From the NCBI RefSeq assembly GCF_014696715.1, contig NZ_JACJQO010000012.1, forward strand, positions 62,001-126,000: a DNA stretch of 64,000 nt. The letters are read 5' to 3'. The notes below the pieces were generated by a model that was not told the DNA's origin, did not search any database, and saw nothing but the letters and a program-made list of their open reading frames with translations. The position numbers and the translations under genes are program-made. Source of the stretch: Pseudanabaena sp. FACHB-2040 (lineage in GTDB: Bacteria > Cyanobacteriota > Cyanobacteriia > Phormidesmidales > Phormidesmidaceae). Positions 1 to 64,000 of the stretch are shown here, one piece after another. Numbering within the stretch: the first letter of the stretch is position 1; each line of letters opens with the position of its first letter.

Positions 1-333
1 TTGCGGCAGGGTCGTCTGGGCTTGTTGTCGCTGGCGCTGGAGCTATCGGTGCTGCCCCTGTCCCTGCTTGTGATGCTCTGGGCTGGGCTGTTAGTGGTAA
101 TGGCTATCTTTACTGGCGTCACTGGGCTGTTGCTACCCCTGACCCTGGCGGCCCTAGCCGGTGCTTGCCTGTTCCTGGCTATCGGGCTAGCCTGGCAGCG
201 CTATGGCCGCAGCGAAATTAGCTTAAAGCAGCTAGTACAAATCCCCCTATACATTCTCTGGAAGATTCCCCTGTACATAGGCTACGTGGTCAGGCCAGAA
301 AAGCGCTGGATTCGCACCGAGCGCGATACTTAA
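1..333 (+). CDS. Membrane-bound glycosyltransferase, C-terminal fragment (truncated by window edge)
   Basis: The frame is open from base 1, so only the last 110 residues are visible. They hold two or three strongly hydrophobic segments (about residues 6-45 and 46-66), then an amphipathic tail rich in Leu, Ile, Tyr and Trp that ends in RTERDT. This arrangement, with paired C-terminal helices followed by a KIPLYIGYVVRP-type tail and RTxRD end, resembles C-termini of cyanobacterial family 2 glycosyltransferases at the cytoplasmic membrane. The catalytic GT-A domain lies outside the window, so the assignment rests on the tail alone and neither sugar donor nor product can be stated. Another polytopic membrane protein is possible. 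Confidence 0.55.
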   Translation: MRQGRLGLLSLALELSVLPLSLLVMLWAGLLVVMAIFTGVTGLLLPLTLAALAGACLFLAIGLAWQRYGRSEISLKQLVQIPLYILWKIPLYIGYVVRPEKRWIRTERDT

Positions 334-409
334 GCTAACCAGACCTCTGGTAGCAGCCTTGCTCAAGGGCAGATGTCCTTTAGGGAACTGCTCGCCCCCA
401 GTGCTAGCC

Positions 410-928
410 CTAGCGGCAGCCCAGGCTGTCTCGCGTGCTGACTCCGGTCACCGGGTTAACGCCATCGGCAACTTTGCACATCCGCGCGATCTGGTATCGG
501 TCCAAGATCGTACCTGAGAAATCAGCGCCTTGAATAATCGTGTCGGTGAAGGTCGAGCTGGTCATAATGGCTTCGGTCACCACCGCATTGGTCAGATCAG
601 CCTGATCAAAAACTACCCGGTCGGCAAAGGACTTGGAGAGATCGACTCCGGCTAGATTGGCCTTGAGAAATAAGGCTTTGGTCAAGATCGTTCCGCTTAA
701 GTCAGCCCCTTCAAAATTAGCCTCTCGCATCTCAGCCGCCGCGAAAGAGGTGCCCGAAAGGTTTTGGTGGGAGAAGTCTCGAAAGCTTAAATTAGTTAGG
801 GTGTAATCAACGGTATTGGCCTGAGCGTAAGCTGGGGAAGGGAGACACAGCCCGCCTATGACCGCCAACAGGCAGACCAAGGTGACGACAAGTGCCGGTC
901 GAAGGAGGGTGCGAATCGGCTGCAACAT
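410..928 (-). CDS. Secreted (probably thylakoid-lumenal) pentapeptide-repeat protein
   Basis: 172 residues from the ATG at 928; a GTG at 940 would add four residues. The N-terminus is a signal peptide (hydrophobic run [17 protein letters not shown], cleavage after AYA). Next come about eight A(D/N)LXX pentapeptides such as [20 protein letters not shown] and [10 protein letters not shown], which build a right-handed quadrilateral beta-helix. The end carries a two-Cys motif ([12 protein letters not shown] ... RDSLGC) typical of cyanobacterial and plastid lumenal pentapeptide proteins, where the cysteines can form a disulfide. The molecular function of this family is unknown; export and fold are well supported. 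It stands alone, convergent with the fragment on its left. Confidence 0.8.
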
Positions 929-994
929 AGGCTTTCCCACAGGTTTTTAATAACTGCCCTTTATTATGCAAAATGATCTCTCTAGATGCGACTG

Positions 995-1420
995 CTAGAG
1001 ATCTGCAGCTAACGCCTGAAGGATCTCCTGGAATTCTGGCGGCAGGCGGCGCAGTACTTTTCGGGTCTGGCGGTCAACTGGCGCTAGGGTCACTGTGCCC
1101 AGCACGCAGGTGGTGCCGGTTTCCTGCTGCTGAATATCAAAATGCCAAACGATGCGGATGCCCTTAATTGGCTCTACCCTAGCCCGCACCACGCCAACCT
1201 CGCCCATCTGCAGCGACTGCCGGTAGCGCAAAGACAGGTCTACTACGGGCAGGTCAATGCCCGCTGCCACCCAGTCGGCAAAATTGACTTGGTGCGATCG
1301 CAAATACTCTACCCGCGCTTCCTCCATCCAAGCGACGTAGGTACCATGCCAGACAATCCCGGCATAGTCAGTGTGGTGAGGCTGCACTCGCACCGGGTAG
1401 TCAAACCATCCTGTTGCCAT
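995..1420 (-). CDS. Hot-dog fold acyl-CoA thioesterase, MenI-like (1,4-dihydroxy-2-naphthoyl-CoA hydrolase candidate)
   Basis: 141 residues from ATG 1420, chosen because GGAG lies five bases upstream; a TTG at 1435 is less likely. It is a single 4-hydroxybenzoyl-CoA thioesterase-type hot-dog domain. The motif HHTDYAGIVWHGTYVAWMEEAR near the N-terminus contains the family's catalytic Asp and the long helix start. In cyanobacteria the closest well-characterised relative is the DHNA-CoA thioesterase of phylloquinone (vitamin K1) synthesis, an electron carrier in photosystem I. Size and motif fit that role, but other acyl-CoA substrates cannot be excluded and no other men gene is nearby. It is divergent from the stress protein at 1687. 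Confidence 0.7.
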   Translation of the reverse strand: MATGWFDYPVRVQPHHTDYAGIVWHGTYVAWMEEARVEYLRSHQVNFADWVAAGIDLPVVDLSLRYRQSLQMGEVGVVRARVEPIKGIRIVWHFDIQQQETGTTCVLGTVTLAPVDRQTRKVLRRLPPEFQEILQALAADL

Positions 1421-1686
1421 AGCCACTCCATACAAACCCCGGTCAGAATACCAGAAACCGATTCCACACCGCCCAAGGCGAAATGAAATTGCCTTAAAGC
1501 GTAATTAATTGCGCTCTACTACAAATTATGAATTCCGCCAAAATAGCTCCAAAACCAATGCCTATGATGGTTGAGGGTAAGCTTAGAGCCTTGAAAAATC
1601 AGGATTTCAAGGCCAAATACCCAACTTACATCCTCTCAACTCCCATCGTTAGCCAGCCTTTTTGGGGCAAGCAATAAGAGGTCATT

Positions 1687-2541
1687 ATGATAGAAAAAAT
1701 TCTTCTGGCAGACTCCGGAGTCGGTAATACCGAAGCCATGATGAAAGTCCTGATGGATATTCCCACCATTCAGCGGGCTTCTGTAACCGTGCTTCACGTA
1801 GTGCCTTCCCAGGTATCCGCAGAAGGGATGACTGCAAAGTGGGAAGAAGGTGGGCGCACCCTGGCCGGTGCCATCAAGAACCTGGATCTCGACCCCACCC
1901 GCGTGACAGCAGTGCTGCGGGAAGGTGACCCCAAGGACGTGGTCGTCAAAGTCGCTGATGAAATCGATGCCAGCCTGATCATCATGGGCTCTCGCGGCTT
2001 GAAAGGGCTGAAGGCAATTTTGGAGAACTCAGTCAGCCAATACGTGTTTCAGCTGGCTTCGCGGCCCATGCTGCTGGTCAAAGATGACCTCTACACCGTT
2101 CGCCCAATCAAACGGGTGCTGGTTGCCCTCGATAAGTCAGACTCAGCGCGGGAAAGCCTAAACTTGGCACTCACGCTGCTGAGAGACATCAAGGGTGGTG
2201 AGCTAACTCTGGTACACACCGTTTCTAACCTAAAGGCCAAATTATCTGACGTCACCAGCTCTGATCCCAGTCAAGACCCGATCTTGATGGCAGCTGTGTC
2301 TGAAGCCAAAAGATACGGCATTCCTTGCAAACTGGAGGCCCCAGAAGGCAAACCAGGAACCCGGATTTGTCAGCTGGTTGAAGACAGAAATATCGACCTG
2401 CTGATTTTGGGTTCTCCCGACCGCCGTCCCTCTATTGCTAAAGGTCTGCCCGACCTAGACCGATTGCTGGGCGAATCGCTGTCAGACTATGTGCGAGTCT
2501 ACGCCAACTGCCCTGTGCTGCTGACCCGCATAGCCAGCTAA
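1687..2541 (+). CDS. Tandem universal stress protein (two UspA domains)
   Basis: 284 residues made of two UspA folds, about residues 2-132 and 140-283. Each half has the hydrophobic beta1 start (KILLADSG; RVLVALDKSD) and a C-terminal nucleotide-loop region. The first half has MGSRGLKGLKAILENS, close to the ATP-binding G-2X-G-9X-G(S/T) pattern but with Asn where the third Gly normally is. The second, LGSPDRRPSIAKG, is more diverged, so nucleotide binding may be weak or confined to one half. Soluble cytoplasmic protein, transcribed alone behind an AGAGG ribosome site. Usp proteins act in stress survival; the signal here is unknown. Confidence 0.85.
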   Translation: MIEKILLADSGVGNTEAMMKVLMDIPTIQRASVTVLHVVPSQVSAEGMTAKWEEGGRTLAGAIKNLDLDPTRVTAVLREGDPKDVVVKVADEIDASLIIMGSRGLKGLKAILENSVSQYVFQLASRPMLLVKDDLYTVRPIKRVLVALDKSDSARESLNLALTLLRDIKGGELTLVHTVSNLKAKLSDVTSSDPSQDPILMAAVSEAKRYGIPCKLEAPEGKPGTRICQLVEDRNIDLLILGSPDRRPSIAKGLPDLDRLLGESLSDYVRVYANCPVLLTRIAS

Positions 2542-2706
2542 GCCTGAGGGTTAACAGCTCATGTCTAAGCTCTGAGGTGGTTAATCCCTCTCAGGGCCAA
2601 TTGGGGTCAAATTGGAGTCTGAGCCGTGACACAGTCATCAGGAATTCACTGCTGAACTGGGAACTCTAAGAGTGTGTTTCCTGTAGATGACTCGGCCATC
2701 CAATTA

Positions 2707-3204
2707 ATGGCTATGACTAAAAAACAACCCATCTGGTGGGCTGTTGGAGCTTTAGTAGGCTTTAGCCTGGCTGCAGGCACTGAAGGCTCTGAAGTTCAGC
2801 CTACCAGAGTGCTTTCTCAAGCTACAGCTCAACGGGTAAAGCTGTACGACTTTCCCCCGCCAAATGCTGTGTATCAAATTCAAGGGACAACGGCCTCTGT
2901 AACCATTTTCAATGGATCGCCGGAGCCTTTAGAGATAACCCTGACAAACGGCCTCAACGAACGCACTATTTTGAGGTTTGCGCCTTGCCCTAACTGTTCA
3001 ACCTATGCGCCTGGGCAAGGGCCACAGGACTGTGAAGCTGAATCAGTCCCCACGACCTATTACCTCAATCCCGGCGAATATGAGTCTAAAGCTGTTTTCA
3101 AGGGGCAGACCTGGGGATTCAGGAGCCGTTGGGTTCTTTCTAGCGGATGGGAGCACAAGCAGTGTGTGTTTTCGACCTATGGAGTTCCCGGAGGGCCTTA
3201 TTAA
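2707..3204 (+). CDS. Secreted conserved hypothetical protein, first gene of a two-gene unit
   Basis: 165 residues from ATG 2707; a GTG at 2674 and an ATG at 2713 are alternatives, and none has a convincing ribosome site. MAMTKKQPIWW followed by a hydrophobic stretch is a signal peptide or anchor. The mature part looks beta-rich, with short strands such as SVTIFNGSPEPLEITLTNG. It has four Cys (CPNC, DCEAE, KQCVF), probably two disulfides, consistent with a periplasmic or cell-surface location. I do not recognise the family. It ends two bases before the next gene, so the two are almost certainly co-transcribed and translationally coupled. Confidence 0.6.
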   Translation: MAMTKKQPIWWAVGALVGFSLAAGTEGSEVQPTRVLSQATAQRVKLYDFPPPNAVYQIQGTTASVTIFNGSPEPLEITLTNGLNERTILRFAPCPNCSTYAPGQGPQDCEAESVPTTYYLNPGEYESKAVFKGQTWGFRSRWVLSSGWEHKQCVFSTYGVPGGPY

Positions 3205-3206
3205 GC

Positions 3207-3872
3207 ATGGAAACCTACGTCGTTTTCACCCTCTTTGGAGCTGTGTTGGGGCTGCTGATCGACTGCGGCCAAGGGCGGATTTCTACCACCCCTACAGCCA
3301 AGCGAGCGACACAATCACGAACCATCAAAATCAAACTCAACACACAGCCGAAACGGCCTAAAAAGGAAATCGCAAACCTGGGGGGCACAGTTGTCTATCG
3401 AGAGCAGCCTCCTGCTTCACCCCCTCGATCTAGCACTCAACCTAAGCAAGAGACTGCTGTTCCACCCTCCACTCCCGCTACAAAGCCGCCCTCGGCTCCT
3501 ACTCCTAGTGCTTCTCCGCCGCCACCGTTACCTGAGCCCAATTGGGTGAAGTCTGAAACGGGCTTTGGTAATGCTGGGGGCATGATCATCTATAAAAAGC
3601 GGCCAACTCCAACCAAAACAACACCAGCACCTCAACCTTCTGCTACCCCACCTCCCCAATCTTCGCTATCAGTTCCGAGCACTTTTCACCCATCGATGCT
3701 GCGTGAGGAGGTTGAGATACCCACTTCTCTACTGTTTAAGCTTGACCGATACACTTACAACAGAAAGCTCTCAGAGCGGTTGGTGAGGCAGGTTGCTGAA
3801 AAGAACCCAGGTAAGTCAGGTCAGTGGTGTGCCGAAAAGGCCCTTTGGGACTTGGAGCGCGATCGCAAATAA
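3207..3872 (+). CDS. Membrane-anchored proline-rich hypothetical protein with a duplicated motif
   Basis: 221 residues from ATG 3207. The reading frame extends 60 bases further upstream, but that part overlaps the preceding gene. Visible parts: one N-terminal hydrophobic helix (VVFTLFGAVLGLLI); a basic stretch; two Pro/Ser/Thr-rich linkers; two related motifs, NLGGTVVYREQPP (near residue 57) and GNAGGMIIYKKRPT (near residue 124), that look like an internal duplication; and a C-terminal helical block with RLVRQVAEKNPGKSGQW. The layout of anchor, extended wall-spanning linkers and small terminal domain suggests a surface protein tied to the product of 2707. Function unknown. Confidence 0.6.
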   Translation: METYVVFTLFGAVLGLLIDCGQGRISTTPTAKRATQSRTIKIKLNTQPKRPKKEIANLGGTVVYREQPPASPPRSSTQPKQETAVPPSTPATKPPSAPTPSASPPPPLPEPNWVKSETGFGNAGGMIIYKKRPTPTKTTPAPQPSATPPPQSSLSVPSTFHPSMLREEVEIPTSLLFKLDRYTYNRKLSERLVRQVAEKNPGKSGQWCAEKALWDLERDRK

Positions 3873-4013
3873 ACCTCCCGCCTCACTCACGTAGATGGGA
3901 TGCTGGGATCAAAATTCCCTCAGGGCTAATACACATTGAATTAGGGACTGTGATGTGCGATCGCATATGAGCCTCACTGCCTGCCACCCCATCAACCCAA
4001 AAAATACTAAAAG

Positions 4014-4049
4014 CAAAGCCCTGAGATGTTTTAACATCTCAGGGCTTTG
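4014..4049 (-). terminator. Rho-independent terminator of tRNA-Glu
   Basis: A perfect 17-bp inverted repeat with a two-base centre starts 21 bases past the tRNA 3' end in the minus direction. On that strand it is followed by GCTTTTAGTATTTTTT, giving the U-rich tail. The plus-strand side lacks a comparable T run. Confidence 0.8.
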
Positions 4050-4070
4050 TTTCTTGATGAGTCCGAAGTA

Positions 4071-4143
4071 TACCCCCAGGGGAATTCGAATCCCCGTCGC
4101 CTCCGTGAAAGGGAGGTGTCCTAGGCCTCTAGACGATGGGGGC
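4071..4143 (-). tRNA. tRNA-Glu (anticodon TTC)
   Basis: The minus strand folds as a 73-nt cloverleaf. The acceptor GCCCCCA pairs with TGGGGGT (G-T at the base), with discriminator A. The anticodon arm is CTCCC-TTTCACG-GGAG-like with TTC in the loop, and the T loop has TTCGAAT. CCA is not encoded. In cyanobacteria this tRNA also supplies glutamate for 5-aminolevulinate, hence chlorophyll, heme and bilin synthesis, in addition to translation. Confidence 0.95.
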
Positions 4144-4163
4144 GCGGACTTCAGACATTTTTT

Positions 4164-4192
4164 AGTATAGACAAGGGGTGCCCCTGTGTCAA
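4164..4192 (-). promoter_or_regulatory. Consensus sigma70-type promoter of tRNA-Glu
   Basis: On the minus strand, TTGACA (4187-4192) and TATACT (4164-4169) are separated by exactly 17 bases. The predicted start is about 7 bases after the -10 box, leaving a 5' leader of roughly 15 bases before the tRNA. The spacer contains a small palindrome, AGGGGTGCCCCT when read on the plus strand. Confidence 0.8.
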
Positions 4193-4305
4193 ACTGCTCA
4201 CCATTTTTTTCCTAAAGAACTTTTTAGGTCCTGTTTGACAGAGGTGGACAGCCCTGGATTAGCCAGCGGATGGGCCGTGGCGTAAGCGAGCTTATCTCAT
4301 TAGCG

Positions 4306-4578
4306 CTAACGCCAGTTGGCGTTACGTAAGCGGATAAGCTGACGGCGCATTTCAGGAGAGGCGTCGACCTCAGAGATCTCTTGCAGAGAGACTTCCGACT
4401 GGAGAGATTCAACAAAATCGTCGTCACCGTAGGCAACGGCATCCACCAGCAACTCCAGTAGCTGGTCCCGATTCTGCATAACTCCTTTTTCTTCAATGAT
4501 GCGAAACTTCAGCTTGACTTCGCATTCATAAACGCCAACCTCAGGGTCTACAGGTTGTTGGTGTGCTGAACTGTTCAT
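4306..4578 (-). CDS. Small conserved cyanobacterial hypothetical protein
   Basis: 90 residues from ATG 4578, with AAGGA about nine bases upstream. It is acidic and probably soluble. There is a beta-strand-like segment (VYECEVKLKFRIIEE), then an amphipathic helix (RDQLLELLVDAVAYG) and a basic end (EMRRQLIRLRN). The pattern looks conserved and the frame has codon use like its neighbours, whereas the overlapping frame at 4224-4496 does not look like a protein. It stands alone between tRNA-Glu and a gene-free stretch. No function can be assigned. Confidence 0.65.
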   Translation of the reverse strand: MNSSAHQQPVDPEVGVYECEVKLKFRIIEEKGVMQNRDQLLELLVDAVAYGDDDFVESLQSEVSLQEISEVDASPEMRRQLIRLRNANWR

Positions 4579-5206
4579 TACAGAGATTCCTTACTTCCCT
4601 AGTCGGAATAAGTGGTTATCAAAAGTGTAAAAATGGGGGACACCCATGCCTGGAGCGGGGGGACACCAAAGGCTGGCCTGGATTTGCTAAAAACGGCTCT
4701 GATCAGCGGGTAAGGCTAAATGCAGGGTCTGACTCTTGACTTAAAGTTGAGCTGACCTCTCCTCACATTGAGAAATGCTTTACCCACTGCAGGACGGCTA
4801 TAAGAGCAGTTGCCGTAGCCTTTGATGGCCCAGGTATCTGGGGCGGCAAAACATTTGCTTTAGAGGTCAATCTCCTCTTTCTATAAAACCAATTTCCCCC
4901 CGTGAAAAAGCCGTCTAAGGTCCATATTCATAGGATCAATACAGTCCTATGAGGTGAGCTTTAAACCGTCTATCAACCTCAGTAGTTCCCTCAAGCCTGC
5001 CGTTACTGAGAAACCGAAGTCACTTGTTTGGAAGCAGGTCAATCCGCCATTTGGCCCAAAAATGGCGGATTCTTAAACTGGAATTTCTGTGTTTAGGGGC
5101 AGAGCTCGTTGGAACTGATAGTTCCTTGGGAAAATTCGTAACCCAATTTAGAGCGAGTTTTGTCAGCCTGCTGTGACAGTGTAGACACTCAGCTGAGCAG
5201 GCAGGC
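4579..5206. other. Gene-free stretch with two hairpins
   Basis: I find no plausible protein in 628 bases. Two inverted repeats are visible: CATAGGA/TCCTATG at 4929-4951, and a perfect 12-bp stem AATCCGCCATTT/AAATGGCGGATT at 5041-5071 with a seven-base loop. Neither is followed by a T run on the plus strand. A small RNA or a long leader is possible; nothing more can be said. Confidence 0.4.
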
Positions 5207-5938
5207 TTAGAGATGAAGTGCAGCTAGCCCGAGATAGCGAATCCCCTGGGGGGTGACGGCAAAGCGGCAGGGAAGCACCTCAACCCCTTTAGCGATCGCA
5301 TCTCGCAGCAGGCGTCCGTATTCTGGATCAGGGCCGTCGCCGGGGGCAAACTCATCGCAGTCACCTCGGTTGATGAAATAGAGCATCACAGCTCTGGCCT
5401 CAGGCACCAGCGCCATCAGTTCCCGCAGATGCTTTTGGCCCCGAGTGGTCACCGTGTCGGGAAACAGCGCCCGAGGTCCCTGCACCCAGGTGGTATTTTT
5501 GACCTCAACATAAATTGGTGGCTGCTGAGGGTCGCCTTTGAGCACGAAATCTACTCGGCTTTTGCGATCGCTGCCATAGCAGACCTCAGACAAAATCTGG
5601 TCATAAGCTCCCAGTTCTGGAAAAAGACGGGCTTCTAGGGCTGACTTGATGACTCGATTGGGCACTGCTGTATTGACCCCCACCCAAGTCGGCACCGTAT
5701 CGTGAACCTCTGAAAGTTCCCATGTGTAAGGCAGTTTGCGCTTGGGGTCGGGCTTGTGAGACACCAGTACTCGACCGCCTAGATTGCACACTCCGGTCAT
5801 TGGCCCGGTGTTGGGGCAGTGGGCCGTAATTACTTCATCGGTATCTAGCTCAATGTCGGCAAAAAAGCGTTTGTAGCGCTTCAGTAGCGTGCCGCCCAGA
5901 AGCGGAGGATAGAGATAGTGCCAATCACCTGAAGCCAT
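5207..5938 (-). CDS. sfsA: SfsA family DNA/RNA nuclease (sugar fermentation stimulation protein homologue)
   Basis: 243 residues from ATG 5938. The frame extends upstream to 6058, but the family begins at YLYPPLLGGTLLKRYKRF, immediately after this ATG, and 240 residues is the usual length. An N-terminal OB-like part (FADIELDTDEVITAHCPNTGPM) is followed by a restriction-endonuclease-like core. The core contains SRVDFVLKG and the downstream PIYVEVKNTTWV, which match the D ... ExK nuclease motif. E. coli SfsA was named for maltose metabolism but the family has DNA/RNA nuclease activity. It is divergent from the ABC transporter at 6152, with no sign of shared function. Confidence 0.92.
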   Translation of the reverse strand: MASGDWHYLYPPLLGGTLLKRYKRFFADIELDTDEVITAHCPNTGPMTGVCNLGGRVLVSHKPDPKRKLPYTWELSEVHDTVPTWVGVNTAVPNRVIKSALEARLFPELGAYDQILSEVCYGSDRKSRVDFVLKGDPQQPPIYVEVKNTTWVQGPRALFPDTVTTRGQKHLRELMALVPEARAVMLYFINRGDCDEFAPGDGPDPEYGRLLRDAIAKGVEVLPCRFAVTPQGIRYLGLAALHL

Positions 5939-6151
5939 ACAACATCTGCTAGATGAAATTGCCTGAAGGTCACTATAGCGGGTCAAGGTAGCTCTGTAGG
6001 CGAAACGGAAGCCGAAGCTTGATTGCGTTTGAGTGCATAGGAAATTCAGACCCGGCAAAGCAAAATCGTGGGTTTGGATGCGGCTGGAATTCTAGTAAAT
6101 TAAACGTTTGTCAAGCAAATCAACTCGTTAGACACGGTGTAAGGAGAAAAC

Positions 6152-7096
6152 GTGGTTTGGTCTCGTCGAACTGTTGTCTCAGGTATTGCAAGTCTGCTGC
6201 TGTTATGGCCGTTGACGGCCTGCACGCCCCGCACACCTACTGACCCCTCTGGAGAAGCCCCGGCAGGAGAAGCAAGCGCCACGCTGCCGCTGACGGTGGG
6301 CGCAATTCCCGATCAGGACCCGGAGCAGCTACAGCGGCTCTACACTCGGCTGGCTGAGTATTTGTCAGCAGAACTCGGGGTGCCGGTTGAATACAAGCCT
6401 GTGACCGACTATGCAGCGGCGGTTACGGCGTTTCGGGTGGGCGATCTGGACCTAGTGTGGTTTGGGGGGTTGACGGGGGTACAGGCTAGGCTGCAGGTGC
6501 CCGATGCCCAAGCTATTGCCCAACGGGATATTGACGCAGAATTTCAGAGCGTCTTTATTGCTAATACGAACAGCAATCTAGCTGAGATCGAAGATATTAG
6601 TGAGTTAACAGCTCTGAAGGGGCGCACGTTGACCTTTGGCAGTGAGTCGTCTACCTCGGGTCGTCTGATGCCCCAATACTTCCTGGAGCAGGCTGGCGTT
6701 GTCCCGACAGATTTTAAGGGAGAAGTCGGATTCTCCGGCAACCACGATGCGACGATTAAGCTGGTTGAAGCGGGCACCTATGAGGTCGGTGCACTCAACT
6801 CCCAGGTCTGGGAGCAGCGGGTTGCTGAAGGGGCGGTAGATGAGAGTAGGGTGAGCGTAATCTGGTACACGCCTCCTTACTACGACTATCACTGGGTCAT
6901 TAGCCCCGAAGTAGAGGAGCGCTATGGAGAAGGTTTTGTTGAGCGAGTTCAAACTGCCCTGACCCGCCTCGACCCCAGCGTGCCCGAGCAGCAGGAGATT
7001 TTAGAGCTGTTTGGCGCAGAGACCTTTATTCCCACGCAGAACGAAAACTACGCTCAAATTGAAGCGGTGGGCCGTCAGATCGGCAAGATTCAGTAG
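6152..7096 (+). CDS. PhnD-like periplasmic binding lipoprotein of an oxyanion ABC importer (putative selenate/phosphonate type)
   Basis: 314 residues from GTG 6152, fixed by AAGGAG five bases upstream. The N-terminus is a lipoprotein signal with lipobox LTAC (Cys24), so the mature protein is membrane-tethered. The rest is a two-lobe type II binding fold. LTVGAIPDQDPEQLQRLY, PVTDYAAAVTAFRVGDLDLVWFGG and GSESSTSGRLMPQYF match the PhnD relatives annotated as putative selenate-binding proteins; those segments supply the anion-contacting Ser/Thr, Tyr and main-chain loops in PhnD. First of three tightly packed genes (11 bases to the ATPase). Ligand is inferred: phosphonate, phosphite, phosphate, selenate and arsenate analogues are all conceivable. 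Confidence 0.85.
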   Translation: MVWSRRTVVSGIASLLLLWPLTACTPRTPTDPSGEAPAGEASATLPLTVGAIPDQDPEQLQRLYTRLAEYLSAELGVPVEYKPVTDYAAAVTAFRVGDLDLVWFGGLTGVQARLQVPDAQAIAQRDIDAEFQSVFIANTNSNLAEIEDISELTALKGRTLTFGSESSTSGRLMPQYFLEQAGVVPTDFKGEVGFSGNHDATIKLVEAGTYEVGALNSQVWEQRVAEGAVDESRVSVIWYTPPYYDYHWVISPEVEERYGEGFVERVQTALTRLDPSVPEQQEILELFGAETFIPTQNENYAQIEAVGRQIGKIQ

Positions 7097-7107
7097 GGGG
7101 ATAGATT

Positions 7108-7851
7108 TTGGGAGAACCGCTCTTTGAGCTGCGCCGCGTCAGCCGCTATTTTGGGGATGTGCCAGCGCTGGCAGATCTCTCTTTGACGGTATCAGCCGGA
7201 GAGCGGGTGGCCCTGATTGGCTCTAGTGGGGCTGGCAAAAGCACTCTGCTCAGTCTGCTCAATGGCACCTTGCCGCCCTCTTCGGGGCAGTTGCGGGTGA
7301 TGGGCCGCGACATAGGCCGCCTTGGCCCACACCAGCTGCGGCAGGTACAGCGGCGCATTGGTACGGTTTACCAGCAGCATCACTTGGTGCCTAATCTGCC
7401 GGTGATTCACAATGTCAATGCGGGGCATTTGGGGCGCTGGTCATTCTTTAAAGCGGCCTGGTCTTTGATCTGGCCGCAGGAGGTGGGGCGGGCGGCCCAG
7501 GCGCTGGCCCAGGTTGGCATTGCCGAAAAGCTCTATGCTCGCACGGAGCGCTTGTCGGGGGGTCAGCAGCAGCGAGTGGCGCTGGCCCGGGTGCTGGTGC
7601 AAGATCCGCTGGTGATTCTGGCAGATGAGCCAATTTCTAGCGTAGATCCAGAGCGATCGCGCGAGATGATGGATCTGCTGCGGCAGCTTAACTATGACAC
7701 TGGGACAACGCTGGTGATCAGCCTGCACGATATTGGCTTTGCCTTTAGCCACTGCGATCGCATCCTCGGTTTGCGCCACGGCCAGCTGCTGTTTGATGCG
7801 CCAGCGCAGGCTGTCACTGATTCGATGATTGCTGACCTCTACCGGATTTAA
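7108..7851 (+). CDS. phnC: PhnC-like ABC transporter ATPase
   Basis: 247 residues with a TTG start at 7108 behind TAGGGGG. All ABC motifs are present: Walker A GSSGAGKST (about residue 37), Q-loop VYQQHHLV, signature LSGGQQQRVALARVL, Walker B VILADEPIS with a D-loop SVDPE, and the switch His in ISLHDIGFA. The order and spacing are those of the PhnC/PstB-like importer ATPases. It powers the permease encoded 14 bases downstream for the lipoprotein encoded upstream. The specific substrate cannot be read from the ATPase. Confidence 0.9.
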   Translation: MGEPLFELRRVSRYFGDVPALADLSLTVSAGERVALIGSSGAGKSTLLSLLNGTLPPSSGQLRVMGRDIGRLGPHQLRQVQRRIGTVYQQHHLVPNLPVIHNVNAGHLGRWSFFKAAWSLIWPQEVGRAAQALAQVGIAEKLYARTERLSGGQQQRVALARVLVQDPLVILADEPISSVDPERSREMMDLLRQLNYDTGTTLVISLHDIGFAFSHCDRILGLRHGQLLFDAPAQAVTDSMIADLYRI

Positions 7852-7865
7852 GGCCCTTTCAGCCC

Positions 7866-9626
7866 GTGCCTCTGTCTCCCAACGCTGGTGCTGTTGCGCG
7901 CCGCCCCTCTCCCTGGAATAGCCGGACTGCCTGGGGCTGGGTGGCGGTGGTTGCGATCGCAGCCGCTTTCTACACGGCTGGGGTTGGGCGAGCGGGCGTT
8001 GACCTCTTCAACTGGGGCGGGCTAGGGCAGGTCGGCCAGTTTTTTCGGGCTAGCCTGTCTCCCGATCTGTCTCCCGAGTTTTTGGGCATTATCGCTCGCG
8101 CCTCTCTGGTGACGTTGGCCTATGCTGTTTGCGGTACCGCCCTCAGCGTGCTGCTGGGCTTTGTGGGCGGCCTGCTGGCGGCAGAGGTCTGGTGGCTCAC
8201 GCTGTTTCCGCGACGGGGTGGAGCGCTGGCGTGGCTGACCGTGCGAGGTCTGCTGGCTGTTCCGAGAGCCATTCATGAGTTGCTGTGGGGCCTGTTTCTG
8301 ATCAACATTTTGGGCCTAGATCCGCTGGTGGCAGTGCTGGCCATTGCCATTCCCTTTGGGGCCATTGTGGCCAAGGTTTTTTCTGAAATTCTAGACGAGA
8401 CGCCGCGCGCGCCCCTGAGTGCCTTGATTAGCGGCGGTGTTGGTCCTGGCAGCGCTCTCCTGTATGGCCTGCTGCCCTTGGCGCTGCCCAACTTGCTCTC
8501 TTACACCTTTTATCGGTTTGAGTGCTCCCTGCGTTCGGCGGCGGTGCTGGGCATTATCGGAGCTGGCGGCCTAGGCTATGAAATCTTTCTCAGCCTGCAG
8601 TCTCTCCGCTATGAGCAGCTCTGGACCGGCTTCTATGCCCTGATTCTGCTGAATGGGGCCGTGGATACCTGGAGCGCTCTGGTGCGCCGCCGCATGGGGT
8701 TTACGAGCCGATTGGACCTGAACTTAAAGACCAAGCTGAAAAATCAGAGGCTGCAGGACTCGCCGCAAAGTGAATCTAGGCCAGCTCCGTCGCCTCCTAG
8801 CCCCACCGCCGACCCATTTCTTCGCCTCTCTGGCTTGGGTACTGCTTTGGCAATCCCGCTGTGCTTTGTCCTGCTGCGGATTGACTGGAGCCAGCTATGG
8901 GCTGCGCGTACCCGTAGGCTATGGGGAGAGATGCTGGTGGCGGCTACCCCTGCGTTACCGACCGGCAGCGAGATCTCGGAGCTGATGCGGCTGGCCGGGT
9001 TAACCCTGGCAATGTCGGTGCTGGCGATTGCGATCGCAGGGCTGGCGGGTCTGCTGTTCTCCTTTCCTGCTGCTCAAAATTTCTTCATGCCAGGAGGGCT
9101 GCTGCGGCCCGTCGGAGAACAGCGTCGCAGTTGGCCCTGGGTCGCTGGGCTGGCCTTAGGGTTAAGCCGAATGGGACTGCTAGTCAGCCGAGCCATTCCC
9201 GCTCCTATTTGGGCGCTGGTGTTTTTGTTCGTCCTGTTTCCGGGCATTTTGCCGGGGGCGCTGGCGCTGGCCATGCACAACTTCGGTATTTTGGGGCGGC
9301 TGATGGCTGAGGTCAACGAAAACATTGATGATCGGCCTGTGCGAGCCCTGCGGGCCTTGGGGGCTAGCGGCGGACAGGTCGCACTTTACGGCGTTTTGCC
9401 CCAAAATCTAACTCGTTTTCTGGCCTACATTTTGTACCGCTGGGAGGTCTGTATGCGCGAAACGGTAATTGTCGGGCTGGTCGGAGCGGGGGGGTTGGGC
9501 CGTTTACTCACGGAGCAGATCAGCAGCTTTGACTATGCTCGCCTGACAATTACCCTGGGCGTCTTTGTGCTGCTGACCTTTTTAGTTGACTGGGTCAGTT
9601 ACCAAATGCGTCAGGCAATTCGCTGA
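7866..9626 (+). CDS. phnE: PhnE-type permease, two fused transmembrane domains
   Basis: 586 residues with GTG start 7866. It is twice the normal PhnE length (about 270): two complete permease units joined by a Pro/Ser-rich linker near residues 275-310. Each unit carries an EAA-type coupling segment, ALISGGVGPGSALLYGLLP and ALRALGASGGQVALYGVLP, and each ends with the family motif GIIGAGGLGYEIF / GLVGAGGLGRLLT. One polypeptide should therefore form the whole membrane channel and dock two ATPase subunits. The third gene of the importer operon; no phosphonate C-P lyase genes follow. Confidence 0.9.
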   Translation: MPLSPNAGAVARRPSPWNSRTAWGWVAVVAIAAAFYTAGVGRAGVDLFNWGGLGQVGQFFRASLSPDLSPEFLGIIARASLVTLAYAVCGTALSVLLGFVGGLLAAEVWWLTLFPRRGGALAWLTVRGLLAVPRAIHELLWGLFLINILGLDPLVAVLAIAIPFGAIVAKVFSEILDETPRAPLSALISGGVGPGSALLYGLLPLALPNLLSYTFYRFECSLRSAAVLGIIGAGGLGYEIFLSLQSLRYEQLWTGFYALILLNGAVDTWSALVRRRMGFTSRLDLNLKTKLKNQRLQDSPQSESRPAPSPPSPTADPFLRLSGLGTALAIPLCFVLLRIDWSQLWAARTRRLWGEMLVAATPALPTGSEISELMRLAGLTLAMSVLAIAIAGLAGLLFSFPAAQNFFMPGGLLRPVGEQRRSWPWVAGLALGLSRMGLLVSRAIPAPIWALVFLFVLFPGILPGALALAMHNFGILGRLMAEVNENIDDRPVRALRALGASGGQVALYGVLPQNLTRFLAYILYRWEVCMRETVIVGLVGAGGLGRLLTEQISSFDYARLTITLGVFVLLTFLVDWVSYQMRQAIR

Positions 9627-9653
9627 GGGCCGGTGCAGCAGATTTTTTTGCCG

Positions 9654-10523
9654 TTAAAGAAACGCTACCGCCAGGCGAACGTTAGTTTCGCAGGTGGTCT
9701 GAGGGGCTAGCGTAAGCAGCTCCTGACTAGTATTGAGGGCATTGCGGGGCGCACTCCAAGGCTCCAGACAATAATAGTCCTTGCCTTTAACCGCCCAAAA
9801 CACCAGGGTCGAATAGGCATCGCTCCAGTTTAGAGTGAGCCTGCGGTTGAGATCAATATCGGTAACTGTGGCCGCAGTTCCTGAGAGCGGTCTGAGCGCA
9901 ACGTCAATTTCCGGCTGGTTAAGGTCAAAGCTGCCGGGAAAAGGCTCAAGCTCTCCTGTGATGTGGTTTTGGTACTGCTGAGCCGGTAGCTCAAAGCTAA
10001 GCTGGGATTTATCTTTGACCCAAAAGTAGGGGTGCAGCCCTGTGGAAAAGGGCATAGGTTGGTCTGATAGATTGGTGACCTGCTGCTGAATGTCTAGAAT
10101 ATGACCGTGCAGGCGGTAGGTAAACTGCAGCCGAAAGTCGAAGGGATAGACTGATCGGGTCTGGTCGTCGCTAGTGAGCTGCAGAGTCAGCGCTGCCGCC
10201 TCTCGAACATCTTGCAGTACCACCTGCCAAGGCAGGTCACGGGCAAAGCCATGCTGCTTTAAGGTATAAGGCTGACCGTTCAAGGTATACGCGTTGTCGG
10301 GCAAGTTGCCGCAGATCGGAAACAGGATAGGAATCCCCCCCCGCACCGAAAGCTCAGGGTTGGCAAACCGCTCTTCGTCAAAATATAAAATGTCTTGATC
10401 TTGAACCTGCCAGCGGGTCACAATGCCGCCCCGTTCAGGCACGATCTCTAGCCGGGCACCTGTCTCCGAATCGGAGAGGACATAGGTGGGATACCGGTCA
10501 GCTTTGAGTGCGATCGCAAACAC
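9654..10523 (-). CDS. Aldose 1-epimerase (galactose mutarotase) family protein
   Basis: 289 residues, standard length for the family. The beta-sandwich landmarks are in order: RGGIPILFPICGN (about 62-74), the substrate His region LKQHGFARDLPW, the catalytic-His region STGLHPYFWV, and the C-terminal catalytic Glu in CLEPWSAPRNAL. Members interconvert alpha and beta anomers of hexoses or, in the closely related YeaD group, hexose-6-phosphates; which applies is not visible. No signal peptide, so cytoplasmic. It is convergent with the permease gene (27 bases apart). Confidence 0.85.
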   Translation of the reverse strand: MFAIALKADRYPTYVLSDSETGARLEIVPERGGIVTRWQVQDQDILYFDEERFANPELSVRGGIPILFPICGNLPDNAYTLNGQPYTLKQHGFARDLPWQVVLQDVREAAALTLQLTSDDQTRSVYPFDFRLQFTYRLHGHILDIQQQVTNLSDQPMPFSTGLHPYFWVKDKSQLSFELPAQQYQNHITGELEPFPGSFDLNQPEIDVALRPLSGTAATVTDIDLNRRLTLNWSDAYSTLVFWAVKGKDYYCLEPWSAPRNALNTSQELLTLAPQTTCETNVRLAVAFL

Positions 10524-10608
10524 CAGATACCTCGTTACCTCAGATGCCTAGACGTTACCACAGGAACTTCCTTCGATGCCGCATCAGAAGCAATCCAAGT
10601 CACTTCAT

Positions 10609-13116
10609 TCATGGCTGAGCCTCGTTGGTTAAGGTTTCGCCCAGTGACTCATGCAGCGGAGCCACTGCTTCCACTGCTGGCAGGTCGCTTGAGGTTGCTG
10701 GATCTAGCGGTGTGACAACTTTTGCCTTCGCTGCCTTCAACCCTATAGGTTTGTTCGCTACGGCTTCAGGTTGAACCTCACTTGAACCCAAAGGCCCTAC
10801 CAGCGGCTCTCCAAAGGGCCGAATGCCTTTAGGCTTAGGGTTGGTTTCTGGAGTTAGGGCCGGACCATCGATAGACGGCACACCCTCAGAGGGGATTTCC
10901 TCCTGAGCTTCGTCAGCCGGAGTTTCCGAGTGAATCTCTGGAGTTATCCAAGCATCGGGTTCAAGGGTATTCGAAGACTCTGGGTAGTTGGGGAGAGGCT
11001 GCAGGGGTTCGCGGCTGCCATCTACTGTGGACCCTGGTGCTGCCTGCGGAATAGGCATAAATTGCGACTCGCTCGGGTTGCCCTTGGGTCCCCAGTCATC
11101 AAGTCCTTCCTCTGTCAGCACCGGCAGATCCGGGGCTGCTTCTGCCTCAATCGGCAACTCGGTCTCAGGAATACTCTCAGGCGTCTGCTCCTGGAAGCCA
11201 TCATTCTGGAAGCCATCGTTCTGGAAGCTATCCTCCATCTGTAGCTCTATAGGCAGCGGCTCCACAGGATTGATCGGTGCCGGTTGAGGCGAGACAAAGG
11301 GAGTATCCGGGCTGACAGGCTGATCTACGATGGGCTCCTTACCCTTCAGTTCCAACACCGCAGAAGACCGCATGGGCCGATCAAACCCCAGAGAAGACTG
11401 CTCAATTCGTTGCAAAATCTCTGTACCCTTACGCCCGGTGGCCAGTTCAGGGCGAGAGTTTCTCACCTGCACCGGCACAAACTCCACCCGCATCTGGTTT
11501 TCTTTAAGCGAGACCTTGAGCACAGCCGTATCTTGGGCCGAACCGCTTTGGGACAGCTCTGTGTCAGCCGCATCGGCTGGTGCCGTGGGTGTCTGAAAGA
11601 TGAAGTCGCCCAAAGAATAGGCGATCGGGCGGCCTTTGTAGATTTCAGCGCCTTGGAGTGTGCGGGGATGATACCCCACCACCAGGTCTGCGCCCTGATC
11701 TACCGCCAGTCGGGCTAAGTTGGTCTGCCAGTCCGCTGGCGCTTCTGGAATATCAGTTTGCCACCGGTAGTTGACTACAATCCAGTCCACCTGGTCCCGC
11801 AGCGCTCGAATATCCTGGGCAATTCCCGGTACACCTTGAGCATTGATGCCAGGGCGATCGCCGTGGGCTGCACTGTCGCCGCCCTGGGCATAGCTCAGGT
11901 AGGCAATGCGCTTGCCTTTGACATCAATGATTTCAGGCCGCCTGGCCTCTAGCTCATTGCGGCCCGCCCCAACTCGGTAAAGCCCCTGACGATCGAGGTT
12001 CTCCAGGGTTTCGGCTAAGCCCTCGCCGCCAAACTCCATCGTGCCTTCGCTAGCCAGGTTGATGACGTCCACGCCGCCCTGCTTCAGCAGCTCGATTGCA
12101 TCAGGCCGAGAGCGGTGGTAAAACTCCTCATTTAAGGATGTGGCAGCAGTCGCCAAAGAAGAAGCCAGATTGATCATGGCTAGATCGGCCTGCTGGTACT
12201 CCTCCAGTCCGGCAAAAAGCTGCTCTGCCTCTCCAGCCTCGTTGTAGGAAATTTCCTCCAGGGAAATGTCGCCCCCAAATAGCAGAGTGACATCGGTTGC
12301 AGCCGAAGACACGGGCGGGTGGTGAATAACGGCAACAGGTTCAAGGGCCGCATCGACGATGGGCGATCGCATCTCAGGTGCGACTGTCGGAGTCGGGTTT
12401 CCCCTTACCTCGTAGCGCACGGGAGTCGCGATAGGAGGTTCTACAGTTCTAGCTGGGGAGTCAGCCGTAAACCCAGAACTATGGCCCGTATCAGCTGTGT
12501 GTTGAACTTCCGGACGCTGCGTGAAGCTAGGCAGAGTCGGAGATGGCCCGGAGAGAATCACGTCTACCAGACAGCCAAAGACAAAGGCTGCTACTGCCGA
12601 TCCGGTTAGTACCAACGCCCGCAAGGTTTTGAGATGGCTGCCCATCAGCACTGCAGACTTGCTGGCCGCTGGGGGGCGAACTGGTGTAGGGGACTGCGAT
12701 CGCAAGCGCGGTGGCAGAGGAGAAGACGCCTTGGGCGACACTGGCCCTGGCTCCTGCTTGCCCCCTCGTAGGGCAGGCGTGACGATGCGAACACGCTGCT
12801 GCCAGAGAATTCGCCGCCGTCCGGCAGGCCTAGCGATAATGTGAACGCCTTCAATCAGAGGAGAATTTAATAGCCAGACCCGATGGCAGAGAAAGCGAGT
12901 CAGACGCTCTTTCAGCGGCGGCTGCTCAAACTCGACCAGCAGGAGCAGTCTTCCAGGCTGTTCGGCCTGTACCTGCACATAAATGCCTTGGGCGGCAAGT
13001 GGTTCATTGAGCCAAAGGGCAATAGCCCGAAAATGACCGGCAGCTGCCAAGTCTCGGACTGAAGATGAAGAGGTCTGCGCGTGATAAACCGGCGCACTAA
13101 TTGCCGCGTTGACCAT
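10609..13116 (-). CDS. CapA-like protein with degenerate metallophosphatase domain and long acidic/proline-rich tail
   Basis: 835 residues. An N-terminal cytoplasmic module (about 20-115) is followed by a basic linker, one transmembrane helix (LVLTGSAVAAFVFGCLVDVIL, about 170-190), a CapA/PGA_cap domain (about 278-550) and a 285-residue low-complexity tail rich in Pro, Glu and Ser. The CapA fold is recognisable from TLLFGGDISLEE, SYAQGGDSAAHGD and AYSLGDFIFQ. However, the usual metal-binding signatures are altered: NLASS instead of NLE, NLASEGTMEFG instead of ANNHxxDyG, NYRWQTD instead of HWGxE, and YHPRTLQG instead of HPHxxQ. A structural or binding role is more likely than the polyglutamate-capsule enzyme activity. 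Confidence 0.75.
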   Translation of the reverse strand: MVNAAISAPVYHAQTSSSSVRDLAAAGHFRAIALWLNEPLAAQGIYVQVQAEQPGRLLLLVEFEQPPLKERLTRFLCHRVWLLNSPLIEGVHIIARPAGRRRILWQQRVRIVTPALRGGKQEPGPVSPKASSPLPPRLRSQSPTPVRPPAASKSAVLMGSHLKTLRALVLTGSAVAAFVFGCLVDVILSGPSPTLPSFTQRPEVQHTADTGHSSGFTADSPARTVEPPIATPVRYEVRGNPTPTVAPEMRSPIVDAALEPVAVIHHPPVSSAATDVTLLFGGDISLEEISYNEAGEAEQLFAGLEEYQQADLAMINLASSLATAATSLNEEFYHRSRPDAIELLKQGGVDVINLASEGTMEFGGEGLAETLENLDRQGLYRVGAGRNELEARRPEIIDVKGKRIAYLSYAQGGDSAAHGDRPGINAQGVPGIAQDIRALRDQVDWIVVNYRWQTDIPEAPADWQTNLARLAVDQGADLVVGYHPRTLQGAEIYKGRPIAYSLGDFIFQTPTAPADAADTELSQSGSAQDTAVLKVSLKENQMRVEFVPVQVRNSRPELATGRKGTEILQRIEQSSLGFDRPMRSSAVLELKGKEPIVDQPVSPDTPFVSPQPAPINPVEPLPIELQMEDSFQNDGFQNDGFQEQTPESIPETELPIEAEAAPDLPVLTEEGLDDWGPKGNPSESQFMPIPQAAPGSTVDGSREPLQPLPNYPESSNTLEPDAWITPEIHSETPADEAQEEIPSEGVPSIDGPALTPETNPKPKGIRPFGEPLVGPLGSSEVQPEAVANKPIGLKAAKAKVVTPLDPATSSDLPAVEAVAPLHESLGETLTNEAQP
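11191..11235 (-). repeat. 15-bp tandem repeat, three units, inside the CapA-like gene
   Basis: Three consecutive 15-base units differ at one or a few positions and encode FQNDG-type pentapeptides in the low-complexity tail. Unit length is a multiple of three, so copy-number change would not shift the frame. Confidence 0.85.
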
Positions 13117-13190
13117 TTTCGTAGCCTATGGTGAGTAACTTATGCCATGGTTGGCACCCGTAATTCCGCTGGAGTGACACCTAGGAGTCT

Positions 13191-13310
13191 ATGTCATGGA
13201 ACAAGTTGTGGAACTATAGTAAACCTCTAAAGGAAAAGATTGACATCTGGCTCAAGGCACCTACTCCAAAGGCGGCCGATAGCAACCATGACTTTAGCAA
13301 AGATGCTTAA
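13191..13310 (+). CDS. Possible 39-residue small protein
   Basis: ATG 13191 lies three bases after AGGAG. The open frame runs 39 codons and begins MSWNKLWNYSKPLKEKIDIW, followed by a polar Pro/Lys/Asp-rich end. The first 22 residues form a Trp-rich amphipathic helix; a random short frame rarely starts this way. It resembles no family I recognise. Arguments against: it is short, the ribosome-site spacing is tight, and I cannot compare homologues. Confidence 0.35.
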   Translation: MSWNKLWNYSKPLKEKIDIWLKAPTPKAADSNHDFSKDA

Positions 13311-13455
13311 CTTGTCAATACTTTTGCCGCGATCCTAGACAGTTTGCAGCGACTCCGGATGGGGAGGGAAAGATCGAAGGCGGTATTTACAGAAGCTTGA
13401 TAATCGCATCTGATTTTGCCTCAAGCTGCTTTCCTCCATCCTCCAAGACAGCGCT

Positions 13456-13471
13456 CAGATAGGGCTATCTG
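13456..13471. promoter_or_regulatory. Palindrome upstream of argF (possible operator)
   Basis: CAGATAG and CTATCTG are separated by two bases and centred about 97 bases before the argF start. Operator-like dyad symmetry is the only evidence; no known box is matched. Confidence 0.25.
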
Positions 13472-13560
13472 TTCCTGGGCAAATCCCTACCGGTAACCAG
13501 ATCCGCCATCCAGAAAATCTGATAGGGTTTTATTTTCCCTTTAGCCAGAGCAGGAACCCC

Positions 13561-14484
13561 ATGCAGTCTCTACAAGGGCGAGATTTACTAAGCTTGGCTG
13601 ATTTGTCAGCAGATGAGATGCTCGACATTTTAGAGCTGGCGGCACAACTGAAGTCAGGTCAACGCCAGCCTCAATGCCCTCGCAAGACCCTTGGACTGCT
13701 GTTTAAAAAAGCGTCAACCCGAACTCGGGTGAGCTTTTCTGTGGCAATGGGGCAGTTGGGAGGCCAAGTTCTTGACCTTAATGCTGACGTGACTCAGGTC
13801 AGTCGGGGCGAGCCTACTAGCGATACGGCCCGAGTCCTAGATCGATATTTAGATGTAGTTGCCATCCGCACCTATGCCCAGGCCGAAGTCGAAGAATTTG
13901 CCGACTACGCCGAAATTCCTGTCATCAACGCCCTCACCGATGAGGAGCATCCCTGTCAGATACTGGCAGACCTGCTGACGGCTCAAGAAGCCTTCGGTAC
14001 CTGCGCTGGGCTCACGCTGACCTACGTTGGCGACGGCAACAACGTAGCGCATTCCCTGATGTTGGGTTGCGCCCTCGTCGGTATGAACGTTCGAATTGCT
14101 ACCCCGGCAGACTATGCCCCCAGCCCAGCCATTGTGGAGAAGGCTCAGGCGTTGGCTGGTGGTCGCTCCGAAGTCTTGGTCACCGAAGATGCCGATATTG
14201 CAGCCAAGGGGGCTCAAATTCTCTATACCGATGTCTGGGCCAGCATGGGCCAAGAAGATCTGGCAGCGCAGCGTATTCCCATCTTTCAGCCGTATCAAAT
14301 TAATGAACACCTGGTTTCCCTAGCTGATCCAGACGTGATTGTGCTGCATTGTCTGCCTGCCCATCGCGAAGAGGAAATTACGGCAGCAGTAATCGAAGGG
14401 CCTCACTCTCGGGTTTGGGATCAAGCTGAGAATCGAATGCACGCTCAGAAAGCGTTGTTGGCCAGCCTGCTGGGAGCCATATGA
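13561..14484 (+). CDS. argF: Ornithine carbamoyltransferase
   Basis: 307 residues, normal length. It joins carbamoyl phosphate to ornithine to give citrulline in arginine synthesis. The carbamoyl-phosphate motif KKASTRTRVSF is at about residue 50, the HPCQILADLLT segment at about 128, and the ornithine-side signature VLHCLPAHREEEIT near residue 260. Those Ser-Thr-Arg-Thr-Arg and His-Cys-Leu-Pro motifs separate it from aspartate carbamoyltransferase. It is monocistronic, with a leader containing inverted repeats and a hairpin immediately after the stop. Cytoplasmic. Confidence 0.97.
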   Translation: MQSLQGRDLLSLADLSADEMLDILELAAQLKSGQRQPQCPRKTLGLLFKKASTRTRVSFSVAMGQLGGQVLDLNADVTQVSRGEPTSDTARVLDRYLDVVAIRTYAQAEVEEFADYAEIPVINALTDEEHPCQILADLLTAQEAFGTCAGLTLTYVGDGNNVAHSLMLGCALVGMNVRIATPADYAPSPAIVEKAQALAGGRSEVLVTEDADIAAKGAQILYTDVWASMGQEDLAAQRIPIFQPYQINEHLVSLADPDVIVLHCLPAHREEEITAAVIEGPHSRVWDQAENRMHAQKALLASLLGAI

Positions 14485-14487
14485 AAA

Positions 14488-14516
14488 GGCTGGCAGCTTT
14501 TGCAAAGCCACCAGCC
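14488..14516 (-). terminator. Terminator hairpin between argF and the Hlip gene
   Basis: The stem GGCTGG-CA-GCTTT / AAAGC-CA-CCAGCC has a TGC loop. On the minus strand it is followed by TTTTCAT, so it fits the Hlip gene whose stop is at 14545. It starts four bases after the argF stop and may work for both genes. Confidence 0.65.
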
Positions 14517-14544
14517 CTAGAGGTTGACACAAAATTAATGGGTT

Positions 14545-14697
14545 CTAGATCAGGCGCAGAAAACGCAGAACCCCTTGCTCAGTAAACAGCTCAATGACAA
14601 TTGAGAGGGTAAATCCCAGCATGGCCAGTCGGCCATTTAAGCTTTCAGCATCTGGCGTAAAACCCCAGATGGTAGATTGAACAGATTGCTTAACCAT
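14545..14697 (-). CDS. High-light-inducible protein (one-helix LHC-like, Hlip/Scp)
   Basis: 50 residues from ATG 14697, with GGGAG seven bases upstream. One transmembrane helix carries the chlorophyll-binding signature ESLNGRLAMLGF, in which Glu18, Asn21 and Arg23 correspond to the conserved ExxNxR of LHC-superfamily helix 1, and the run continues TLSIVIELF. In the family, dimers bind chlorophyll a and beta-carotene and protect newly made photosystem II and chlorophyll-synthesis complexes in excess light. It is short even for an Hlip, with a 17-residue N-terminal tail. It has its own terminator. Confidence 0.9.
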   Translation of the reverse strand: MVKQSVQSTIWGFTPDAESLNGRLAMLGFTLSIVIELFTEQGVLRFLRLI

Positions 14698-14845
14698 CAC
14701 GCTGCTCCCGCAACTTCATTAAGCTTTGTAAACAATATAGCAATTTGTCGCAGGGCATGGGTGCGAAGCATACGTAGAACGCCCTGCTGGCAAAGGGTGG
14801 GTAAGCGCGTCTGAGCTGTTTTTTTGCAAGGGTGCCTTTGTTGCC

Positions 14846-15766
14846 ATGTCCTCACCTCCGTCTCCTTGTTTGGTTCCTGCTCCGCTCAAGCCGGGTGACC
14901 TTTTGCTAGTAGCTGCCCCGAGTGGAGCTTTGCGTGAGCTGGATGTCTTTAAGCAAGGCGTTGAGATCTGGCGCTCCTGGGGCTACCGGGTGGAGCTTTG
15001 CAGTGGGTTTGATGCTCGCTGGGGCTATCTAGCCGGTCGAGATGAGCACCGGCGTGGGCAGTTGCTGGAGGCGCTGAGCCATCCTGACTGCCGGGGGGTG
15101 CTCTGCGCCCGAGGGGGCTTTGGCGGCACCCGGCTGCTGGAGGACTGGCAGTGGCCCCAGAGCGATCCTCGCTGGCTCATTGGCTTTTCAGACATCACTA
15201 GCCTGCTGTGGAGTTTGACCCGTCAGGGCGTGGCTGGAGTTCACGCCCCCCTGCTCACTACGTTGGCCCAGGAGCCCGCCTGGAGCCAGCAGCGTCTGCG
15301 CGATTGGGTAGAAGGCCAGCCGCTGCCGCCCATTTTCGGTAGCGGCTGGGGCGGTGGCGTGGCAACAGGAATTTTGCTGCCTGCCAATCTGACGGTGGCC
15401 ACCCATCTGCTGGGCACAGCCCATGAGCCTGATCTGAAAGACGTCATTCTGGCATTTGAAGACGTGACAGAAGCCCCCTACCGGATTGATCGGATCCTGA
15501 CTCAGTGGCGTATGTTGGGCAAGCTCCAGCAGGTGAAAGGAATTGCCCTAGGGCGCTTTAGCCGCTGCGAGCCCCCCCAAGGGGGGCCGAGTTTTAGCGT
15601 TGCTGAGGTGCTGCGCGATCGCACCGCTGATCTCAATATCCCAGTTGTCTCCGATCTGCCCTTCGGTCATGATGGCGTTAATGCTGCTTTGCCCGTAGGG
15701 GTGTTGGCCCGCCTTGACGGTGAGCGCGGCGAACTTGCTATCCTGCCTGACCTCAAGACTTCCTAG
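14846..15766 (+). CDS. ldcA: LD-carboxypeptidase (peptidase family S66, LdcA-like)
   Basis: 306 residues, typical length. It removes the terminal D-Ala from murein tetrapeptides during peptidoglycan recycling. The nucleophile lies in LIGFSDITSL (Ser near residue 114), the catalytic Glu in AFEDVTEAPYRIDR (about 208), and the His in DLPFGHDGVNAALPVG (about 276). This gives the Ser-Glu-His triad of the family. No signal peptide, so cytoplasmic as expected. A rhomboid protease gene follows after 31 bases and may share the transcript. Confidence 0.92.
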   Translation: MSSPPSPCLVPAPLKPGDLLLVAAPSGALRELDVFKQGVEIWRSWGYRVELCSGFDARWGYLAGRDEHRRGQLLEALSHPDCRGVLCARGGFGGTRLLEDWQWPQSDPRWLIGFSDITSLLWSLTRQGVAGVHAPLLTTLAQEPAWSQQRLRDWVEGQPLPPIFGSGWGGGVATGILLPANLTVATHLLGTAHEPDLKDVILAFEDVTEAPYRIDRILTQWRMLGKLQQVKGIALGRFSRCEPPQGGPSFSVAEVLRDRTADLNIPVVSDLPFGHDGVNAALPVGVLARLDGERGELAILPDLKTS

Positions 15767-15797
15767 AATAAGGAGGTTCTGCCAGCGAGCTAAACCT

Positions 15798-16496
15798 GTG
15801 GTTCCCCTGCGCGACGAAAACCCAACTCGTTCAAAGCCCTATGTCGTCTATGGTCTCCTCATTCTCAATATTCTGATTTTTTTGGTTGAAATCAGGCTGT
15901 CCCCGAACCAGCTAGAGCAATTTTTTGACACTTGGGCCCTGGTGCCAGCCCAACTGTCCGACAGTTTCTCAGGTCAGATAGACCAGCCCGGCCGAGAATG
16001 GTTCACCTTGATCAGCTCCCAGTTTTTACATGGGGGCTTTTTGCATTTGGGCGGCAACATGCTCTACCTGTGGGTATTTGGCAACAATATCGAAGATCAG
16101 CTGGGGCCAGTGCGGTTTACTGTGTTTTATCTGGGTTGCGGTGTTTTGGCTGGGCTGAGCCAGTGGATTTTTGCCCCGGCTTCTACGGTGCCGACTGTGG
16201 GGGCAAGTGGTGCGATCGCAGGCGTCATGGGGGCCTACATTCTGCGCTTTCCCAAAGCTCGCATCCAGACGCTGCTGCCGTTGTTTATCTTTATTACGGT
16301 CGTTCGGGTGCCTGCCATTTTGTTCCTGGGATTTTGGTTTGTCCAGCAGGCGCTCTATGGCCTGTTGAGCTTAGGGACAGATGTGAATATGGGATCGGGC
16401 GGGGTGGCCTATTGGGCTCATGCGGGTGGGTTTGTCTTCGGCATTATCTTGGGGCCTTTGCTAGGGCTGTTGAAGCCTCGACAAGATTCGTTTTAG
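15798..16496 (+). CDS. Rhomboid family intramembrane serine protease
   Basis: 232 residues from GTG 15798. The frame is open upstream to 15714 but that overlaps ldcA, and homologues start with a short polar tail like this one (VPLRDENPTRSKP). Six transmembrane helices are predicted. The landmark motifs are ISSQFLHGGFLHLGGNMLYLWVFG (HxxxHxxxN region), the catalytic Ser in VGASGAIAGVMGAYI, and the catalytic His in AHAGGFVFGI. These give the complete Ser-His dyad, so an active protease is expected. Substrates are unknown. An AAGGAGG lies too far upstream (about 22 bases) to settle the start. Confidence 0.9.
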   Translation: MVPLRDENPTRSKPYVVYGLLILNILIFLVEIRLSPNQLEQFFDTWALVPAQLSDSFSGQIDQPGREWFTLISSQFLHGGFLHLGGNMLYLWVFGNNIEDQLGPVRFTVFYLGCGVLAGLSQWIFAPASTVPTVGASGAIAGVMGAYILRFPKARIQTLLPLFIFITVVRVPAILFLGFWFVQQALYGLLSLGTDVNMGSGGVAYWAHAGGFVFGIILGPLLGLLKPRQDSF

Positions 16497-16538
16497 GGGC
16501 AAGAGAAAGCAGAGGGCAGGTGCGTACAGCAAAAAAAA

Positions 16539-16578
16539 GCGTTCAGGAGCTGCTCTTTGAGAAAGAGCCCCTGAACGC
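16539..16578 (-). terminator. Rho-independent terminator of the small minus-strand gene
   Basis: The stem GCGTTCAGG...GCTCTTT/AAAGAGC...CCTGAACGC with a GAG loop is followed on the minus strand by eight Ts. It lies 93 bases past the stop of the gene at 16672-16875. Confidence 0.85.
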
Positions 16579-16671
16579 CTAATCGTTTCTTGGAAGCTTG
16601 TAGAGGCTGCTAAGCCAGATGCTGCTGAACTGGGCTGGTTGCTTGAAGCCACTGCCGGTTCAGCTAGTCAT

Positions 16672-16875
16672 TTAGAATCCCTGGCGAGAGACTTGCTTCT
16701 CAAAATTTGCCTGGGTCTGGTGCAGCATGGTTTCGCGACGATCGCCATTGTTGTTAAGGTTTGGCACGAGGTTGCGGGCCTGCAGAGCCATATGGAGCTG
16801 AAGGTGAGCAACATACTCACTGAAGTCTTCCCGGGTCGTTGCGAGTGAATGTATCGGTTGCGCTGACTGGGCCAC
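16672..16875 (-). CDS. Small conserved-looking hypothetical protein
   Basis: 67 residues from GTG 16875, chosen because GGGAG stands seven bases upstream; an ATG at 16899 in the same frame has no ribosome site. Sequence features: a short polar start, then REDFSEYVAHLQLHMALQARNL, a probable amphipathic helix with two His, an Asn-rich turn (NLNNNGDRR), and a second helix ending EKQVSRQGF. Soluble. The good ribosome site and the strong downstream terminator on the same strand support a real transcript, although the protein is unknown to me. Confidence 0.55.
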   Translation of the reverse strand: MAQSAQPIHSLATTREDFSEYVAHLQLHMALQARNLVPNLNNNGDRRETMLHQTQANFEKQVSRQGF

Positions 16876-16908
16876 GTGAAGTCTCCCTGTTTGTAACATT
16901 TACTCAAT

Positions 16909-16984
16909 GGTTAACGTATTGAAGCTATCACAGCCTGTTAACCGCCCTCCAAATCCTGCAACGAAGCTTAACGGTTTTGTTAAC
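16909..16984. promoter_or_regulatory. Cluster of four TTAAC motifs upstream of mutS
   Basis: TTAAC occurs at 16911, 16938, 16968 and 16980, in contexts GGTTAACG, TGTTAACC, CTTAACGG and TGTTAACA. It lies between the divergent small gene and mutS. Cyanobacterial Pho boxes use (C/T)TTAACC repeats every 11 bases, but the spacing here (27, 30, 12) does not match. Confidence 0.2.
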
Positions 16985-17123
16985 ACTGCCGGTAGAGAGA
17001 TCTAGCAAAAACCAGTAGCGCTAGAAATTGTGGCTTGCTAGACATGACCTACTTTCTTTAGACACATTTACACGGAGGAGCCGCTTTAGAATAGGAACGC
17101 TGGTTTCCTTTACGGCATCTTCC

Positions 17124-19877
17124 ATGACCGGTTCGTCTGCCGCTACCGACGCTAATCATGCTATTCCTGAGCGCCTGGTAAAACACACCGTTCGCTATGC
17201 TGACCACCGCTCAGTCGCGAGCGATGAGCTGACCCCGATGATGCAGCATTACGTCTCCATGAAGGAGCAATACCCCCATGCGCTGCTGCTTTACCGGGTG
17301 GGCGACTTTTTCGAAACTTTCTTTCAAGACGCAATTACTGTAGCTCGTGAGCTAGAGCTGGTGCTGACCAGTAAGGAGGCAGGCAAAGCCGTTGGCCGAG
17401 TGCCGTTGGCGGGCATTCCCCACCATGCTCTAGATCGCTACTGTGTGCTGTTGGTAGAGAAGGGCTACGCCATCGCGATTTGCGACCAGGTGGAAGATCC
17501 GGCCCAAGCTCAGGGACTGGTAAAGCGAGAAGTTACCCGCGTGATTACGCCCGGTACGGTGCTCGAAGAAGGCATGCTCAGCGCCAGCCGCAATAATTTT
17601 TTGGCCACTGTAGTAATTGCGGGAGATCATTGGGGGCTAGCTCATGCCGATGTCTCTACCGGCGAATTTCTCACCACTCAGGCGACCGGACTAGATCAGC
17701 TGGGCCAGGAGCTGATGCGGCTACAGCCTGCCGAGATTTTGGTGCCGACCAACGCGCCGGATCTGCGAACCATGCTGCGACCCGGTGAGACTTCGGCACA
17801 GCTGCCTGACTGTTTGCCACGCCAGTTTTGCTATACGCTGCGATCGCAAACCCCCTTCTCCCAAAGCGAAGCCCGCCAGCGCCTGCTGCAGCGCTTTCGG
17901 CTGCGCTCCCTAGAGGGGCTGGGCTGCGAGCACTTGCCGCTGGCGGTGCGAGCGGCAGGTGGCCTGCTGGAGTACCTAGAAGACACCCAAAAGACAGTGC
18001 TGTCGCCGCTGCAGCCGCTCTGTACCTACACCCTGACTGAGTATCTAGTGATCGATCACCAGACCCGCCGCAACCTGGAGATCACTCAAACTGCGCGGGA
18101 CGGCACCTTCAATGGCTCTCTGCTGTGGGCACTAGATCGCACTGTTACGCCCATGGGCAGCCGCGCCTTGCGGCGGTGGCTGCTGCAGCCCCTGCTCAAT
18201 ATCTCCGCTATCCAGGCGCGACAAGACACGATTGCTGAACTGGTGCAAGATAGCAGCCTGCGCCAGGTGCTGCACCAACGGCTCAAGCAAATCTATGACC
18301 TAGAGCGCTTGGCCGGACGGGCTGGCTCGGGCACCGCCAATGCCCGCGACCTGATCGCCTTGGCTGAGTCTTTTGCTCGCTTGCCGGAGTTAGCTGCCCT
18401 GGTAGCCCAAGCCCAGTCGCCCTATCTCAAAGCCTTGCAGTACGTGCCGCCTGAGCTAGAGCAGCTAGGCCAGGTGCTGCGATCGCACTTAGTCGAAAAT
18501 CCTCCCCTCTACCTGACCGAGGGCAACCTGATTCGAGCGGGTGTCAACGCACAGCTCGACGACCTGCGCCAGCAGATTGTCGCCGACCGCCAGTGGATCG
18601 CCAGCCTCGAAGCAGTCGAGCGTCAGCGTACCGGCATTTCCAGCCTCAAAGTCGGCTTCAATAAAGCCTTTGGCTACTACATCACTATCTCCCGTGCCAA
18701 GGCGGATCAGGCCCCCGACGACTACATTCGGCGGCAGACACTGACCAACGAAGAACGCTACATCACCCCCGAACTCAAAGAACGAGAAACCCGCGTTTTT
18801 AATCTGGAATCGGAAATTCACAGCCTAGAGTACGACCTGTTCATCCAGCTGCGCGATCAGGTAGGGGGCCAGGTCGAGCTGATCCGCAAAGTTGCTGCTG
18901 CTGTCGCCGCTGCCGATGTCCTCTGTGGGCTAGCCGAAGTTGCTATCTACCAGGGCTACTGCCGTCCTGTCCTAGCTGCCGATCGGCAGCTAGGTATTGG
19001 CGAAGGCCGCCATCCTGTCGTGGAGCAGCTGTTGCCAGCGGGGTTTTTTGTGCCTAATTCTACGGGGTTGGGGAGGAGAGAGGACAGGGGAGAAGGCAGA
19101 GGAGAGGAAACAGAAGGGGAGCGGCAAAAGGGAGAGGGGAAGGGGCGACTGTCTAGCTCCTCCCTCTTTTCTCCTTGCCCCGATCTGATCATTCTCACTG
19201 GCCCTAATGCCAGCGGCAAAAGCTGCTACCTGCGGCAGGTAGGGCTGATTCAGCTGATGGCGCAAGTGGGTAGCTTTGTTCCGGCGAAGGCGGCGCAGTT
19301 GGGGATATGCGATCGCATCTTCACCCGCGTAGGTGCAGTAGATGACCTAGCGACGGGGCAGTCTACTTTCATGGTGGAGATGAATGAAACAGCCAACATT
19401 CTCAACCACGCTACATCTCGGTCACTGGTGCTGTTAGATGAAATTGGCCGGGGTACCGCCACCTTTGATGGCCTTTCGATTGCCTGGGCGGTGGCAGAGC
19501 ACTTGGCTAGCGATGTGCGGGCCCGCACGATCTTTGCCACCCACTACCACGAGCTAAATGAGCTGGCAGGGCTGCTCGACAACGTCGCTAACTATCAGGT
19601 CACCGTCAAAGAATTGCCCGACCAGATCATCTTTCTGCATCAGGTACAGCCGGGCGGAGCCGACAAGTCCTATGGCATTGAGGCAGGACGATTGGCTGGT
19701 TTACCACCCTCGGTTATCAGCCGGGCCAGAGAGGTCATGGGCGAGATCGAGAAACACAGCAAAATTGCTGTCGGCCTCCGCAAAGGCCGCCGTTCTGTCA
19801 GCGGCAGAGCTAAAGAATCGCCCTACCCCCCGCCGGAGAGTGACCCCACCGAGCAGCTCGACATTTTCAGCTCGTAG
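17124..19877 (+). CDS. mutS: DNA mismatch repair ATPase MutS
   Basis: 917 residues from ATG 17124; the open frame from 17028 lacks a family-like start. All MutS domains are present. The mismatch-recognition motif [11 protein letters not shown] (the Phe-x-Glu that stacks on the mismatch) is near residue 58. Connector, lever and clamp regions follow. The ATPase has Walker A GPNASGKS at about 693, [16 protein letters not shown] and the THYHEL switch, and the C-terminal end DIFSS follows a dimer-type tail. An unusual Gly/Glu/Arg-rich insertion of about 40 residues sits just before Walker A (19065-19165). Acts with MutL in post-replicative repair. Confidence 0.97.
19065..19150 (+). repeat. Purine-rich tract inserted in mutS
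   Basis: About 86 bases of nearly pure G/A on the coding strand, translated in frame as a Gly/Glu/Arg-rich loop. The same base style occurs in intergenic runs at 37610-37670 and 61480-61515, so this looks like a non-coding-type sequence that became coding. Confidence 0.6.
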
Positions 19878-19882
19878 AAACG

Positions 19883-20089
19883 TTAATTGACCAGCCGAAC
19901 TCGGCCCATGCGGATCAAGTCTAGGACATGGTTGATCTGGGTGCGATCGAGGGGAGAAAGGGTAGGGTCACCTAATATGGCGGAAGTGAGCCATAGGTGG
20001 TCCCGGCGAGTCAACGCGTTTTGCTCGATGGCGTGTCTGGTCAGACGTTGAATTTGGGGATGATCGTTAATGGGAACGACTGACAACAT
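19883..20089 (-). CDS. Small conserved cyanobacterial hypothetical protein
   Basis: 68 residues from ATG 20089. It has a helical pattern (PQIQRLTRHAIEQNALTRRDHLWLTSAIL) and a second helix LDRTQINHVLDLIRMGRVRLVN, all polar, no membrane segment. The regular heptad-like Leu/Ile spacing and the charged, well-ordered sequence suggest a real protein. It is convergent with mutS and separated by only five bases. No function assigned; a DNA- or protein-binding helical adaptor would fit the composition but is speculative. Confidence 0.6.
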   Translation of the reverse strand: MLSVVPINDHPQIQRLTRHAIEQNALTRRDHLWLTSAILGDPTLSPLDRTQINHVLDLIRMGRVRLVN

Positions 20090-20524
20090 AGGATTTGTGT
20101 GTAGTGACGATTTTGAAGAACTCTTTTGTCGTAAAGGGTCGCAGCAAGAGGGTGGCTGGTGCCTGCTAAGGGACCTTTAGCCTAGAAAATCCGGCTTGGC
20201 CTGGGTAGGTTGCCGCTCTCTGCTATAAAAAGCATGCCCGCAGCGCTATGGTCTAGCTCGATGCCTCTACAAAGCTTTGATAAAAGGCATTAAAGCTCTT
20301 GTAAACCCCGGCAAACAGAGGGAAATTACCGATCTATAGCAGGCTCTGTCTGGTGTATCTAGACAGAATTGCAGGCAGGCTTGGGGAACAATCCACTACT
20401 CAAGGACTCTGGCGTAGATTAAGTTGAGGCAAGAACTGCGCTCTAGTGGCAAAGCAGTCTAGCAACTGGCAATGCCCGGACCGTCTCAACTCATCTGCTC
20501 CAACCAACTCCACTCGGCTACCCG
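20090..20524. other. Intergenic region upstream of gloB
   Basis: 435 bases between divergent genes. One small inverted repeat TCTGTCT/AGACAGA with a nine-base loop (20345-20367) is visible. I see no open frame with a ribosome site and no RNA gene. Confidence 0.4.
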
Positions 20525-21298
20525 ATGCAAATCTACCGGCTCAGCGCGCTTTCCGATAATTACATCTTCTTGCTGCACGACCCCCTGAGCAACACAGCAG
20601 CGGTCGTCGATCCGGCAGAACCTGGCCCGGTGCTAGAGCAGCTAGAAGCGTTGGCGGCTCCGCTGATCGCCATTTTCAATACTCACCATCACAGCGATCA
20701 CGTAGGGGCTAACCGGCATCTGCTGCAGCGCTTCCCCTCAGCGATTGTCTATGGCGGGGCAGAAGATCGAGACCGCATTCCTGGGCAGAGTATTTTTCTT
20801 CAGGAAGGAGATACGGTCAGCTTCGCGGGCCGCACGGCCCAAGTTTTGTTTGTTCCGGGTCACACCCGCGCCCACATCGCCTATTACTTCCCCCCTCAAG
20901 CAGGAGAGGATTGGGGCGAGCTATTTTGCGGCGACACGCTGTTTGCCGGAGGCTGCGGACGGCTGTTTGAGGGCACGCCGGCCCAGATGGTCAGTTCTCT
21001 CACCAAGCTTCGGCAGCTGCCAGATCAGACCCGAGTCTGGTGCGCCCATGAATATACGCTGAACAATCTCAAATTTGCCCTCACAGTGGATGGGGCAAAC
21101 CCTGAACTGCAGCAGCGGTTTGAGTTGGTTCGAAGTGCTCGGCAGCGTCAGGAAGCCACAGTTCCTTCTCCGCTAGGCCTAGAAAAAGTCACCAATCCTT
21201 TCCTGCAGTGGGATAACCCTAAGCTGCAACAGGCCGTCAATAGCCCCGATCCGATTCAGACCTTTGCTCGACTGCGTGGGCGGAAGGACCAGTTTTAA
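20525..21298 (+). CDS. gloB: Hydroxyacylglutathione hydrolase (glyoxalase II)
   Basis: 257 residues, family length. It hydrolyses S-lactoylglutathione to lactate and glutathione, the second step of methylglyoxal detoxification. The binuclear metal site of the metallo-beta-lactamase fold is complete: THHHSDH near residue 55, the metal His in [13 protein letters not shown], Asp in [17 protein letters not shown], and the His in [13 protein letters not shown]. The C-terminal HAGH segment with FLQWDNP and an Arg-rich end contacts glutathione in characterised members. Monocistronic by appearance; ndhM follows after 103 bases. Confidence 0.95.
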
Positions 21299-21401
21299 CG
21301 GTTGACGGGCAAATATTCCTTACTTTGGCCTCTTCTGTGAGTCCTCGCAAGACCGCTACAATAGCAGACGATGCTGATGCAAGTTAGGCGGGTCACTCCC
21401 A

Positions 21402-21752
21402 ATGATGCTCAAATCAACCACGCGACACGTTCATATCTACACCGCTGAAGTCAAAAACAACGAGCTGGTGCCCAATGAGAGCGTGTTGACCCTAGATATC
21501 GATCCAGACAACGAGTTCAACTGGTCTGATGAAGCTCTGCAGCAGGTCTACCGCGAGTTTGATCGGCTGGTAGAAGCTTCTGCGGGAGAAGATCTGACTG
21601 ACTACAATTTGCGCCGCATCGGCTCTGACCTGGAGCATTTTGTGAAAGGTCTGCTGCAGAAGGGCGAAATTAGCTATAACCTCAAGAGCCGTGCCATCAA
21701 CTACAGTATGGGTCTGCCGCAGGTGGTTGCTAATGAATCGGCGGCTTCTTAA
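21402..21752 (+). CDS. ndhM: NAD(P)H-quinone oxidoreductase subunit M
   Basis: 116 residues; ATG at 21405 is an equally possible start. NdhM is a peripheral subunit specific to the photosynthetic NDH-1 complex of cyanobacteria and chloroplasts, which carries cyclic electron flow and respiration in the thylakoid membrane. Recognised from the N-terminal STTRHVHIYTAEV, the central EFNWSDEALQQVYREFDRLV, and the LRRIGSDLEHFVKGLLQKGE block that define the family. Soluble, with no membrane segments. The phosphatase gene downstream starts 38 bases later but is unrelated in function. Confidence 0.95.
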   Translation: MMLKSTTRHVHIYTAEVKNNELVPNESVLTLDIDPDNEFNWSDEALQQVYREFDRLVEASAGEDLTDYNLRRIGSDLEHFVKGLLQKGEISYNLKSRAINYSMGLPQVVANESAAS

Positions 21753-21790
21753 AAGAGACAGCATTTCAGTTTTGTATATGGCCCCGGCAA

Positions 21791-24103
21791 GTGATCCAGT
21801 GCCCCAACCCTGCCTGTCAGGCGGTTAATGATGTCGGTCAGACAGTTTGTCAGGTCTGCCAAACGCCCCTCGTGCGTCGCTTTCTGTGGGCGGTAGACAA
21901 TGATTTGTCAGCCTTTAAGCGCAATAGTCTGCTAGCAGAGCGGTTTCAGGTGTGGGCTCCCCACATTCTGTTAGACATTCGGCCCAGTCGAGAACTGCGT
22001 TCGCTTGAGGAACTGCCTAGCTCGGTTGTACCCTATTTGCGTCTGGCGGCTGTTCCGCTGCACGTTCCCAGGCCCTTTACGGTGCTGAGTGTGCCTGACC
22101 AGCCTCCCCTGCTGCTACTGGAAGATGCGCCTCTAGCTGCCAATACTGACAGCAACGGTCAGGTTGATGTCCGACTCTTGCCCAGCTTGGCCGATCAGTG
22201 GGCATCGGCATCGCCTCTGCGCCAGCTAAACTGGCTGCGGCAGGTGGCTCTGCTGTGGACTGCTCTGGCGGGGGCAGCGGTTGAGGCTAGCCTGCTGGTG
22301 CCCGATCTGCTGCGGGTTGATGGCTCAGTGCTGCGGCTGCTGACGCTTCGATCCAGTGGGAGCAGCCTAACGCTGGTCGATCTGGGTCACCAGTGGCAGG
22401 GGCTGGTAACAACTGCCCATCCGGCTGTGCGAGACTATTTGGGAGGGCTGGTGGCTCAGCTGTGCGATCGCACCCTCACCTCAGCAACAGCGGTCGAACA
22501 CTCCCTAGAGCAGGCCATCGCCACCCTATTTCAGACTCAGCCCGTGCGGCTAGAGACGTTCACCCTTACCGATCAAGGGCCTAGCCGGGGGCGTAACGAA
22601 GATGCCTGCTACCCAGACAGCGGCAGCGTTACCCAGGGGACCGTGCAGGCAGCCGCGTTGCCTGCGACCCTGAGCCCTCTAGTGGTGGTCTGTGACGGCA
22701 TTGGCGGCCACGAAAGCGGCAACGTAGCCTCCCAGCTAGCCATTCAAACGATGCAGCAGCAGCTTATGCCTCTACTGCAGACGCCCGCCTTGGTGCCTGC
22801 AGTTGTGACTGAGCGGTTAAAGCAGGCGGTTAATGCGGCGAACGACGCTATTGCCCAGCGCAATGACCAAGAGCGCCGTCAGGAACGGGAGCGCATGGGC
22901 ACCACTCTGGTAGCGGCCCTAATCTACCCGCCCTACCTGTTTATTGCCCATCTAGGCGACAGCCGGGCCTACCGGATCAGCGCCCAAAGCTGCTGCCAAA
23001 TCACTCTAGACGATGATGTGGCGGCCCGCGAGACGCGGTTGGGCTATGCTCTCTACCGCGACGCCTTGAATTCTCCTAATGCTGGGGCTCTCGTGCAGGC
23101 TCTGGGGATTGGTGATTCAGGTCACCTGCAGCCTACAGTGCAGCACTTTTTGCTGGATGACGACAGCCTGTATTTGATCTGCTCAGACGGATTAAGTGAT
23201 TTTGAGCGGGTTGATGCATTCTGGTTCTCGACCATTCGTCCGGCGGTGCTGGGGCAGATGCCGCTGGCTCAGGTCGGGCAGCAGCTAGTTAACCTGGCCA
23301 ACGGCTATAACGGTCACGACAATGTAACGGTAGGCTTAGTTTCCCTATCGCCGCAGCCCGCTCAGTCTTTTACGGCCTTACCAGCAGCTTCATCAACCAT
23401 GCCTGCTCCAACGGCGGGCGTGGCTACGACACTTCAAGGTCCAACCCGGCTGGTGGAGCCAGCGGCTACGGTGCTGCAGCCAACCGTCCCTGTCAAAGAC
23501 CGAACCCGGCGTAGCCTCTGGCCCTGGCTGCTAGGGTTAGGTGCGATCGCAGCTGCCTTGCTAGGCTTCCTATGGTGGATAGACCAGACTCGACCAGCCG
23601 CCCAGCCACTTCAGTCGCTCCGGCTATCGCGGTTTACGGCCACCCCTCCGCTAACCCCCACTTCCCCGCTGTCGGTTACAGTTTCGGTTAATTCCTTCTG
23701 GCAGGTCCGCGCTACGCCAGCGCCAGGCAGTAGCGCTGAAACGAGTCTAATGGCCCTACAAACGGGAGCCGAGCCGAGCTTGGCAGCGCCATCGGCCGAG
23801 GAGAATGTGCCGCTGATTCCGGCAGGCAGTATCCTGAAAGTTATCAGCCGCCAGGCGACGCCAGACCGCAATCAATGGGTGCGTCTTCAGGTGTGTTCGA
23901 TTCCATCGGGAGTGTCGCTGGCTGAAACACCTCAAGAGACAGATTCAGAGGCTCCGACAGCACCGGTCAATCCGGCTCCGGCTACCCTTTCGGAACAGCT
24001 GTCGCAGCCCGGTGAAGAGGGCTGGGTTTTAGAGCCCCAGCTCACTGCTGCTGCCATTGCTCTGTCTGCGGCTACCCCAACGCAGCAGGGAGTTTGTCCT
24101 TAG
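21791..24103 (+). CDS. Membrane-anchored PP2C-type Ser/Thr phosphatase with N-terminal zinc ribbon
   Basis: 770 residues, GTG start. Order: a C4 zinc ribbon (CPNPAC ... CQVCQ, residues 4-23); about 220 residues whose layout (LLLLEDAPLA, ASLLVPDLLRVDG, LVDLGHQWQ) recalls a protein-kinase C-lobe without HRD or DFG catalytic residues; then a PP2C domain from about 255. Its metal-binding motifs are intact: RGRNEDACYP, VVCDGIGGHESG, HLGDSRAYRI, ICSDGLSDF and GHDNVTVGLVSL. A Pro/Ala linker, one transmembrane helix (about 580-600) and an extracytoplasmic tail follow. It should remove phosphate from Ser/Thr. It lies 92 bases upstream of a CHAT-FHA gene, whose FHA domain reads phosphothreonine. The pseudokinase reading is my inference. 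Confidence 0.9.
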   Translation: MIQCPNPACQAVNDVGQTVCQVCQTPLVRRFLWAVDNDLSAFKRNSLLAERFQVWAPHILLDIRPSRELRSLEELPSSVVPYLRLAAVPLHVPRPFTVLSVPDQPPLLLLEDAPLAANTDSNGQVDVRLLPSLADQWASASPLRQLNWLRQVALLWTALAGAAVEASLLVPDLLRVDGSVLRLLTLRSSGSSLTLVDLGHQWQGLVTTAHPAVRDYLGGLVAQLCDRTLTSATAVEHSLEQAIATLFQTQPVRLETFTLTDQGPSRGRNEDACYPDSGSVTQGTVQAAALPATLSPLVVVCDGIGGHESGNVASQLAIQTMQQQLMPLLQTPALVPAVVTERLKQAVNAANDAIAQRNDQERRQERERMGTTLVAALIYPPYLFIAHLGDSRAYRISAQSCCQITLDDDVAARETRLGYALYRDALNSPNAGALVQALGIGDSGHLQPTVQHFLLDDDSLYLICSDGLSDFERVDAFWFSTIRPAVLGQMPLAQVGQQLVNLANGYNGHDNVTVGLVSLSPQPAQSFTALPAASSTMPAPTAGVATTLQGPTRLVEPAATVLQPTVPVKDRTRRSLWPWLLGLGAIAAALLGFLWWIDQTRPAAQPLQSLRLSRFTATPPLTPTSPLSVTVSVNSFWQVRATPAPGSSAETSLMALQTGAEPSLAAPSAEENVPLIPAGSILKVISRQATPDRNQWVRLQVCSIPSGVSLAETPQETDSEAPTAPVNPAPATLSEQLSQPGEEGWVLEPQLTAAAIALSAATPTQQGVCP

Positions 24104-24195
24104 CCCTGTGCCCCAAAACTGCCTCGAAACAGTCTGCCTTTGCCGGCCTCCGGTCTCCATCCCCCAACCCTTGCTGGTGACCTCCAACTGTGCCC

Positions 24196-25839
24196 ATGTC
24201 TTCTCCTGACTTTCTTTGCCTGCGCCTAGCCATTGCTCCCTTGACTACGTCTGAGTCAAATCACTTTGCTATTTGGGTGCTAGAAAGCCCTTTTCCTGGG
24301 GGATTTAGCCACCACGACTGCGTTTGGGATGAGCGGCTATCGCAAATCTGGCAGAGCTGGCAGGAGTTTTTTTCGCTGCGGGGGCTGCCTCAGGTGCCCC
24401 ACGTGCCGTCTGCCTATGTGCCCCAGTTTGTCCTCGAAGACACGCTCAATGCTTTACTGCCCCCAAGCCAGCCTGCAGCCAACTACACTAGCCGCTTGAT
24501 GCAGGGTCTGGGCTTGACGCTCTGGCAGTGGCTGTTTAGTGGCCCTATTGAACAGAGCCTAGAGCGCAGTCTGGGGATGGCAATGGGCCAGTCTCGTCCC
24601 CTGCATATCCGGCTAGAGATTCGAGACCCAGAACTGATTAGTTTGCCCTGGGAGATTATGCAGCCCCAGTCAGGGCGACCGGCCATCTCATTGGGCCAGC
24701 AGATGCTGTTTAGCCGCTCGACTAGCGCCGTTGACCCGCTGCCGGATCTAGATCCTGACGAAGATCTGCGGATTTTGCTGGTTTTGGGCAGTGATGAGGG
24801 CTCCAGTGCCGATGGTCAGAGCGATCGCACCCCCGTTCTGCGGCTCCATGAAGAAGCTCAGGTGCTCAAAGACCTGTTGGAGCAGGGTACCTCCGGGCTG
24901 CGGCGGCGAGTAGTCGATAAGGTGCCTTGCCAGGTGCATACCCTGGTAGAGCCTGACCCAGCCACTATGATTCGAGAACTAGAAACCGGGCGCTACAATG
25001 TTTTTTTCTATGCGGGACACGGTGTACCTGCCCCTGATGGTGGGCTGCTTTTCCTGCGGACTCAGGCTCCCCTCAATGGCACTGAGCTGGCTCAGGTTTT
25101 GACCCGCTGCCGAATAAAGCTAGCCGTGTTTAACACCTGCTGGGGAGCCCAACCAGATCAGCGTAGCCAGTCGGCTATTCCCCGCAGCAGCCTGGCCGAA
25201 GTGCTGCTGCACCACGGGGTGCCCGCTGTGCTAGCAATGCGAGACTCAATTGCCGATGAGGAGGCCCTGAGTTTTATTCAGGCGTTTGCCCAGGCTTTGG
25301 CCGAGCGGCACCCGGTAGAGCAGGCCATGGCGCTCGCACGGCAGCAGCTACTGACTCTCTACGGCTTTAATAAAACCCCCTGGACGCTGCCCGTGCTCTA
25401 CATGCATCCCCAGTTTGATGGGGTGATTTTAGAAGCGCCTCGCCGCGACGTCACTCGCCTACCGGGGGAGGAAGGGCAGACCAAGAAGTTTGCTGCGGTT
25501 CGTTCCGTAGAAGATCCTGCCCGAGTCTGGCCTATCTACGGCGGTCTGATGCATGTGGGCCGCTTACCCGACAACGACTTGGTCATTCCTGAACCGTGGG
25601 TGTCGGGGCAGCATGCTGAAATTTTCTGTCGTAATGTGTCGGTAGGCGGCCAGACCCAGGCCACTTACTTTTTGCGGGACCGTTCCCGTTTTGGCACCTA
25701 CTGCTATGTGGAGGGCATTTGGCAGCACATCCATCAGCAGGAAGTGGCGCTCAACCTGGGCGCACAGCTACGCTTTGGAAGCCATGAGGGGCGTCTTTTA
25801 GAATTCATTATTGAGGGCGGGGGCTCCAGGTTTTCCTGA
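24196..25839 (+). CDS. CHAT-domain (caspase-like) protein with C-terminal FHA domain
   Basis: 547 residues from ATG 24196 (GTG 24190 also possible). The first 190 residues are an uncharacterised region. The CHAT protease domain (about 190-410) has the clan CD dyad: His275 in FYAGHG and Cys315 in FNTCWGAQ. The C-terminal FHA domain (about 445-545) has VGRLPDNDLVIP and WVSGQHAEIF, with the Arg, Ser and His that bind phosphothreonine. However, the usual SxNGT loop reads RSRFGTY, so the Asn is missing. CHAT domains are separase/caspase relatives used as proteases in several bacterial signalling and defence settings. No target is evident. Cytoplasmic; follows the PP2C gene. Confidence 0.88.
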   Translation: MSSPDFLCLRLAIAPLTTSESNHFAIWVLESPFPGGFSHHDCVWDERLSQIWQSWQEFFSLRGLPQVPHVPSAYVPQFVLEDTLNALLPPSQPAANYTSRLMQGLGLTLWQWLFSGPIEQSLERSLGMAMGQSRPLHIRLEIRDPELISLPWEIMQPQSGRPAISLGQQMLFSRSTSAVDPLPDLDPDEDLRILLVLGSDEGSSADGQSDRTPVLRLHEEAQVLKDLLEQGTSGLRRRVVDKVPCQVHTLVEPDPATMIRELETGRYNVFFYAGHGVPAPDGGLLFLRTQAPLNGTELAQVLTRCRIKLAVFNTCWGAQPDQRSQSAIPRSSLAEVLLHHGVPAVLAMRDSIADEEALSFIQAFAQALAERHPVEQAMALARQQLLTLYGFNKTPWTLPVLYMHPQFDGVILEAPRRDVTRLPGEEGQTKKFAAVRSVEDPARVWPIYGGLMHVGRLPDNDLVIPEPWVSGQHAEIFCRNVSVGGQTQATYFLRDRSRFGTYCYVEGIWQHIHQQEVALNLGAQLRFGSHEGRLLEFIIEGGGSRFS

Positions 25840-25992
25840 CCTGTTTTTTAAGTCGGTGCCCTAAATTTGAATGGTCTAAGTAATATGACGGAAATTGATC
25901 CCCCTTTCGCCATCCTATGCGGAATGCCCAAAAGCAGCCGTGTAGCTATGGTTGTTCACATCTGAAGCATCAGTGCATCCTACGAATCTACA

Positions 25993-26601
25993 ATGGCCCA
26001 CGATCCTCGTTCTTCCCATTCTGCCGAGCCACCTATGAATGCCGAACTCGACCTGCTGCACAGCATTCTAGATCCCAGTGCTACCTATCCCTGGAATCCC
26101 TACACCCCGGATAGTGAAGCCCATTTTGCTGAGTTAGAAACCAGCTGGGACGAGACAGGAACGATAGATGCGATCGCAGCCGGTTGGCAGAGGCTTTCAG
26201 CCCAGTTAAATACCCTTTGGCCAGCAGCCCCGATGGATCGAGCTGCTGCTCTAGCAGCAGCGCTGTCGCAGCAGTTTACGACTCTGCCAGATCAGATATT
26301 GAACACTTTGACTGAGCAGGCCCTGGTGCTGGTTAATACCGGGCGGCCTCGGATAGATCAGCTAGTGCAGTCTGTGCAGGCAGTCTTACTGGGTTGGGAC
26401 AAAGAAGACCTAGAAGCCTTGGCCCGACCTTTGGCCTATTCCCTGCGGGACGGGCGCGGCGAAATTTTGGATCTCCATATTCGCGCTTTACAGCAGAGCG
26501 ATTGGGCCGCACTCTCAGAGATAGAAAAAGCGCGGCTCAGTCTAGCCGTTGCCTCTGTTGCCCTTAATCAGGCTCAAGAATTAAGCGAATCCGCTTCCTA
26601 A
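25993..26601 (+). CDS. Conserved-type hypothetical protein downstream of the CHAT-FHA gene
   Basis: 202 residues from ATG 25993 (ATG 26035 would remove 14 residues; neither has a clear ribosome site). Entirely soluble and alpha-helical in pattern, Ala/Leu-rich. It has a conserved-looking start around LLHSILDPSATYPWNP and long amphipathic helices (AAALAAALSQQFTTLP, LVQSVQAVLLGWDKEDLEALARPLAYSLR). It is on the same strand as the phosphatase and CHAT-FHA genes, 153 bases behind the latter, and may belong to the same transcript. I do not recognise a domain; an adaptor or regulator is plausible but unproven. Confidence 0.6.
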   Translation: MAHDPRSSHSAEPPMNAELDLLHSILDPSATYPWNPYTPDSEAHFAELETSWDETGTIDAIAAGWQRLSAQLNTLWPAAPMDRAAALAAALSQQFTTLPDQILNTLTEQALVLVNTGRPRIDQLVQSVQAVLLGWDKEDLEALARPLAYSLRDGRGEILDLHIRALQQSDWAALSEIEKARLSLAVASVALNQAQELSESAS

Positions 26602-26660
26602 GGTTGGTTTTTCTGGCTGCCCCTTAACAGCGCGGCTGAATAGAAGTTCTGCCCCGTAGC

Positions 26661-28058
26661 CTACTGCCGCCAGACATCTGCTGGAGATCCTGAATTTTGA
26701 GGGCCTGAATTTTCTAGCGGTAGAGTTGACGGCAACGGCTGATCGCTCGTTGGCTCAGATGTCCCTTCTACTGGGGCCAGACTCTCGCCCGGAGTAATCA
26801 TCGATTCGGGGGCCAAGCGCCGAATCTGCTCGGTAAAATAGTTTTGGCGATGACCCAAATGCGCCGCTAAAATCAGCCCTTCTTGAAAGGCCGCAACCGC
26901 CTCTGTTGGTTGATCCAGCTCCTCATAGAGTTGACCCAACTGGTCAAAGTTTTCCATGATGGTGTAGGCATCGTAGACCTGACGGTTGACCAGCAGCCGC
27001 TGCTGATATAGGTAGAGCACATCATCTAAACGGCCGAGTGTTCGATATACCAAGGCCAGCTCATCGATGACCTGACTGGCAACCTCAAACTGCTCTAGGG
27101 TAATGGCGTTGGTGTAGGCTGCCTGGTAATAGCGAGAGGCAGCCTCTAAATTGCCCACCGTTTGAAAATTCTGTGCCGTCGCCCGCTGTAGCTCTGGCAC
27201 AACTTCAAGAACCTGCCCAGCCTGATAGAGATCCAGCAGCTCCTGCTGGACTACGGTGGCCTGCTCAAACTGCTGGGCCTGCTCTAGGTTGGCGATTTCT
27301 CGCTGTAAATAGGGAGCACTCAGGGGTGCAACCTGTCCCTGCACCAGCTGATACAGCTCTCGATAGGTTGTGGCTGCTGCCGCAAACTGAAACCAGTCAC
27401 TTTCAAGGGCAGCAATTTTTTCTAAATACGCCTGGTACACGACCGTATTGCCAGCAGTTACCGCTAGATTAGCGAGCTGGCGATAAAGTGCGATCGCATC
27501 GTTCGGCTCTCCCAAAATTTCAAACCCGGTAGCGATCTCGACCAGCAACCTCTGATCAAGAGGCGTAGCTGCCTCAACCTGCTGTCGTACCCGTCGAAGT
27601 TGAGCCGTTAGAAGCTGTATTTCCTGAGTCCGTCCGGCCTCCCAGGCATAGCCGCCGACTCGCTGAATCGCGGCAATCTCTTGCGGTACTCCCAGTAGCC
27701 GTCGCAGCCGCACCTCCCGAATCCAGAGGGCAAAAGCGACCTCTTCTTGCCCTGCCTGTAGGGCTGCTAGCGCTGCCTGGTTCAGCTCATCCAAGCCGGT
27801 TTCTAGGGCCAATCTTTCCAGGGGGCTGAGCGGCCGGCTGACGGGGGTTGTGGGCAGCAGCGGGTCTCGCGGCTCGTCTAGCAGCGGGTCGGAAAGAAAG
27901 GGTTCACTCACCTCTGGCCGCAAAATTTGAGCAGTCGCGGGCAGCGACCCCAACAAGAGGGTTAGTAAGGTGAGCTGTCCGGCAAAGACCAATCCCTTCC
28001 TCCACCAGATCTTGGATTGGCCCCCTCTGGCTCGGGCAGATCGAAGAAACTTGTCCAT
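26661..28058 (-). CDS. Exported tetratricopeptide-repeat protein
   Basis: 465 residues from ATG 28058; in-frame ATGs at 28079 and 28103 are possible. The basic start RARGGQSKIWWRKG leads into a hydrophobic signal sequence (VFAGQLTLLTLLLGSLPATA) with probable cleavage after ATA. About nine TPR-like helix pairs follow, for example NDAIALYRQLANLAVTAGNT and EAASRYYQAAYTNAITLEQF. Such repeats bind proteins or peptides; the location would be periplasm or thylakoid lumen. The end is Ser/Pro-rich. It is divergent from hemC and convergent with the gene at 25993. No partner identified. Confidence 0.75.
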   Translation of the reverse strand: MDKFLRSARARGGQSKIWWRKGLVFAGQLTLLTLLLGSLPATAQILRPEVSEPFLSDPLLDEPRDPLLPTTPVSRPLSPLERLALETGLDELNQAALAALQAGQEEVAFALWIREVRLRRLLGVPQEIAAIQRVGGYAWEAGRTQEIQLLTAQLRRVRQQVEAATPLDQRLLVEIATGFEILGEPNDAIALYRQLANLAVTAGNTVVYQAYLEKIAALESDWFQFAAAATTYRELYQLVQGQVAPLSAPYLQREIANLEQAQQFEQATVVQQELLDLYQAGQVLEVVPELQRATAQNFQTVGNLEAASRYYQAAYTNAITLEQFEVASQVIDELALVYRTLGRLDDVLYLYQQRLLVNRQVYDAYTIMENFDQLGQLYEELDQPTEAVAAFQEGLILAAHLGHRQNYFTEQIRRLAPESMITPGESLAPVEGTSEPTSDQPLPSTLPLENSGPQNSGSPADVWRQ

Positions 28059-28273
28059 AGTCCCTGGCCTCTGTCCCATAGCCCTGTCGTTACCAACCTT
28101 CATCTGGCTCAATCGTCCCCGATCATAGCTTCTAAGTGTGACAACCCTTTAACATCTAGGGTTCCTGCCCATGTCAGGGGCCGGATTACTGTACCCTAGA
28201 GATCTTGTCTGCACTGCCTTTGTCAAAAAGGCTGAAGTTTAACAACGAACGTTTACGCATCGTCTCGTATCGT

Positions 28274-29251
28274 ATGGCTTCCACTACCCCGTCCGTCCTC
28301 TCCGCCCCAACCCGCACCGTCCGCATCGTCTCCCGCAAGAGTCAGCTAGCTCTAATCCAGACTCACTGGGTGAGAGACGAGCTGCAAAAGCACTTTCCTA
28401 ACTTCACCTTCGAAGTGCAGACGATGGAGACGCAGGGAGACAAAGTGCTGGATGTGTCTCTCTCTAAAATTGGCGATAAGGGGCTGTTTACCCAGGAGCT
28501 AGAAGACACCATGCTCCGGGGCGATACTGATTTTGCCGTTCACTCTCTCAAAGATTTGCCCACTCGCTTGCCCCAGGGCCTGATGCTAGGCTGCATCACC
28601 GAGCGCGAAAACCCCGCCGATGCCCTGGTAGTCCACGAAAAGCACAAAGACAAAACCCTGGCAACGCTGCCCGAAGGGGCCGTGATTGGCACCTCCTCTC
28701 TGCGGCGATTGGCCCAGCTGCGGCACCACTACCCCCACCTCAGCTTTAAAGACATTCGCGGCAACCTCAATACCCGCCTGCGCAAGCTCGATGAAGGCGG
28801 CTACGATGCCATCATTCTGGCGGCAGCCGGATTGAACCGGATGGACATGAGCGATCGCATTCACGAAATTTTGCCCTCCGAAATCTCCCTGCATGCAGTG
28901 GGTCAGGGCGCATTAGGTATCGAGTGCCGGGAAGGCGATGAAGAAATTCTGGCCCTCCTGAAGGTTCTTTCCCATGCGCCGACCACCGCCCGCTGTTTGG
29001 CAGAACGAGCCTTTTTGCGGGAACTAGAAGGTGGCTGCCAGGTGCCCATCGGCGTCAATACGGTTTTAGAAGGCGATACTTTAACGCTGACCGGTGTGGT
29101 CGCTAGCCTAGACGGTCAGCGCCTCGTGAAGAACGCTGTTCAAGGCAGCACCAGCGAAGCTGAAGATATCGGTATTCGACTGGCCCGGCAACTCAGGGCA
29201 GAAGGGGCACAGCCCATTTTGGACGAGATTATAGCGGCAAACCGGTCATAG
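28274..29251 (+). CDS. hemC: Hydroxymethylbilane synthase (porphobilinogen deaminase)
   Basis: 325 residues from ATG 28274; the frame is open from 28205 but the family begins near [18 protein letters not shown]. It polymerises four porphobilinogens to hydroxymethylbilane, on the path to heme, chlorophyll and bilins. Visible motifs: SRKSQLAL at the active-site entrance, the catalytic Asp region [11 protein letters not shown] (about 98), [10 protein letters not shown], and the cofactor-binding Cys in [10 protein letters not shown] (about 255) that carries the dipyrromethane primer. A palindrome follows the stop and probably terminates transcription. Upstream, AACCCT/AGGGTT (28143-28163) is a weak dyad. 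Confidence 0.97.
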
Positions 29252-29259
29252 ACACGAGA

Positions 29260-29281
29260 ACGGGGAGACGCGTCTCCCCGT
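29260..29281 (+). terminator. GC-rich palindrome after hemC (probable terminator)
   Basis: A perfect 22-base palindrome ACGGGGAGACG/CGTCTCCCCGT starts eight bases after the hemC stop and is followed by CTTTCT. The core GGGGAGACGCGTCTCCCC resembles dispersed cyanobacterial palindromes, so it may be a repeat copy used as a terminator. Confidence 0.6.
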
Positions 29282-29377
29282 CTTTCTAAAGATTGTTATC
29301 CCATTTCCCTCAAAAGAGCAGAGTCGGGTGAAGATGCCTGACAACGTGCTTTTGTAAGGTACTTTTGGAGACTGGGC

Positions 29378-30331
29378 ATGAACAAGGGAACAGATGAGCA
29401 GGCGACTTCCACAGCGGAGCATTCTGACATCACCCTGTTGTTAACCCCAGCAGTTTTAGAGCGAGTTCGCCAGGGGGTTGATGCCGCCCGCCATCCAGAA
29501 GTTCGCAAACATATTCAGGAAGCCTTAGACGAAATTGGGGCTATTGCCGAGGGTAAGCCCGATCCAAGGGTAAGCGGCTCTTTCCGCCGTTGGGTTATGC
29601 GTCGGTGGCTCAAGGCCCTATTTCGAATTCGAATCGAAAATCCTGAATATATCCCCCGAGAGCCAGTCGTTCTGGTGGGAAACCATTTGGGCCACATCGA
29701 CCCCTTTTTGCTGCTGGCCGTAGTGCCGCCTACCCCCTACTACTACATCCTGGGCGATGCCCGCACTCTCTACAACCAACGCTGGAAGCGCTGGCTAGCT
29801 GGCTGGGCTGGGGGAGTGATTCCTCTAGAGCGGTGGTGGAAGGAAGAACTAGCGGTTATCGCCGCTGCTAAAGCTGGTCAAGACGACTTGAAGCCTCTTG
29901 CTAACGACATTGAGCAGCACGTCCCCAACGGCAGCTCAATTCAACAGTTGCGGCAGATTGACGAATCTGTTCAAGCCATTCTCAAGCGGGGAGACAGCCT
30001 ATTGCTGTTTCCCGAGGGACGTTTGGGCAGTCAGGAAGGACAGCTACATTTGCCGCTTAAGCGGGGTACGGTGATCTATGCAATCCGCTCGGGAGTTCCC
30101 ATCGTGCCGGTTGCCCTGATTGGTACCCAAAACCTTTACTTCCGTAAAACGCTGACGGTGCGCTTTGGCAAACCTCTACCATTGGGTCAAAGCAAGCGCC
30201 CCAAGCGCCAGGAGATTGATGCAGCGCTGGCCCAAGTAGAGCAAGCGCTACTAGCGTTGCTGCCTGCCCAGTATCAGGAGCCCGCAGGCATCAAGCTGTT
30301 TCAAGGCTGGCTCAATCATTTGTTCTGGTAA
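29378..30331 (+). CDS. Lysophospholipid acyltransferase (PlsC-like)
   Basis: 317 residues, with GGAG seven bases before ATG 29378. A PlsC-type acyltransferase domain occupies about residues 70-290. It has the catalytic HX4D motif in VGNHLGHIDPFLLL (His near 108, Asp near 113) and the phosphate-binding FPEGRLGSQEGQLHLPLKRG near residue 211. Members transfer acyl chains to lysophosphatidate or related lipids at the membrane. Whether this is the main sn-2 acyltransferase or a paralogue is not visible. There is an extra 60-residue helical N-terminus and an insertion around residues 165-205. Confidence 0.85.
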   Translation: MNKGTDEQATSTAEHSDITLLLTPAVLERVRQGVDAARHPEVRKHIQEALDEIGAIAEGKPDPRVSGSFRRWVMRRWLKALFRIRIENPEYIPREPVVLVGNHLGHIDPFLLLAVVPPTPYYYILGDARTLYNQRWKRWLAGWAGGVIPLERWWKEELAVIAAAKAGQDDLKPLANDIEQHVPNGSSIQQLRQIDESVQAILKRGDSLLLFPEGRLGSQEGQLHLPLKRGTVIYAIRSGVPIVPVALIGTQNLYFRKTLTVRFGKPLPLGQSKRPKRQEIDAALAQVEQALLALLPAQYQEPAGIKLFQGWLNHLFW

Positions 30332-30390
30332 CCGTATTCGGTTTAGACGGTGTAAAAACCGCTGAGCTACTCTGGTAAGCCACACCTGAC

Positions 30391-30431
30391 CTCTGTTCTT
30401 TGATCTGTCACGATCAATTCAAAGGACAGAG
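30391..30431 (+). promoter_or_regulatory. Inverted repeat overlapping the ribosome site of the DUF1232 gene
   Basis: CTCTGTTCTTTGA (30391-30403) and TCAAAGGACAGAG (30419-30431) form a 13-base dyad with one mismatch and a 15-base loop. The right arm ends in the GAGGAG ribosome-binding region, ten bases before ATG 30441. It could act as an RNA hairpin limiting translation or as an operator. Confidence 0.45.
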
Positions 30432-30440
30432 GAGACAAGC

Positions 30441-30746
30441 ATGAAAAACCGGCTGCTGGGTCGAGCTATTGAAAACAGGTATCGCAACCTGATTCGCCAT
30501 CCTAAATGGCGCTGGTGGGTGATCTTAGGTTCCTTGCTTTATCTGGTGAGTCCGCTAGACTTTTTGCCTGATATCTTCCCGGTGATTGGCTGGATTGATG
30601 ATGGCTTAATCGCCACACTTGCCATCACTGAGATCAGCCAATTTCTGCTCGAAAATCGACGCCATGTCGGGCGAAAGTTTACTTCAAACTCCTCTGAGAA
30701 GGCTGAAGAAGCTGTGATTGACGTCCCCTCAGTTTCGGTCGCCTAA
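30441..30746 (+). CDS. DUF1232 (YkvA-type) small membrane protein
   Basis: 101 residues. The DUF1232 core is clear: WVILGSLLYLVSPLDFLPDIFPVIGWIDDGLIATLA, two short hydrophobic segments around the invariant SPxDFxPD and DD pair. Short basic N-terminus (NRYRNLIRHPKWRWW) and acidic C-terminus. Function of the family is unknown; it sits in the membrane. It has a good GGAG ribosome site embedded in an inverted repeat, and the gene at 30787 follows after 40 bases, so the two are probably one operon. Confidence 0.85.
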   Translation: MKNRLLGRAIENRYRNLIRHPKWRWWVILGSLLYLVSPLDFLPDIFPVIGWIDDGLIATLAITEISQFLLENRRHVGRKFTSNSSEKAEEAVIDVPSVSVA

Positions 30747-30786
30747 CCCTTTCTAAATCAACTATTCTTCAATTGAGAGAGAACAC

Positions 30787-31359
30787 ATGACTACTTCTGT
30801 AAAAGAACAGCTCAATACTGACTGGCAAAAGGCTCAAGAGGTTGGTGGCCAGAGAGCATCTCGACTGCGTGAAATTTTGAAATCAGCCTCCTCAGAAGCG
30901 TTTACAGAACTGAAGGGGGGGTCTTCTGAAATCCGGGAGCTAAGCCGGGAAGCTTTAGCTGGCCTGATTGCCTATTTAAAGATGCAAGACGTGAGCGGTG
31001 AAGCGACCCGTGCACCTCAAGCTTCTGCTGTAGAGAGTGACCTCATTTTGATTGAGGCGCAAGCTGGTGGAGAAACCACTGAAAAGGCTCTACCTTCCTG
31101 GCGGCAGCTATTGACCGAACTCTTTGGCCTAGTGCGCGATCGCCGTGCTGATTGGATACAGCTGCTTGGACGGCAAGTTAATCGCTACACCGTAAAAGTG
31201 GATAGCGAGTTGACTCAGGAATATGGCGATCGCTACCAGCGCGTCAAAGAGCAGTTCCAGAAAGCGCGTCGCTACAGCGTGGCTGCCCCTTCGGCCAGCA
31301 CTAAGACCGCTACTGAAGCTCCGGCAACTCCAGTCGAAATTGAAGTGCTGGAAGACTAA
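30787..31359 (+). CDS. Soluble coiled-coil hypothetical protein in operon with the DUF1232 gene
   Basis: 190 residues behind a GAGAG site. Helical throughout: N-terminal QKAQEVGGQRASRLREILKSASSEAF, then SSEIRELSREALAGLIAYLKM, a variable middle, and a C-terminal half with RQLLTELFGLVRDRRADWIQLL and an amphipathic Arg/Lys-rich helix. The Ala/Pro/Thr-rich tail ends in acidic residues. It resembles apolipoprotein/phasin-like amphipathic proteins of cyanobacteria in style, but I cannot name a family. The neighbouring DUF1232 membrane protein may be its partner. A strong terminator follows. Confidence 0.65.
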   Translation: MTTSVKEQLNTDWQKAQEVGGQRASRLREILKSASSEAFTELKGGSSEIRELSREALAGLIAYLKMQDVSGEATRAPQASAVESDLILIEAQAGGETTEKALPSWRQLLTELFGLVRDRRADWIQLLGRQVNRYTVKVDSELTQEYGDRYQRVKEQFQKARRYSVAAPSASTKTATEAPATPVEIEVLED

Positions 31360-31425
31360 TTTTTATCGAGTTCGAGTGGTCTGACACGGCTAGAAGTTTG
31401 TTTGCGAGAAGTTGAAGACTTAGCT

Positions 31426-31452
31426 ATGGGGGCAGGAAATTCCTGCCCCCAT
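31426..31452 (+). terminator. Rho-independent terminator after the 30441-31359 operon
   Basis: ATGGGGGCAGGAA/TTCCTGCCCCCAT form a 13-bp stem with a single-base centre, followed by TTTCTGTG. It lies 66 bases after the stop at 31359. Confidence 0.75.
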
Positions 31453-31564
31453 TTTCTGTGCTCTGGTTCTGTGTTCTAGTTCTGCCTTTCCGATGTAAAA
31501 CTATGAGCGTAGGATCTCCATTACAGGAATGCCTACGTCCTTTACTTGCCAAGGATAGACAGCT

Positions 31565-32935
31565 GTGTCCACGCTTCTGGTCAAAAACATTCACACGCTG
31601 GTGACAATGGATGGGCAGCGGCGGGAGATCCGGCAGGGGGCGCTGTGGGTACGAGATCGTGTGATTGAGCAGGTGGGTACGACGGCTGAACTGCCGCAGA
31701 CCGCAGATGAGGTGTTGGACTTGCAGGATCGTCATGTGGTTCTGCCAGGGCTAGTCAACACCCATCACCATTTTTTTCAAACTCTGACGCGGGCGGTTCC
31801 GGCGGCGCAGAACTCGGAACTCTTTGGCTGGCTGCAGGGACTGCTGCCGATTTGGGCCAATCTGTCGTCAGAGGCGATTCGGGTGAGTGCTCAAATTGCG
31901 GCGGCTGAACTGATGCTGTCGGGCTGTACGACCGCCAGCGATCATCTCTATATCTATCCCAATGGCTGCACCTTGGATGACGAGATTGAGGCGATTCAGG
32001 AAATTGGGCTGCGGTTTCATGCTAGCCGGGGCAGCTTGAGCCTGGGTCAGAGTCAGGGAGGGCTGCCGCCCGATGCGATGGTGGAGCAGGAGGATTTTAT
32101 TCTCAAGGACTCTCAGCGGCTGATTGAGCAATACCACGACAATGCTCGCTATGCCATGCTGCGGGTTACGCTAGCACCCTGTTCTCCCTTTACTGTTTCC
32201 CAGGACCTGATGCGGGAGTCGGCGGCGCTGGCGCGATCGCATCCAGGGGTACGCCTGCACACCCACCTGGCAGAAAATGCCAATGACGTGGCCTACAGCC
32301 TAGAGCGGTTTGGCCTGCTGCCGGAAGACTATGCTCGCTCGGTGGGCTGGCTGGGGCCGGATGTGTGGCATGCCCACTGCGTGAAGCTGGACGAGGCTGC
32401 GATCGCAACTTTTGGTCAAACCGGCACAGGCGTTGCCCACTGCCCCTGTAGCAATATGCGGTTGGCTAGCGGCATGGCCCCTCTCCGCCAAATGCTCGAC
32501 CACAAAGTGCCTGTAGGGCTAGGCGTTGATGGCTCTGCTTCAAACGATGCCGGTCATCTTTTTCAGGAGGCGCGAACGGCACTGCTGTTGGCCCGCGTGC
32601 GTGAGGAAGACCCCGCTGCCTTGACTGCTCGTGAGGCCCTGGAAATCGCGACGCGGGGTGGAGCGCGAGTGCTGGGCCGAGACGACATCGGCTATCTGGC
32701 AGCAGGTATGGCCGCTGATTTTATTGCCGTGAATATCGATAGCCCAGCCTTTGCGGGGGCCTATGCTGACCTAGTGGCGGCCCTTCTACTGTGCCGGGTT
32801 GACCGGGTAGCCTACAGCTTTATCAACGGGCGCAAGGTTATCGACCAAGGCCGCCTGACTACCTTGGATCTGCCGCTGCTGGTAGAGCGGCACAATCGAA
32901 CGGCACAAGCCCTGTTAGCCGCCGCCAAGCGCTGA
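31565..32935 (+). CDS. 8-oxoguanine deaminase (amidohydrolase superfamily)
   Basis: 456 residues with GTG start. It belongs to the guanine/8-oxoguanine, TrzN/AtzB-like amidohydrolases: metal motif NTHHHFFQT (about residue 67), HTHLAEN (about 237), WHAHCVKL, the catalytic HCPCSNMRLASG block and the metal Asp in GLGVDGSASND. The stretch VVLPGLVNTHHHFFQTLTRA with SGCTTASDHLYIYPNG and DD matches the 8-oxoguanine deaminase group, which removes the amino group of oxidised guanine to give urate. The narrower substrate call is from family resemblance. Cytoplasmic, transcribed alone. Confidence 0.85.
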   Translation: MSTLLVKNIHTLVTMDGQRREIRQGALWVRDRVIEQVGTTAELPQTADEVLDLQDRHVVLPGLVNTHHHFFQTLTRAVPAAQNSELFGWLQGLLPIWANLSSEAIRVSAQIAAAELMLSGCTTASDHLYIYPNGCTLDDEIEAIQEIGLRFHASRGSLSLGQSQGGLPPDAMVEQEDFILKDSQRLIEQYHDNARYAMLRVTLAPCSPFTVSQDLMRESAALARSHPGVRLHTHLAENANDVAYSLERFGLLPEDYARSVGWLGPDVWHAHCVKLDEAAIATFGQTGTGVAHCPCSNMRLASGMAPLRQMLDHKVPVGLGVDGSASNDAGHLFQEARTALLLARVREEDPAALTAREALEIATRGGARVLGRDDIGYLAAGMAADFIAVNIDSPAFAGAYADLVAALLLCRVDRVAYSFINGRKVIDQGRLTTLDLPLLVERHNRTAQALLAAAKR

Positions 32936-33102
32936 ACCTAGGGTTAAAAAGCCTGAAAATAAAGTTTCTGAGGGGATTGTGCCGATGGAATGGTCGTTGG
33001 CAGGATCGCTGCCCATAATAAGGGTGTCGCTTGAACCTGTTTGCGTCTTTGCAGGATCGGACGAGTCTGTCCTCTCGCTGCTAACCCTGCCAGGTAAGTC
33101 CT

Positions 33103-34395
33103 ATGTCCATTGCAGATCTTTTGAATACGGGTATTGAACAGGCCCGCCTGGGCTCTTTTCAAACAGCGATTGCCCAATTTGATCAGATCATTCATCTCGA
33201 TCCTAGCTGTGCCAAAGCCTACTACAACCGGGGCTGTGCCTACCGCGATCTCCAGAACCCAGAAGCGGCTATCCAAGATTTTTCTCGCGCCATTCAGCTC
33301 AGCCCTGATTTTGTCAATGCCTACATTAACCGAGGCAGCACCTTCCGAGTGCTGGGCCAAGTAGAGCCGGCCTTAGCCGACTTTGATACGGCTATTCGGT
33401 TAGCGCCTGAGGGGGTCAAAGCCTTTGCTAATCGAGGGCGACTGCGCCTAGATTTAGAAAACTATAGCGGTGCGATCGCAGATCTTACAACCGTTCTCCT
33501 GCGTCAGCCTAGGTTTGCCAAGATGTATCTCTGGCGAGGCCTAACCTACCTCAAACAGGGAGCCCATGAGGCCCTCGCCCAGAACCGCCGGGAGGCCTAT
33601 CAACTGGCCATTGCCGATTTAAATCAGGCGCTCCAGCTCAAGCCCAAGCTGGCCGAAGCCTATAACTACCGCGCGGTCGCCTATTTTCAGCTGGGTAACT
33701 TTTATCAGGCGGCGCTAGATCTCAATCAGGCATTGGCCCAGCAGGCCGATTTTGTAGAAGCTTATATCAACCGGGGCATGCTGCGCCACGAACTGGGCGA
33801 CTACCCAGGCGCAATCGACGACTACACAACGGTGCTCGAGCTTGACCCCAGCCTGCAGGAGCAGGCCTACAACCAGACCCTGGTGGGTCTAGCCCTGTCC
33901 AGCCCTCAAGACACCCTGAGTGAAGATAAGCCTCTAAATCTGCGCTTCCGGTTGGCCGACCTCTACGACCATCGGGGCACTCTACGGGCTCAGGTTGGCG
34001 ATTTGGAAGGTGCGATCGCAGATTTTTCCCTGGCCAGCCGCTTCAATGCAACAGCCCCTCGTGTCTATGCCAACCGGGGCAGAATCTTCAGCGAACTCCA
34101 ACGCTACATGGAGGCAATCGCCGACTTTGACAAAGCGATCTTACTCAAACCCAGCTACGCTCTAGCCTACTGTCATCGCGGCTACGCCCTGTATCACGTG
34201 CAAGACTGGACCACAGCCCTAGAAGATTTTAACCAAGCCATTGAACTAGACCCTCATTTGGCCGAAGCTTATATTGGTCGAGGACATACCAGCATTCAGC
34301 TACAGCAAGACGCCGAACTGGCCATGAACGACTTTCGTAAAGCCCTAGCCCTTTCCTGGGAAACCGGGATTTCCAAGCGATCACGGCTGATTTAG
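33103..34395 (+). CDS. Tetratricopeptide-repeat protein
   Basis: 430 residues composed almost wholly of about eleven TPR units (34 residues each). The motif is very regular: AKAYYNRGCAYRDLQNPEAAIQDF, VNAYINRGSTFRVLG, AEAYNYRAVAYFQLGNF. There is no signal peptide or membrane helix, so cytoplasmic. TPR stacks are scaffolds for protein complexes; in cyanobacteria they serve photosystem assembly among many roles. No specific ligand can be inferred. One repeat near residue 260 is interrupted by a 25-residue insertion (VGLALSSPQDTLSEDKPLN). It is convergent with the PRC-barrel gene. Confidence 0.9.
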   Translation: MSIADLLNTGIEQARLGSFQTAIAQFDQIIHLDPSCAKAYYNRGCAYRDLQNPEAAIQDFSRAIQLSPDFVNAYINRGSTFRVLGQVEPALADFDTAIRLAPEGVKAFANRGRLRLDLENYSGAIADLTTVLLRQPRFAKMYLWRGLTYLKQGAHEALAQNRREAYQLAIADLNQALQLKPKLAEAYNYRAVAYFQLGNFYQAALDLNQALAQQADFVEAYINRGMLRHELGDYPGAIDDYTTVLELDPSLQEQAYNQTLVGLALSSPQDTLSEDKPLNLRFRLADLYDHRGTLRAQVGDLEGAIADFSLASRFNATAPRVYANRGRIFSELQRYMEAIADFDKAILLKPSYALAYCHRGYALYHVQDWTTALEDFNQAIELDPHLAEAYIGRGHTSIQLQQDAELAMNDFRKALALSWETGISKRSRLI

Positions 34396-34445
34396 GCAAA
34401 TGAGGAGACAGGAGAGCAAAACCTTCTATCTTTTGCCTTTTACCC

Positions 34446-35318
34446 TCAAGACAAAGAACTAGGCGGCTCCAACGGAGTACTTGAGGGTTCGTCCTCATCC
34501 GGCCAAACTTCCATTGAGTCCACGTCAATAGTCACAGATGGATTATCCTGATCTCGCTGCTGGCCTGCAGGCAGATTTGCGGTCATATCGCTGACGGTTT
34601 CTCGCAGCTGACTGCGCAACTTGCGAGTGCGCTGTTTTACCTGACCAAACACCTGACCCCACTGGTCTTTCGCGGTATCTGATAGCTTCTGGACGCGCTC
34701 CTGTAGCTGGTCGGCAATCTCTTGAGAGCTTTGCTGCGTTGGGCCGAGCCGTTCGCGGGTATGGGCATAGTCTTCCTTGAGGGCTGCCGCCGCGTCTGCC
34801 GCTCTGTGTGCCCACCCTGGCCCAAAAATTACTGGAGCGCTCACTGCCGAGTCTCGCACCATGATGCGCTTACGGCCGACACTAATGACGGCCTCAGGAG
34901 CCAGGGTATAGACATCTTCGGTTAGTCCTCGCAGCCCCTCCGGCGCAAAGCCATAGGCCAAAATTAGACCAGTGCGTGAGTTCATCCGAAAATCCACTAG
35001 CTGCCCCACCCGGTCGCCAGCATCTGACCACACTTCCTGCCCTGTCATGGGTTGGGCCTGATCTAGCCGGTGGGGAGCATGGTCAGTGATGGGTCTGACA
35101 ACTACGCTGTCTTTGCCAATCGACTCAATCTGGACCCAGCTAAAGGTGCGGCGCTCCCGCCCCATCAGCCCCCCCTTACACACAATGCCTTCCACTTGGT
35201 GGGCCTGGGCGTCTACCAGCACTTCCGCGACCCGTCCGACGACTTCGGTGGTGTTGATATCAATCACCAGTCGATTGAGCAGTTCTCCCTGTTGCAGGGT
35301 GTCAGGTGTTGCTGCCAT
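34446..35318 (-). CDS. PRC-barrel domain protein (two barrels)
   Basis: 290 residues. The first PRC-barrel (about 8-75) begins GELLNRLVIDINTTEVVGRVAEVLVD; the second (about 90-165) has GQEVWSDAGDRVGQLVDFRM. The remainder is a charged coiled coil (AADAAAALKEDYAHTRERL ... QELQERVQKLSDTAKDQ) and an acidic Ser/Pro-rich tail. PRC-barrels occur in RimM, photosynthetic reaction-centre H subunits and unknown cyanobacterial proteins. Here the absence of membrane helices or a methyltransferase leaves the role open. Soluble. Confidence 0.85.
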   Translation of the reverse strand: MAATPDTLQQGELLNRLVIDINTTEVVGRVAEVLVDAQAHQVEGIVCKGGLMGRERRTFSWVQIESIGKDSVVVRPITDHAPHRLDQAQPMTGQEVWSDAGDRVGQLVDFRMNSRTGLILAYGFAPEGLRGLTEDVYTLAPEAVISVGRKRIMVRDSAVSAPVIFGPGWAHRAADAAAALKEDYAHTRERLGPTQQSSQEIADQLQERVQKLSDTAKDQWGQVFGQVKQRTRKLRSQLRETVSDMTANLPAGQQRDQDNPSVTIDVDSMEVWPDEDEPSSTPLEPPSSLS

Positions 35319-35504
35319 GCTTGCTCCTTAAAAACGTCGAGTGTGACCCAACTGCCAGGATGACCCAACTAAACGCAATGCTGCTCGATGTCAAAAACGT
35401 TGCTCTATCGCTATCCTAATTCACTGCCTACTCATCTCATAGGGCAGACGCCAAACTCTTTCTCCAGATGATTTTTCTGAACGGACGAAACAGTTACTAT
35501 TAAG

Positions 35505-35563
35505 GTTAGGTAGACGCTATACGTAAGTAGTAAAGTAAGGGGTAAACCCGAAACGTTAGGTAG
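35505..35563. repeat. 9-bp direct repeat 50 bp apart upstream of the 35602 gene
   Basis: GTTAGGTAG occurs at 35505-35513 and 35555-35563, about five helical turns apart, ending 38 bases before the next start codon. A paired binding site is possible. Confidence 0.3.
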
Positions 35564-35601
35564 CCCCACCTTTACACAATTAACGTTGGAATGCGATCGC
35601 A

Positions 35602-36129
35602 ATGTACCGCAAGCGAGGCCCAGACGCTCTTATATCAGCAGAAGAGGAAGATTTAGAATTAGAGCGCTTAAAAGACGTAAAGCGCATTCTAGACAATCTT
35701 TTTCAGCGCGAAGAGACTACCGTCAAGATGGTTCTGGACTGTCTCTACGACATTGCTTCAGTGCGCCTCATTAACCGCAAAATTTCTGCCCAATCCCTCA
35801 GAGGCCCGCTCAAAGCAGTTGCGCGCATGAGCAAACCGGCATTCCGTTTTTTTGCCCTTCGCCGACTGCAGAAAAAGGCTCCTCAGCTCATTGCTGACTG
35901 GCTCTATTCCCAGGCTGCTCGGCAACCGCGCCACCCCATTCCCCCAGAGGAAGACCCTGCCCTGATTGACGTGGTGCCCAAGCCTGCCGAACTGCCTCCT
36001 GCTAAACTGCCCCCGCTGGTCGAAATTCAGGCTGCTCAGATCAACTCTTTACGAGATCGCGTAGGCTGGCTATCGACCCTACTGGTAGCTGTAATCCTGG
36101 TAACTGGTAGCCTTATGCTGTTCAGCTAA
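35602..36129 (+). CDS. Conserved-type cyanobacterial protein with one C-terminal membrane helix
   Basis: 175 residues. The first 110 are basic and helical (ERLKDVKRILDNLFQREETTVKMVLDCLYDIASV, then AVARMSKPAFRFFALRRLQKKAPQLIADWL). A Pro-rich hinge and a single C-terminal transmembrane segment (LSTLLVAVILVTGSLML) follow. The topology is a tail-anchored protein with the basic domain in the cytoplasm. I do not recognise a named domain. It stands alone, with paired direct repeats upstream. An HIP1 site overlaps the start region. Confidence 0.65.
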   Translation: MYRKRGPDALISAEEEDLELERLKDVKRILDNLFQREETTVKMVLDCLYDIASVRLINRKISAQSLRGPLKAVARMSKPAFRFFALRRLQKKAPQLIADWLYSQAARQPRHPIPPEEDPALIDVVPKPAELPPAKLPPLVEIQAAQINSLRDRVGWLSTLLVAVILVTGSLMLFS

Positions 36130-36258
36130 GTCTGCTAGGGCAAGGGGTTTAGCTGGAGGCAACAAAGGCCAAGCCGGCCCCTACCAGAGATCATCTGAGC
36201 CTGCCTTAGAACGTTGGGATCAGCTAAAGATGGCGGCTTTGGGGCTAGACGCACCTTG

Positions 36259-36603
36259 TCAAGACTCGGAAGGCGTCTCAGATTTTCTAAACAGACGCTG
36301 CAGCGTCAGCTGAATACCTAGCAAAAACAGCCCCAGTCCGGCCAGACCAAACACGCCTGCGCCTAAGGCTACGGTGCCAACTACCAGCGTTCGCACGGCG
36401 GAGGACAGATTGATCACAGCCGTGTTGTCGGACGTGACTGGCTTGTTGGCAAAAGTGAGGGCAATCGAGAGCATCAGCCGGTAGATTAGGATTGCTAGAG
36501 AGCCTGAGATAAAGGCTCCGCTAAAACAGCGCAAAATCTTGCCGGTTGGGGAGAGAGTACTGGCACCGGTCTTTGCCTCGGATGGGGTAGGGGTATCGGC
36601 CAT
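36259..36603 (-). CDS. DUF3082 membrane protein
   Basis: 114 residues with two transmembrane helices: FSGAFISGSLAILIYRLMLSIALTF and a longer hydrophobic C-terminal one starting LVVGTVALGAGVFGLAGLG. The sequence between (NKPVTSDNTAVINLSSAVRTL) and the basic end are typical of the cyanobacterial DUF3082 family, whose function is unknown. It is the last gene of a probable rsmA-ispE-DUF3082 transcript, 46 bases after the ispE stop. This order is common in cyanobacteria, which supports the call. Confidence 0.85.
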   Translation of the reverse strand: MADTPTPSEAKTGASTLSPTGKILRCFSGAFISGSLAILIYRLMLSIALTFANKPVTSDNTAVINLSSAVRTLVVGTVALGAGVFGLAGLGLFLLGIQLTLQRLFRKSETPSES

Positions 36604-36649
36604 TGCTCGACCTCCAAAAGTTGCTATCTATAGCATCGCACAAGCCTAC

Positions 36650-37609
36650 CTAGCTCAGTTTGCTCGAGGTGTCTAGCCGAACTCCAGAGGCTGTACAGCG
36701 GGCTGTCCAAGTCTTCAGGTTGGGATCAGCGATGCGATCGCACACCTGCTTCTGAATAGCCTCAGCCTCGGCTGCCGACGTTGCCAGCGTAAATACCGTC
36801 GGCCCCGATCCCGACATGAGCGTGCCTAGCCCGCCTGCCTCGGTCATCACATCTCGGAGCTGAGCGACTTGGGGGTGGGCCTCAAAGACCACCTTCTCAA
36901 AATCATTGCACAAAGCCCGGCCAATGCCAGCGCGATCCTTTTGAGTCAACGCTGAAACCATGGCTCCTGAGCGCACCTCGGCCCGACGCAAGGCAAATCC
37001 AGCCTCGTCTGACAGATAAGAACTGTCGAACTGGCTACGGTAGGTTTGGTAAGCCCAAGGGGTGGAGACTGCTAAGTCCTCGTATTTGGCCAGGACAACG
37101 TGGAGCTCGTCAACGCCAGAAAGGGGATCTAGCTGCTCGCCCCGACCCGTTGCGATCGCAGTTCCCCCCAAGATCGAAAAAGGCACGTCTGAGCCTAGTT
37201 CTGCGCCCAGCACCTGCAGTTCCCCCTGAGTCAACCCCAGCTCCCACAATAAATCTAGCCCCACTAGCACTGCTGCAGCATTAGATGATCCTCCTGCCAA
37301 CCCCGCCCCCACCGGAATCCGCTTTTCCAGCGTAATTTCTACCCCTCCAAAACGCGTCATGGCTGCCGGAAACCGCTCAACCAGCAGGGCTGCCGCTCGG
37401 TAGGCCAAGTTGGTCTTGTCGGTTGGCACCAGAGGGTTGTCACAGCGCAGGCGAATTTGATCAACGCCAATGCTGCGGACGGTCACCCGATCGCTCAGGC
37501 TGATGCTCTGCATCACCATGACCAGTTCATGGAAGCCGTCGGGTCGAGCCCCAATAATTTCCAGATACAGGTTGATTTTGGCCGCTGCCAGCAGCGAGTA
37601 GAAACGCAT
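36650..37609 (-). CDS. ispE: 4-diphosphocytidyl-2-C-methyl-D-erythritol kinase
   Basis: 319 residues. It phosphorylates CDP-ME in the MEP isoprenoid pathway, which feeds carotenoids, phytol and quinones. GHMP-kinase motifs are in order: the start AAAKINLYLEIIGARPDGFHEL (Lys and His of the active site), the ATP loop PVGAGLAGGSSNAAAVL (about residue 97), and the C-terminal MSGSGPTVFTLA (about 273). The catalytic Asp is in LGSDVPFSILGG. Downstream of rsmA on the same strand, 97 bases apart, with a purine-rich tract (37610-37670) between. Confidence 0.96.
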   Translation of the reverse strand: MRFYSLLAAAKINLYLEIIGARPDGFHELVMVMQSISLSDRVTVRSIGVDQIRLRCDNPLVPTDKTNLAYRAAALLVERFPAAMTRFGGVEITLEKRIPVGAGLAGGSSNAAAVLVGLDLLWELGLTQGELQVLGAELGSDVPFSILGGTAIATGRGEQLDPLSGVDELHVVLAKYEDLAVSTPWAYQTYRSQFDSSYLSDEAGFALRRAEVRSGAMVSALTQKDRAGIGRALCNDFEKVVFEAHPQVAQLRDVMTEAGGLGTLMSGSGPTVFTLATSAAEAEAIQKQVCDRIADPNLKTWTARCTASGVRLDTSSKLS

Positions 37610-37706
37610 GGGAATCAGGGGGTGAGGGGTCAGGAGAAAAGAGTAGAGAAGAAAGAGGTCTTGAAGCGACTAGTAGGGAGTTGTGGTAGAGCCAGGCTCA
37701 GCTGAA

Positions 37707-38555
37707 TCACGCTTCGGGGGCGTTTGTTTTTTCCTTCAGGATTGTATTACTCAATGCGACCCACTGCTCCACCCCGAGATCCTCGGCTCTGGCCTGGTCT
37801 GGAATTTGCAGAGCGGTCATGAGAGCGGTCAGGTGGTCGCGGTCAATCGTTCCCTTGAGATTGTTTCGCAGCATTTTGCGCTTGCTAGAAAAGCCCAAAG
37901 TCACAAGCTGGTTCAGCAGACGGGGATCTTCGGCGGCGGGCAAAACCGGACGCGGCGTCAGCCGCACCACGGCAGATTCGACTTTAGGGGGCGGATAAAA
38001 GGCACTGGCTGGCACCAGGCACACCCGCTCACAGGCTGCTAGATACTGTACCCGCACCGAAAGTGCCCCAAAGGCCCGCGACCCGGGCTTGGCATAGAGC
38101 CGATCGGCGACTTCTCGCTGCACTAACAGCACAATGGAGTCAAAGGGGCAGGGACTGGGATTTGCAATCGTGCCCAATAGCCTTTCTAGGATTGGCCCTG
38201 TGATGTAGTAGGGAATGTTAGCCACTACTTTATTGGGCAGGCCCAGGCTATATCCCGGCTGAGCCTCTAAGGCTGCCCGCCAGTCTAGCGTGAGAAAGTC
38301 TCCCTGGAGCAGCACAAAATTATCGGCCTGGGCAAACTGCTGGACTAGCTTACGGCAGAGATCCCAGTCAATCTCGACGGCTACAACGGCCGCTGCCTGC
38401 GCCATCAGCTGACGAGTCAAAACTCCGGTGCCGGGGCCAATTTCTAGGATGCGATCGCAACGGCTCACCGCCGCTGCCGCCACAATCGCCTGCAGCACCT
38501 TTTCACTGCGGAGCCAGTGCTGGCCAAACTGTTTTCGAGGTCTAGAAGAAGCCAC
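37707..38555 (-). CDS. rsmA: 16S rRNA (adenine1518-N6/adenine1519-N6)-dimethyltransferase
   Basis: 282 residues. RsmA/KsgA dimethylates two adjacent adenosines of the 16S rRNA 3' hairpin, a late step of 30S assembly. Motifs: RPRKQFGQHWLRS at the start, the SAM-binding ILEIGPGTGVLTRQL (about 38), VEIDWDLC, and the N6-methyltransferase motif NIPYYITGPIL (about 133) with KSVVRLTP-type strand ESAVVRLTP. C-terminal helical rRNA-binding domain present (SSKRKMLRNNLKG). Normal length. First gene of the rsmA-ispE-DUF3082 group. Confidence 0.97.
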   Translation of the reverse strand: MASSRPRKQFGQHWLRSEKVLQAIVAAAAVSRCDRILEIGPGTGVLTRQLMAQAAAVVAVEIDWDLCRKLVQQFAQADNFVLLQGDFLTLDWRAALEAQPGYSLGLPNKVVANIPYYITGPILERLLGTIANPSPCPFDSIVLLVQREVADRLYAKPGSRAFGALSVRVQYLAACERVCLVPASAFYPPPKVESAVVRLTPRPVLPAAEDPRLLNQLVTLGFSSKRKMLRNNLKGTIDRDHLTALMTALQIPDQARAEDLGVEQWVALSNTILKEKTNAPEA

Positions 38556-38991
38556 CTGTTCTACCCATACGTTCGCTGGCTGTTTTACCCACCAACTGTC
38601 TTAACCCATTAGCTGTCGTAAACTGAGGTTCCCAACTGCCTTTATTCACCCTACTGGATTCCTGCGCTGTTCCGTAGCTTGCCTAGAGGTTCCTAGGGGG
38701 CAGTGTCGGTTTCTAAAGGAACCAGCGTAGGAAATCAGCTCTAGCGTTCACCTTTGCAGTCCGTGTCTTTATAGTTCCTTTATAGAGTGTAGGCTGAGGA
38801 TCGAGGCAACTCTGGGGTAATCACTCAAGACAAAGCAGCCAAGAATTTTTACGATCAAAACGCTAGCTCATTCGTGATTTCCCGGCCAACCAGCAGCTCT
38901 TAAGTCACTGACCGAATTGCTGCTTACCCCTTTCGCTGGGCAGCCCCTGACGTGTTCCCGAACAAACCTATCTTTAACTAAGGAGTTCCCC
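38556..38991. other. Intergenic region between rsmA and the PEP-CTERM gene
   Basis: 436 bases between divergent genes. The only structure noted is a 7-bp inverted repeat GGTTCCT/AGGAACC (38688-38694 with 38717-38723) and a small CCTAG/CTAGG dyad. No plausible short protein was found. The last bases carry the AAGGAG site of the next gene. Confidence 0.4.
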
Positions 38992-39717
38992 ATGAACCGT
39001 ACGTTTGTAACCAGTTTGGTTGCAGCGTCGGCTGCTTCTCTTTGTCTTACAGCCACAGAGCCAGCCCACGCCCTTGCCCTCCGTCCAGATCTCTGGAGTA
39101 CCTTTAACTCCAAAGTTAATGTCGAGGGAAATTTTCTCAACGATGCCCAACTTACCCTGCTAAATCCTCAGTCACTTTTTTGGAACGGGGTCGATCCAGT
39201 CGAGGTCTTCTTCATCAATGAGGGGGCCAGATACCGGAACCAGCTCTTCTACAGCGCCAATGGTGGTTCCAGCGCGCTGATTTTTAACGACATTTCTTCA
39301 AGCAAAAGCATTCTGTCCGAAAAAGACGGGCCTCTGTCCCTGGGCCAGGGAGTGAATCTGGGCAGTTTCAGCGGTCCCACTCAGCTCGATTTCGCAATCA
39401 AGGCCGACGGCTTCAAAAACGCCAATGGCTATACTTACGGAGCCAACCCTGCTAAAAACCCTGACCAGCTAGAGCACCTGCTGGCCTTCGAGTACTTCGA
39501 TGTGGTTGAAAAGCAGAAATACGTCCTGCTGGCCTTTGAGGATCTGTTTGGCACCCAGCAGCAGGGGTCTGACCGCGACTTTAACGATGTCGTTTTTGTG
39601 GTGCGTGGCATTCAAGAGGGCGCTCCCTCCCAAGTGCCCGAACCCTCCGTCATCCTCGGCATGTTGGTGGTAGGTGGTGGAGCTTTAACGCTGCGCCGCC
39701 GCGTGGCTGAGGGCTAA
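38992..39717 (+). CDS. Exported DUF4114 protein with PEP-CTERM sorting signal
   Basis: 241 residues from ATG 38992, preceded by TAAGGAG. Order: signal peptide (MNRTFVTSLVAASAASLCLTA, cleavage after AHA), a beta-rich middle, a DUF4114 domain (about 145-205) with FEDLFGTQQQGSDRDFNDVVFVV (acidic residues typical of calcium contact), then the sorting signal VPEPSVILGMLVVGGGALTLRRR. PEP-CTERM proteins are exported and cleaved by an exosortase, usually at the cell surface or in extracellular matrix. No exosortase gene lies in this window. Function of the mature part is unknown. Confidence 0.88.
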   Translation: MNRTFVTSLVAASAASLCLTATEPAHALALRPDLWSTFNSKVNVEGNFLNDAQLTLLNPQSLFWNGVDPVEVFFINEGARYRNQLFYSANGGSSALIFNDISSSKSILSEKDGPLSLGQGVNLGSFSGPTQLDFAIKADGFKNANGYTYGANPAKNPDQLEHLLAFEYFDVVEKQKYVLLAFEDLFGTQQQGSDRDFNDVVFVVRGIQEGAPSQVPEPSVILGMLVVGGGALTLRRRVAEG

Positions 39718-39753
39718 ATCTAGCCTAAAACCCTATTTAAAGCGATTGAACCT

Positions 39754-39777
39754 TAAGGGGGCTTCGATGCCCCCTTA
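39754..39777 (+). terminator. Terminator of the PEP-CTERM gene
   Basis: TAAGGGGGC/GCCCCCTTA form a 9-bp stem with a six-base loop, followed by TTTATT. It lies 37 bases after the stop. Confidence 0.8.
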
Positions 39778-39852
39778 TTTATTGGAGCAAGTGTTTTAGG
39801 CTGTAGTTTGGCGAACCAAAGTTTGAGGAACCAGGCCAGCTGCACCCGCAGC

Positions 39853-40686
39853 CTAGTGCCCTTCGTCAGTCACGGCCGCAGATACCAAAGCCCAAATTCG
39901 ATCTGGAGTCAGCTGCTCCACTTCGTCTAAAACAGCAATGCCACCTGCTTGCCGCAGCGCTTGGGCATAGTCTGCAGCGTAGGCCGTCCCCTGCTGGCGA
40001 ACATGGGGTGGCAAGACGCCGACGCCTAACCAAATGCGATCGCAGCGCTGCTGGGCAGCCGCAACCGCCGTTTGCATGTCAGCAACCGTATCGCCCACAT
40101 ACACAACTGGGGTAGGGGCAGCCAGCTGATGCTGGTTAAATAAGCTCTCAGCCACAGAGAACAGGCCGGTAGGGTCGGGCTTCCCTGGCGCATCTTCCAT
40201 CGCTACCAAAATCGGCGCACTCAGGCCAATGCGCCGCTCCAAAATAAACCGGGCAGATCCTTGGGTAGCCCCACTAAAAAAGCCCCAGGCAACGCCAGAC
40301 TGGGTCAGACTCTCAAAATAGCCGCGCCGCGCCAAAATCGGCTCATCGGCAATGTAGCCTGTCCAGTAATCGGGGTTGTCGGGGTTGGGGCCTCGATAGC
40401 GGCTCTGGAAGAACCGAACCACGCTCGAATAGTCTAGAGCAACCTCCTGACGGGCTGTGCCCTGGCCTTCAAAATATCTTAAAACCAGTTCCTGCGAAGC
40501 TTCCCAGTCGTTGTTCCAGCAGCCCTCACGCTTTAACCAGTCAATCTCCTCTACGCTTGGGCGGTACTTTCCTTGGGTAAAGGCTTCTACCGTGTCTGCC
40601 AAGGCCCGGCGATAGGAGCCGCTAACATCTCTTAAAACGCCATCAATATCAAATACAGCAATGGCTTGGCTGGCAGGTCGTGTCAT
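39853..40686 (-). CDS. HAD-superfamily hydrolase, TIGR01548-type
   Basis: 277 residues from ATG 40686; a TTG three bases earlier is unlikely. HAD motif I is FDIDGVLRDVSGSYRRAL at residue 13, with the nucleophile Asp and the general-acid Asp two residues later. Motif II is the Ser in WGFFSGATQGS. The Lys motif is in the APGKPDPTG region and motif IV in VVYVGDTVADMQTA. The VSGSYRRA context is characteristic of the TIGR01548 cyanobacterial/archaeal group, whose substrate is not known. Cytoplasmic phosphatase expected. Divergent from PSRP-3. Confidence 0.88.
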   Translation of the reverse strand: MTRPASQAIAVFDIDGVLRDVSGSYRRALADTVEAFTQGKYRPSVEEIDWLKREGCWNNDWEASQELVLRYFEGQGTARQEVALDYSSVVRFFQSRYRGPNPDNPDYWTGYIADEPILARRGYFESLTQSGVAWGFFSGATQGSARFILERRIGLSAPILVAMEDAPGKPDPTGLFSVAESLFNQHQLAAPTPVVYVGDTVADMQTAVAAAQQRCDRIWLGVGVLPPHVRQQGTAYAADYAQALRQAGGIAVLDEVEQLTPDRIWALVSAAVTDEGH

Positions 40687-40776
40687 CAAGCTAACCTAGA
40701 ACCTTTATCGAAGGTAACAATTACGGTAAGATAGTGGACTGTAGTATTTTTGCCCAAGGTCGCAGCGGAGGTTTCT

Positions 40777-41076
40777 TTGTCAAGATTTGTCCTAAAGGTT
40801 CTCTGGCTTGAGAACGATGTCGCACTGGCTGTTGACCAGGTCGTAGGGAAGGGCACCAGTCCTCTCACTTCTTATTTCTTCTGGCCCCGCAATGATGCGT
40901 GGGAGCAAATGAAGACAGAATTGGAAGGCAAACCCTGGATCGAGGAAACTGAGCGGATCGATCTGCTCAACAAGGCCACCGAAATTATCAACTACTGGCA
41001 AGAAGAAGGGAAAGGCCGTCCAATGACGGAGGCTCAGTCTAAATTCCCTGAAGTGGCTTTTACCGGTAGTTCGTGA
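40777..41076 (+). CDS. 30S ribosomal protein PSRP-3 / Ycf65
   Basis: 99 residues from TTG 40777, chosen because GGAGG stands five bases upstream; the product then begins [20 protein letters not shown], as homologues do. A longer frame opens at 40750. PSRP-3 (Ycf65, bS-type accessory cS23) is a small-subunit protein found in cyanobacteria and plastid ribosomes. The typical [35 protein letters not shown] and FPEVAF blocks are all present. Monocistronic, with its own terminator. Confidence 0.93.
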
Positions 41077-41105
41077 GTTTGTCTGCTAATCTCGCCTTAA
41101 GTTTC

Positions 41106-41137
41106 AAAATCTCTGTCGCAACTGACAGAGATTTTTT
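41106..41137 (+). terminator. Terminator of the PSRP-3 gene
   Basis: AAAATCTCTGTC/GACAGAGATTTT form a 12-bp stem with loop GCAACT and continue into TTTTTTG. It lies 29 bases after the stop. Confidence 0.88.
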
Positions 41138-41156
41138 GTGTGCTTAGCTATTTAGC

Positions 41157-41184
41157 AAATGGGGTAGCGTTAGCTACCCCATTT
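41157..41184 (-). terminator. Terminator of the atpD-atpC operon
   Basis: AAATGGGGTAGC/GCTACCCCATTT form a perfect 12-bp stem with a four-base loop, located 23 bases past the atpC stop on the minus strand. The minus-strand tail (GCTAAATAGC) lacks a strong T run, so it may also protect the mRNA end. Confidence 0.65.
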
Positions 41185-41207
41185 CAAGGTTTAAAGCAGA
41201 AACAGGG

Positions 41208-41615
41208 TTAGATAGAGCCGCCTGCTGCCTGCAGACGCGCCCGGGCCCGTTTGAGCGACTGCTTCGCCTGAATAGTGGCCTGCCGGTCATCGACAGAGAC
41301 CTGATTCATGCGAGTCTGGGCTTCTTCGTAAGTTTTGCGGGCAGTTTCACGATCAATTCCGTCGCCGCGCTCCGCGCCATTGACGAGAATCGTGACTTCG
41401 TCTGCTTCGACTTCGGCGAAACCGCCCATAAGTGCGATCGCAACCCACTCTTTGTCAGCCCGAACGCGCAGTACGCCAACATCTAAAGCTGTGAGCAGGG
41501 GAGCGTGGCCGCTCAAAATACCCAGTTGCCCTGTGGTGCTGGGCAAAATTACTTCTTCAGCGGGAGAATCCCACACCGTCTTATCTGGCGCAACGACGCG
41601 CACGGTTAATGCCAT
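41208..41615 (-). CDS. atpC: ATP synthase epsilon subunit
   Basis: 135 residues from ATG 41615; the frame runs further upstream to 41660, but homologues start [15 protein letters not shown]. Epsilon is the CF1 stalk subunit that couples rotation and inhibits ATP hydrolysis. The N-terminal beta-barrel ([28 protein letters not shown]) and the C-terminal helical hairpin ([18 protein letters not shown]) are both present. Second gene after atpD, in a two-gene beta-epsilon unit separate from the other ATP synthase genes, as is usual in cyanobacteria. In cyanobacterial and plastid naming this gene is atpE. Confidence 0.96.
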
Positions 41616-41659
41616 AGCAGTTTTAAGAACCCCTGTGATAGACAACGCATCGACCTGCA

Positions 41660-41702
41660 CTGCCGCTAGCTCTCCCGGTATTGCCAGAAAAGCTAGCGGC
41701 AG
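41660..41702 (-). promoter_or_regulatory. 12-bp inverted repeat between atpD and atpC
   Basis: CTGCCGCTAGCT (41660-41671) and AGCTAGCGGCAG (41691-41702) are perfectly complementary with a 19-base spacer. It fills most of the gap between atpD and the atpC start. An intercistronic mRNA hairpin adjusting the beta:epsilon ratio is one possible role. Confidence 0.5.
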
Positions 41703-41710
41703 CGGCAGGG

Positions 41711-43545
<1,835 letters not shown>

Positions 43546-45708
43546 ATGACGAAGGCAAAGGCAGCAGTAGCAAAACTCAGCATTGATCTAAATGATCCGC
43601 AGTACTATTTCAACCGGGATCTGAGCTGGCTGAAGTTTAATGACCGCGTGCTGCATGAAGCTTTAGACGAACGCACGCCCCTATTGGAGCGACTGAAGTT
43701 TCTGGCAGTTTTTAGCTCGAACCTAGACGAATTTTTCATGGTGCGGGTGTCGGGCCTGATGGATCAGGTGCAGGTAGGAGTACACCCTAAAACGCCAGAT
43801 GGTATGCCTCCCGCCCAACAGCTTGAGGCCATTCGAGGTCACCTGCGTGAGAAGCTAGCTGAGCAGGATCGAGTCTTTAAGCAGACGCTCTGCCCTGAGC
43901 TCAGGCAGCACGGAGCCTATTTGCTGGACTATGCGGATCTTGAGCAGGCGCAAAAGGTGCATTTGAAGGCGTACTTTGAGAAGCGAATCTTTCCCGTGCT
44001 GACGCCCTTGAGCGTCGATCCGGCTCACCCTTTTCCCCGCATGTCAAACCTCAGCCTGAACCTGGCTGTGCGGGTCGAAAATCCAGAAAATGGCACTCAA
44101 AAACTGGCACGCGTTAAGGTGCCTGGCAGCTTACCTCGGTTTGTGACGCTGCCAGAGCCGCTCAATATTTATCAGGGAGAAACCTACCTCTGGGTGGGAG
44201 TGCCCCTAGAGCAGGTGATTGCAGAACATTTGGATTTCCTGTTTCCCGGCATGACGATCAAGGATCATCACCTTTTTCGGCTCACCCGAGATGCTGATTT
44301 TCCGGTCAAGGAAGACGAGGCCGACGATCTATTGCTTGCCATTGAGCAGGAGATTAGTAAGCGCCGCCTGGTTGGCTTTATCTGCCGACTAGAAGTTGCC
44401 TCAACGATGCCGGCTGATCTGTGTCAGGGCCTGATGCAGGAACTGAAGGTGACTGAAAACGAGGTCTATGAGATTGACGGGCTGCTAAACCTGAAGGATT
44501 TGTTTTTCTTTTTGTCACTGCCGCTGCCCGATCTTAAGGACAAGCACTGGAGCAGCATTACCCCTCCTCGACTGCGCCCAGTGGTCGATCTTGATGAGAA
44601 CGGGGAAGAGGTTTTTGTGGAGCACGCTCCCAATATCTTTGCGGCGATCCGGGAGGGGGACATTTTGGTGCATCACCCCTATGAGTCTTTTACCAAGTCG
44701 GTGCAGGAGTTTATTACCCAGGCTGCTCAAGATCCTAAGGTGCTAGCAATTAAAATAACGCTCTACCGCACCTCTGGCGATTCTCCTATTGTGCATGCGC
44801 TGATTCGAGCGGCAGAAAACCGCAAGCAGGTGGTGGCGCTGGTGGAGTTAAAAGCCCGCTTTGATGAGGAAAATAACATTGTCTGGGCTAAACAATTGGA
44901 GAATGCTGGGGTCCATGTGGTCTACGGCCTGGTTGGGCTCAAGACCCATACCAAAACGACTTTGGTTGTGCGGTTGGAGGGCGACGAGATCCGCCGCTAC
45001 GTGCATATTGGGACGGGTAACTACAATCCCAAGACCTCCAAGCTTTATACGGATTTAGGGCTGTTTAGCTGCCGGGGGGATCTGGGGGCTGACCTCAGCG
45101 ATTTGTTCAATTTTCTCACGGGGTATTCGCTGCAGCGGGCCTATCGCAAGCTGTTGGTGGCTCCTCTAACGCTGCGCGATCGCATGGTGGCCCTAATCCA
45201 GCGGGAGATTGATCACGCTCAGGCAGGCGGCACTGGCAAAATCATCGCCAAGATGAACTCCCTTGTAGACGGCAGGATTATTCGGCTGCTCTACGAGGCT
45301 TCACAGGCTGGGGTGCAGATTGATCTGATTGTGCGAGGCACCTGCTGCCTGCGGCCTGGGCTGCCAGGAATCAGCGAAAATATTCGGGTGATCAGCGTCA
45401 TTGGCCGTTTCCTAGAGCATTCCCGCATCTTCTACTTCTACAACGCCGATCAGGAAGAGCTGTACATTGGCAGCGCTGACTGGATGACGCGCAACCTGGA
45501 TCGCCGAGTAGAGGCGGTTGTGCCGGTAGAGGATGTGAAGCTGAAGGATGAAATCAAAACCATCCTGGAAATCTCTCTAAAAGACAACCGCCAGGCTTGG
45601 GAACTGCAGCCAGATGGACAATTTATTCAGCGGCGACCAGCAGCGGACGAACCAGAGCTCTCCACCCATGCTGTGATCATGGCGCAGACGCTGCAAAAGG
45701 TTAGCTAG
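43546..45708 (+). CDS. ppk1: Polyphosphate kinase 1
   Basis: 720 residues from ATG 43546, the start that leaves the usual N-terminus (NDPQYYFNRDLSWLKFNDRVLHEA); earlier in-frame ATG 43471 is possible. PPK1 makes long-chain polyphosphate from ATP. The conserved motifs FNRDLSWL, SSNLDEFFMVR, HPYESF, the phosphohistidine loop KTHTKTTLVV (His near residue 500), HIGTGNYNPKTSKLYTDLGL and YIGSADWM are all present, so all four domains appear intact. Monocistronic. In cyanobacteria polyphosphate is a phosphate store. Confidence 0.96.
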   Translation: MTKAKAAVAKLSIDLNDPQYYFNRDLSWLKFNDRVLHEALDERTPLLERLKFLAVFSSNLDEFFMVRVSGLMDQVQVGVHPKTPDGMPPAQQLEAIRGHLREKLAEQDRVFKQTLCPELRQHGAYLLDYADLEQAQKVHLKAYFEKRIFPVLTPLSVDPAHPFPRMSNLSLNLAVRVENPENGTQKLARVKVPGSLPRFVTLPEPLNIYQGETYLWVGVPLEQVIAEHLDFLFPGMTIKDHHLFRLTRDADFPVKEDEADDLLLAIEQEISKRRLVGFICRLEVASTMPADLCQGLMQELKVTENEVYEIDGLLNLKDLFFFLSLPLPDLKDKHWSSITPPRLRPVVDLDENGEEVFVEHAPNIFAAIREGDILVHHPYESFTKSVQEFITQAAQDPKVLAIKITLYRTSGDSPIVHALIRAAENRKQVVALVELKARFDEENNIVWAKQLENAGVHVVYGLVGLKTHTKTTLVVRLEGDEIRRYVHIGTGNYNPKTSKLYTDLGLFSCRGDLGADLSDLFNFLTGYSLQRAYRKLLVAPLTLRDRMVALIQREIDHAQAGGTGKIIAKMNSLVDGRIIRLLYEASQAGVQIDLIVRGTCCLRPGLPGISENIRVISVIGRFLEHSRIFYFYNADQEELYIGSADWMTRNLDRRVEAVVPVEDVKLKDEIKTILEISLKDNRQAWELQPDGQFIQRRPAADEPELSTHAVIMAQTLQKVS

Positions 45709-45755
45709 CACAGGCGTCAAAGTGTTTAGGAACGGCCAGTTGGGGATTGCTCAAT

Positions 45756-46889
45756 CTAGGGCAGCTCGTCTTCAGTCGCAGGGACTGCTGGCGGGACTGC
45801 TGGCGATATTACAGGCGGATCAGCTGCTGGCAGCGCAGGAGCAAGGGCAGTAGCCGAGTCTTCCCTTTCTAAAACATCAATGATCCAGGCTTCTTCAACC
45901 CAGACTTTGCAGATGACTGCCAATGGCAGGGCTAGAATCAGCCCGAGGGGTCCCAAAAAAGTGGCGAAGAAAATCTGAGCAATGAGGGTCGCGGCTGGCA
46001 GCAGCGCCACCTGCTTCTGCATCATCATGGGGCCAAACCAGTAGCTTTCCAGGTTCTGAATTAGTAGGTATAGGACAATGACGGCTAGGGCTTTGCCAGG
46101 GGACTGCAGTAGGGCTACAAAAACGGGGAAAACAAGGCTAATGGTCGGCCCGATATTGGGAATGAAGTTGAAAATGCCGGTTAGCACTGCGTGGGCGAAA
46201 GCATAGGGCACGCCCAGGAGAATGAGCCCAGTAAAGCTGAGAATGGCAACAAAGGCTGAATTGATCGCTACGCCGCCTAGCCAGTTTAGAAGAGTCGCTT
46301 CGCAACGGGCCAAAATGTGGTCGGCCCGACGGCGGTAAAACGAGGGAAACAACCTTAGCAGCAGTCGTCGGTAGGCTAAAGGGTCTGACAAAATCATCAG
46401 GGTTAGCACTAGCAGCAGCAGCATCTGCAGCAGGATCGCCACTGAGCTGGAGAAAAAGCTAAAGAAGTTGCCAAACGCCCGGGAACCCAAGGAGGTTGCC
46501 TGCTCTAACAGATCGGAGAAATTGGGCAACAGATCGACGTCTGGTTCGGGGAACCACTCAGGCGGATTGGCATTAAAAGCGTCAAACCATTGGCCCAGCT
46601 GCTCAAAACCGCTAGGAATTAGGACGAGCAGTTCCTGAAACTGGCTGATGAATAGGGGCAGCACTAGCACCAGCAGTAGCAGGCTGCTGAGCCCCACGAT
46701 GCTCATGGCGGCTAGCACTGCCTGCCCTCGCTTCCAGCCCAGGCGGTTGATGAAACGACGAACTAGGCTATTGAGTGCGATCGCAAGCACCACTGCCGCA
46801 AAAATCAGCAGCACAATCTGCCGAAACTGCCACAAAATGACCAAAACGATCCCTAGGCAAGCGAGGCTAATCCAATCTGTGAGTTTCAC
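45756..46889 (-). CDS. AI-2E (PerM) family transporter
   Basis: 377 residues, start ATG 46889. Eight or so transmembrane segments in the family pattern: two N-terminal helices, a soluble loop (about 95-140), then a C-terminal bundle with FNFIPNIGPTISLVFPVFVALL and the conserved GPLGLILALPLAVICKVWVEE end. The family exports varied small molecules (autoinducer-2, and elsewhere indole or Na+/H+ exchange), so the substrate is unknown. A Pro/Ala-rich tail follows the last helix. It stands alone, convergent with ppk1. Confidence 0.85.
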   Translation of the reverse strand: MKLTDWISLACLGIVLVILWQFRQIVLLIFAAVVLAIALNSLVRRFINRLGWKRGQAVLAAMSIVGLSSLLLLVLVLPLFISQFQELLVLIPSGFEQLGQWFDAFNANPPEWFPEPDVDLLPNFSDLLEQATSLGSRAFGNFFSFFSSSVAILLQMLLLLVLTLMILSDPLAYRRLLLRLFPSFYRRRADHILARCEATLLNWLGGVAINSAFVAILSFTGLILLGVPYAFAHAVLTGIFNFIPNIGPTISLVFPVFVALLQSPGKALAVIVLYLLIQNLESYWFGPMMMQKQVALLPAATLIAQIFFATFLGPLGLILALPLAVICKVWVEEAWIIDVLEREDSATALAPALPAADPPVISPAVPPAVPATEDELP

Positions 46890-47078
46890 GGCTGGCTACT
46901 CTAAATTGATGGATCGACGGTGGAAATTCGCCAATGCAGGCCTCGTCTTTCTAAACGCTGCGCTAGCCTTCAGAATACCTGGAAACCTGAGGGTTGCGCG
47001 GTGACGGTAGCCTGATTGGGCCTCAAACACCAGCTACTCAGCAGACTGATATGCTGGAGTTTTAACCCTAATTCAGCC

Positions 47079-47831
47079 ATGTCAGCCACTTCTGCCTCTA
47101 TCCGGCAACAGCAGCACCCTATGATCCGGCAGCTCGCAGACACCATTGAAGCTGTCTGGCAGCGCCACCTGGATCTCTCTCCCTATACGCTGCCGGAGGA
47201 TTTGGGATACGTAGAAGGCCGCTTGGAAGGAGAGCGGCTGGTGATTGAGAATCGATGCTACCAGACTCCCCAGTTTCGCAAGCTGCATCTGGAGCTAGCT
47301 CGGGTGGGGCAATCCCTTGATATTCTCCACTGCGTCATGTTTCCCCGTCCTGACTATGCCCTGCCGATGTTTGGGTGCGACTTGGTCGGCGGTCGAGGAC
47401 AAATCAGTGCAGCCATTGTCGATCTCTCACCCGTAGTGAGCACCGCCCCCGAAGCAGCGCCTAGTCTATCTGACGCCTACACCCAGGCGCTCAGTGCTCT
47501 ACCTGCCCATTCTTTTTCTCAGGCCCGAGATCTGCCGACCTGGGGCACCATCTTCTCCCCCTTCTGTCTGTTCATTCGTCCAGCAGACACCGAGGAAGAA
47601 GCCGCCTTCGTGCAGCGCATTGCCGACTACTTAGAGGTTCACTGCCAGCAGGCGGTTGCGACCCCACCTAACCCCAAAGAAGCTGCCGTTGTTCTAGCGG
47701 GGCAACAGCGTTACTGCCAGCAGCAGCAGCAAAATGACAAGACCCGTCGGGTGCTAGAAAAGGCTTTTGGTGATGACTGGGCCGAAAGATACATGACAAC
47801 CGTCCTTTTTGACGTGCCCAGTCTTGAATAG
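47079..47831 (+). CDS. pcyA: Phycocyanobilin:ferredoxin oxidoreductase
   Basis: 250 residues from ATG 47079, the length of known PcyA. It reduces biliverdin IXalpha by four electrons, from ferredoxin, to phycocyanobilin, the chromophore of phycobilisomes and phytochromes. Family blocks present: [34 protein letters not shown], the [26 protein letters not shown] block whose Asp is the catalytic proton donor in characterised PcyA, and the C-terminal [16 protein letters not shown]. gmk follows after 39 bases. Soluble. Confidence 0.96.
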
Positions 47832-47870
47832 AATAAGAAATCCGTATCCGCTGAAGCAGCCTTGACACCT

Positions 47871-48506
47871 ATGACTGTGCTCTATTCTGCAACCGCCACC
47901 CTTGAGACCCCTGAGACTTCTGCCGTAACCGGCAATGGATCTATCAATAACCTTCGTTTGGGCCGTCTAATTGTGTTTACTGGCCCCAGTGGTGTGGGCA
48001 AGGGCACGCTGCTGCGGGCGCTGCTGCAGCGTCATCCTGAGCTGCAGCTCTCAGTATCGGCCACAACTCGCTCGCCGCGCCCTGGGGAGGTACACGGTCA
48101 GCATTACTATTTCATCAGTCGCGATGAATTTCGGCAGATGGTTGACCAGGGGCAGCTGCTGGAGTGGGCCGAATTTGCGGGTAACTTCTACGGCACTCCC
48201 AGGCAACCTGTCAGCAATTTAATTCAGGCGGGCCACTGGGTCATCCTAGAGATTGAGCTGGAAGGAGCCCGTCAAGTTAGATCCTCTTTCCCAGAGGCGC
48301 TGCAGCTGTTTGTTTTGCCGCCTTCGCTGAGTGAGCTAGAGCAGCGGATTCGCCAGCGCGGGCAGGACGCCGAAGATTCCATTCAAAAGCGGCTGCAACG
48401 AGCTCAAACTGAAATTGAGGCTGCGACCGAATTTGATATCCAGATTATCAATGATGACTTTCAAGCGGCGCTTAACCAGCTAGAGCAGATCCTGTTTCAG
48501 GATTAG
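47871..48506 (+). CDS. gmk: Guanylate kinase
   Basis: 211 residues from ATG 47871 (TTG 47862 is possible). GMP + ATP to GDP + ADP. Features: P-loop [17 protein letters not shown] at about residue 34, GMP-binding [21 protein letters not shown] with the Ser, Arg and Tyr that hold the base, FAGNFYGTP, and [12 protein letters not shown]. An N-terminal extension of about 30 residues before the P-loop is longer than in most homologues. Same strand and close behind pcyA, although the functions are unrelated. Confidence 0.96.
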
Positions 48507-48530
48507 CGCGGGTTGATACCAGTTTGGCTT

Positions 48531-48576
48531 GAGGCGCGATGGTCAAAAATCGGCCCTTTGGGGCCCATCGCACCTC
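48531..48576. terminator. Hairpin between convergent gmk and ftsI
   Basis: GAGGCGCGATGG/CCATCGCACCTC (one mismatch) enclose an inner GGCCC/GGGCC stem. It starts 24 bases after the gmk stop. No T run is present, so it may act as an mRNA 3' stabiliser or a bidirectional terminator. Confidence 0.4.
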
Positions 48577-48592
48577 ACAACCAGCAGGTTCT

Positions 48593-50497
48593 TTACTGAG
48601 CTGCTTGGGCTGGCGGAATTCGCTGAATCACCACCAGCGATTCCATAATGCTCTTGACTAGGGGCGCGGCTACTGTTGAGCCGTAGGCGTTGTCACCAAA
48701 GGGCTCATCAATGACAGCTAGCACCACATAACGCGGAGCCTCAACGGGCAAGATACTTACAAAGCTTGTGATCCGCCCGTTGCCATACACCCCTGCATCG
48801 GTCACTTTTTGAGCCGTTCCGGTTTTACCCCCCACCCGGTAGCCCGGCAGCTGGGCAGGTTTGCCGGTTCCCTCACTCACCACTTTTTCCATCATCCCCA
48901 TGACGGCCTGAGTTGTCTCTGGAGAGAACAAAGGTTGAGGAGAGGGCCGATCTGGCTGCCAGCGAAGACTGCCTTTGTCGTCTACCAAGCCTTGGACAAC
49001 GTGAGGAGTAACTAGTTTTCCCCCATTGGCTAAAGTCGCCTGCATTTGAAGAACCTGCATCGGTGTCAGGGCAAATCCTTGGCCGAAGGAGGCTGTGGCC
49101 GACTCAACAGCACTGTTGACAAACTGATTTCGGTCTTTGAGCTGCCCCACGACTTCTGAGGGCAGGTCAATGCCCGTGGAGCGGCCTAGACCCAAGCGCT
49201 GCAGCCAGTCGAAATAAGTGGCGCTGCGGACTCGGTCCATGATGTGGACCATGCCCACGTTGCTGGAGTACTTCAGCACGTCGGTAATAGAGAGGGGACC
49301 CCGTCCGCCTACGTGACTATAGTCTGAGTTTTGAATTGTCCACTGGCCGAACTGCAGCCGTCCTTCGTCGTAGATGCTGTCTTCTGGGGTGATGGCTCCC
49401 ACTTCTAATGCGATCGCAATATTAATCGGCTTAAAAGTCGAACCCGGTTCATAAAGATCGCTAACCGCCCAGTTCCTAAAGGCTGTGATGTCCGATTCGT
49501 AGTACCGGTTAGGATCGTAGGTCGGACTGGTGGCCATGGCTAGCAGTGCGCCGGTTTGGGCATCCATCACCATAGCTGTTCCCCGTTTGGCCCCATGCCG
49601 AGCGACCGTGTTTTGCAGCTCCTGCTGAGCAACCCGCTGTAACCGGCTGTCCAACGTTAGCTGCAGCTTGAGCGGGGCCGTTAACTCAGAAGGCACCGAG
49701 GGGTTGAGCCCTGCTGCTGGCGGCACGGCTGACGCATCCCCTGCCCCAGTCTCCATTAACAGCTCCTCCTCAAAGGCGCTTTCTAGCCCAGCCTGGGGCA
49801 CACCCTCGACATTGACAAATCCTACAATGGGGGCAAACAGGCTCTGCTGAGGATAAAAGCGCTGCTGTTGGGGCAGCAGTTCTAGGCCATCTAGCCGCAA
49901 ATTGCGAACCCGTTCTGCGGCCTCTGGCGTCAGGTCAAGGCTCAGCTGAATGCCGCTATTTTGTTGGCTGAAGCGGTTTAGCAGCTCATCCTGGGAGATC
50001 TCCAGCAGAGGGCTGAGTCCTTCTGCGACTTCAGCAGGCGCTCTCTTAAATAGCTGTGGGTGGGCATAGAGCGTATAGATAATGCGATCAACCGCCAGCA
50101 CGTTGCCTTCGCGATCGACGATGGGGCGACGGGCCGGACGGGGCACATCTGGAATGAACTGCTGCTGCCGGGCCATCTGGATTAAGGTTGGCCCTTGCAC
50201 AAGCTGCAGATGGGCAAGCCTCACCCCTAGGGCAACAATGCCTAGCATCAATAGACCCCACACGATAAGAGCCCGAAGACGGGTAGGCCGATGCGATGCC
50301 CCCAAGGGACTGCGTGGCTTTTGCCCTCGCTCTGGGCGCTGGGGCTGCCGCCGTTTATCCGGGTGCCGTCGTCTAAGCTGCTTTCTAAAAAGGGGCTGTC
50401 TCCTCAGCTGCCTTTTAAAGAGGGGCTTTTTGAGAGAGGGAGAATCTGCAGAACTCGCCATAGCTGAACCAGAAATCCACAAACCGATCTCATTCAA
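48593..50497 (-). CDS. ftsI: Peptidoglycan transpeptidase FtsI (penicillin-binding protein)
   Basis: 634 residues, start ATG 50497; ATG 50461 (MASSADSPS) also possible. Class B PBP for septal peptidoglycan. One transmembrane helix (LIVWGLLMLGIVALGVRLAHL, about 84-104), PBP dimer region (AVDRIIYTLYAHP), then the transpeptidase with GSTFKPINIA (nucleophile Ser, Lys), SSNVGM and GKTGTAQ. The cytoplasmic N-terminus of about 80 residues is very basic and contains an imperfect tandem duplication PLFKRQLRRQ/PLFRKQLRRR. It follows a single-helix protein by three bases, like ftsL-ftsI elsewhere. Confidence 0.94.
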   Translation of the reverse strand: MNEIGLWISGSAMASSADSPSLKKPLFKRQLRRQPLFRKQLRRRHPDKRRQPQRPERGQKPRSPLGASHRPTRLRALIVWGLLMLGIVALGVRLAHLQLVQGPTLIQMARQQQFIPDVPRPARRPIVDREGNVLAVDRIIYTLYAHPQLFKRAPAEVAEGLSPLLEISQDELLNRFSQQNSGIQLSLDLTPEAAERVRNLRLDGLELLPQQQRFYPQQSLFAPIVGFVNVEGVPQAGLESAFEEELLMETGAGDASAVPPAAGLNPSVPSELTAPLKLQLTLDSRLQRVAQQELQNTVARHGAKRGTAMVMDAQTGALLAMATSPTYDPNRYYESDITAFRNWAVSDLYEPGSTFKPINIAIALEVGAITPEDSIYDEGRLQFGQWTIQNSDYSHVGGRGPLSITDVLKYSSNVGMVHIMDRVRSATYFDWLQRLGLGRSTGIDLPSEVVGQLKDRNQFVNSAVESATASFGQGFALTPMQVLQMQATLANGGKLVTPHVVQGLVDDKGSLRWQPDRPSPQPLFSPETTQAVMGMMEKVVSEGTGKPAQLPGYRVGGKTGTAQKVTDAGVYGNGRITSFVSILPVEAPRYVVLAVIDEPFGDNAYGSTVAAPLVKSIMESLVVIQRIPPAQAAQ

Positions 50498-50500
50498 AGC

Positions 50501-51061
50501 CTAGTAACCGAGAGGGGCTAACTGCGACACTGGTTTGGCCTCTGCCGGGGCCGGTGCCTCAACACTAGAAGGGGTTCGCTGTTGAGCCGGTTTGAGGAAG
50601 ATCACATTGGCGGGCCGGGGTGGCTGTAGCCCAGTGCTGGGGCGCTCCGCCTGATCTGCCATATAGGTCTTTAGCACCTCGTTCATTGTTGTGAGCTGCT
50701 GCCCGTTGCTCTGCAGGCTGTTTAAGCGAGCCGAAGACTCATCCAGCTGCCGGTCTACGTAGACGGTATAGCCGTAACCTCCCAGCGCCGTCACCACCAG
50801 CAAGCTAGTCAGCATCGAAATGCCGGTGTTAAAAGCAGCCAGCAGTTGACTGCGGCGAGACCATACCGGAGCAGAGGGTACAGCCTGTAGGTGCCGAGGC
50901 GGAGGAACCGCTGCTAGCACAGTGCTGTTAAGCCCCACTGGCCCTGCTGACCGTTGGCCTGTACAAGAAAGATTGGCCAGTGCCGTAACCCGATCCGCTG
51001 TCTGCTGGAAATTATGCGGACGGCTTGGGGTTGAAATACGGGGTTTAAGGGCAGCAGACAT
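50501..51061 (-). CDS. Single-helix coiled-coil membrane protein upstream of ftsI (FtsL-like)
   Basis: 186 residues from ATG 51061; the frame stays open to 51157 without a family-like start. Long basic/polar N-terminus, one transmembrane helix (LTSLLVVTALGGYGYTVYV, about 95-115), then a coiled coil of about 40 residues (VDRQLDESSARLNSLQSNGQQLTTMNEVLK), and a Pro-rich end. A bitopic protein with a periplasmic coiled coil directly before ftsI, with a three-base gap, is the arrangement of FtsL. Sequence similarity to FtsL is not evident to me, so this is a positional and topological inference. Confidence 0.6.
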   Translation of the reverse strand: MSAALKPRISTPSRPHNFQQTADRVTALANLSCTGQRSAGPVGLNSTVLAAVPPPRHLQAVPSAPVWSRRSQLLAAFNTGISMLTSLLVVTALGGYGYTVYVDRQLDESSARLNSLQSNGQQLTTMNEVLKTYMADQAERPSTGLQPPRPANVIFLKPAQQRTPSSVEAPAPAEAKPVSQLAPLGY

Positions 51062-51134
51062 CGATTCACTCCGCACCACGCGAGAACTGCAGCCAGGATA
51101 CTGCATTCTGATGAAAATGCATCGCCCATATAAA

Positions 51135-51166
51135 TAAAGTGGAGCGCTATTCAGCACCCCACTTTA
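51135..51166 (-). terminator. Terminator of ilvB
   Basis: TAAAGTGG/CCACTTTA with internal pairing starts 46 bases past the ilvB stop. On the minus strand it is followed by TTTATATGG. It overlaps the leader of the FtsL-like gene. Confidence 0.6.
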
Positions 51167-51211
51167 AAGGATTGAGAGAATTAGCTTCAAGGCGCTAGAA
51201 CCGCTCGCCTG

Positions 51212-53059
51212 CTAGAGTTTTGTGCCGCACTCAGGGCAGAACTTGTTAGTCGAGAGGGTTTCGCTACCACAGCTACTGCACTGGAGCTGCTCCACAGGCC
51301 GCCCTTGTTGGGGCAGTACCGGCAGACCAATCATCTGAGCGTTGCTCTTACCAGGAGCCACCATTGGATAGCAGTTTTCGTCTCGGCGAACGTGTACATC
51401 CATCAGCACCGGCCCGTCATGGGCCAGCATGTCGGCGACAGCGGCTGAGAGATCGGCCCGATCATGAACGACAATGCCCTTGATGCCGTAAGCCTGAGCC
51501 AGTATTTCAAAATTGGGCATCCCGATTTCCATGTTGGAGCAGGAATAGCGCTCCCCATGAAATGCCTGCTGCCACTGACGCACCATACCCTGCCAGCCGT
51601 TGTTGACAACAACGGTTTTGACAGCAATGCCGTACTGAGCCAGCGTCCCCAGCTCCTGCAGGTTCATTTGGAAGCTGGCATCGCCACTAATGCAGATGAC
51701 CGTTTCCTCGGGCAGAGCCGTTTTCGCGCCCATTGCAGCGGGCAGGCCAAAGCCCATCGTGCCCAAACCGGCGCTGGAGATCCAGCGGCGAGGACCGTTC
51801 TTCAAAAACTGAGCAGACCACATCTGATGCTGCCCCACGTCAGTTGTGTAGTAGGCCTGGGGAGCCTGTCGCCCCAGCTCTACAATGACTTCCTGAGGAG
51901 ACAAAATCTTGTCGTAGGAGGGCACGACTAGGGGATAGTCTTGCCGCCAGCGATTGACGCGCTCTCGCCAAGCTAGGGTCTGATCCGGTAGCGGCAGCTG
52001 CTCCTCCTGCAGGCGGCGCAGCAGCTCGGTTAAAACTGTTTTGACGTCGCCAACAATCGGCACGTCGGGGGCTCGGTTTTTGCCGACTTCTGCCGGATCG
52101 ATATCGATGTGAATGACTTTGGCTCGGGAGGCAAACTCGTCTAGCTTGCCGGTCACCCGATCGTCGAAGCGAGCTCCGACGGCAATGAGCAGGTCGCACT
52201 CGCTCACTGAGAAGTTGGCGTAAGCGGTGCCGTGCATGCCTAGCATGCCAACTGCTAAGGGATGGTGTTCGTCAAAGGCACCTTTGCCCATCAGCGTGGT
52301 GGTCACAGGCATTTGGAAGTGCTCGGCCAGCTGCTTAATTTGCTCATGGGCGTTGGATGCGATCGCACCGCCACCCACATAGAGCAGAGGCCGCTCTGCC
52401 TGTCGCAATAGCCGAATGGCGTGGTTAATCTGCCGGGGATTGCCCTTCACAGTAGGCCGATAGCCGGGCAGACGAACCGTGTTGGGGGGCACCGGCTCGT
52501 AGTCAAACTCTACCAGGCCAATATCTTTGGGTACATCAATTAGCACCGGACCCGGTCGCCCTGTGCTGGCGATGTAGAAAGCCTCGGCCACAATGTGAGG
52601 GATCTGGTGGGCTTCTCGAGCCACATAGGAGTGCTTCACAATAGGCAGGGTGATGCCGTAGATGTCGGTCTCCTGAAAGGCATCACTGCCAATGGCATGC
52701 GAAGGCACCTGCCCGGTAATGATCACCATTGGAATAGAGTCCATTTGGGCAGTGGCGATGCCAGTCACCAGGTTAGTCGCGCCTGGCCCAGAGGTGGCAA
52801 AACAGACGCCTACCTTGCCGGTTGCCCGCGCATACCCATCGGCTGCATGGGCTGCGCCCTGCTCGTGGCGAACCAGAATATGCTTAACGTCGCCTGCTGC
52901 CTCAGCTCGGTACAGTTCATCGTAAATCGGCAGAATAGCTCCACCAGGGTAGCCAAAAATGTGCTGAACCCCGTGACGTTTCAGGCTATCAATCAGGGCA
53001 AAAGCACCTGTTGCACGGCGGACAAGAACGTTACTTTGGGCTTGAACGGGAGAAGTCAT
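51212..53059 (-). CDS. ilvB: Acetolactate synthase large subunit with C-terminal zinc ribbon
   Basis: 615 residues. ThDP enzyme making acetolactate/acetohydroxybutyrate for valine, leucine and isoleucine. Intact: [14 protein letters not shown], the catalytic Glu in [17 protein letters not shown] (about residue 62), FAD region [13 protein letters not shown], and the ThDP motif [20 protein letters not shown]. After the normal end a C4 zinc ribbon is fused (CSSC ... CPEC, Cys 594, 597, 608 and 611), about 30 residues beyond the usual terminus. The regulatory small subunit gene (ilvH/ilvN) is not in the window. A leader hairpin sits upstream. Confidence 0.96.
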
Positions 53060-53366
53060 GGGACAGCAGCTCGACTCTTTAGTGTGACCACCAATACATT
53101 AAAAAAATTATTTTTATTTATCATGCCCTGAAATTGGGCTTCCTTGCGACCCTAACAGGGGGCATTTAATCGCTGGAGGCTCTGCAGGGATAGCGCGCCA
53201 TGGGTGCATCGATATACCGCGTCTTGCCCTGCCTGACTGAATCAGAGAGGACGTGCTTTGGTGGCTTTGCACCCCTTAGCTTTAGGAAAATCAGCCTCAA
53301 AATGGCTAGCTGATGTTAATTAATGATGACATTGATCGAATTATTCTATCAGCATCTTGACTTCTT
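53060..53366. other. Intergenic region upstream of ilvB
   Basis: 307 bases. On the ilvB-sense strand a hairpin ATGCCC...GGGCAT (53123-53165, with a small bulge) is followed after 15 bases by a seven-T run (53101-53107), then the ilvB leader. AT-rich blocks surround 53320-53360. No open frame is convincing. Confidence 0.45.
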
Positions 53367-54110
53367 TTAGCATCCTGACTGTGCTGTTGTGGGAGGCAAT
53401 TTGAGCGCCTGCTCTAGCCAAGTACAGATGAAGTCAGCAGCCGTAGTTGGCGTTCTTGCTAGACTCCATTTGGCCAAGCTGGGATCAGTACCCTGTCCCT
53501 GCTGCTGATTTGCCAGATCTAGAGCAGCAGGGCGAATTCTCTGAGAGCCGTTCTCTAAAGGCCAGTCCTTTGACCAGTCTTCAGCAATTGCTTTCTTACC
53601 CACCACCTGCCAGCCCAACGCCTCGTGGGGGCTACGCCAAAGATCGAGGTGGGAAACGGGCGGGTCAGCGTAAAAGTCAGTGTGCTGACTGCCCAGAAGC
53701 GCTGAAGTTTCGTGGGTAAATCGATCGTGGCTGAGACGGTAAACCGGGAAAGGCTCTGCCAGGGCTACTCCCCAACCATCGACAGCAAACAGAGCGCCAA
53801 CGCTGCCCCCAAGGGCATACCAGTGGCGGGCCGCCGCTACTGCGCCCAAACAGCCTGCGCTAAAGGACAGGAAGAAGAGGTTAACCGCTGGCGCAGCCTG
53901 GCGCAACTCCGGGTCAGTAACCCCGAGAGCCGCCGCTAAAAATTGCCGTACTTGGTAGCCCGAAAGCACACTCCAAGGAGACTCTTGAGTGGGCATGATC
54001 TGGATTGACAAACTTCGAAATACAGGGTTGCAGGTGAGGCTACGTAGCAGCGATTGAGTCAGCGCGGGATCATGAAATCCTGGGCAAACAATGAGGTGGT
54101 TTTCATCCAT
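53367..54110 (-). CDS. Hypothetical protein with alpha/beta-hydrolase-like features
   Basis: 247 residues, no signal peptide. It starts MDENHLIVCPGFHDPALTQSL, a strand and loop like the oxyanion region of alpha/beta hydrolases. A nucleophile-elbow-like FFLSFSAGCLGAVAA follows near residue 82 (S-x-S-A-G rather than the classic G-x-S-x-G), then GALFAVDGWGV. A late catalytic His would be expected near HTDFYADPPVSHLDLW but cannot be fixed. Activity is therefore uncertain; a lipase/esterase-like fold with altered site is my best reading. It is between ilvB and an AT-rich gap. Confidence 0.5.
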   Translation of the reverse strand: MDENHLIVCPGFHDPALTQSLLRSLTCNPVFRSLSIQIMPTQESPWSVLSGYQVRQFLAAALGVTDPELRQAAPAVNLFFLSFSAGCLGAVAAARHWYALGGSVGALFAVDGWGVALAEPFPVYRLSHDRFTHETSALLGSQHTDFYADPPVSHLDLWRSPHEALGWQVVGKKAIAEDWSKDWPLENGSQRIRPAALDLANQQQGQGTDPSLAKWSLARTPTTAADFICTWLEQALKLPPTTAQSGC

Positions 54111-54632
54111 CAGTTGAGTGAATCTTTACATCAGCAGGAACAAAGCTCTGAGACTCCATGAACTTAGATTTCAGCAAGTTTATTTTTGCGTAAATCTAGT
54201 TTTTATTAGATACAAAAAATTAGCTTTTATCTACAACTAGAGATAAGACGGTACAGGCTTCGACTGAAAATTAAAGCCGTTTTGAAGCCCAAGATAAAGG
54301 TAGCGTTTTTCCGATTATGTAGGATTTGACTTACCAAAGAGCCTTTTATTAATGCTTTTTACCGCGATCCCTGTCCTGTTCACAGCAAAAGCTCTTTCAA
54401 GACCCATCAAGAGGGATTTGGTATAGAGGGTTACAAGTTGACCTGGAAATCGCTGCTGAATTCGCTGTTTTGAATTCGAGTTAACGGAGCTATGGCTTTC
54501 ATTGGCTCCATTCTAGTTTAGTGCAGAAGCTTTCTCAAACAAGGTATAGAAGCCGATACAACGCTTGAGTTTTGCTGATTGTCTTTGTCTTAAACAACGT
54601 TACTGATGCCCTGACTGGGCTGGAGATCCAAA
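54111..54632. other. AT-rich intergenic region
   Basis: 522 bases upstream of two divergent genes, clearly richer in A and T than neighbouring genes (for example 54175-54240). I find no RNA gene, repeat or small protein. It may hold promoters, none of which I could pin down. Confidence 0.4.
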
Positions 54633-54989
54633 ATGTCGCAAACTATTGTCAACCTGGCTCTACCAGTAGTTACGGAAAAGATTAATGTACTGCTCTTGGG
54701 CTATCCTTTTTATCCCTACCAGCAAACCTTTGCTTCCCCTGCCGTGCGTGAGCGTTTAGTGGCTTATGTTTTGAGCCGTATTCCGGGATTTTACGTCAGT
54801 ATGGACCACGTGGCTGCCTGCTCATTAGAGTCGCCGGGTAACTGTTATTCTGCGGAGCAGCACCAGCAGATTGAGCAGTTAATTCACCAGGGCATTGAGC
54901 ATTTGCTGAACCCCCGACAGGCTTGGGGCAGTTCCTCTACATTGGATCCCTCGGATTCAGCATTTTTGCCTTCTTCTTGGTTCGGTTGA
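54633..54989 (+). CDS. ComFB-like small protein
   Basis: 118 residues. The pattern LALPVVTEKINVLLLGY, a Pro/Tyr-containing turn, then RERLVAYVLSRIPGFYVSMDHV and a C-terminal helix EQHQQIEQLIHQGIEHLL resembles the ComFB domain (helix, AYALNRLPPLY-type motif, helix). ComFB proteins in cyanobacteria have been reported as cyclic dinucleotide receptors; that role is not evident from this sequence. The tail is Ser-rich and likely disordered. Soluble. It precedes a degenerate sensor-kinase gene by 169 bases on the same strand. Confidence 0.5.
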   Translation: MSQTIVNLALPVVTEKINVLLLGYPFYPYQQTFASPAVRERLVAYVLSRIPGFYVSMDHVAACSLESPGNCYSAEQHQQIEQLIHQGIEHLLNPRQAWGSSSTLDPSDSAFLPSSWFG

Positions 54990-55158
54990 GAAAACTCTCC
55001 GCTGACGTTCGGTTCTACCCATAGCCCAATTTGCAGCCAGGGCGTAGTCTCGTAATAGGTGAACAAACCTAGCCTGATTGTTGCCTTTCACTAGGCGCTG
55101 CGGGCATGCCTGGAGTTGGCTAAGCATATGGGTTGCAGAATTGGCAGAGGATAGAACT

Positions 55159-56814
55159 GTGAATCAAAACTATCCCTCCTTAAGTGAGTTATTGGCGAGC
55201 GACGAAGCGGGGGGCGCGTCTTTTTGGCCGGATGCAGCGGCAGCCGGAGTGTGGGAATCCTCGTCTTCGGCGGGAGCATCCTTAGGGCAAAAATCGCCCT
55301 CGACCAGCGATCGCAACCAGCAGCGGCTACAGGCTGAGGCCGAGTGGTGGAGTGCGATCGCTGCGCTCACTCACATGCTGCACGCCCACCTCGATCAAGG
55401 TCTTAGGGCAGACGAGGAGGGTCTAGCAACTTGGGAAGGCATGGTGTTGTCGGGGCCGCTACCGGTGCTGTGGGACCAGTCCCTAGGCCAGCGGTTGTCA
55501 AGTTGGGTGTTGATTCCCCAACCTCTTGAAGGGCTGTTAGCGGTGGCGCGACCCCTGCTGCCCGATGACGGTAAAGGGGGAGGGCACTCGTCAGAAACGC
55601 TGCAGACCATTCCGCTGCCCGCTGGTGATCCGCTATCGGCTGAGCGGTTTTGTCTGGTGCTGACCCCAACTTTTAGTCTGTCGCTGGTGTTGGCCAATGG
55701 CCCCCAGGGTAGACCCCAGTTTCAGTTTTCCTTTGAGCCCAAGATTAACCAGCAGGTCTGGCAGCAGTTGCGATCGCGCGTGGCCCAGATCCGGCCTCCC
55801 CTGCTACCGACGCTAGACAGCGTAGCCGAACCCTTTGCCCCGCAGCCTCCCCACTACCAAGTCGTGACCCAGTTCACCCGGCTACTGCTGACCCAACTGC
55901 GGCATCAGTTTAGCACCAGCTCTGCTTCTGCAACAGCGGATCCAGAGGTGCGGCTGGCTTCTTGGGAAGTCCCAGCGGCAGCAACTGCAAACGGGTTTTC
56001 CTCGCCCCCAGCCAGCCAGCCCTTGGGCCTGTTGCAGGGGGCAGCCCCGGCCGATGGGGCATCTGCAGAACCGGCAACGGCTGATGCTACTGGCCGTGAT
56101 GCAGAGCTGCTCAAGGCAATGGCCCACGAGATTCGCACGCCCCTCACCACCATTCGCACCTTCACGCGATCACTCTTAAAACGCAAAGATTTGCCTGAGG
56201 AGGCGATTAAGCGACTCAAGCTGATCGATCGGGAGTGCACCCAGCAAATTGACAGGTTCAACCTGATCTTCCGGGCTGTCGAACTTGAAACCGAAGGCCC
56301 TAAGCAGCCCCATTCAACGCTCACAGCGATTTCTCTGAGTCAGATCTTTCAGGACTCGATTGCCCTCTGGCAGCAGCAGGCCCAGCGGCGCAACCTGACG
56401 CTGGAAGTCAAAGTTCCCTCTCAAATGCCGATGGTGACCAGCGATTCGACCATGCTTAACCAGGTGTTGACGGGCCTGATCGACCGCTTTACCCACAGCC
56501 TGCCGCCCTATAGTCACATCAAGCTAGTGGTCAGTCTGGCAGGGCATCAGCTCAAGCTGCAGTTTCAGTCGCAGCCCAAGGCAGAGGCCAAACCGGCTGC
56601 GGAGACTTCTACCTGTCAACGGGCTGCAGTATCCCCATTTCGCTCGGTAGGGCATCTGCTCATGTTCCAACCTGAGACGGGCGGCCTGAGTTTGAACCTA
56701 GCTGCAACCAAGAACCTCTTTCAGGCGTTAGGCGGCAAGCTGATTGTTCGGCAAAAGCCCCAGCGGGGTGAGGTGCTGACAGTTTATTTACCGCTAGAGA
56801 CACGCAGTTTGTAG
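55159..56814 (+). CDS. Histidine-kinase-like protein with H-box but degenerate ATP-binding domain
   Basis: 551 residues from GTG 55159 (a TTG opens at 55078). About 280 residues of unrecognised N-terminal sensor region, Pro/Ala linkers, then a HisKA dimerisation helix with AMAHEIRTPLTTIRTF and His323 as expected phospho-acceptor. The following 200 residues have the length of a HATPase_c domain (LTLEVKVPSQMPMVTSD) but no Asn of the N-box (QVLTGLIDRFTHSL), no DxGxG and only a partial G2 (TGGLSLNLAATKNLF). ATP binding is therefore doubtful. It may be phosphorylated in trans. It is convergent with a kinase of opposite defect. Confidence 0.75.
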   Translation: MNQNYPSLSELLASDEAGGASFWPDAAAAGVWESSSSAGASLGQKSPSTSDRNQQRLQAEAEWWSAIAALTHMLHAHLDQGLRADEEGLATWEGMVLSGPLPVLWDQSLGQRLSSWVLIPQPLEGLLAVARPLLPDDGKGGGHSSETLQTIPLPAGDPLSAERFCLVLTPTFSLSLVLANGPQGRPQFQFSFEPKINQQVWQQLRSRVAQIRPPLLPTLDSVAEPFAPQPPHYQVVTQFTRLLLTQLRHQFSTSSASATADPEVRLASWEVPAAATANGFSSPPASQPLGLLQGAAPADGASAEPATADATGRDAELLKAMAHEIRTPLTTIRTFTRSLLKRKDLPEEAIKRLKLIDRECTQQIDRFNLIFRAVELETEGPKQPHSTLTAISLSQIFQDSIALWQQQAQRRNLTLEVKVPSQMPMVTSDSTMLNQVLTGLIDRFTHSLPPYSHIKLVVSLAGHQLKLQFQSQPKAEAKPAAETSTCQRAAVSPFRSVGHLLMFQPETGGLSLNLAATKNLFQALGGKLIVRQKPQRGEVLTVYLPLETRSL

Positions 56815-56835
56815 CCGCTAGGGCTACCTGCTTCG

Positions 56836-56865
56836 GGTAGAGACGCGATTAACTGTGTCTCTACC
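56836..56865. repeat. Dispersed-type palindromic repeat between the two kinase genes
   Basis: GGTAGAGACGC/GTGTCTCTACC pair over 11 bases (one G-U) around GATTAACT. This GTAGAGACGCGATT-type palindrome is a known kind of dispersed cyanobacterial repeat. It may serve as a bidirectional terminator for the two converging genes. Confidence 0.7.
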
Positions 56866-56880
56866 AATCGTCTTTAGAAA

Positions 56881-58356
56881 TTAGCTCTGGTGCAGCGGTA
56901 GACGCACTCGGAAGCTACTGCCGTTGCCGGGCTGGCTTTGAACCAGAATGGAGCCACCGCAGTAGGACAAAAGCTGCTGCACAATCGAGAGCCCCAACCC
57001 GGCTCCCTCGGGTACGCCGGGAGGGATATTGCGCCCTCGGTAGAAATGCTCAAACAAATTAGGCAGTTCTGAAGCCGCAATACCGACGCCCGTATCGCGA
57101 ATCTCCAGTTCGGCAAACTCTTCCTGCTGGCAGGCCGTGACCCAAACTCGCCCGCCCGCTTGGGTAAACTTGATGCTGTTATTCAGTAGATGAATCATGA
57201 TTTGACGCAGCCAGGCTTCTGGGCAGGCGACCGCCGGTAAATCATTGGAAATGGTGTAAGCCAGCAGGATGCCTCGCTCCTCGGCTAGGGGTTGGTAGGT
57301 GCTGACGATAGGCGGTACGGTGTCGGCCAGCCGCAGAGCCTGGGGCCGCACGTGTTCTAGGCTGGTTTCCATTTGCAGCAGGTCTAGTACCCCGCTGATT
57401 AGGGAACTTTGGCGATCGCACTCCTGAGTAATCATGTCCATGTACCGCTGTCGCTGGGGCGCTTTTAAGCTGGGGGAATTGAGCAGCGTCAAGGCTGTCT
57501 TAATGGTAGAGAGCGGCGTTCGCAGCTCCTGCCCGATCGTGTTGAGAAAGTCATCCTTGAGCCGCAGCGTATTCAGCAGCACTTCGTTTTGAGAAGACAG
57601 GTTGGAGGCCGCTAGAGCCTGCTTGCGATAGGCTGCAATGGACTGGCGCAGGTGTTCCTGCTGCCTTAGCTGCCAGCCTAACCAACGATCTAGCAGAGCT
57701 GTTCCGGTAGGGCCTTCGGTGGACGGTGGGCAGTACTGCTCCCAGTGTTCTAACAAGTCCTGTATAGCCGTATTGTCGGGGTGCTGCTGCGCGGATCGCT
57801 CCACTACAGCTCGAACAGATGTGGTCAGGGCATCGATCAGCTCAGGGTTGACCGAGCAGCAGACTTCTAGATAGAGCGAGTTGTTGGGAAAGCTGCCTTC
57901 TGGCAGATCTAAAGCTGGGTCTGATCGCTCTAGATTGTCTTCGGTAGGGCTGGCATGAACTGCAGACGCAGACTGCAGACGATGCACGACCAGCAGCCCA
58001 CAAAAAGTCTGAGACAGGATGATCAGAAAATACTCGCCTCGCCAGATCTGCGGTCCATCTAGCGGCAAAAGCGCCGTTCCGTAGGGAACGGCTGCTTCTG
58101 AGGTGCGGCTAAAGCTGTAGAGACGGCTGCGCCCGTCCATTGCTTGGTAGTACCGCTGAATATCTTCCTGCCAGAGCGCGCCTTTAGGAAATTTCGCCAG
58201 CACGGTGCCGCTCACCTGGTAAGTTTCCAGGAAATCGGCGGTTAACTGCAGAATGGCTTTAAATCCCTTGGGCTTGATTTGAATGACGTCTGGGTTAGCG
58301 GAGCTGCCTTGAATAATGCGTCGCAGTGAATCTGCTTCATAGCGGTAGGACTGCAT
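56881..58356 (-). CDS. DICT-domain histidine-kinase-like protein with Gln in place of the phospho-His
   Basis: 491 residues. An N-terminal DICT sensory domain (about 25-125; VLAKFPKGALWQEDIQRYYQ, SRLYSFSRTSEAAVPYGTALLPLDG). Then a coiled region and HisKA-like helix in which the H-box reads NTIGQELRTPLSTIK: Gln276 (codon CAG on the minus strand) stands where His is required. The HATPase_c domain is intact: N-box IHLLNNSIKFTQ, G1 EIRDTGVGI, F-box LFEHFYRG, G2 EGAGLGLSIVQQLL. It can bind ATP but cannot phosphorylate itself on that position. It is convergent with the gene at 55159. Confidence 0.85.
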   Translation of the reverse strand: MQSYRYEADSLRRIIQGSSANPDVIQIKPKGFKAILQLTADFLETYQVSGTVLAKFPKGALWQEDIQRYYQAMDGRSRLYSFSRTSEAAVPYGTALLPLDGPQIWRGEYFLIILSQTFCGLLVVHRLQSASAVHASPTEDNLERSDPALDLPEGSFPNNSLYLEVCCSVNPELIDALTTSVRAVVERSAQQHPDNTAIQDLLEHWEQYCPPSTEGPTGTALLDRWLGWQLRQQEHLRQSIAAYRKQALAASNLSSQNEVLLNTLRLKDDFLNTIGQELRTPLSTIKTALTLLNSPSLKAPQRQRYMDMITQECDRQSSLISGVLDLLQMETSLEHVRPQALRLADTVPPIVSTYQPLAEERGILLAYTISNDLPAVACPEAWLRQIMIHLLNNSIKFTQAGGRVWVTACQQEEFAELEIRDTGVGIAASELPNLFEHFYRGRNIPPGVPEGAGLGLSIVQQLLSYCGGSILVQSQPGNGSSFRVRLPLHQS

Positions 58357-58550
58357 GGTGCTTCCGGAGACCGGGGGCCAGGTGTGTTTTGCTACTTTTC
58401 ATCATGGTCTGTTTGAGTCGGATAGCAAAGGCATTAGATCTGCCCCGACCAAATCACGACAAATACGACCAAAGATGCTAAAACCGCCGATGGGTTTGTT
58501 TCAGAGTATCTGGTAAGACCGAAAATTTGGGCCGAAATTGTTGCGCGAGT

Positions 58551-60065
58551 TCATAAATTGGAGTACCGCAGCATTAGCGCCTCACGGGCCTGTTCGCGAT
58601 CGTCAAAATGAATTTTTTCGGTGCCTAGGATTTGATAGTCCTCATGCCCCTTGCCTGCAATCAAAATGCCGTCACCAGGCTGGGCTTGCAGGATGGCGCT
58701 GCGGATAGCGGCGGCGCGATCGCAAATCACCGACTGCTCATCCAGTTCAGCCGGAATGCCCGCCAAAATGTCTTGCAAGATTTGCTCAGGGTCTTCGGTA
58801 CGGGGGTTATCAGAGGTGACTACCACTACGTCGGCTAGCTCATAGGCGATGCGGCCCATCTGGGGACGTTTGGTGCGATCGCGATCGCCACCGCAGCCAA
58901 ACACGCAGATCAAACGGCCCTCAATAAAGGGACGAGCGGCTGCCAGAGAGCTTTTCACACTGTCGGGAGTGTGAGCGTAGTCAACAATCACGCTGATGTC
59001 CTGATCTTCGCGGACCTGCACCCGCTCCATCCGTCCGGGCACGCCAGGGAACTGGGGCAGAACCGCCACGATCGTCTCCAGCGCAACGCCCAGCTGCAGC
59101 GCCGCCCCTACGGCCGCCAGCAGGTTCTCTAGGTTAAACTGCCCCACCAGCGGTGAGGTAAAGGCGGCAGTGCCTAAAGGCGTGTGGATCTGGCCGCTGA
59201 CGCCAGTGGCCTGGTATTGCAGGTCGCTGGTATAGAGATCGGCAGCGGTATCAGTGCTGTAGCTCCAGACCTGTTCTGGGCCGAGCTGCTCAATGAGCCT
59301 TTGCCCGTAGGAATCTTTTTGGTTTACCAAAGCCCGTCCCCGCAGGTAATGCTCGCTAAACAGTAGGGCTTTGGCTCTGAAGTAACTCTCTAGATCCGGG
59401 TGAAAGTCGAGGTGATCTTGGGTCAGGTTGGTGAAGACAGCCACCTTAAAGAGGCAGCCCCAGACCCGCTGCTGGGCCAGTGCGTGAGAGCTGACCTCCA
59501 TCACCGCCACCGCTGCCCCAGCCTCTTGCGCTGCCGCCAGATCGGCCTGCAGTTCGAGGGCAAAGGGCGTGGTGTGCAGCGCCGTTCTTTGGTGCCCAGG
59601 CCAGCGGCTGTAGAGCGTGCCTAGCAGTGCCGTGGGGGTTTGTCCTGCCTGCAGCAGGTATTCAATTAGGTGGGTGGTGGTGGTTTTGCCGTTGGTGCCG
59701 GTGACACCTACTAGCTGCAGCTGTCGTGCGGGGTAACCATAAAACGCTGCCGCCAACTCAGCACAGGCTACGACCATATCGGCTAGGGGAATGACGCAGG
59801 CCTCAGCGAACTCATCTGCAGGGCGATTTTCGAGGGCCGAGGGAGACACTAGGGCTGCGATCGCACCCGCTGCGATCGCACTAGGCCAAAATTCTCCGCC
59901 ATCAACTCGCGTGCCTGGCATGCCAATAAACACATCGCCAGCCTGGCAGGCATGGGAGTTGGTACACAGCCCTTTGACCTCAGCCTCTAGTGCGGCGTGG
60001 TCTGGAAGAGACTCTAGAGCGATCAGCCTTTCAGGCAAGCAAGCCAACAGTTCACGCAGGTTCAT
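58551..60065 (-). CDS. murE: UDP-N-acetylmuramoyl-L-alanyl-D-glutamate--2,6-diaminopimelate ligase
   Basis: 504 residues. Adds meso-diaminopimelate to UDP-MurNAc-L-Ala-D-Glu. ATP loop GVTGTNGKTTT at about 110, the Mur-ligase FTNLTQDHLDFHPDLESYF block, the VIVDYAHTPDSVKSSL region, and the DAP-specifying motif SDNPRTEDP near residue 410, whose Asp-Asn-Pro-Arg distinguishes meso-DAP from lysine ligases. The C-terminal GKGHEDYQILGTEKIHFDDREQA is standard. Cytoplasmic; a glutaredoxin-like gene lies 35 bases upstream on the same strand. It is isolated from other mur genes, as in many cyanobacteria. Confidence 0.97.
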   Translation of the reverse strand: MNLRELLACLPERLIALESLPDHAALEAEVKGLCTNSHACQAGDVFIGMPGTRVDGGEFWPSAIAAGAIAALVSPSALENRPADEFAEACVIPLADMVVACAELAAAFYGYPARQLQLVGVTGTNGKTTTTHLIEYLLQAGQTPTALLGTLYSRWPGHQRTALHTTPFALELQADLAAAQEAGAAVAVMEVSSHALAQQRVWGCLFKVAVFTNLTQDHLDFHPDLESYFRAKALLFSEHYLRGRALVNQKDSYGQRLIEQLGPEQVWSYSTDTAADLYTSDLQYQATGVSGQIHTPLGTAAFTSPLVGQFNLENLLAAVGAALQLGVALETIVAVLPQFPGVPGRMERVQVREDQDISVIVDYAHTPDSVKSSLAAARPFIEGRLICVFGCGGDRDRTKRPQMGRIAYELADVVVVTSDNPRTEDPEQILQDILAGIPAELDEQSVICDRAAAIRSAILQAQPGDGILIAGKGHEDYQILGTEKIHFDDREQAREALMLRYSNL

Positions 60066-60099
60066 GTCAGCAAATCCTCACAATCACTGAAATTGGATA

Positions 60100-60384
60100 T
60101 CATTCTGCCTCACTAGGGTAGAGGCAGGTCTGTATCAAACGCTCCACTTGCGCCAAAGATGCTCGCGGAGATAGGCGAGGTAAGGGTTTTTCCTGCCTGC
60201 CGCCCGCCGTTTCTACCACCTGGCACAGCACCGGAATTTCGTACTGATAAGCTCCAAACCAGTCTTCCCGTGTTGTGATGTCACGAATTTCTAAATTAAA
60301 CGGCAGGTGCGCTAGGGCTGTGAGCTTCTCTTGTAGACCTTCACACAGATGACAACCGGGTTTGCTGTAGAGAACAAGCTGCAT
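60100..60384 (-). CDS. Glutaredoxin-like thioredoxin-fold protein
   Basis: 94 residues from ATG 60384; the frame continues to 60474 without a family-like start. MQLVLYSKPGCHLCEGLQEKL gives the first beta strand and CxxC redox motif (Cys-His-Leu-Cys). The cis-Pro loop YQYEIPVLC follows near residue 52. The family (DUF836-type glutaredoxins) is widespread in cyanobacteria; a thiol-disulfide role is expected but targets are unknown. Same strand as murE and just upstream, possibly sharing its transcript. Confidence 0.85.
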   Translation of the reverse strand: MQLVLYSKPGCHLCEGLQEKLTALAHLPFNLEIRDITTREDWFGAYQYEIPVLCQVVETAGGRQEKPLPRLSPRASLAQVERLIQTCLYPSEAE

Positions 60385-60608
60385 AGGTCGTTGCCAATAA
60401 ACCAAACTACGCTTTTTAGAGCCTGTGCAGGCTTCCCCAAAGCTGTCTGTATTCTCGCTGACGGCTGCGCCCATGACCAGTCAATCCCCCGTTACAAGAT
60501 CGGCTTTGCCAATCTCAACTTTTTGACCCAGCTAAAATCTCTCGACAACCCATTAAAGCCTCCCTAGCCTGAGAGTGCCAGAGGAACTGTGTAAGCCTCA
60601 GCAAACCC

Positions 60609-60642
60609 ATACACACATATCCCGACCGGAATACGTGTGTAT
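60609..60642 (+). promoter_or_regulatory. Inverted repeat upstream of cysH (candidate operator)
   Basis: ATACACACATAT and ATACGTGTGTAT form a 12-bp dyad with one mismatch and a 10-base spacer, ending 74 bases before the cysH start. Position and symmetry suggest a regulator site for sulfur assimilation; the binding protein is unknown. Confidence 0.4.
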
Positions 60643-60716
60643 CTGGAGTAACATTGGGTGTATAAAGGTGAAAGTCGGGTTTTTCCCGTAAACAGCAGAA
60701 CAGGTACAACATTGCT

Positions 60717-61448
60717 ATGGCTCAGTGCACTGCGTCCCCTGTCGGAACACCCTCTCTAGATTTCGACTTGGCCCCCTTAAATCAGCAGTTTGACGCTGCC
60801 TCTCCCCAGGAAATTTTGTCCTGGTGCGCCGAAAACATTCCTCAAGGGTTAGTTCAGACCAGCGCCTTCAGCCTGCTGGTAGTGACCCACATGCTCTACC
60901 GGGAAGTGCAGCCCAACCCCCCTGTGCCCGTCATTTTTCTCGATACCCTGCACCATTTCCCAGAAACGCTGCAAACTGTGGAACGGGCCAAAGCTTTTTA
61001 TAACCTCGATCTACATGTCTACCGTGCAGCAGGCGTTGACAGCCGCACTGCCTTTGCCGCTCGCTATGGCGATCAGCTCTGGCAGCATGACGTTAATCAG
61101 TTTCATTACCTGACCAAGGTAGAGCCGTTGCAGCGGGCCTTAAGCGATCTGGGCGTTCGCGCCTGGATTACCGGGCGGCGGCGGGATCAGTCTGAGGCTC
61201 GTCAGGCCATGCCCATTTTTGAGCGAGACAAAGAAGGCCGGATCAAGGTCAACCCTCTAGCTAACTGGAGCCGCAAAGACCTCTGGAACTACACCTACCA
61301 GCATCAGGTGATTTACAACCCGCTGCATGACCAGGGCTACACCAGCATCGGTGATGAGCCGCTGACTACTCCAGTTGCAGTTGGAGAGCATGAACGAGCT
61401 GGGCGCTGGCGCGGCAGCGTCAAGACTGAGTGCGGTATTCATCTTTGA
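60717..61448 (+). CDS. cysH: Phosphoadenylyl-sulfate (PAPS) reductase
   Basis: 243 residues. Reduces PAPS to sulfite with thioredoxin in assimilatory sulfate reduction. Landmarks: FLDTLHHFPETLQ, the RRRDQSEAR motif and the C-terminal active-site Cys in KTECGIHL. The paired CysCys motifs of the [4Fe-4S] APS-reductase type are absent, so a PAPS-specific enzyme is expected. Monocistronic; an inverted repeat upstream may control it. Cytoplasmic. Confidence 0.95.
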   Translation: MAQCTASPVGTPSLDFDLAPLNQQFDAASPQEILSWCAENIPQGLVQTSAFSLLVVTHMLYREVQPNPPVPVIFLDTLHHFPETLQTVERAKAFYNLDLHVYRAAGVDSRTAFAARYGDQLWQHDVNQFHYLTKVEPLQRALSDLGVRAWITGRRRDQSEARQAMPIFERDKEGRIKVNPLANWSRKDLWNYTYQHQVIYNPLHDQGYTSIGDEPLTTPVAVGEHERAGRWRGSVKTECGIHL

Positions 61449-61636
61449 ATCTCTGTTTCTAGGGTTGGCTGTAGGCGCGGGAGCAGACAGACACGGGGAC
61501 AGGGAGACGCGGGAATGCTGACTGGTTTTATTGTTTTTCCATAGGTGGGTCAGCCTTAACGATCGCATGAGGGTTGGCCGATTACTGGGGCTGAAACGGC
61601 TAGAATTGAGGGGAATCCGACAGTACGGGTAGGTTC

Positions 61637-63562
61637 ATGGTTGCGGTTGGTGCTGTTGACTTTCTAGATGAATTTGATGTGGTCGTCGTTGGAGCCGGAC
61701 ACTCTGGCTGTGAGGCGGCTTTGGCAGCGGCCCGTTTGGGCTGCCGCACCCTGCTGCTTACCCTCAACCTGGACAAAATTGCTTGGCAGCCCTGCAACCC
61801 TGCCGTGGGAGGACCGGCCAAGTCTCAGCTCACTCACGAGGTTGATGCCTTGGGGGGCGAGATTGGCAAGATGGCCGATCGCACCTACCTGCAAAAGCGC
61901 ATTCTCAACAATTCTCGGGGTCCAGCCGTTTGGGCTTTGCGGGCTCAGACTGACAAGCGTGAATACGCCACGCTGATGAAGGCTCTGGTGGAGAACCAGG
62001 AAAATCTGGCGATTCGCGAGGGCATGGTAACGGATCTGGTGCTAGGCCACAATGACGAAGTCGTCGGTGTAGAAACCTACTTCGGTGTTGCTTTTAAGTG
62101 CAAGGCCGTGATTTTGACGACGGGCACTTTTTTGGGCGGCATCATTTGGGTGGGCAATAAGTCGATGGCCGCTGGCAGAGCTGGTGAGTTTGCGGCAACC
62201 GGCCTAACCGACACGCTAAATCAGCTAGGGTTCGAAACGGGGCGCTTGAAAACAGGTACGCCTGCTCGGGTTGATCGGCGCTCCATTAACTTCGATGTGT
62301 TGGAACCCCAGCCGGGCGATGAAGACGTGCGCTGGTTTAGTTTTGACCCCGAGGTCTGGGTGGAGCGAGAGCAGATGCCCTGCCACCTCACCCGCACTAC
62401 GGCTGAAACGCACCGGATCATTCGGGAGAATCTGCACTTGTCGCCGGTCTATGGTGGCTGGGTCGATGCCAAAGGCCCCCGCTATTGCCCCAGCATTGAA
62501 GACAAGATTGTCCGCTTTGCCGATAAGGAAAGCCACCAGATTTTTCTAGAGCCAGAGGGGCGCGACATTCCTGAGATCTATGTACAGGGCTTTTCCACTG
62601 GGCTGCCGGAGAAGCTGCAGCTAGCGATGCTGCGGAGCTTGCCAGGTCTAGAGCACTGCGCTCTGCTGCGCCCTGCTTATGCCGTAGAGTACGACTACCT
62701 GCCAGCGACCCAGTGCTACCCCACCCTGATGACCAAGCAGGTAGAGGGGCTGTTTTGCGCTGGCCAGATCAACGGCACGACTGGCTACGAAGAAGCTGCC
62801 GCTCAGGGTTTGGTGGCAGGCATCAACGCGGCCCAGTTTGTCGGTGGGCAGGAGATGAAGGTCTTTCCCCGTGAGCACAGCTATATTGGTACGCTCCTAG
62901 ACGACCTCTGCACCAAAGACCTACGCGAACCCTACCGGATGCTCACCTCTCGCTCTGAGTATCGGCTGCTGCTGCGCTCAGACAACGCCGACCAGCGGCT
63001 AACACCGCTGGGCCGAGAGCTAGGCCTGATCGACGATCGCCGCTGGGAGCTGTATCAACGCAAATACGCCAATATTGCTGCCGAGAAAGAACGGCTCTAT
63101 GAAACTCGTGTCAAAGAGCACGATGCATTGGGCCAGCAAATTACTGCCGATACTGAGCAGCGCATCAAAGGATCGATCACGCTGGCTGACCTGCTGCGTC
63201 GTCCAGGCTTTCACTATGCAGCCCTGGATCGTTATGGGTTGGGCAATATCGATCTGCTGCGCGAAGAGAAAGAAGGAGCCGAAATTGATATCAAGTATTC
63301 CGGCTACATTCACCGGCAGCAGGCTCAGATCGAGCAAATCAGCAGAAATGCCAATCGTAAGCTGTCTCCAGATCTAGACTATATGTCTATCGATACCCTC
63401 TCGAAGGAAGCGCGGGAGAAGCTGATTCAAGCCAAGCCCTTGACTGTGGGGCAAGCCGCCCGCATTGGCGGGGTTAACCCTGCTGATGTTAATGCGCTGC
63501 TGGTTCATCTAGAAATTCAGGCGCGACGGACGGCGGAAGAGGCCGCGTTGATTGGTGGGTAA
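61637..63562 (+). CDS. mnmG: tRNA uridine-5-carboxymethylaminomethyl modification enzyme MnmG (GidA)
   Basis: 641 residues. With MnmE it builds the cmnm5 group on wobble U34 of certain tRNAs. FAD-binding [20 protein letters not shown] (residue 17), the [17 protein letters not shown] block, [48 protein letters not shown] and [18 protein letters not shown] all match. The C-terminal helical domain ([31 protein letters not shown]) that binds MnmE/tRNA is present. Standard length. Terminator downstream, then fbp. Confidence 0.97.
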
Positions 63563-63664
63563 GCAGCTCTAGCCTGCTAATCTTCCTAGCTTTGACAAGA
63601 CTCTAACGAAGGCTTAGCTCTGGGAAATCCCTGAAAAACCCTCAGTGGAACCCTGGCAAAAGGT

Positions 63665-63693
63665 AAAACCTCGGCTCGGAGCCGGGGTTTTTT
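63665..63693 (+). terminator. Terminator of mnmG
   Basis: AAAACCTCGGCT/AGCCGGGGTTTT form a 12-bp stem (one G-U) with a CGG loop, running straight into TTTTTT. It is about 100 bases past the stop. Confidence 0.88.
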
Positions 63694-63808
63694 GCTGCTG
63701 ACTTCTAAAGTGTCTCTAAAGGTTGCTTCCTCTTTGTGGAAAGCCTCTCTAACATAGGGCTAGCAGTGCAGACGCATTGCGATCGCAGTACCGGAGCGAA
63801 AAAATCTT

Positions 63809-64000
63809 ATGGATGGAGCGTACCACCCTTCCGAAGCCGCCCATGCGCTAGACCGCGACTGCACCACGCTGTCGCGACACGTTTTGCAGCAGCTTCAAAG
63901 CTTTGGCCCCGAAGCTCAGGACCTCAGTGCCCTGATGAACCGTATTGCCCTGGCCGGTAAGCTGATTGCTCGCCGTCTCACCAACGCTGGTTTGCTCGAA
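63809..64000 (+). CDS. fbp: Fructose-1,6-bisphosphatase class I, N-terminal fragment (truncated by window edge)
   Basis: 64 codons are open to the last base. The product starts [20 protein letters not shown] and continues through [11 protein letters not shown] and [19 protein letters not shown], the N-terminal helices characteristic of cyanobacterial class I FBPase (gluconeogenic; cyanobacteria also have a separate dual-function FBPase/SBPase). The catalytic core is outside the window. A GGAG lies 13 bases upstream, a rather long spacing, but no better start is nearby. Confidence 0.85.

Follow-up and report, generated by a model that had tools for sequence, protein, structure and literature searches.

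In the window analysed here, a stretch of 64,000 nucleotides from Pseudanabaena sp. FACHB-2040, two neighbouring genes, which we call F1 and F2, encode related histidine kinase-like proteins that have lost complementary parts of the active site. F1 keeps the phospho-acceptor histidine and its ATP site is degenerate; F2 has an intact ATP site and a glutamine at the position of the histidine. Thus, His and ATP site reside on separate proteins, as a split histidine kinase requires. The complementary losses are real, conserved and unusual, and from them we infer a mechanism in which F2 would phosphorylate F1.

Reciprocal active-site losses in F1 and F2

F1 (55159-56814, plus strand; 551 aa with a GTG start; AlphaFold mean pLDDT 81.6) is composed of a DICT-like N-terminal domain, a HisKA domain and a degenerate ATPase lobe. 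Its predicted phospho-acceptor, His323 (codon CAC at 56125-56127, plus strand), lies in the H-box AHEIRTPL. In an alignment of 97 homologues from cyanobacterial genomes this residue is His in 97/97, and E324 and T327 are found in 95/97 and 97/97, respectively, so that both the H-box and the HExxT motif are kept. In the same alignment the N-box Asn is replaced by Asp in 53 members and by Glu in 44 (Asp442 in F1, at 56482-56484, plus strand), the DxGxG motif is absent and the F-box region is a gap-rich linker. Pfam detects the HisKA domain, and the HATPase_c match stays below threshold, with 14.2 bits against a cut-off of 26.4. An earlier note on this DNA had described an AHEIRTPL box with His323, no N-box Asn and no DxGxG; the homologues agree with this description, and the lost ATP site proves to be conserved throughout the family. 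Judged by its sequence, F1 would be unable to bind ATP or to autophosphorylate alone.

F2 (56881-58356, minus strand; 491 aa; AlphaFold mean pLDDT 89.4) contains a DICT domain (PF10069; 52.6 bits against a Pfam cut-off of 23.8), a HisKA domain also found by Pfam and a strong, intact HATPase_c domain (86.7 bits). In its H-box, GQELRTPL, the phospho-acceptor position is occupied by Gln276 (codon CAG at 57529-57531, minus strand). Among 108 homologues from cyanobacterial genomes, position 276 is Gln in 99, Leu in 3, Arg in 3, Glu in 2 and His in 1, while Asn393, Asp421, Gly423, Phe435 and Phe438 are invariant (108/108) and the G2-box glycines are present in about 105 of the 108. The residues that follow the acceptor position are E277 (103/108) and T280 (88/108), the latter less conserved than the ATP site. 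The alignment shows no further conserved His in the helical domain, the only His-rich columns being 125 and 392. The reading of F2 in the earlier note, with intact ATP boxes and Gln276 at the acceptor position, is therefore upheld, and with 107 of 108 homologues being non-His the H-to-Q change is a trait of the family and not a local mutation. It is moreover specific to F2, since a second DICT kinase of the same genome has GHELRTPL with a normal His. Glutamine cannot carry a phosphoryl group, and because the ATP site is complete F2 would have to act on a different substrate or use its ATP in some other way.

An orthodox HisKA kinase combines an acceptor His with N, G1, F and G2 boxes. F1 has the His and lacks the N and G1 boxes, and F2 has the boxes and lacks the His. 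The alignment of the two proteins covers the greater part of their length (hhalign E 1.2e-28); their N-terminal halves alone match with 96% probability (E 4e-9). The Pfam DICT model (PF10069) gives weak matches to 8 of 91 F1 members, the best with an E-value of 0.0021 and below the Pfam cut-off. Since the N-terminal halves match and Pfam adds this weak signal, F1 is a divergent DICT protein too, with the domain at about residues 88-258 (55420-55930, plus strand); the assignment of DICT to F2 only, as first proposed, has to be corrected. By profile comparison, F1 and F2 are collinear relatives that share a DICT-HisKA-HATPase layout. In a kinase-core tree they form two distinct clades, so that a direct duplication of one family from the other finds no support there. 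The reciprocal loss of the active site is an old family trait, as the same states are seen across 97 F1 and 108 F2 homologues.

The sole homologue with His276 (L033:1012-2709, in genome G025) has the codon CAT, one base off Gln, and two genus mates have Gln276 codons CAA and CAG. This His is an apparent reversion, and the F1 of the same genome is still ATP-dead. In one genus there are F2 homologues of about 254-280 aa that have no DICT domain (L142:1474-2235 and L138:1333-2172), and the first of them retains Gln at the His position (TQELNNPI).

Gene neighbourhood and distribution

The two genes face each other across a hairpin (56836-56865) with terminator-like folding. The palindrome that the earlier note placed between them is thus present, but it is a dispersed repeat, GTAGAGACGCGATTAA, with 27 near-copies in this genome; not being specific to this pair, it was rejected as a functional link between F1 and F2. 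As convergent genes, F1 and F2 do not form a single operon, and no response regulator gene is linked to them.

F1 and F2 were found on the same contig in 39 genomes and lie at most 20 kb apart in 23 of these, while the chance of finding them within 20 kb is, by our own estimate, about 0.8% per genome of 5 Mb. The 12 closest pairs (less than 2 kb apart) are all convergent and come from families f1, f7, f18, f25, f27, f32 and f39. F2 lies convergent downstream of F1 in 20 of 80 named F1 loci, and other orientations were seen in none; the linked convergent loci include Nostoc, Moorena, Microcoleus, Chroococcus, Gloeocapsopsis, Calothrix, Laspinema and Leptolyngbya. Among the 20 named loci with F2 beside F1, position 276 is Gln in 19 and Leu in 1. 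The facing arrangement therefore recurs, in at least seven families, but the linkage comes partly from a third gene. In 18 of the 20 linked named loci murE (58551-60065, minus strand, in this window) belongs to a conserved block in which F1 is followed by F2 and murE, both on the opposite strand, and it is near F2 in 51 F2 loci of many families, also where F1 lies elsewhere. The block looks like inherited synteny. Because murE, which we do not propose as a kinase component, shares it, linkage of F1 and F2 is not strong evidence of joint function, and as proof of function it was downgraded once murE had been found in the block and independently beside F2.

We searched 242 cyanobacterial genomes with F1 and F2, calling F2 above 170 bits. 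F1 is present in 231 of them (95%), including picocyanobacterial genomes of 1.6-1.7 Mb, and thus appears to be part of a near-core cyanobacterial signalling set, even in picocyanobacteria with a handful of histidine kinases. F2 is present in 110 genomes, and the 11 genomes without F1 likewise have no F2. The F1-less genomes are those of genus g25 in family f16, of families f33 and f30, and genome G064. The co-occurrence expected from the earlier note held in one direction, with F1 in 110/110 genomes that have F2, and failed in the other, as about 120 of the 242 genomes have F1 without F2, with the dead ATP lobe and the His retained. That F2 is never seen without F1 lends little weight, since F1 is nearly universal. 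In Anabaenopsis and Sphaerospermopsis the state of F1 is unchanged after the loss of F2; in Anabaenopsis elenkinii F1 adjoins murE, and an F2 ortholog was not found in the record. As F1 survives F2 loss, an obligate pair is ruled out, and the heteromeric kinase proposed in the earlier note is supported in part, though not as an exclusive pair. In the F2-less picocyanobacteria the other kinases that were read, including SasA-, NblS- and Hik2-like ones, have normal H-boxes.

A different neighbour is found in the Gloeobacter-like (f13) and Thermostichus-like (f5) families and in family f29, where the gene after F1, on the same strand, encodes a short kinase of 213-350 aa (L200:2198-2860, L202:2103-2795, L181:769-1491, L184:2800-3600, L185:2457-3506 and L186:630-1610). 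It has its own His (HQLRNP or HELRNP) and an intact ATP site, and by its length it has no room for a GAF sensor domain beside the kinase core; those genomes contain no better match to it elsewhere. In the kinase-core tree it groups with GAF-type kinases taken as Hik2/Chloroplast Sensor Kinase (CSK), a label given to the clade from layout and distribution, with no named Hik2 sequence in the comparison. These short kinases may have been the original operon partner of F1, and the arrangement suggests that the older partner of F1 is a Hik2-type kinase and F2 a later arrival. Since this neighbour carries a His itself, F1 does not make up half of a pair in every lineage. F1 was also considered as Hik2 itself and rejected, as the clades are separate in the tree.

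Possible roles of F1 and F2

With an invariant acceptor His and its ATP binding predicted to be lost, F1 should need another kinase. In the mechanism that we favour, F1 would be a dedicated phospho-acceptor subunit that does not bind ATP, and probably a phosphatase too, and F2 would be a dedicated ATP-binding subunit unable to take phosphate. Contacts between their HisKA helices, and perhaps also between the related DICT domains, would hold them together; the ATP lobe of F2 would phosphorylate His323 of F1 in trans, and the phosphate would then move from F1 to a response regulator. We infer the heteromer, its trans-phosphorylation step, a response regulator and a signal, and we would give the idea that F2 phosphorylates F1 in trans within such a heteromer somewhat less than an even chance. 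Co-variation between the families, at an effective depth of 32 sequences, shows no excess for the HisKA-HisKA pair over other domain pairs, and every region pair is similarly above full shuffles, as expected from shared ancestry.

Where F2 is missing, a different ATP-competent kinase may serve F1, and the Hik2/CSK type is the most likely candidate, since the Gloeobacter- and Thermostichus-like lineages have a kinase of that clade in tandem with F1. The wider proposal, that two related, full-length DICT proteins make up an orthodox-HisKA split kinase whose near-universal His subunit can also be served by Hik2/CSK-type kinases, is put forward tentatively, as possible rather than probable. Against the pairing of F1 with F2 stands the fact that F1 retains its His and its dead ATP lobe where F2 is absent.

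This persistence without F2 would be expected if F1 were kinase-dead and regulated a complete kinase (Hik2, for example) by dephosphorylating, inhibiting or bridging it, with F2 acting separately. The model for such a protein is RetS of Pseudomonas aeruginosa, which has a degenerate HATPase domain, keeps the H-box and HExxT motif and has phosphatase activity (PMC5992135). F1 resembles it in these motifs, including the conserved E324 and T327. RetS works on another kinase, GacS, and F1 has a Hik2-clade kinase as its tandem neighbour in early lineages; the best solved-structure relatives of F1 by sequence and fold include ZraS, RetS and DivL. However, RetS is a hybrid with receivers, while a domain scan detected no receiver domain in the F1 family, whose DICT-HisKA-HATPase layout is unlike that of RetS; and GacS, the partner of RetS, has retained a His, which F2 lacks. 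It is not obvious why a protein that only dephosphorylates or inhibits should need His in 97/97 homologues, and both the H-to-Q change of F2 and the restriction of F2 to F1-bearing genomes are left unexplained. We consider this reading unlikely, but combined with a separate role of F2, as a kinase-dead phosphatase or an ATP-gated modulator, it makes up the main rival of the favoured mechanism.

Less probable still is that F2 is kinase-minus and phosphatase-plus by nature and works on a regulator rather than on F1. Its QExxT motif and full nucleotide-binding site would suit that activity, and the acceptor position varies among Q, L, R and E, as if only the loss of His mattered. There is a precedent for the substitution in the laboratory variant NarX H399Q, in which autokinase activity was reportedly removed and dephosphorylation left. 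However, conservation at T280 falls below that of the ATP site, and the complementary state of F1 would have no explanation.

It seems more doubtful again that F1 and F2 are independent allosteric or scaffold pseudokinases, the ATP binding of F2 giving only a conformational signal. Such scaffolds exist: DivL of Caulobacter is a HisKA-HATPase protein with Tyr for His, and works by way of CckA and DivK. Both F1 and F2 have DivL among their best fold matches (the relatives of F2 in fold and sequence being otherwise ordinary kinases such as HK853), and DivL resembles F2 in having another residue at the His position, although its sensor is different. F1 and F2 are also not obligate partners. Nevertheless, an invariant His in F1 and an invariant full catalytic site in F2, each kept in about 100 genomes, exceed what a scaffold needs. 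The identical states in 97 and 108 homologues practically exclude a local decay or a sequencing error in the genome studied here.

Comparison with known systems

In the open literature, with most subscription journals outside its scope, our search found no papers describing the F1 or F2 family; no viral relatives were found. The closest precedent for the favoured split between F1 and F2 is the pair CheA3/CheA4 of Rhodobacter sphaeroides, a His protein and an ATP-domain protein neither of which autophosphorylates alone (PMC3591291). In both cases the phosphorylatable His and the ATP-binding domain are on two proteins, although for F1 and F2 this is known from sequence. CheA3 and CheA4 belong to the CheA class and are missing whole domains, whereas F1 and F2 keep the layout and have lost motifs. 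In Synechocystis, Hik36-Hik43 is a histidine kinase encoded by two genes, and the part with the His lies on one of the two proteins (PMC7656254); unlike F1 and F2, it is of the CheA/HPt type, lies in a chemotaxis-like cluster and has an unrelated layout. If F2 (or Hik2) phosphorylates F1, theirs would be a split kinase of the orthodox class and a natural division of labour between related proteins.

Hik2, or Chloroplast Sensor Kinase, is reported from all cyanobacteria, has a GAF sensor and autophosphorylates alone on a conserved His (PMC4751278). It differs from F1 in this sensor and in phosphorylating itself, and presumed members of its clade adjoin F1 in early lineages. Phosphorylation of F1 by F2 or Hik2 would also mean a missing component beside a chloroplast-related redox kinase.

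The paralogous orthodox kinases ChrS and HrrS of Corynebacterium heterodimerise in their native forms in two-hybrid assays (PMC9491836). A ChrS pseudokinase that arose in the laboratory by a frameshift has a broken ATP domain; its truncated form showed no heterodimerisation, and its His was dispensable (PMC9491836). The likeness to F1 and F2 lies in a paralogous pair of which one form has a broken ATP domain, and the difference in the laboratory-evolved frameshift.
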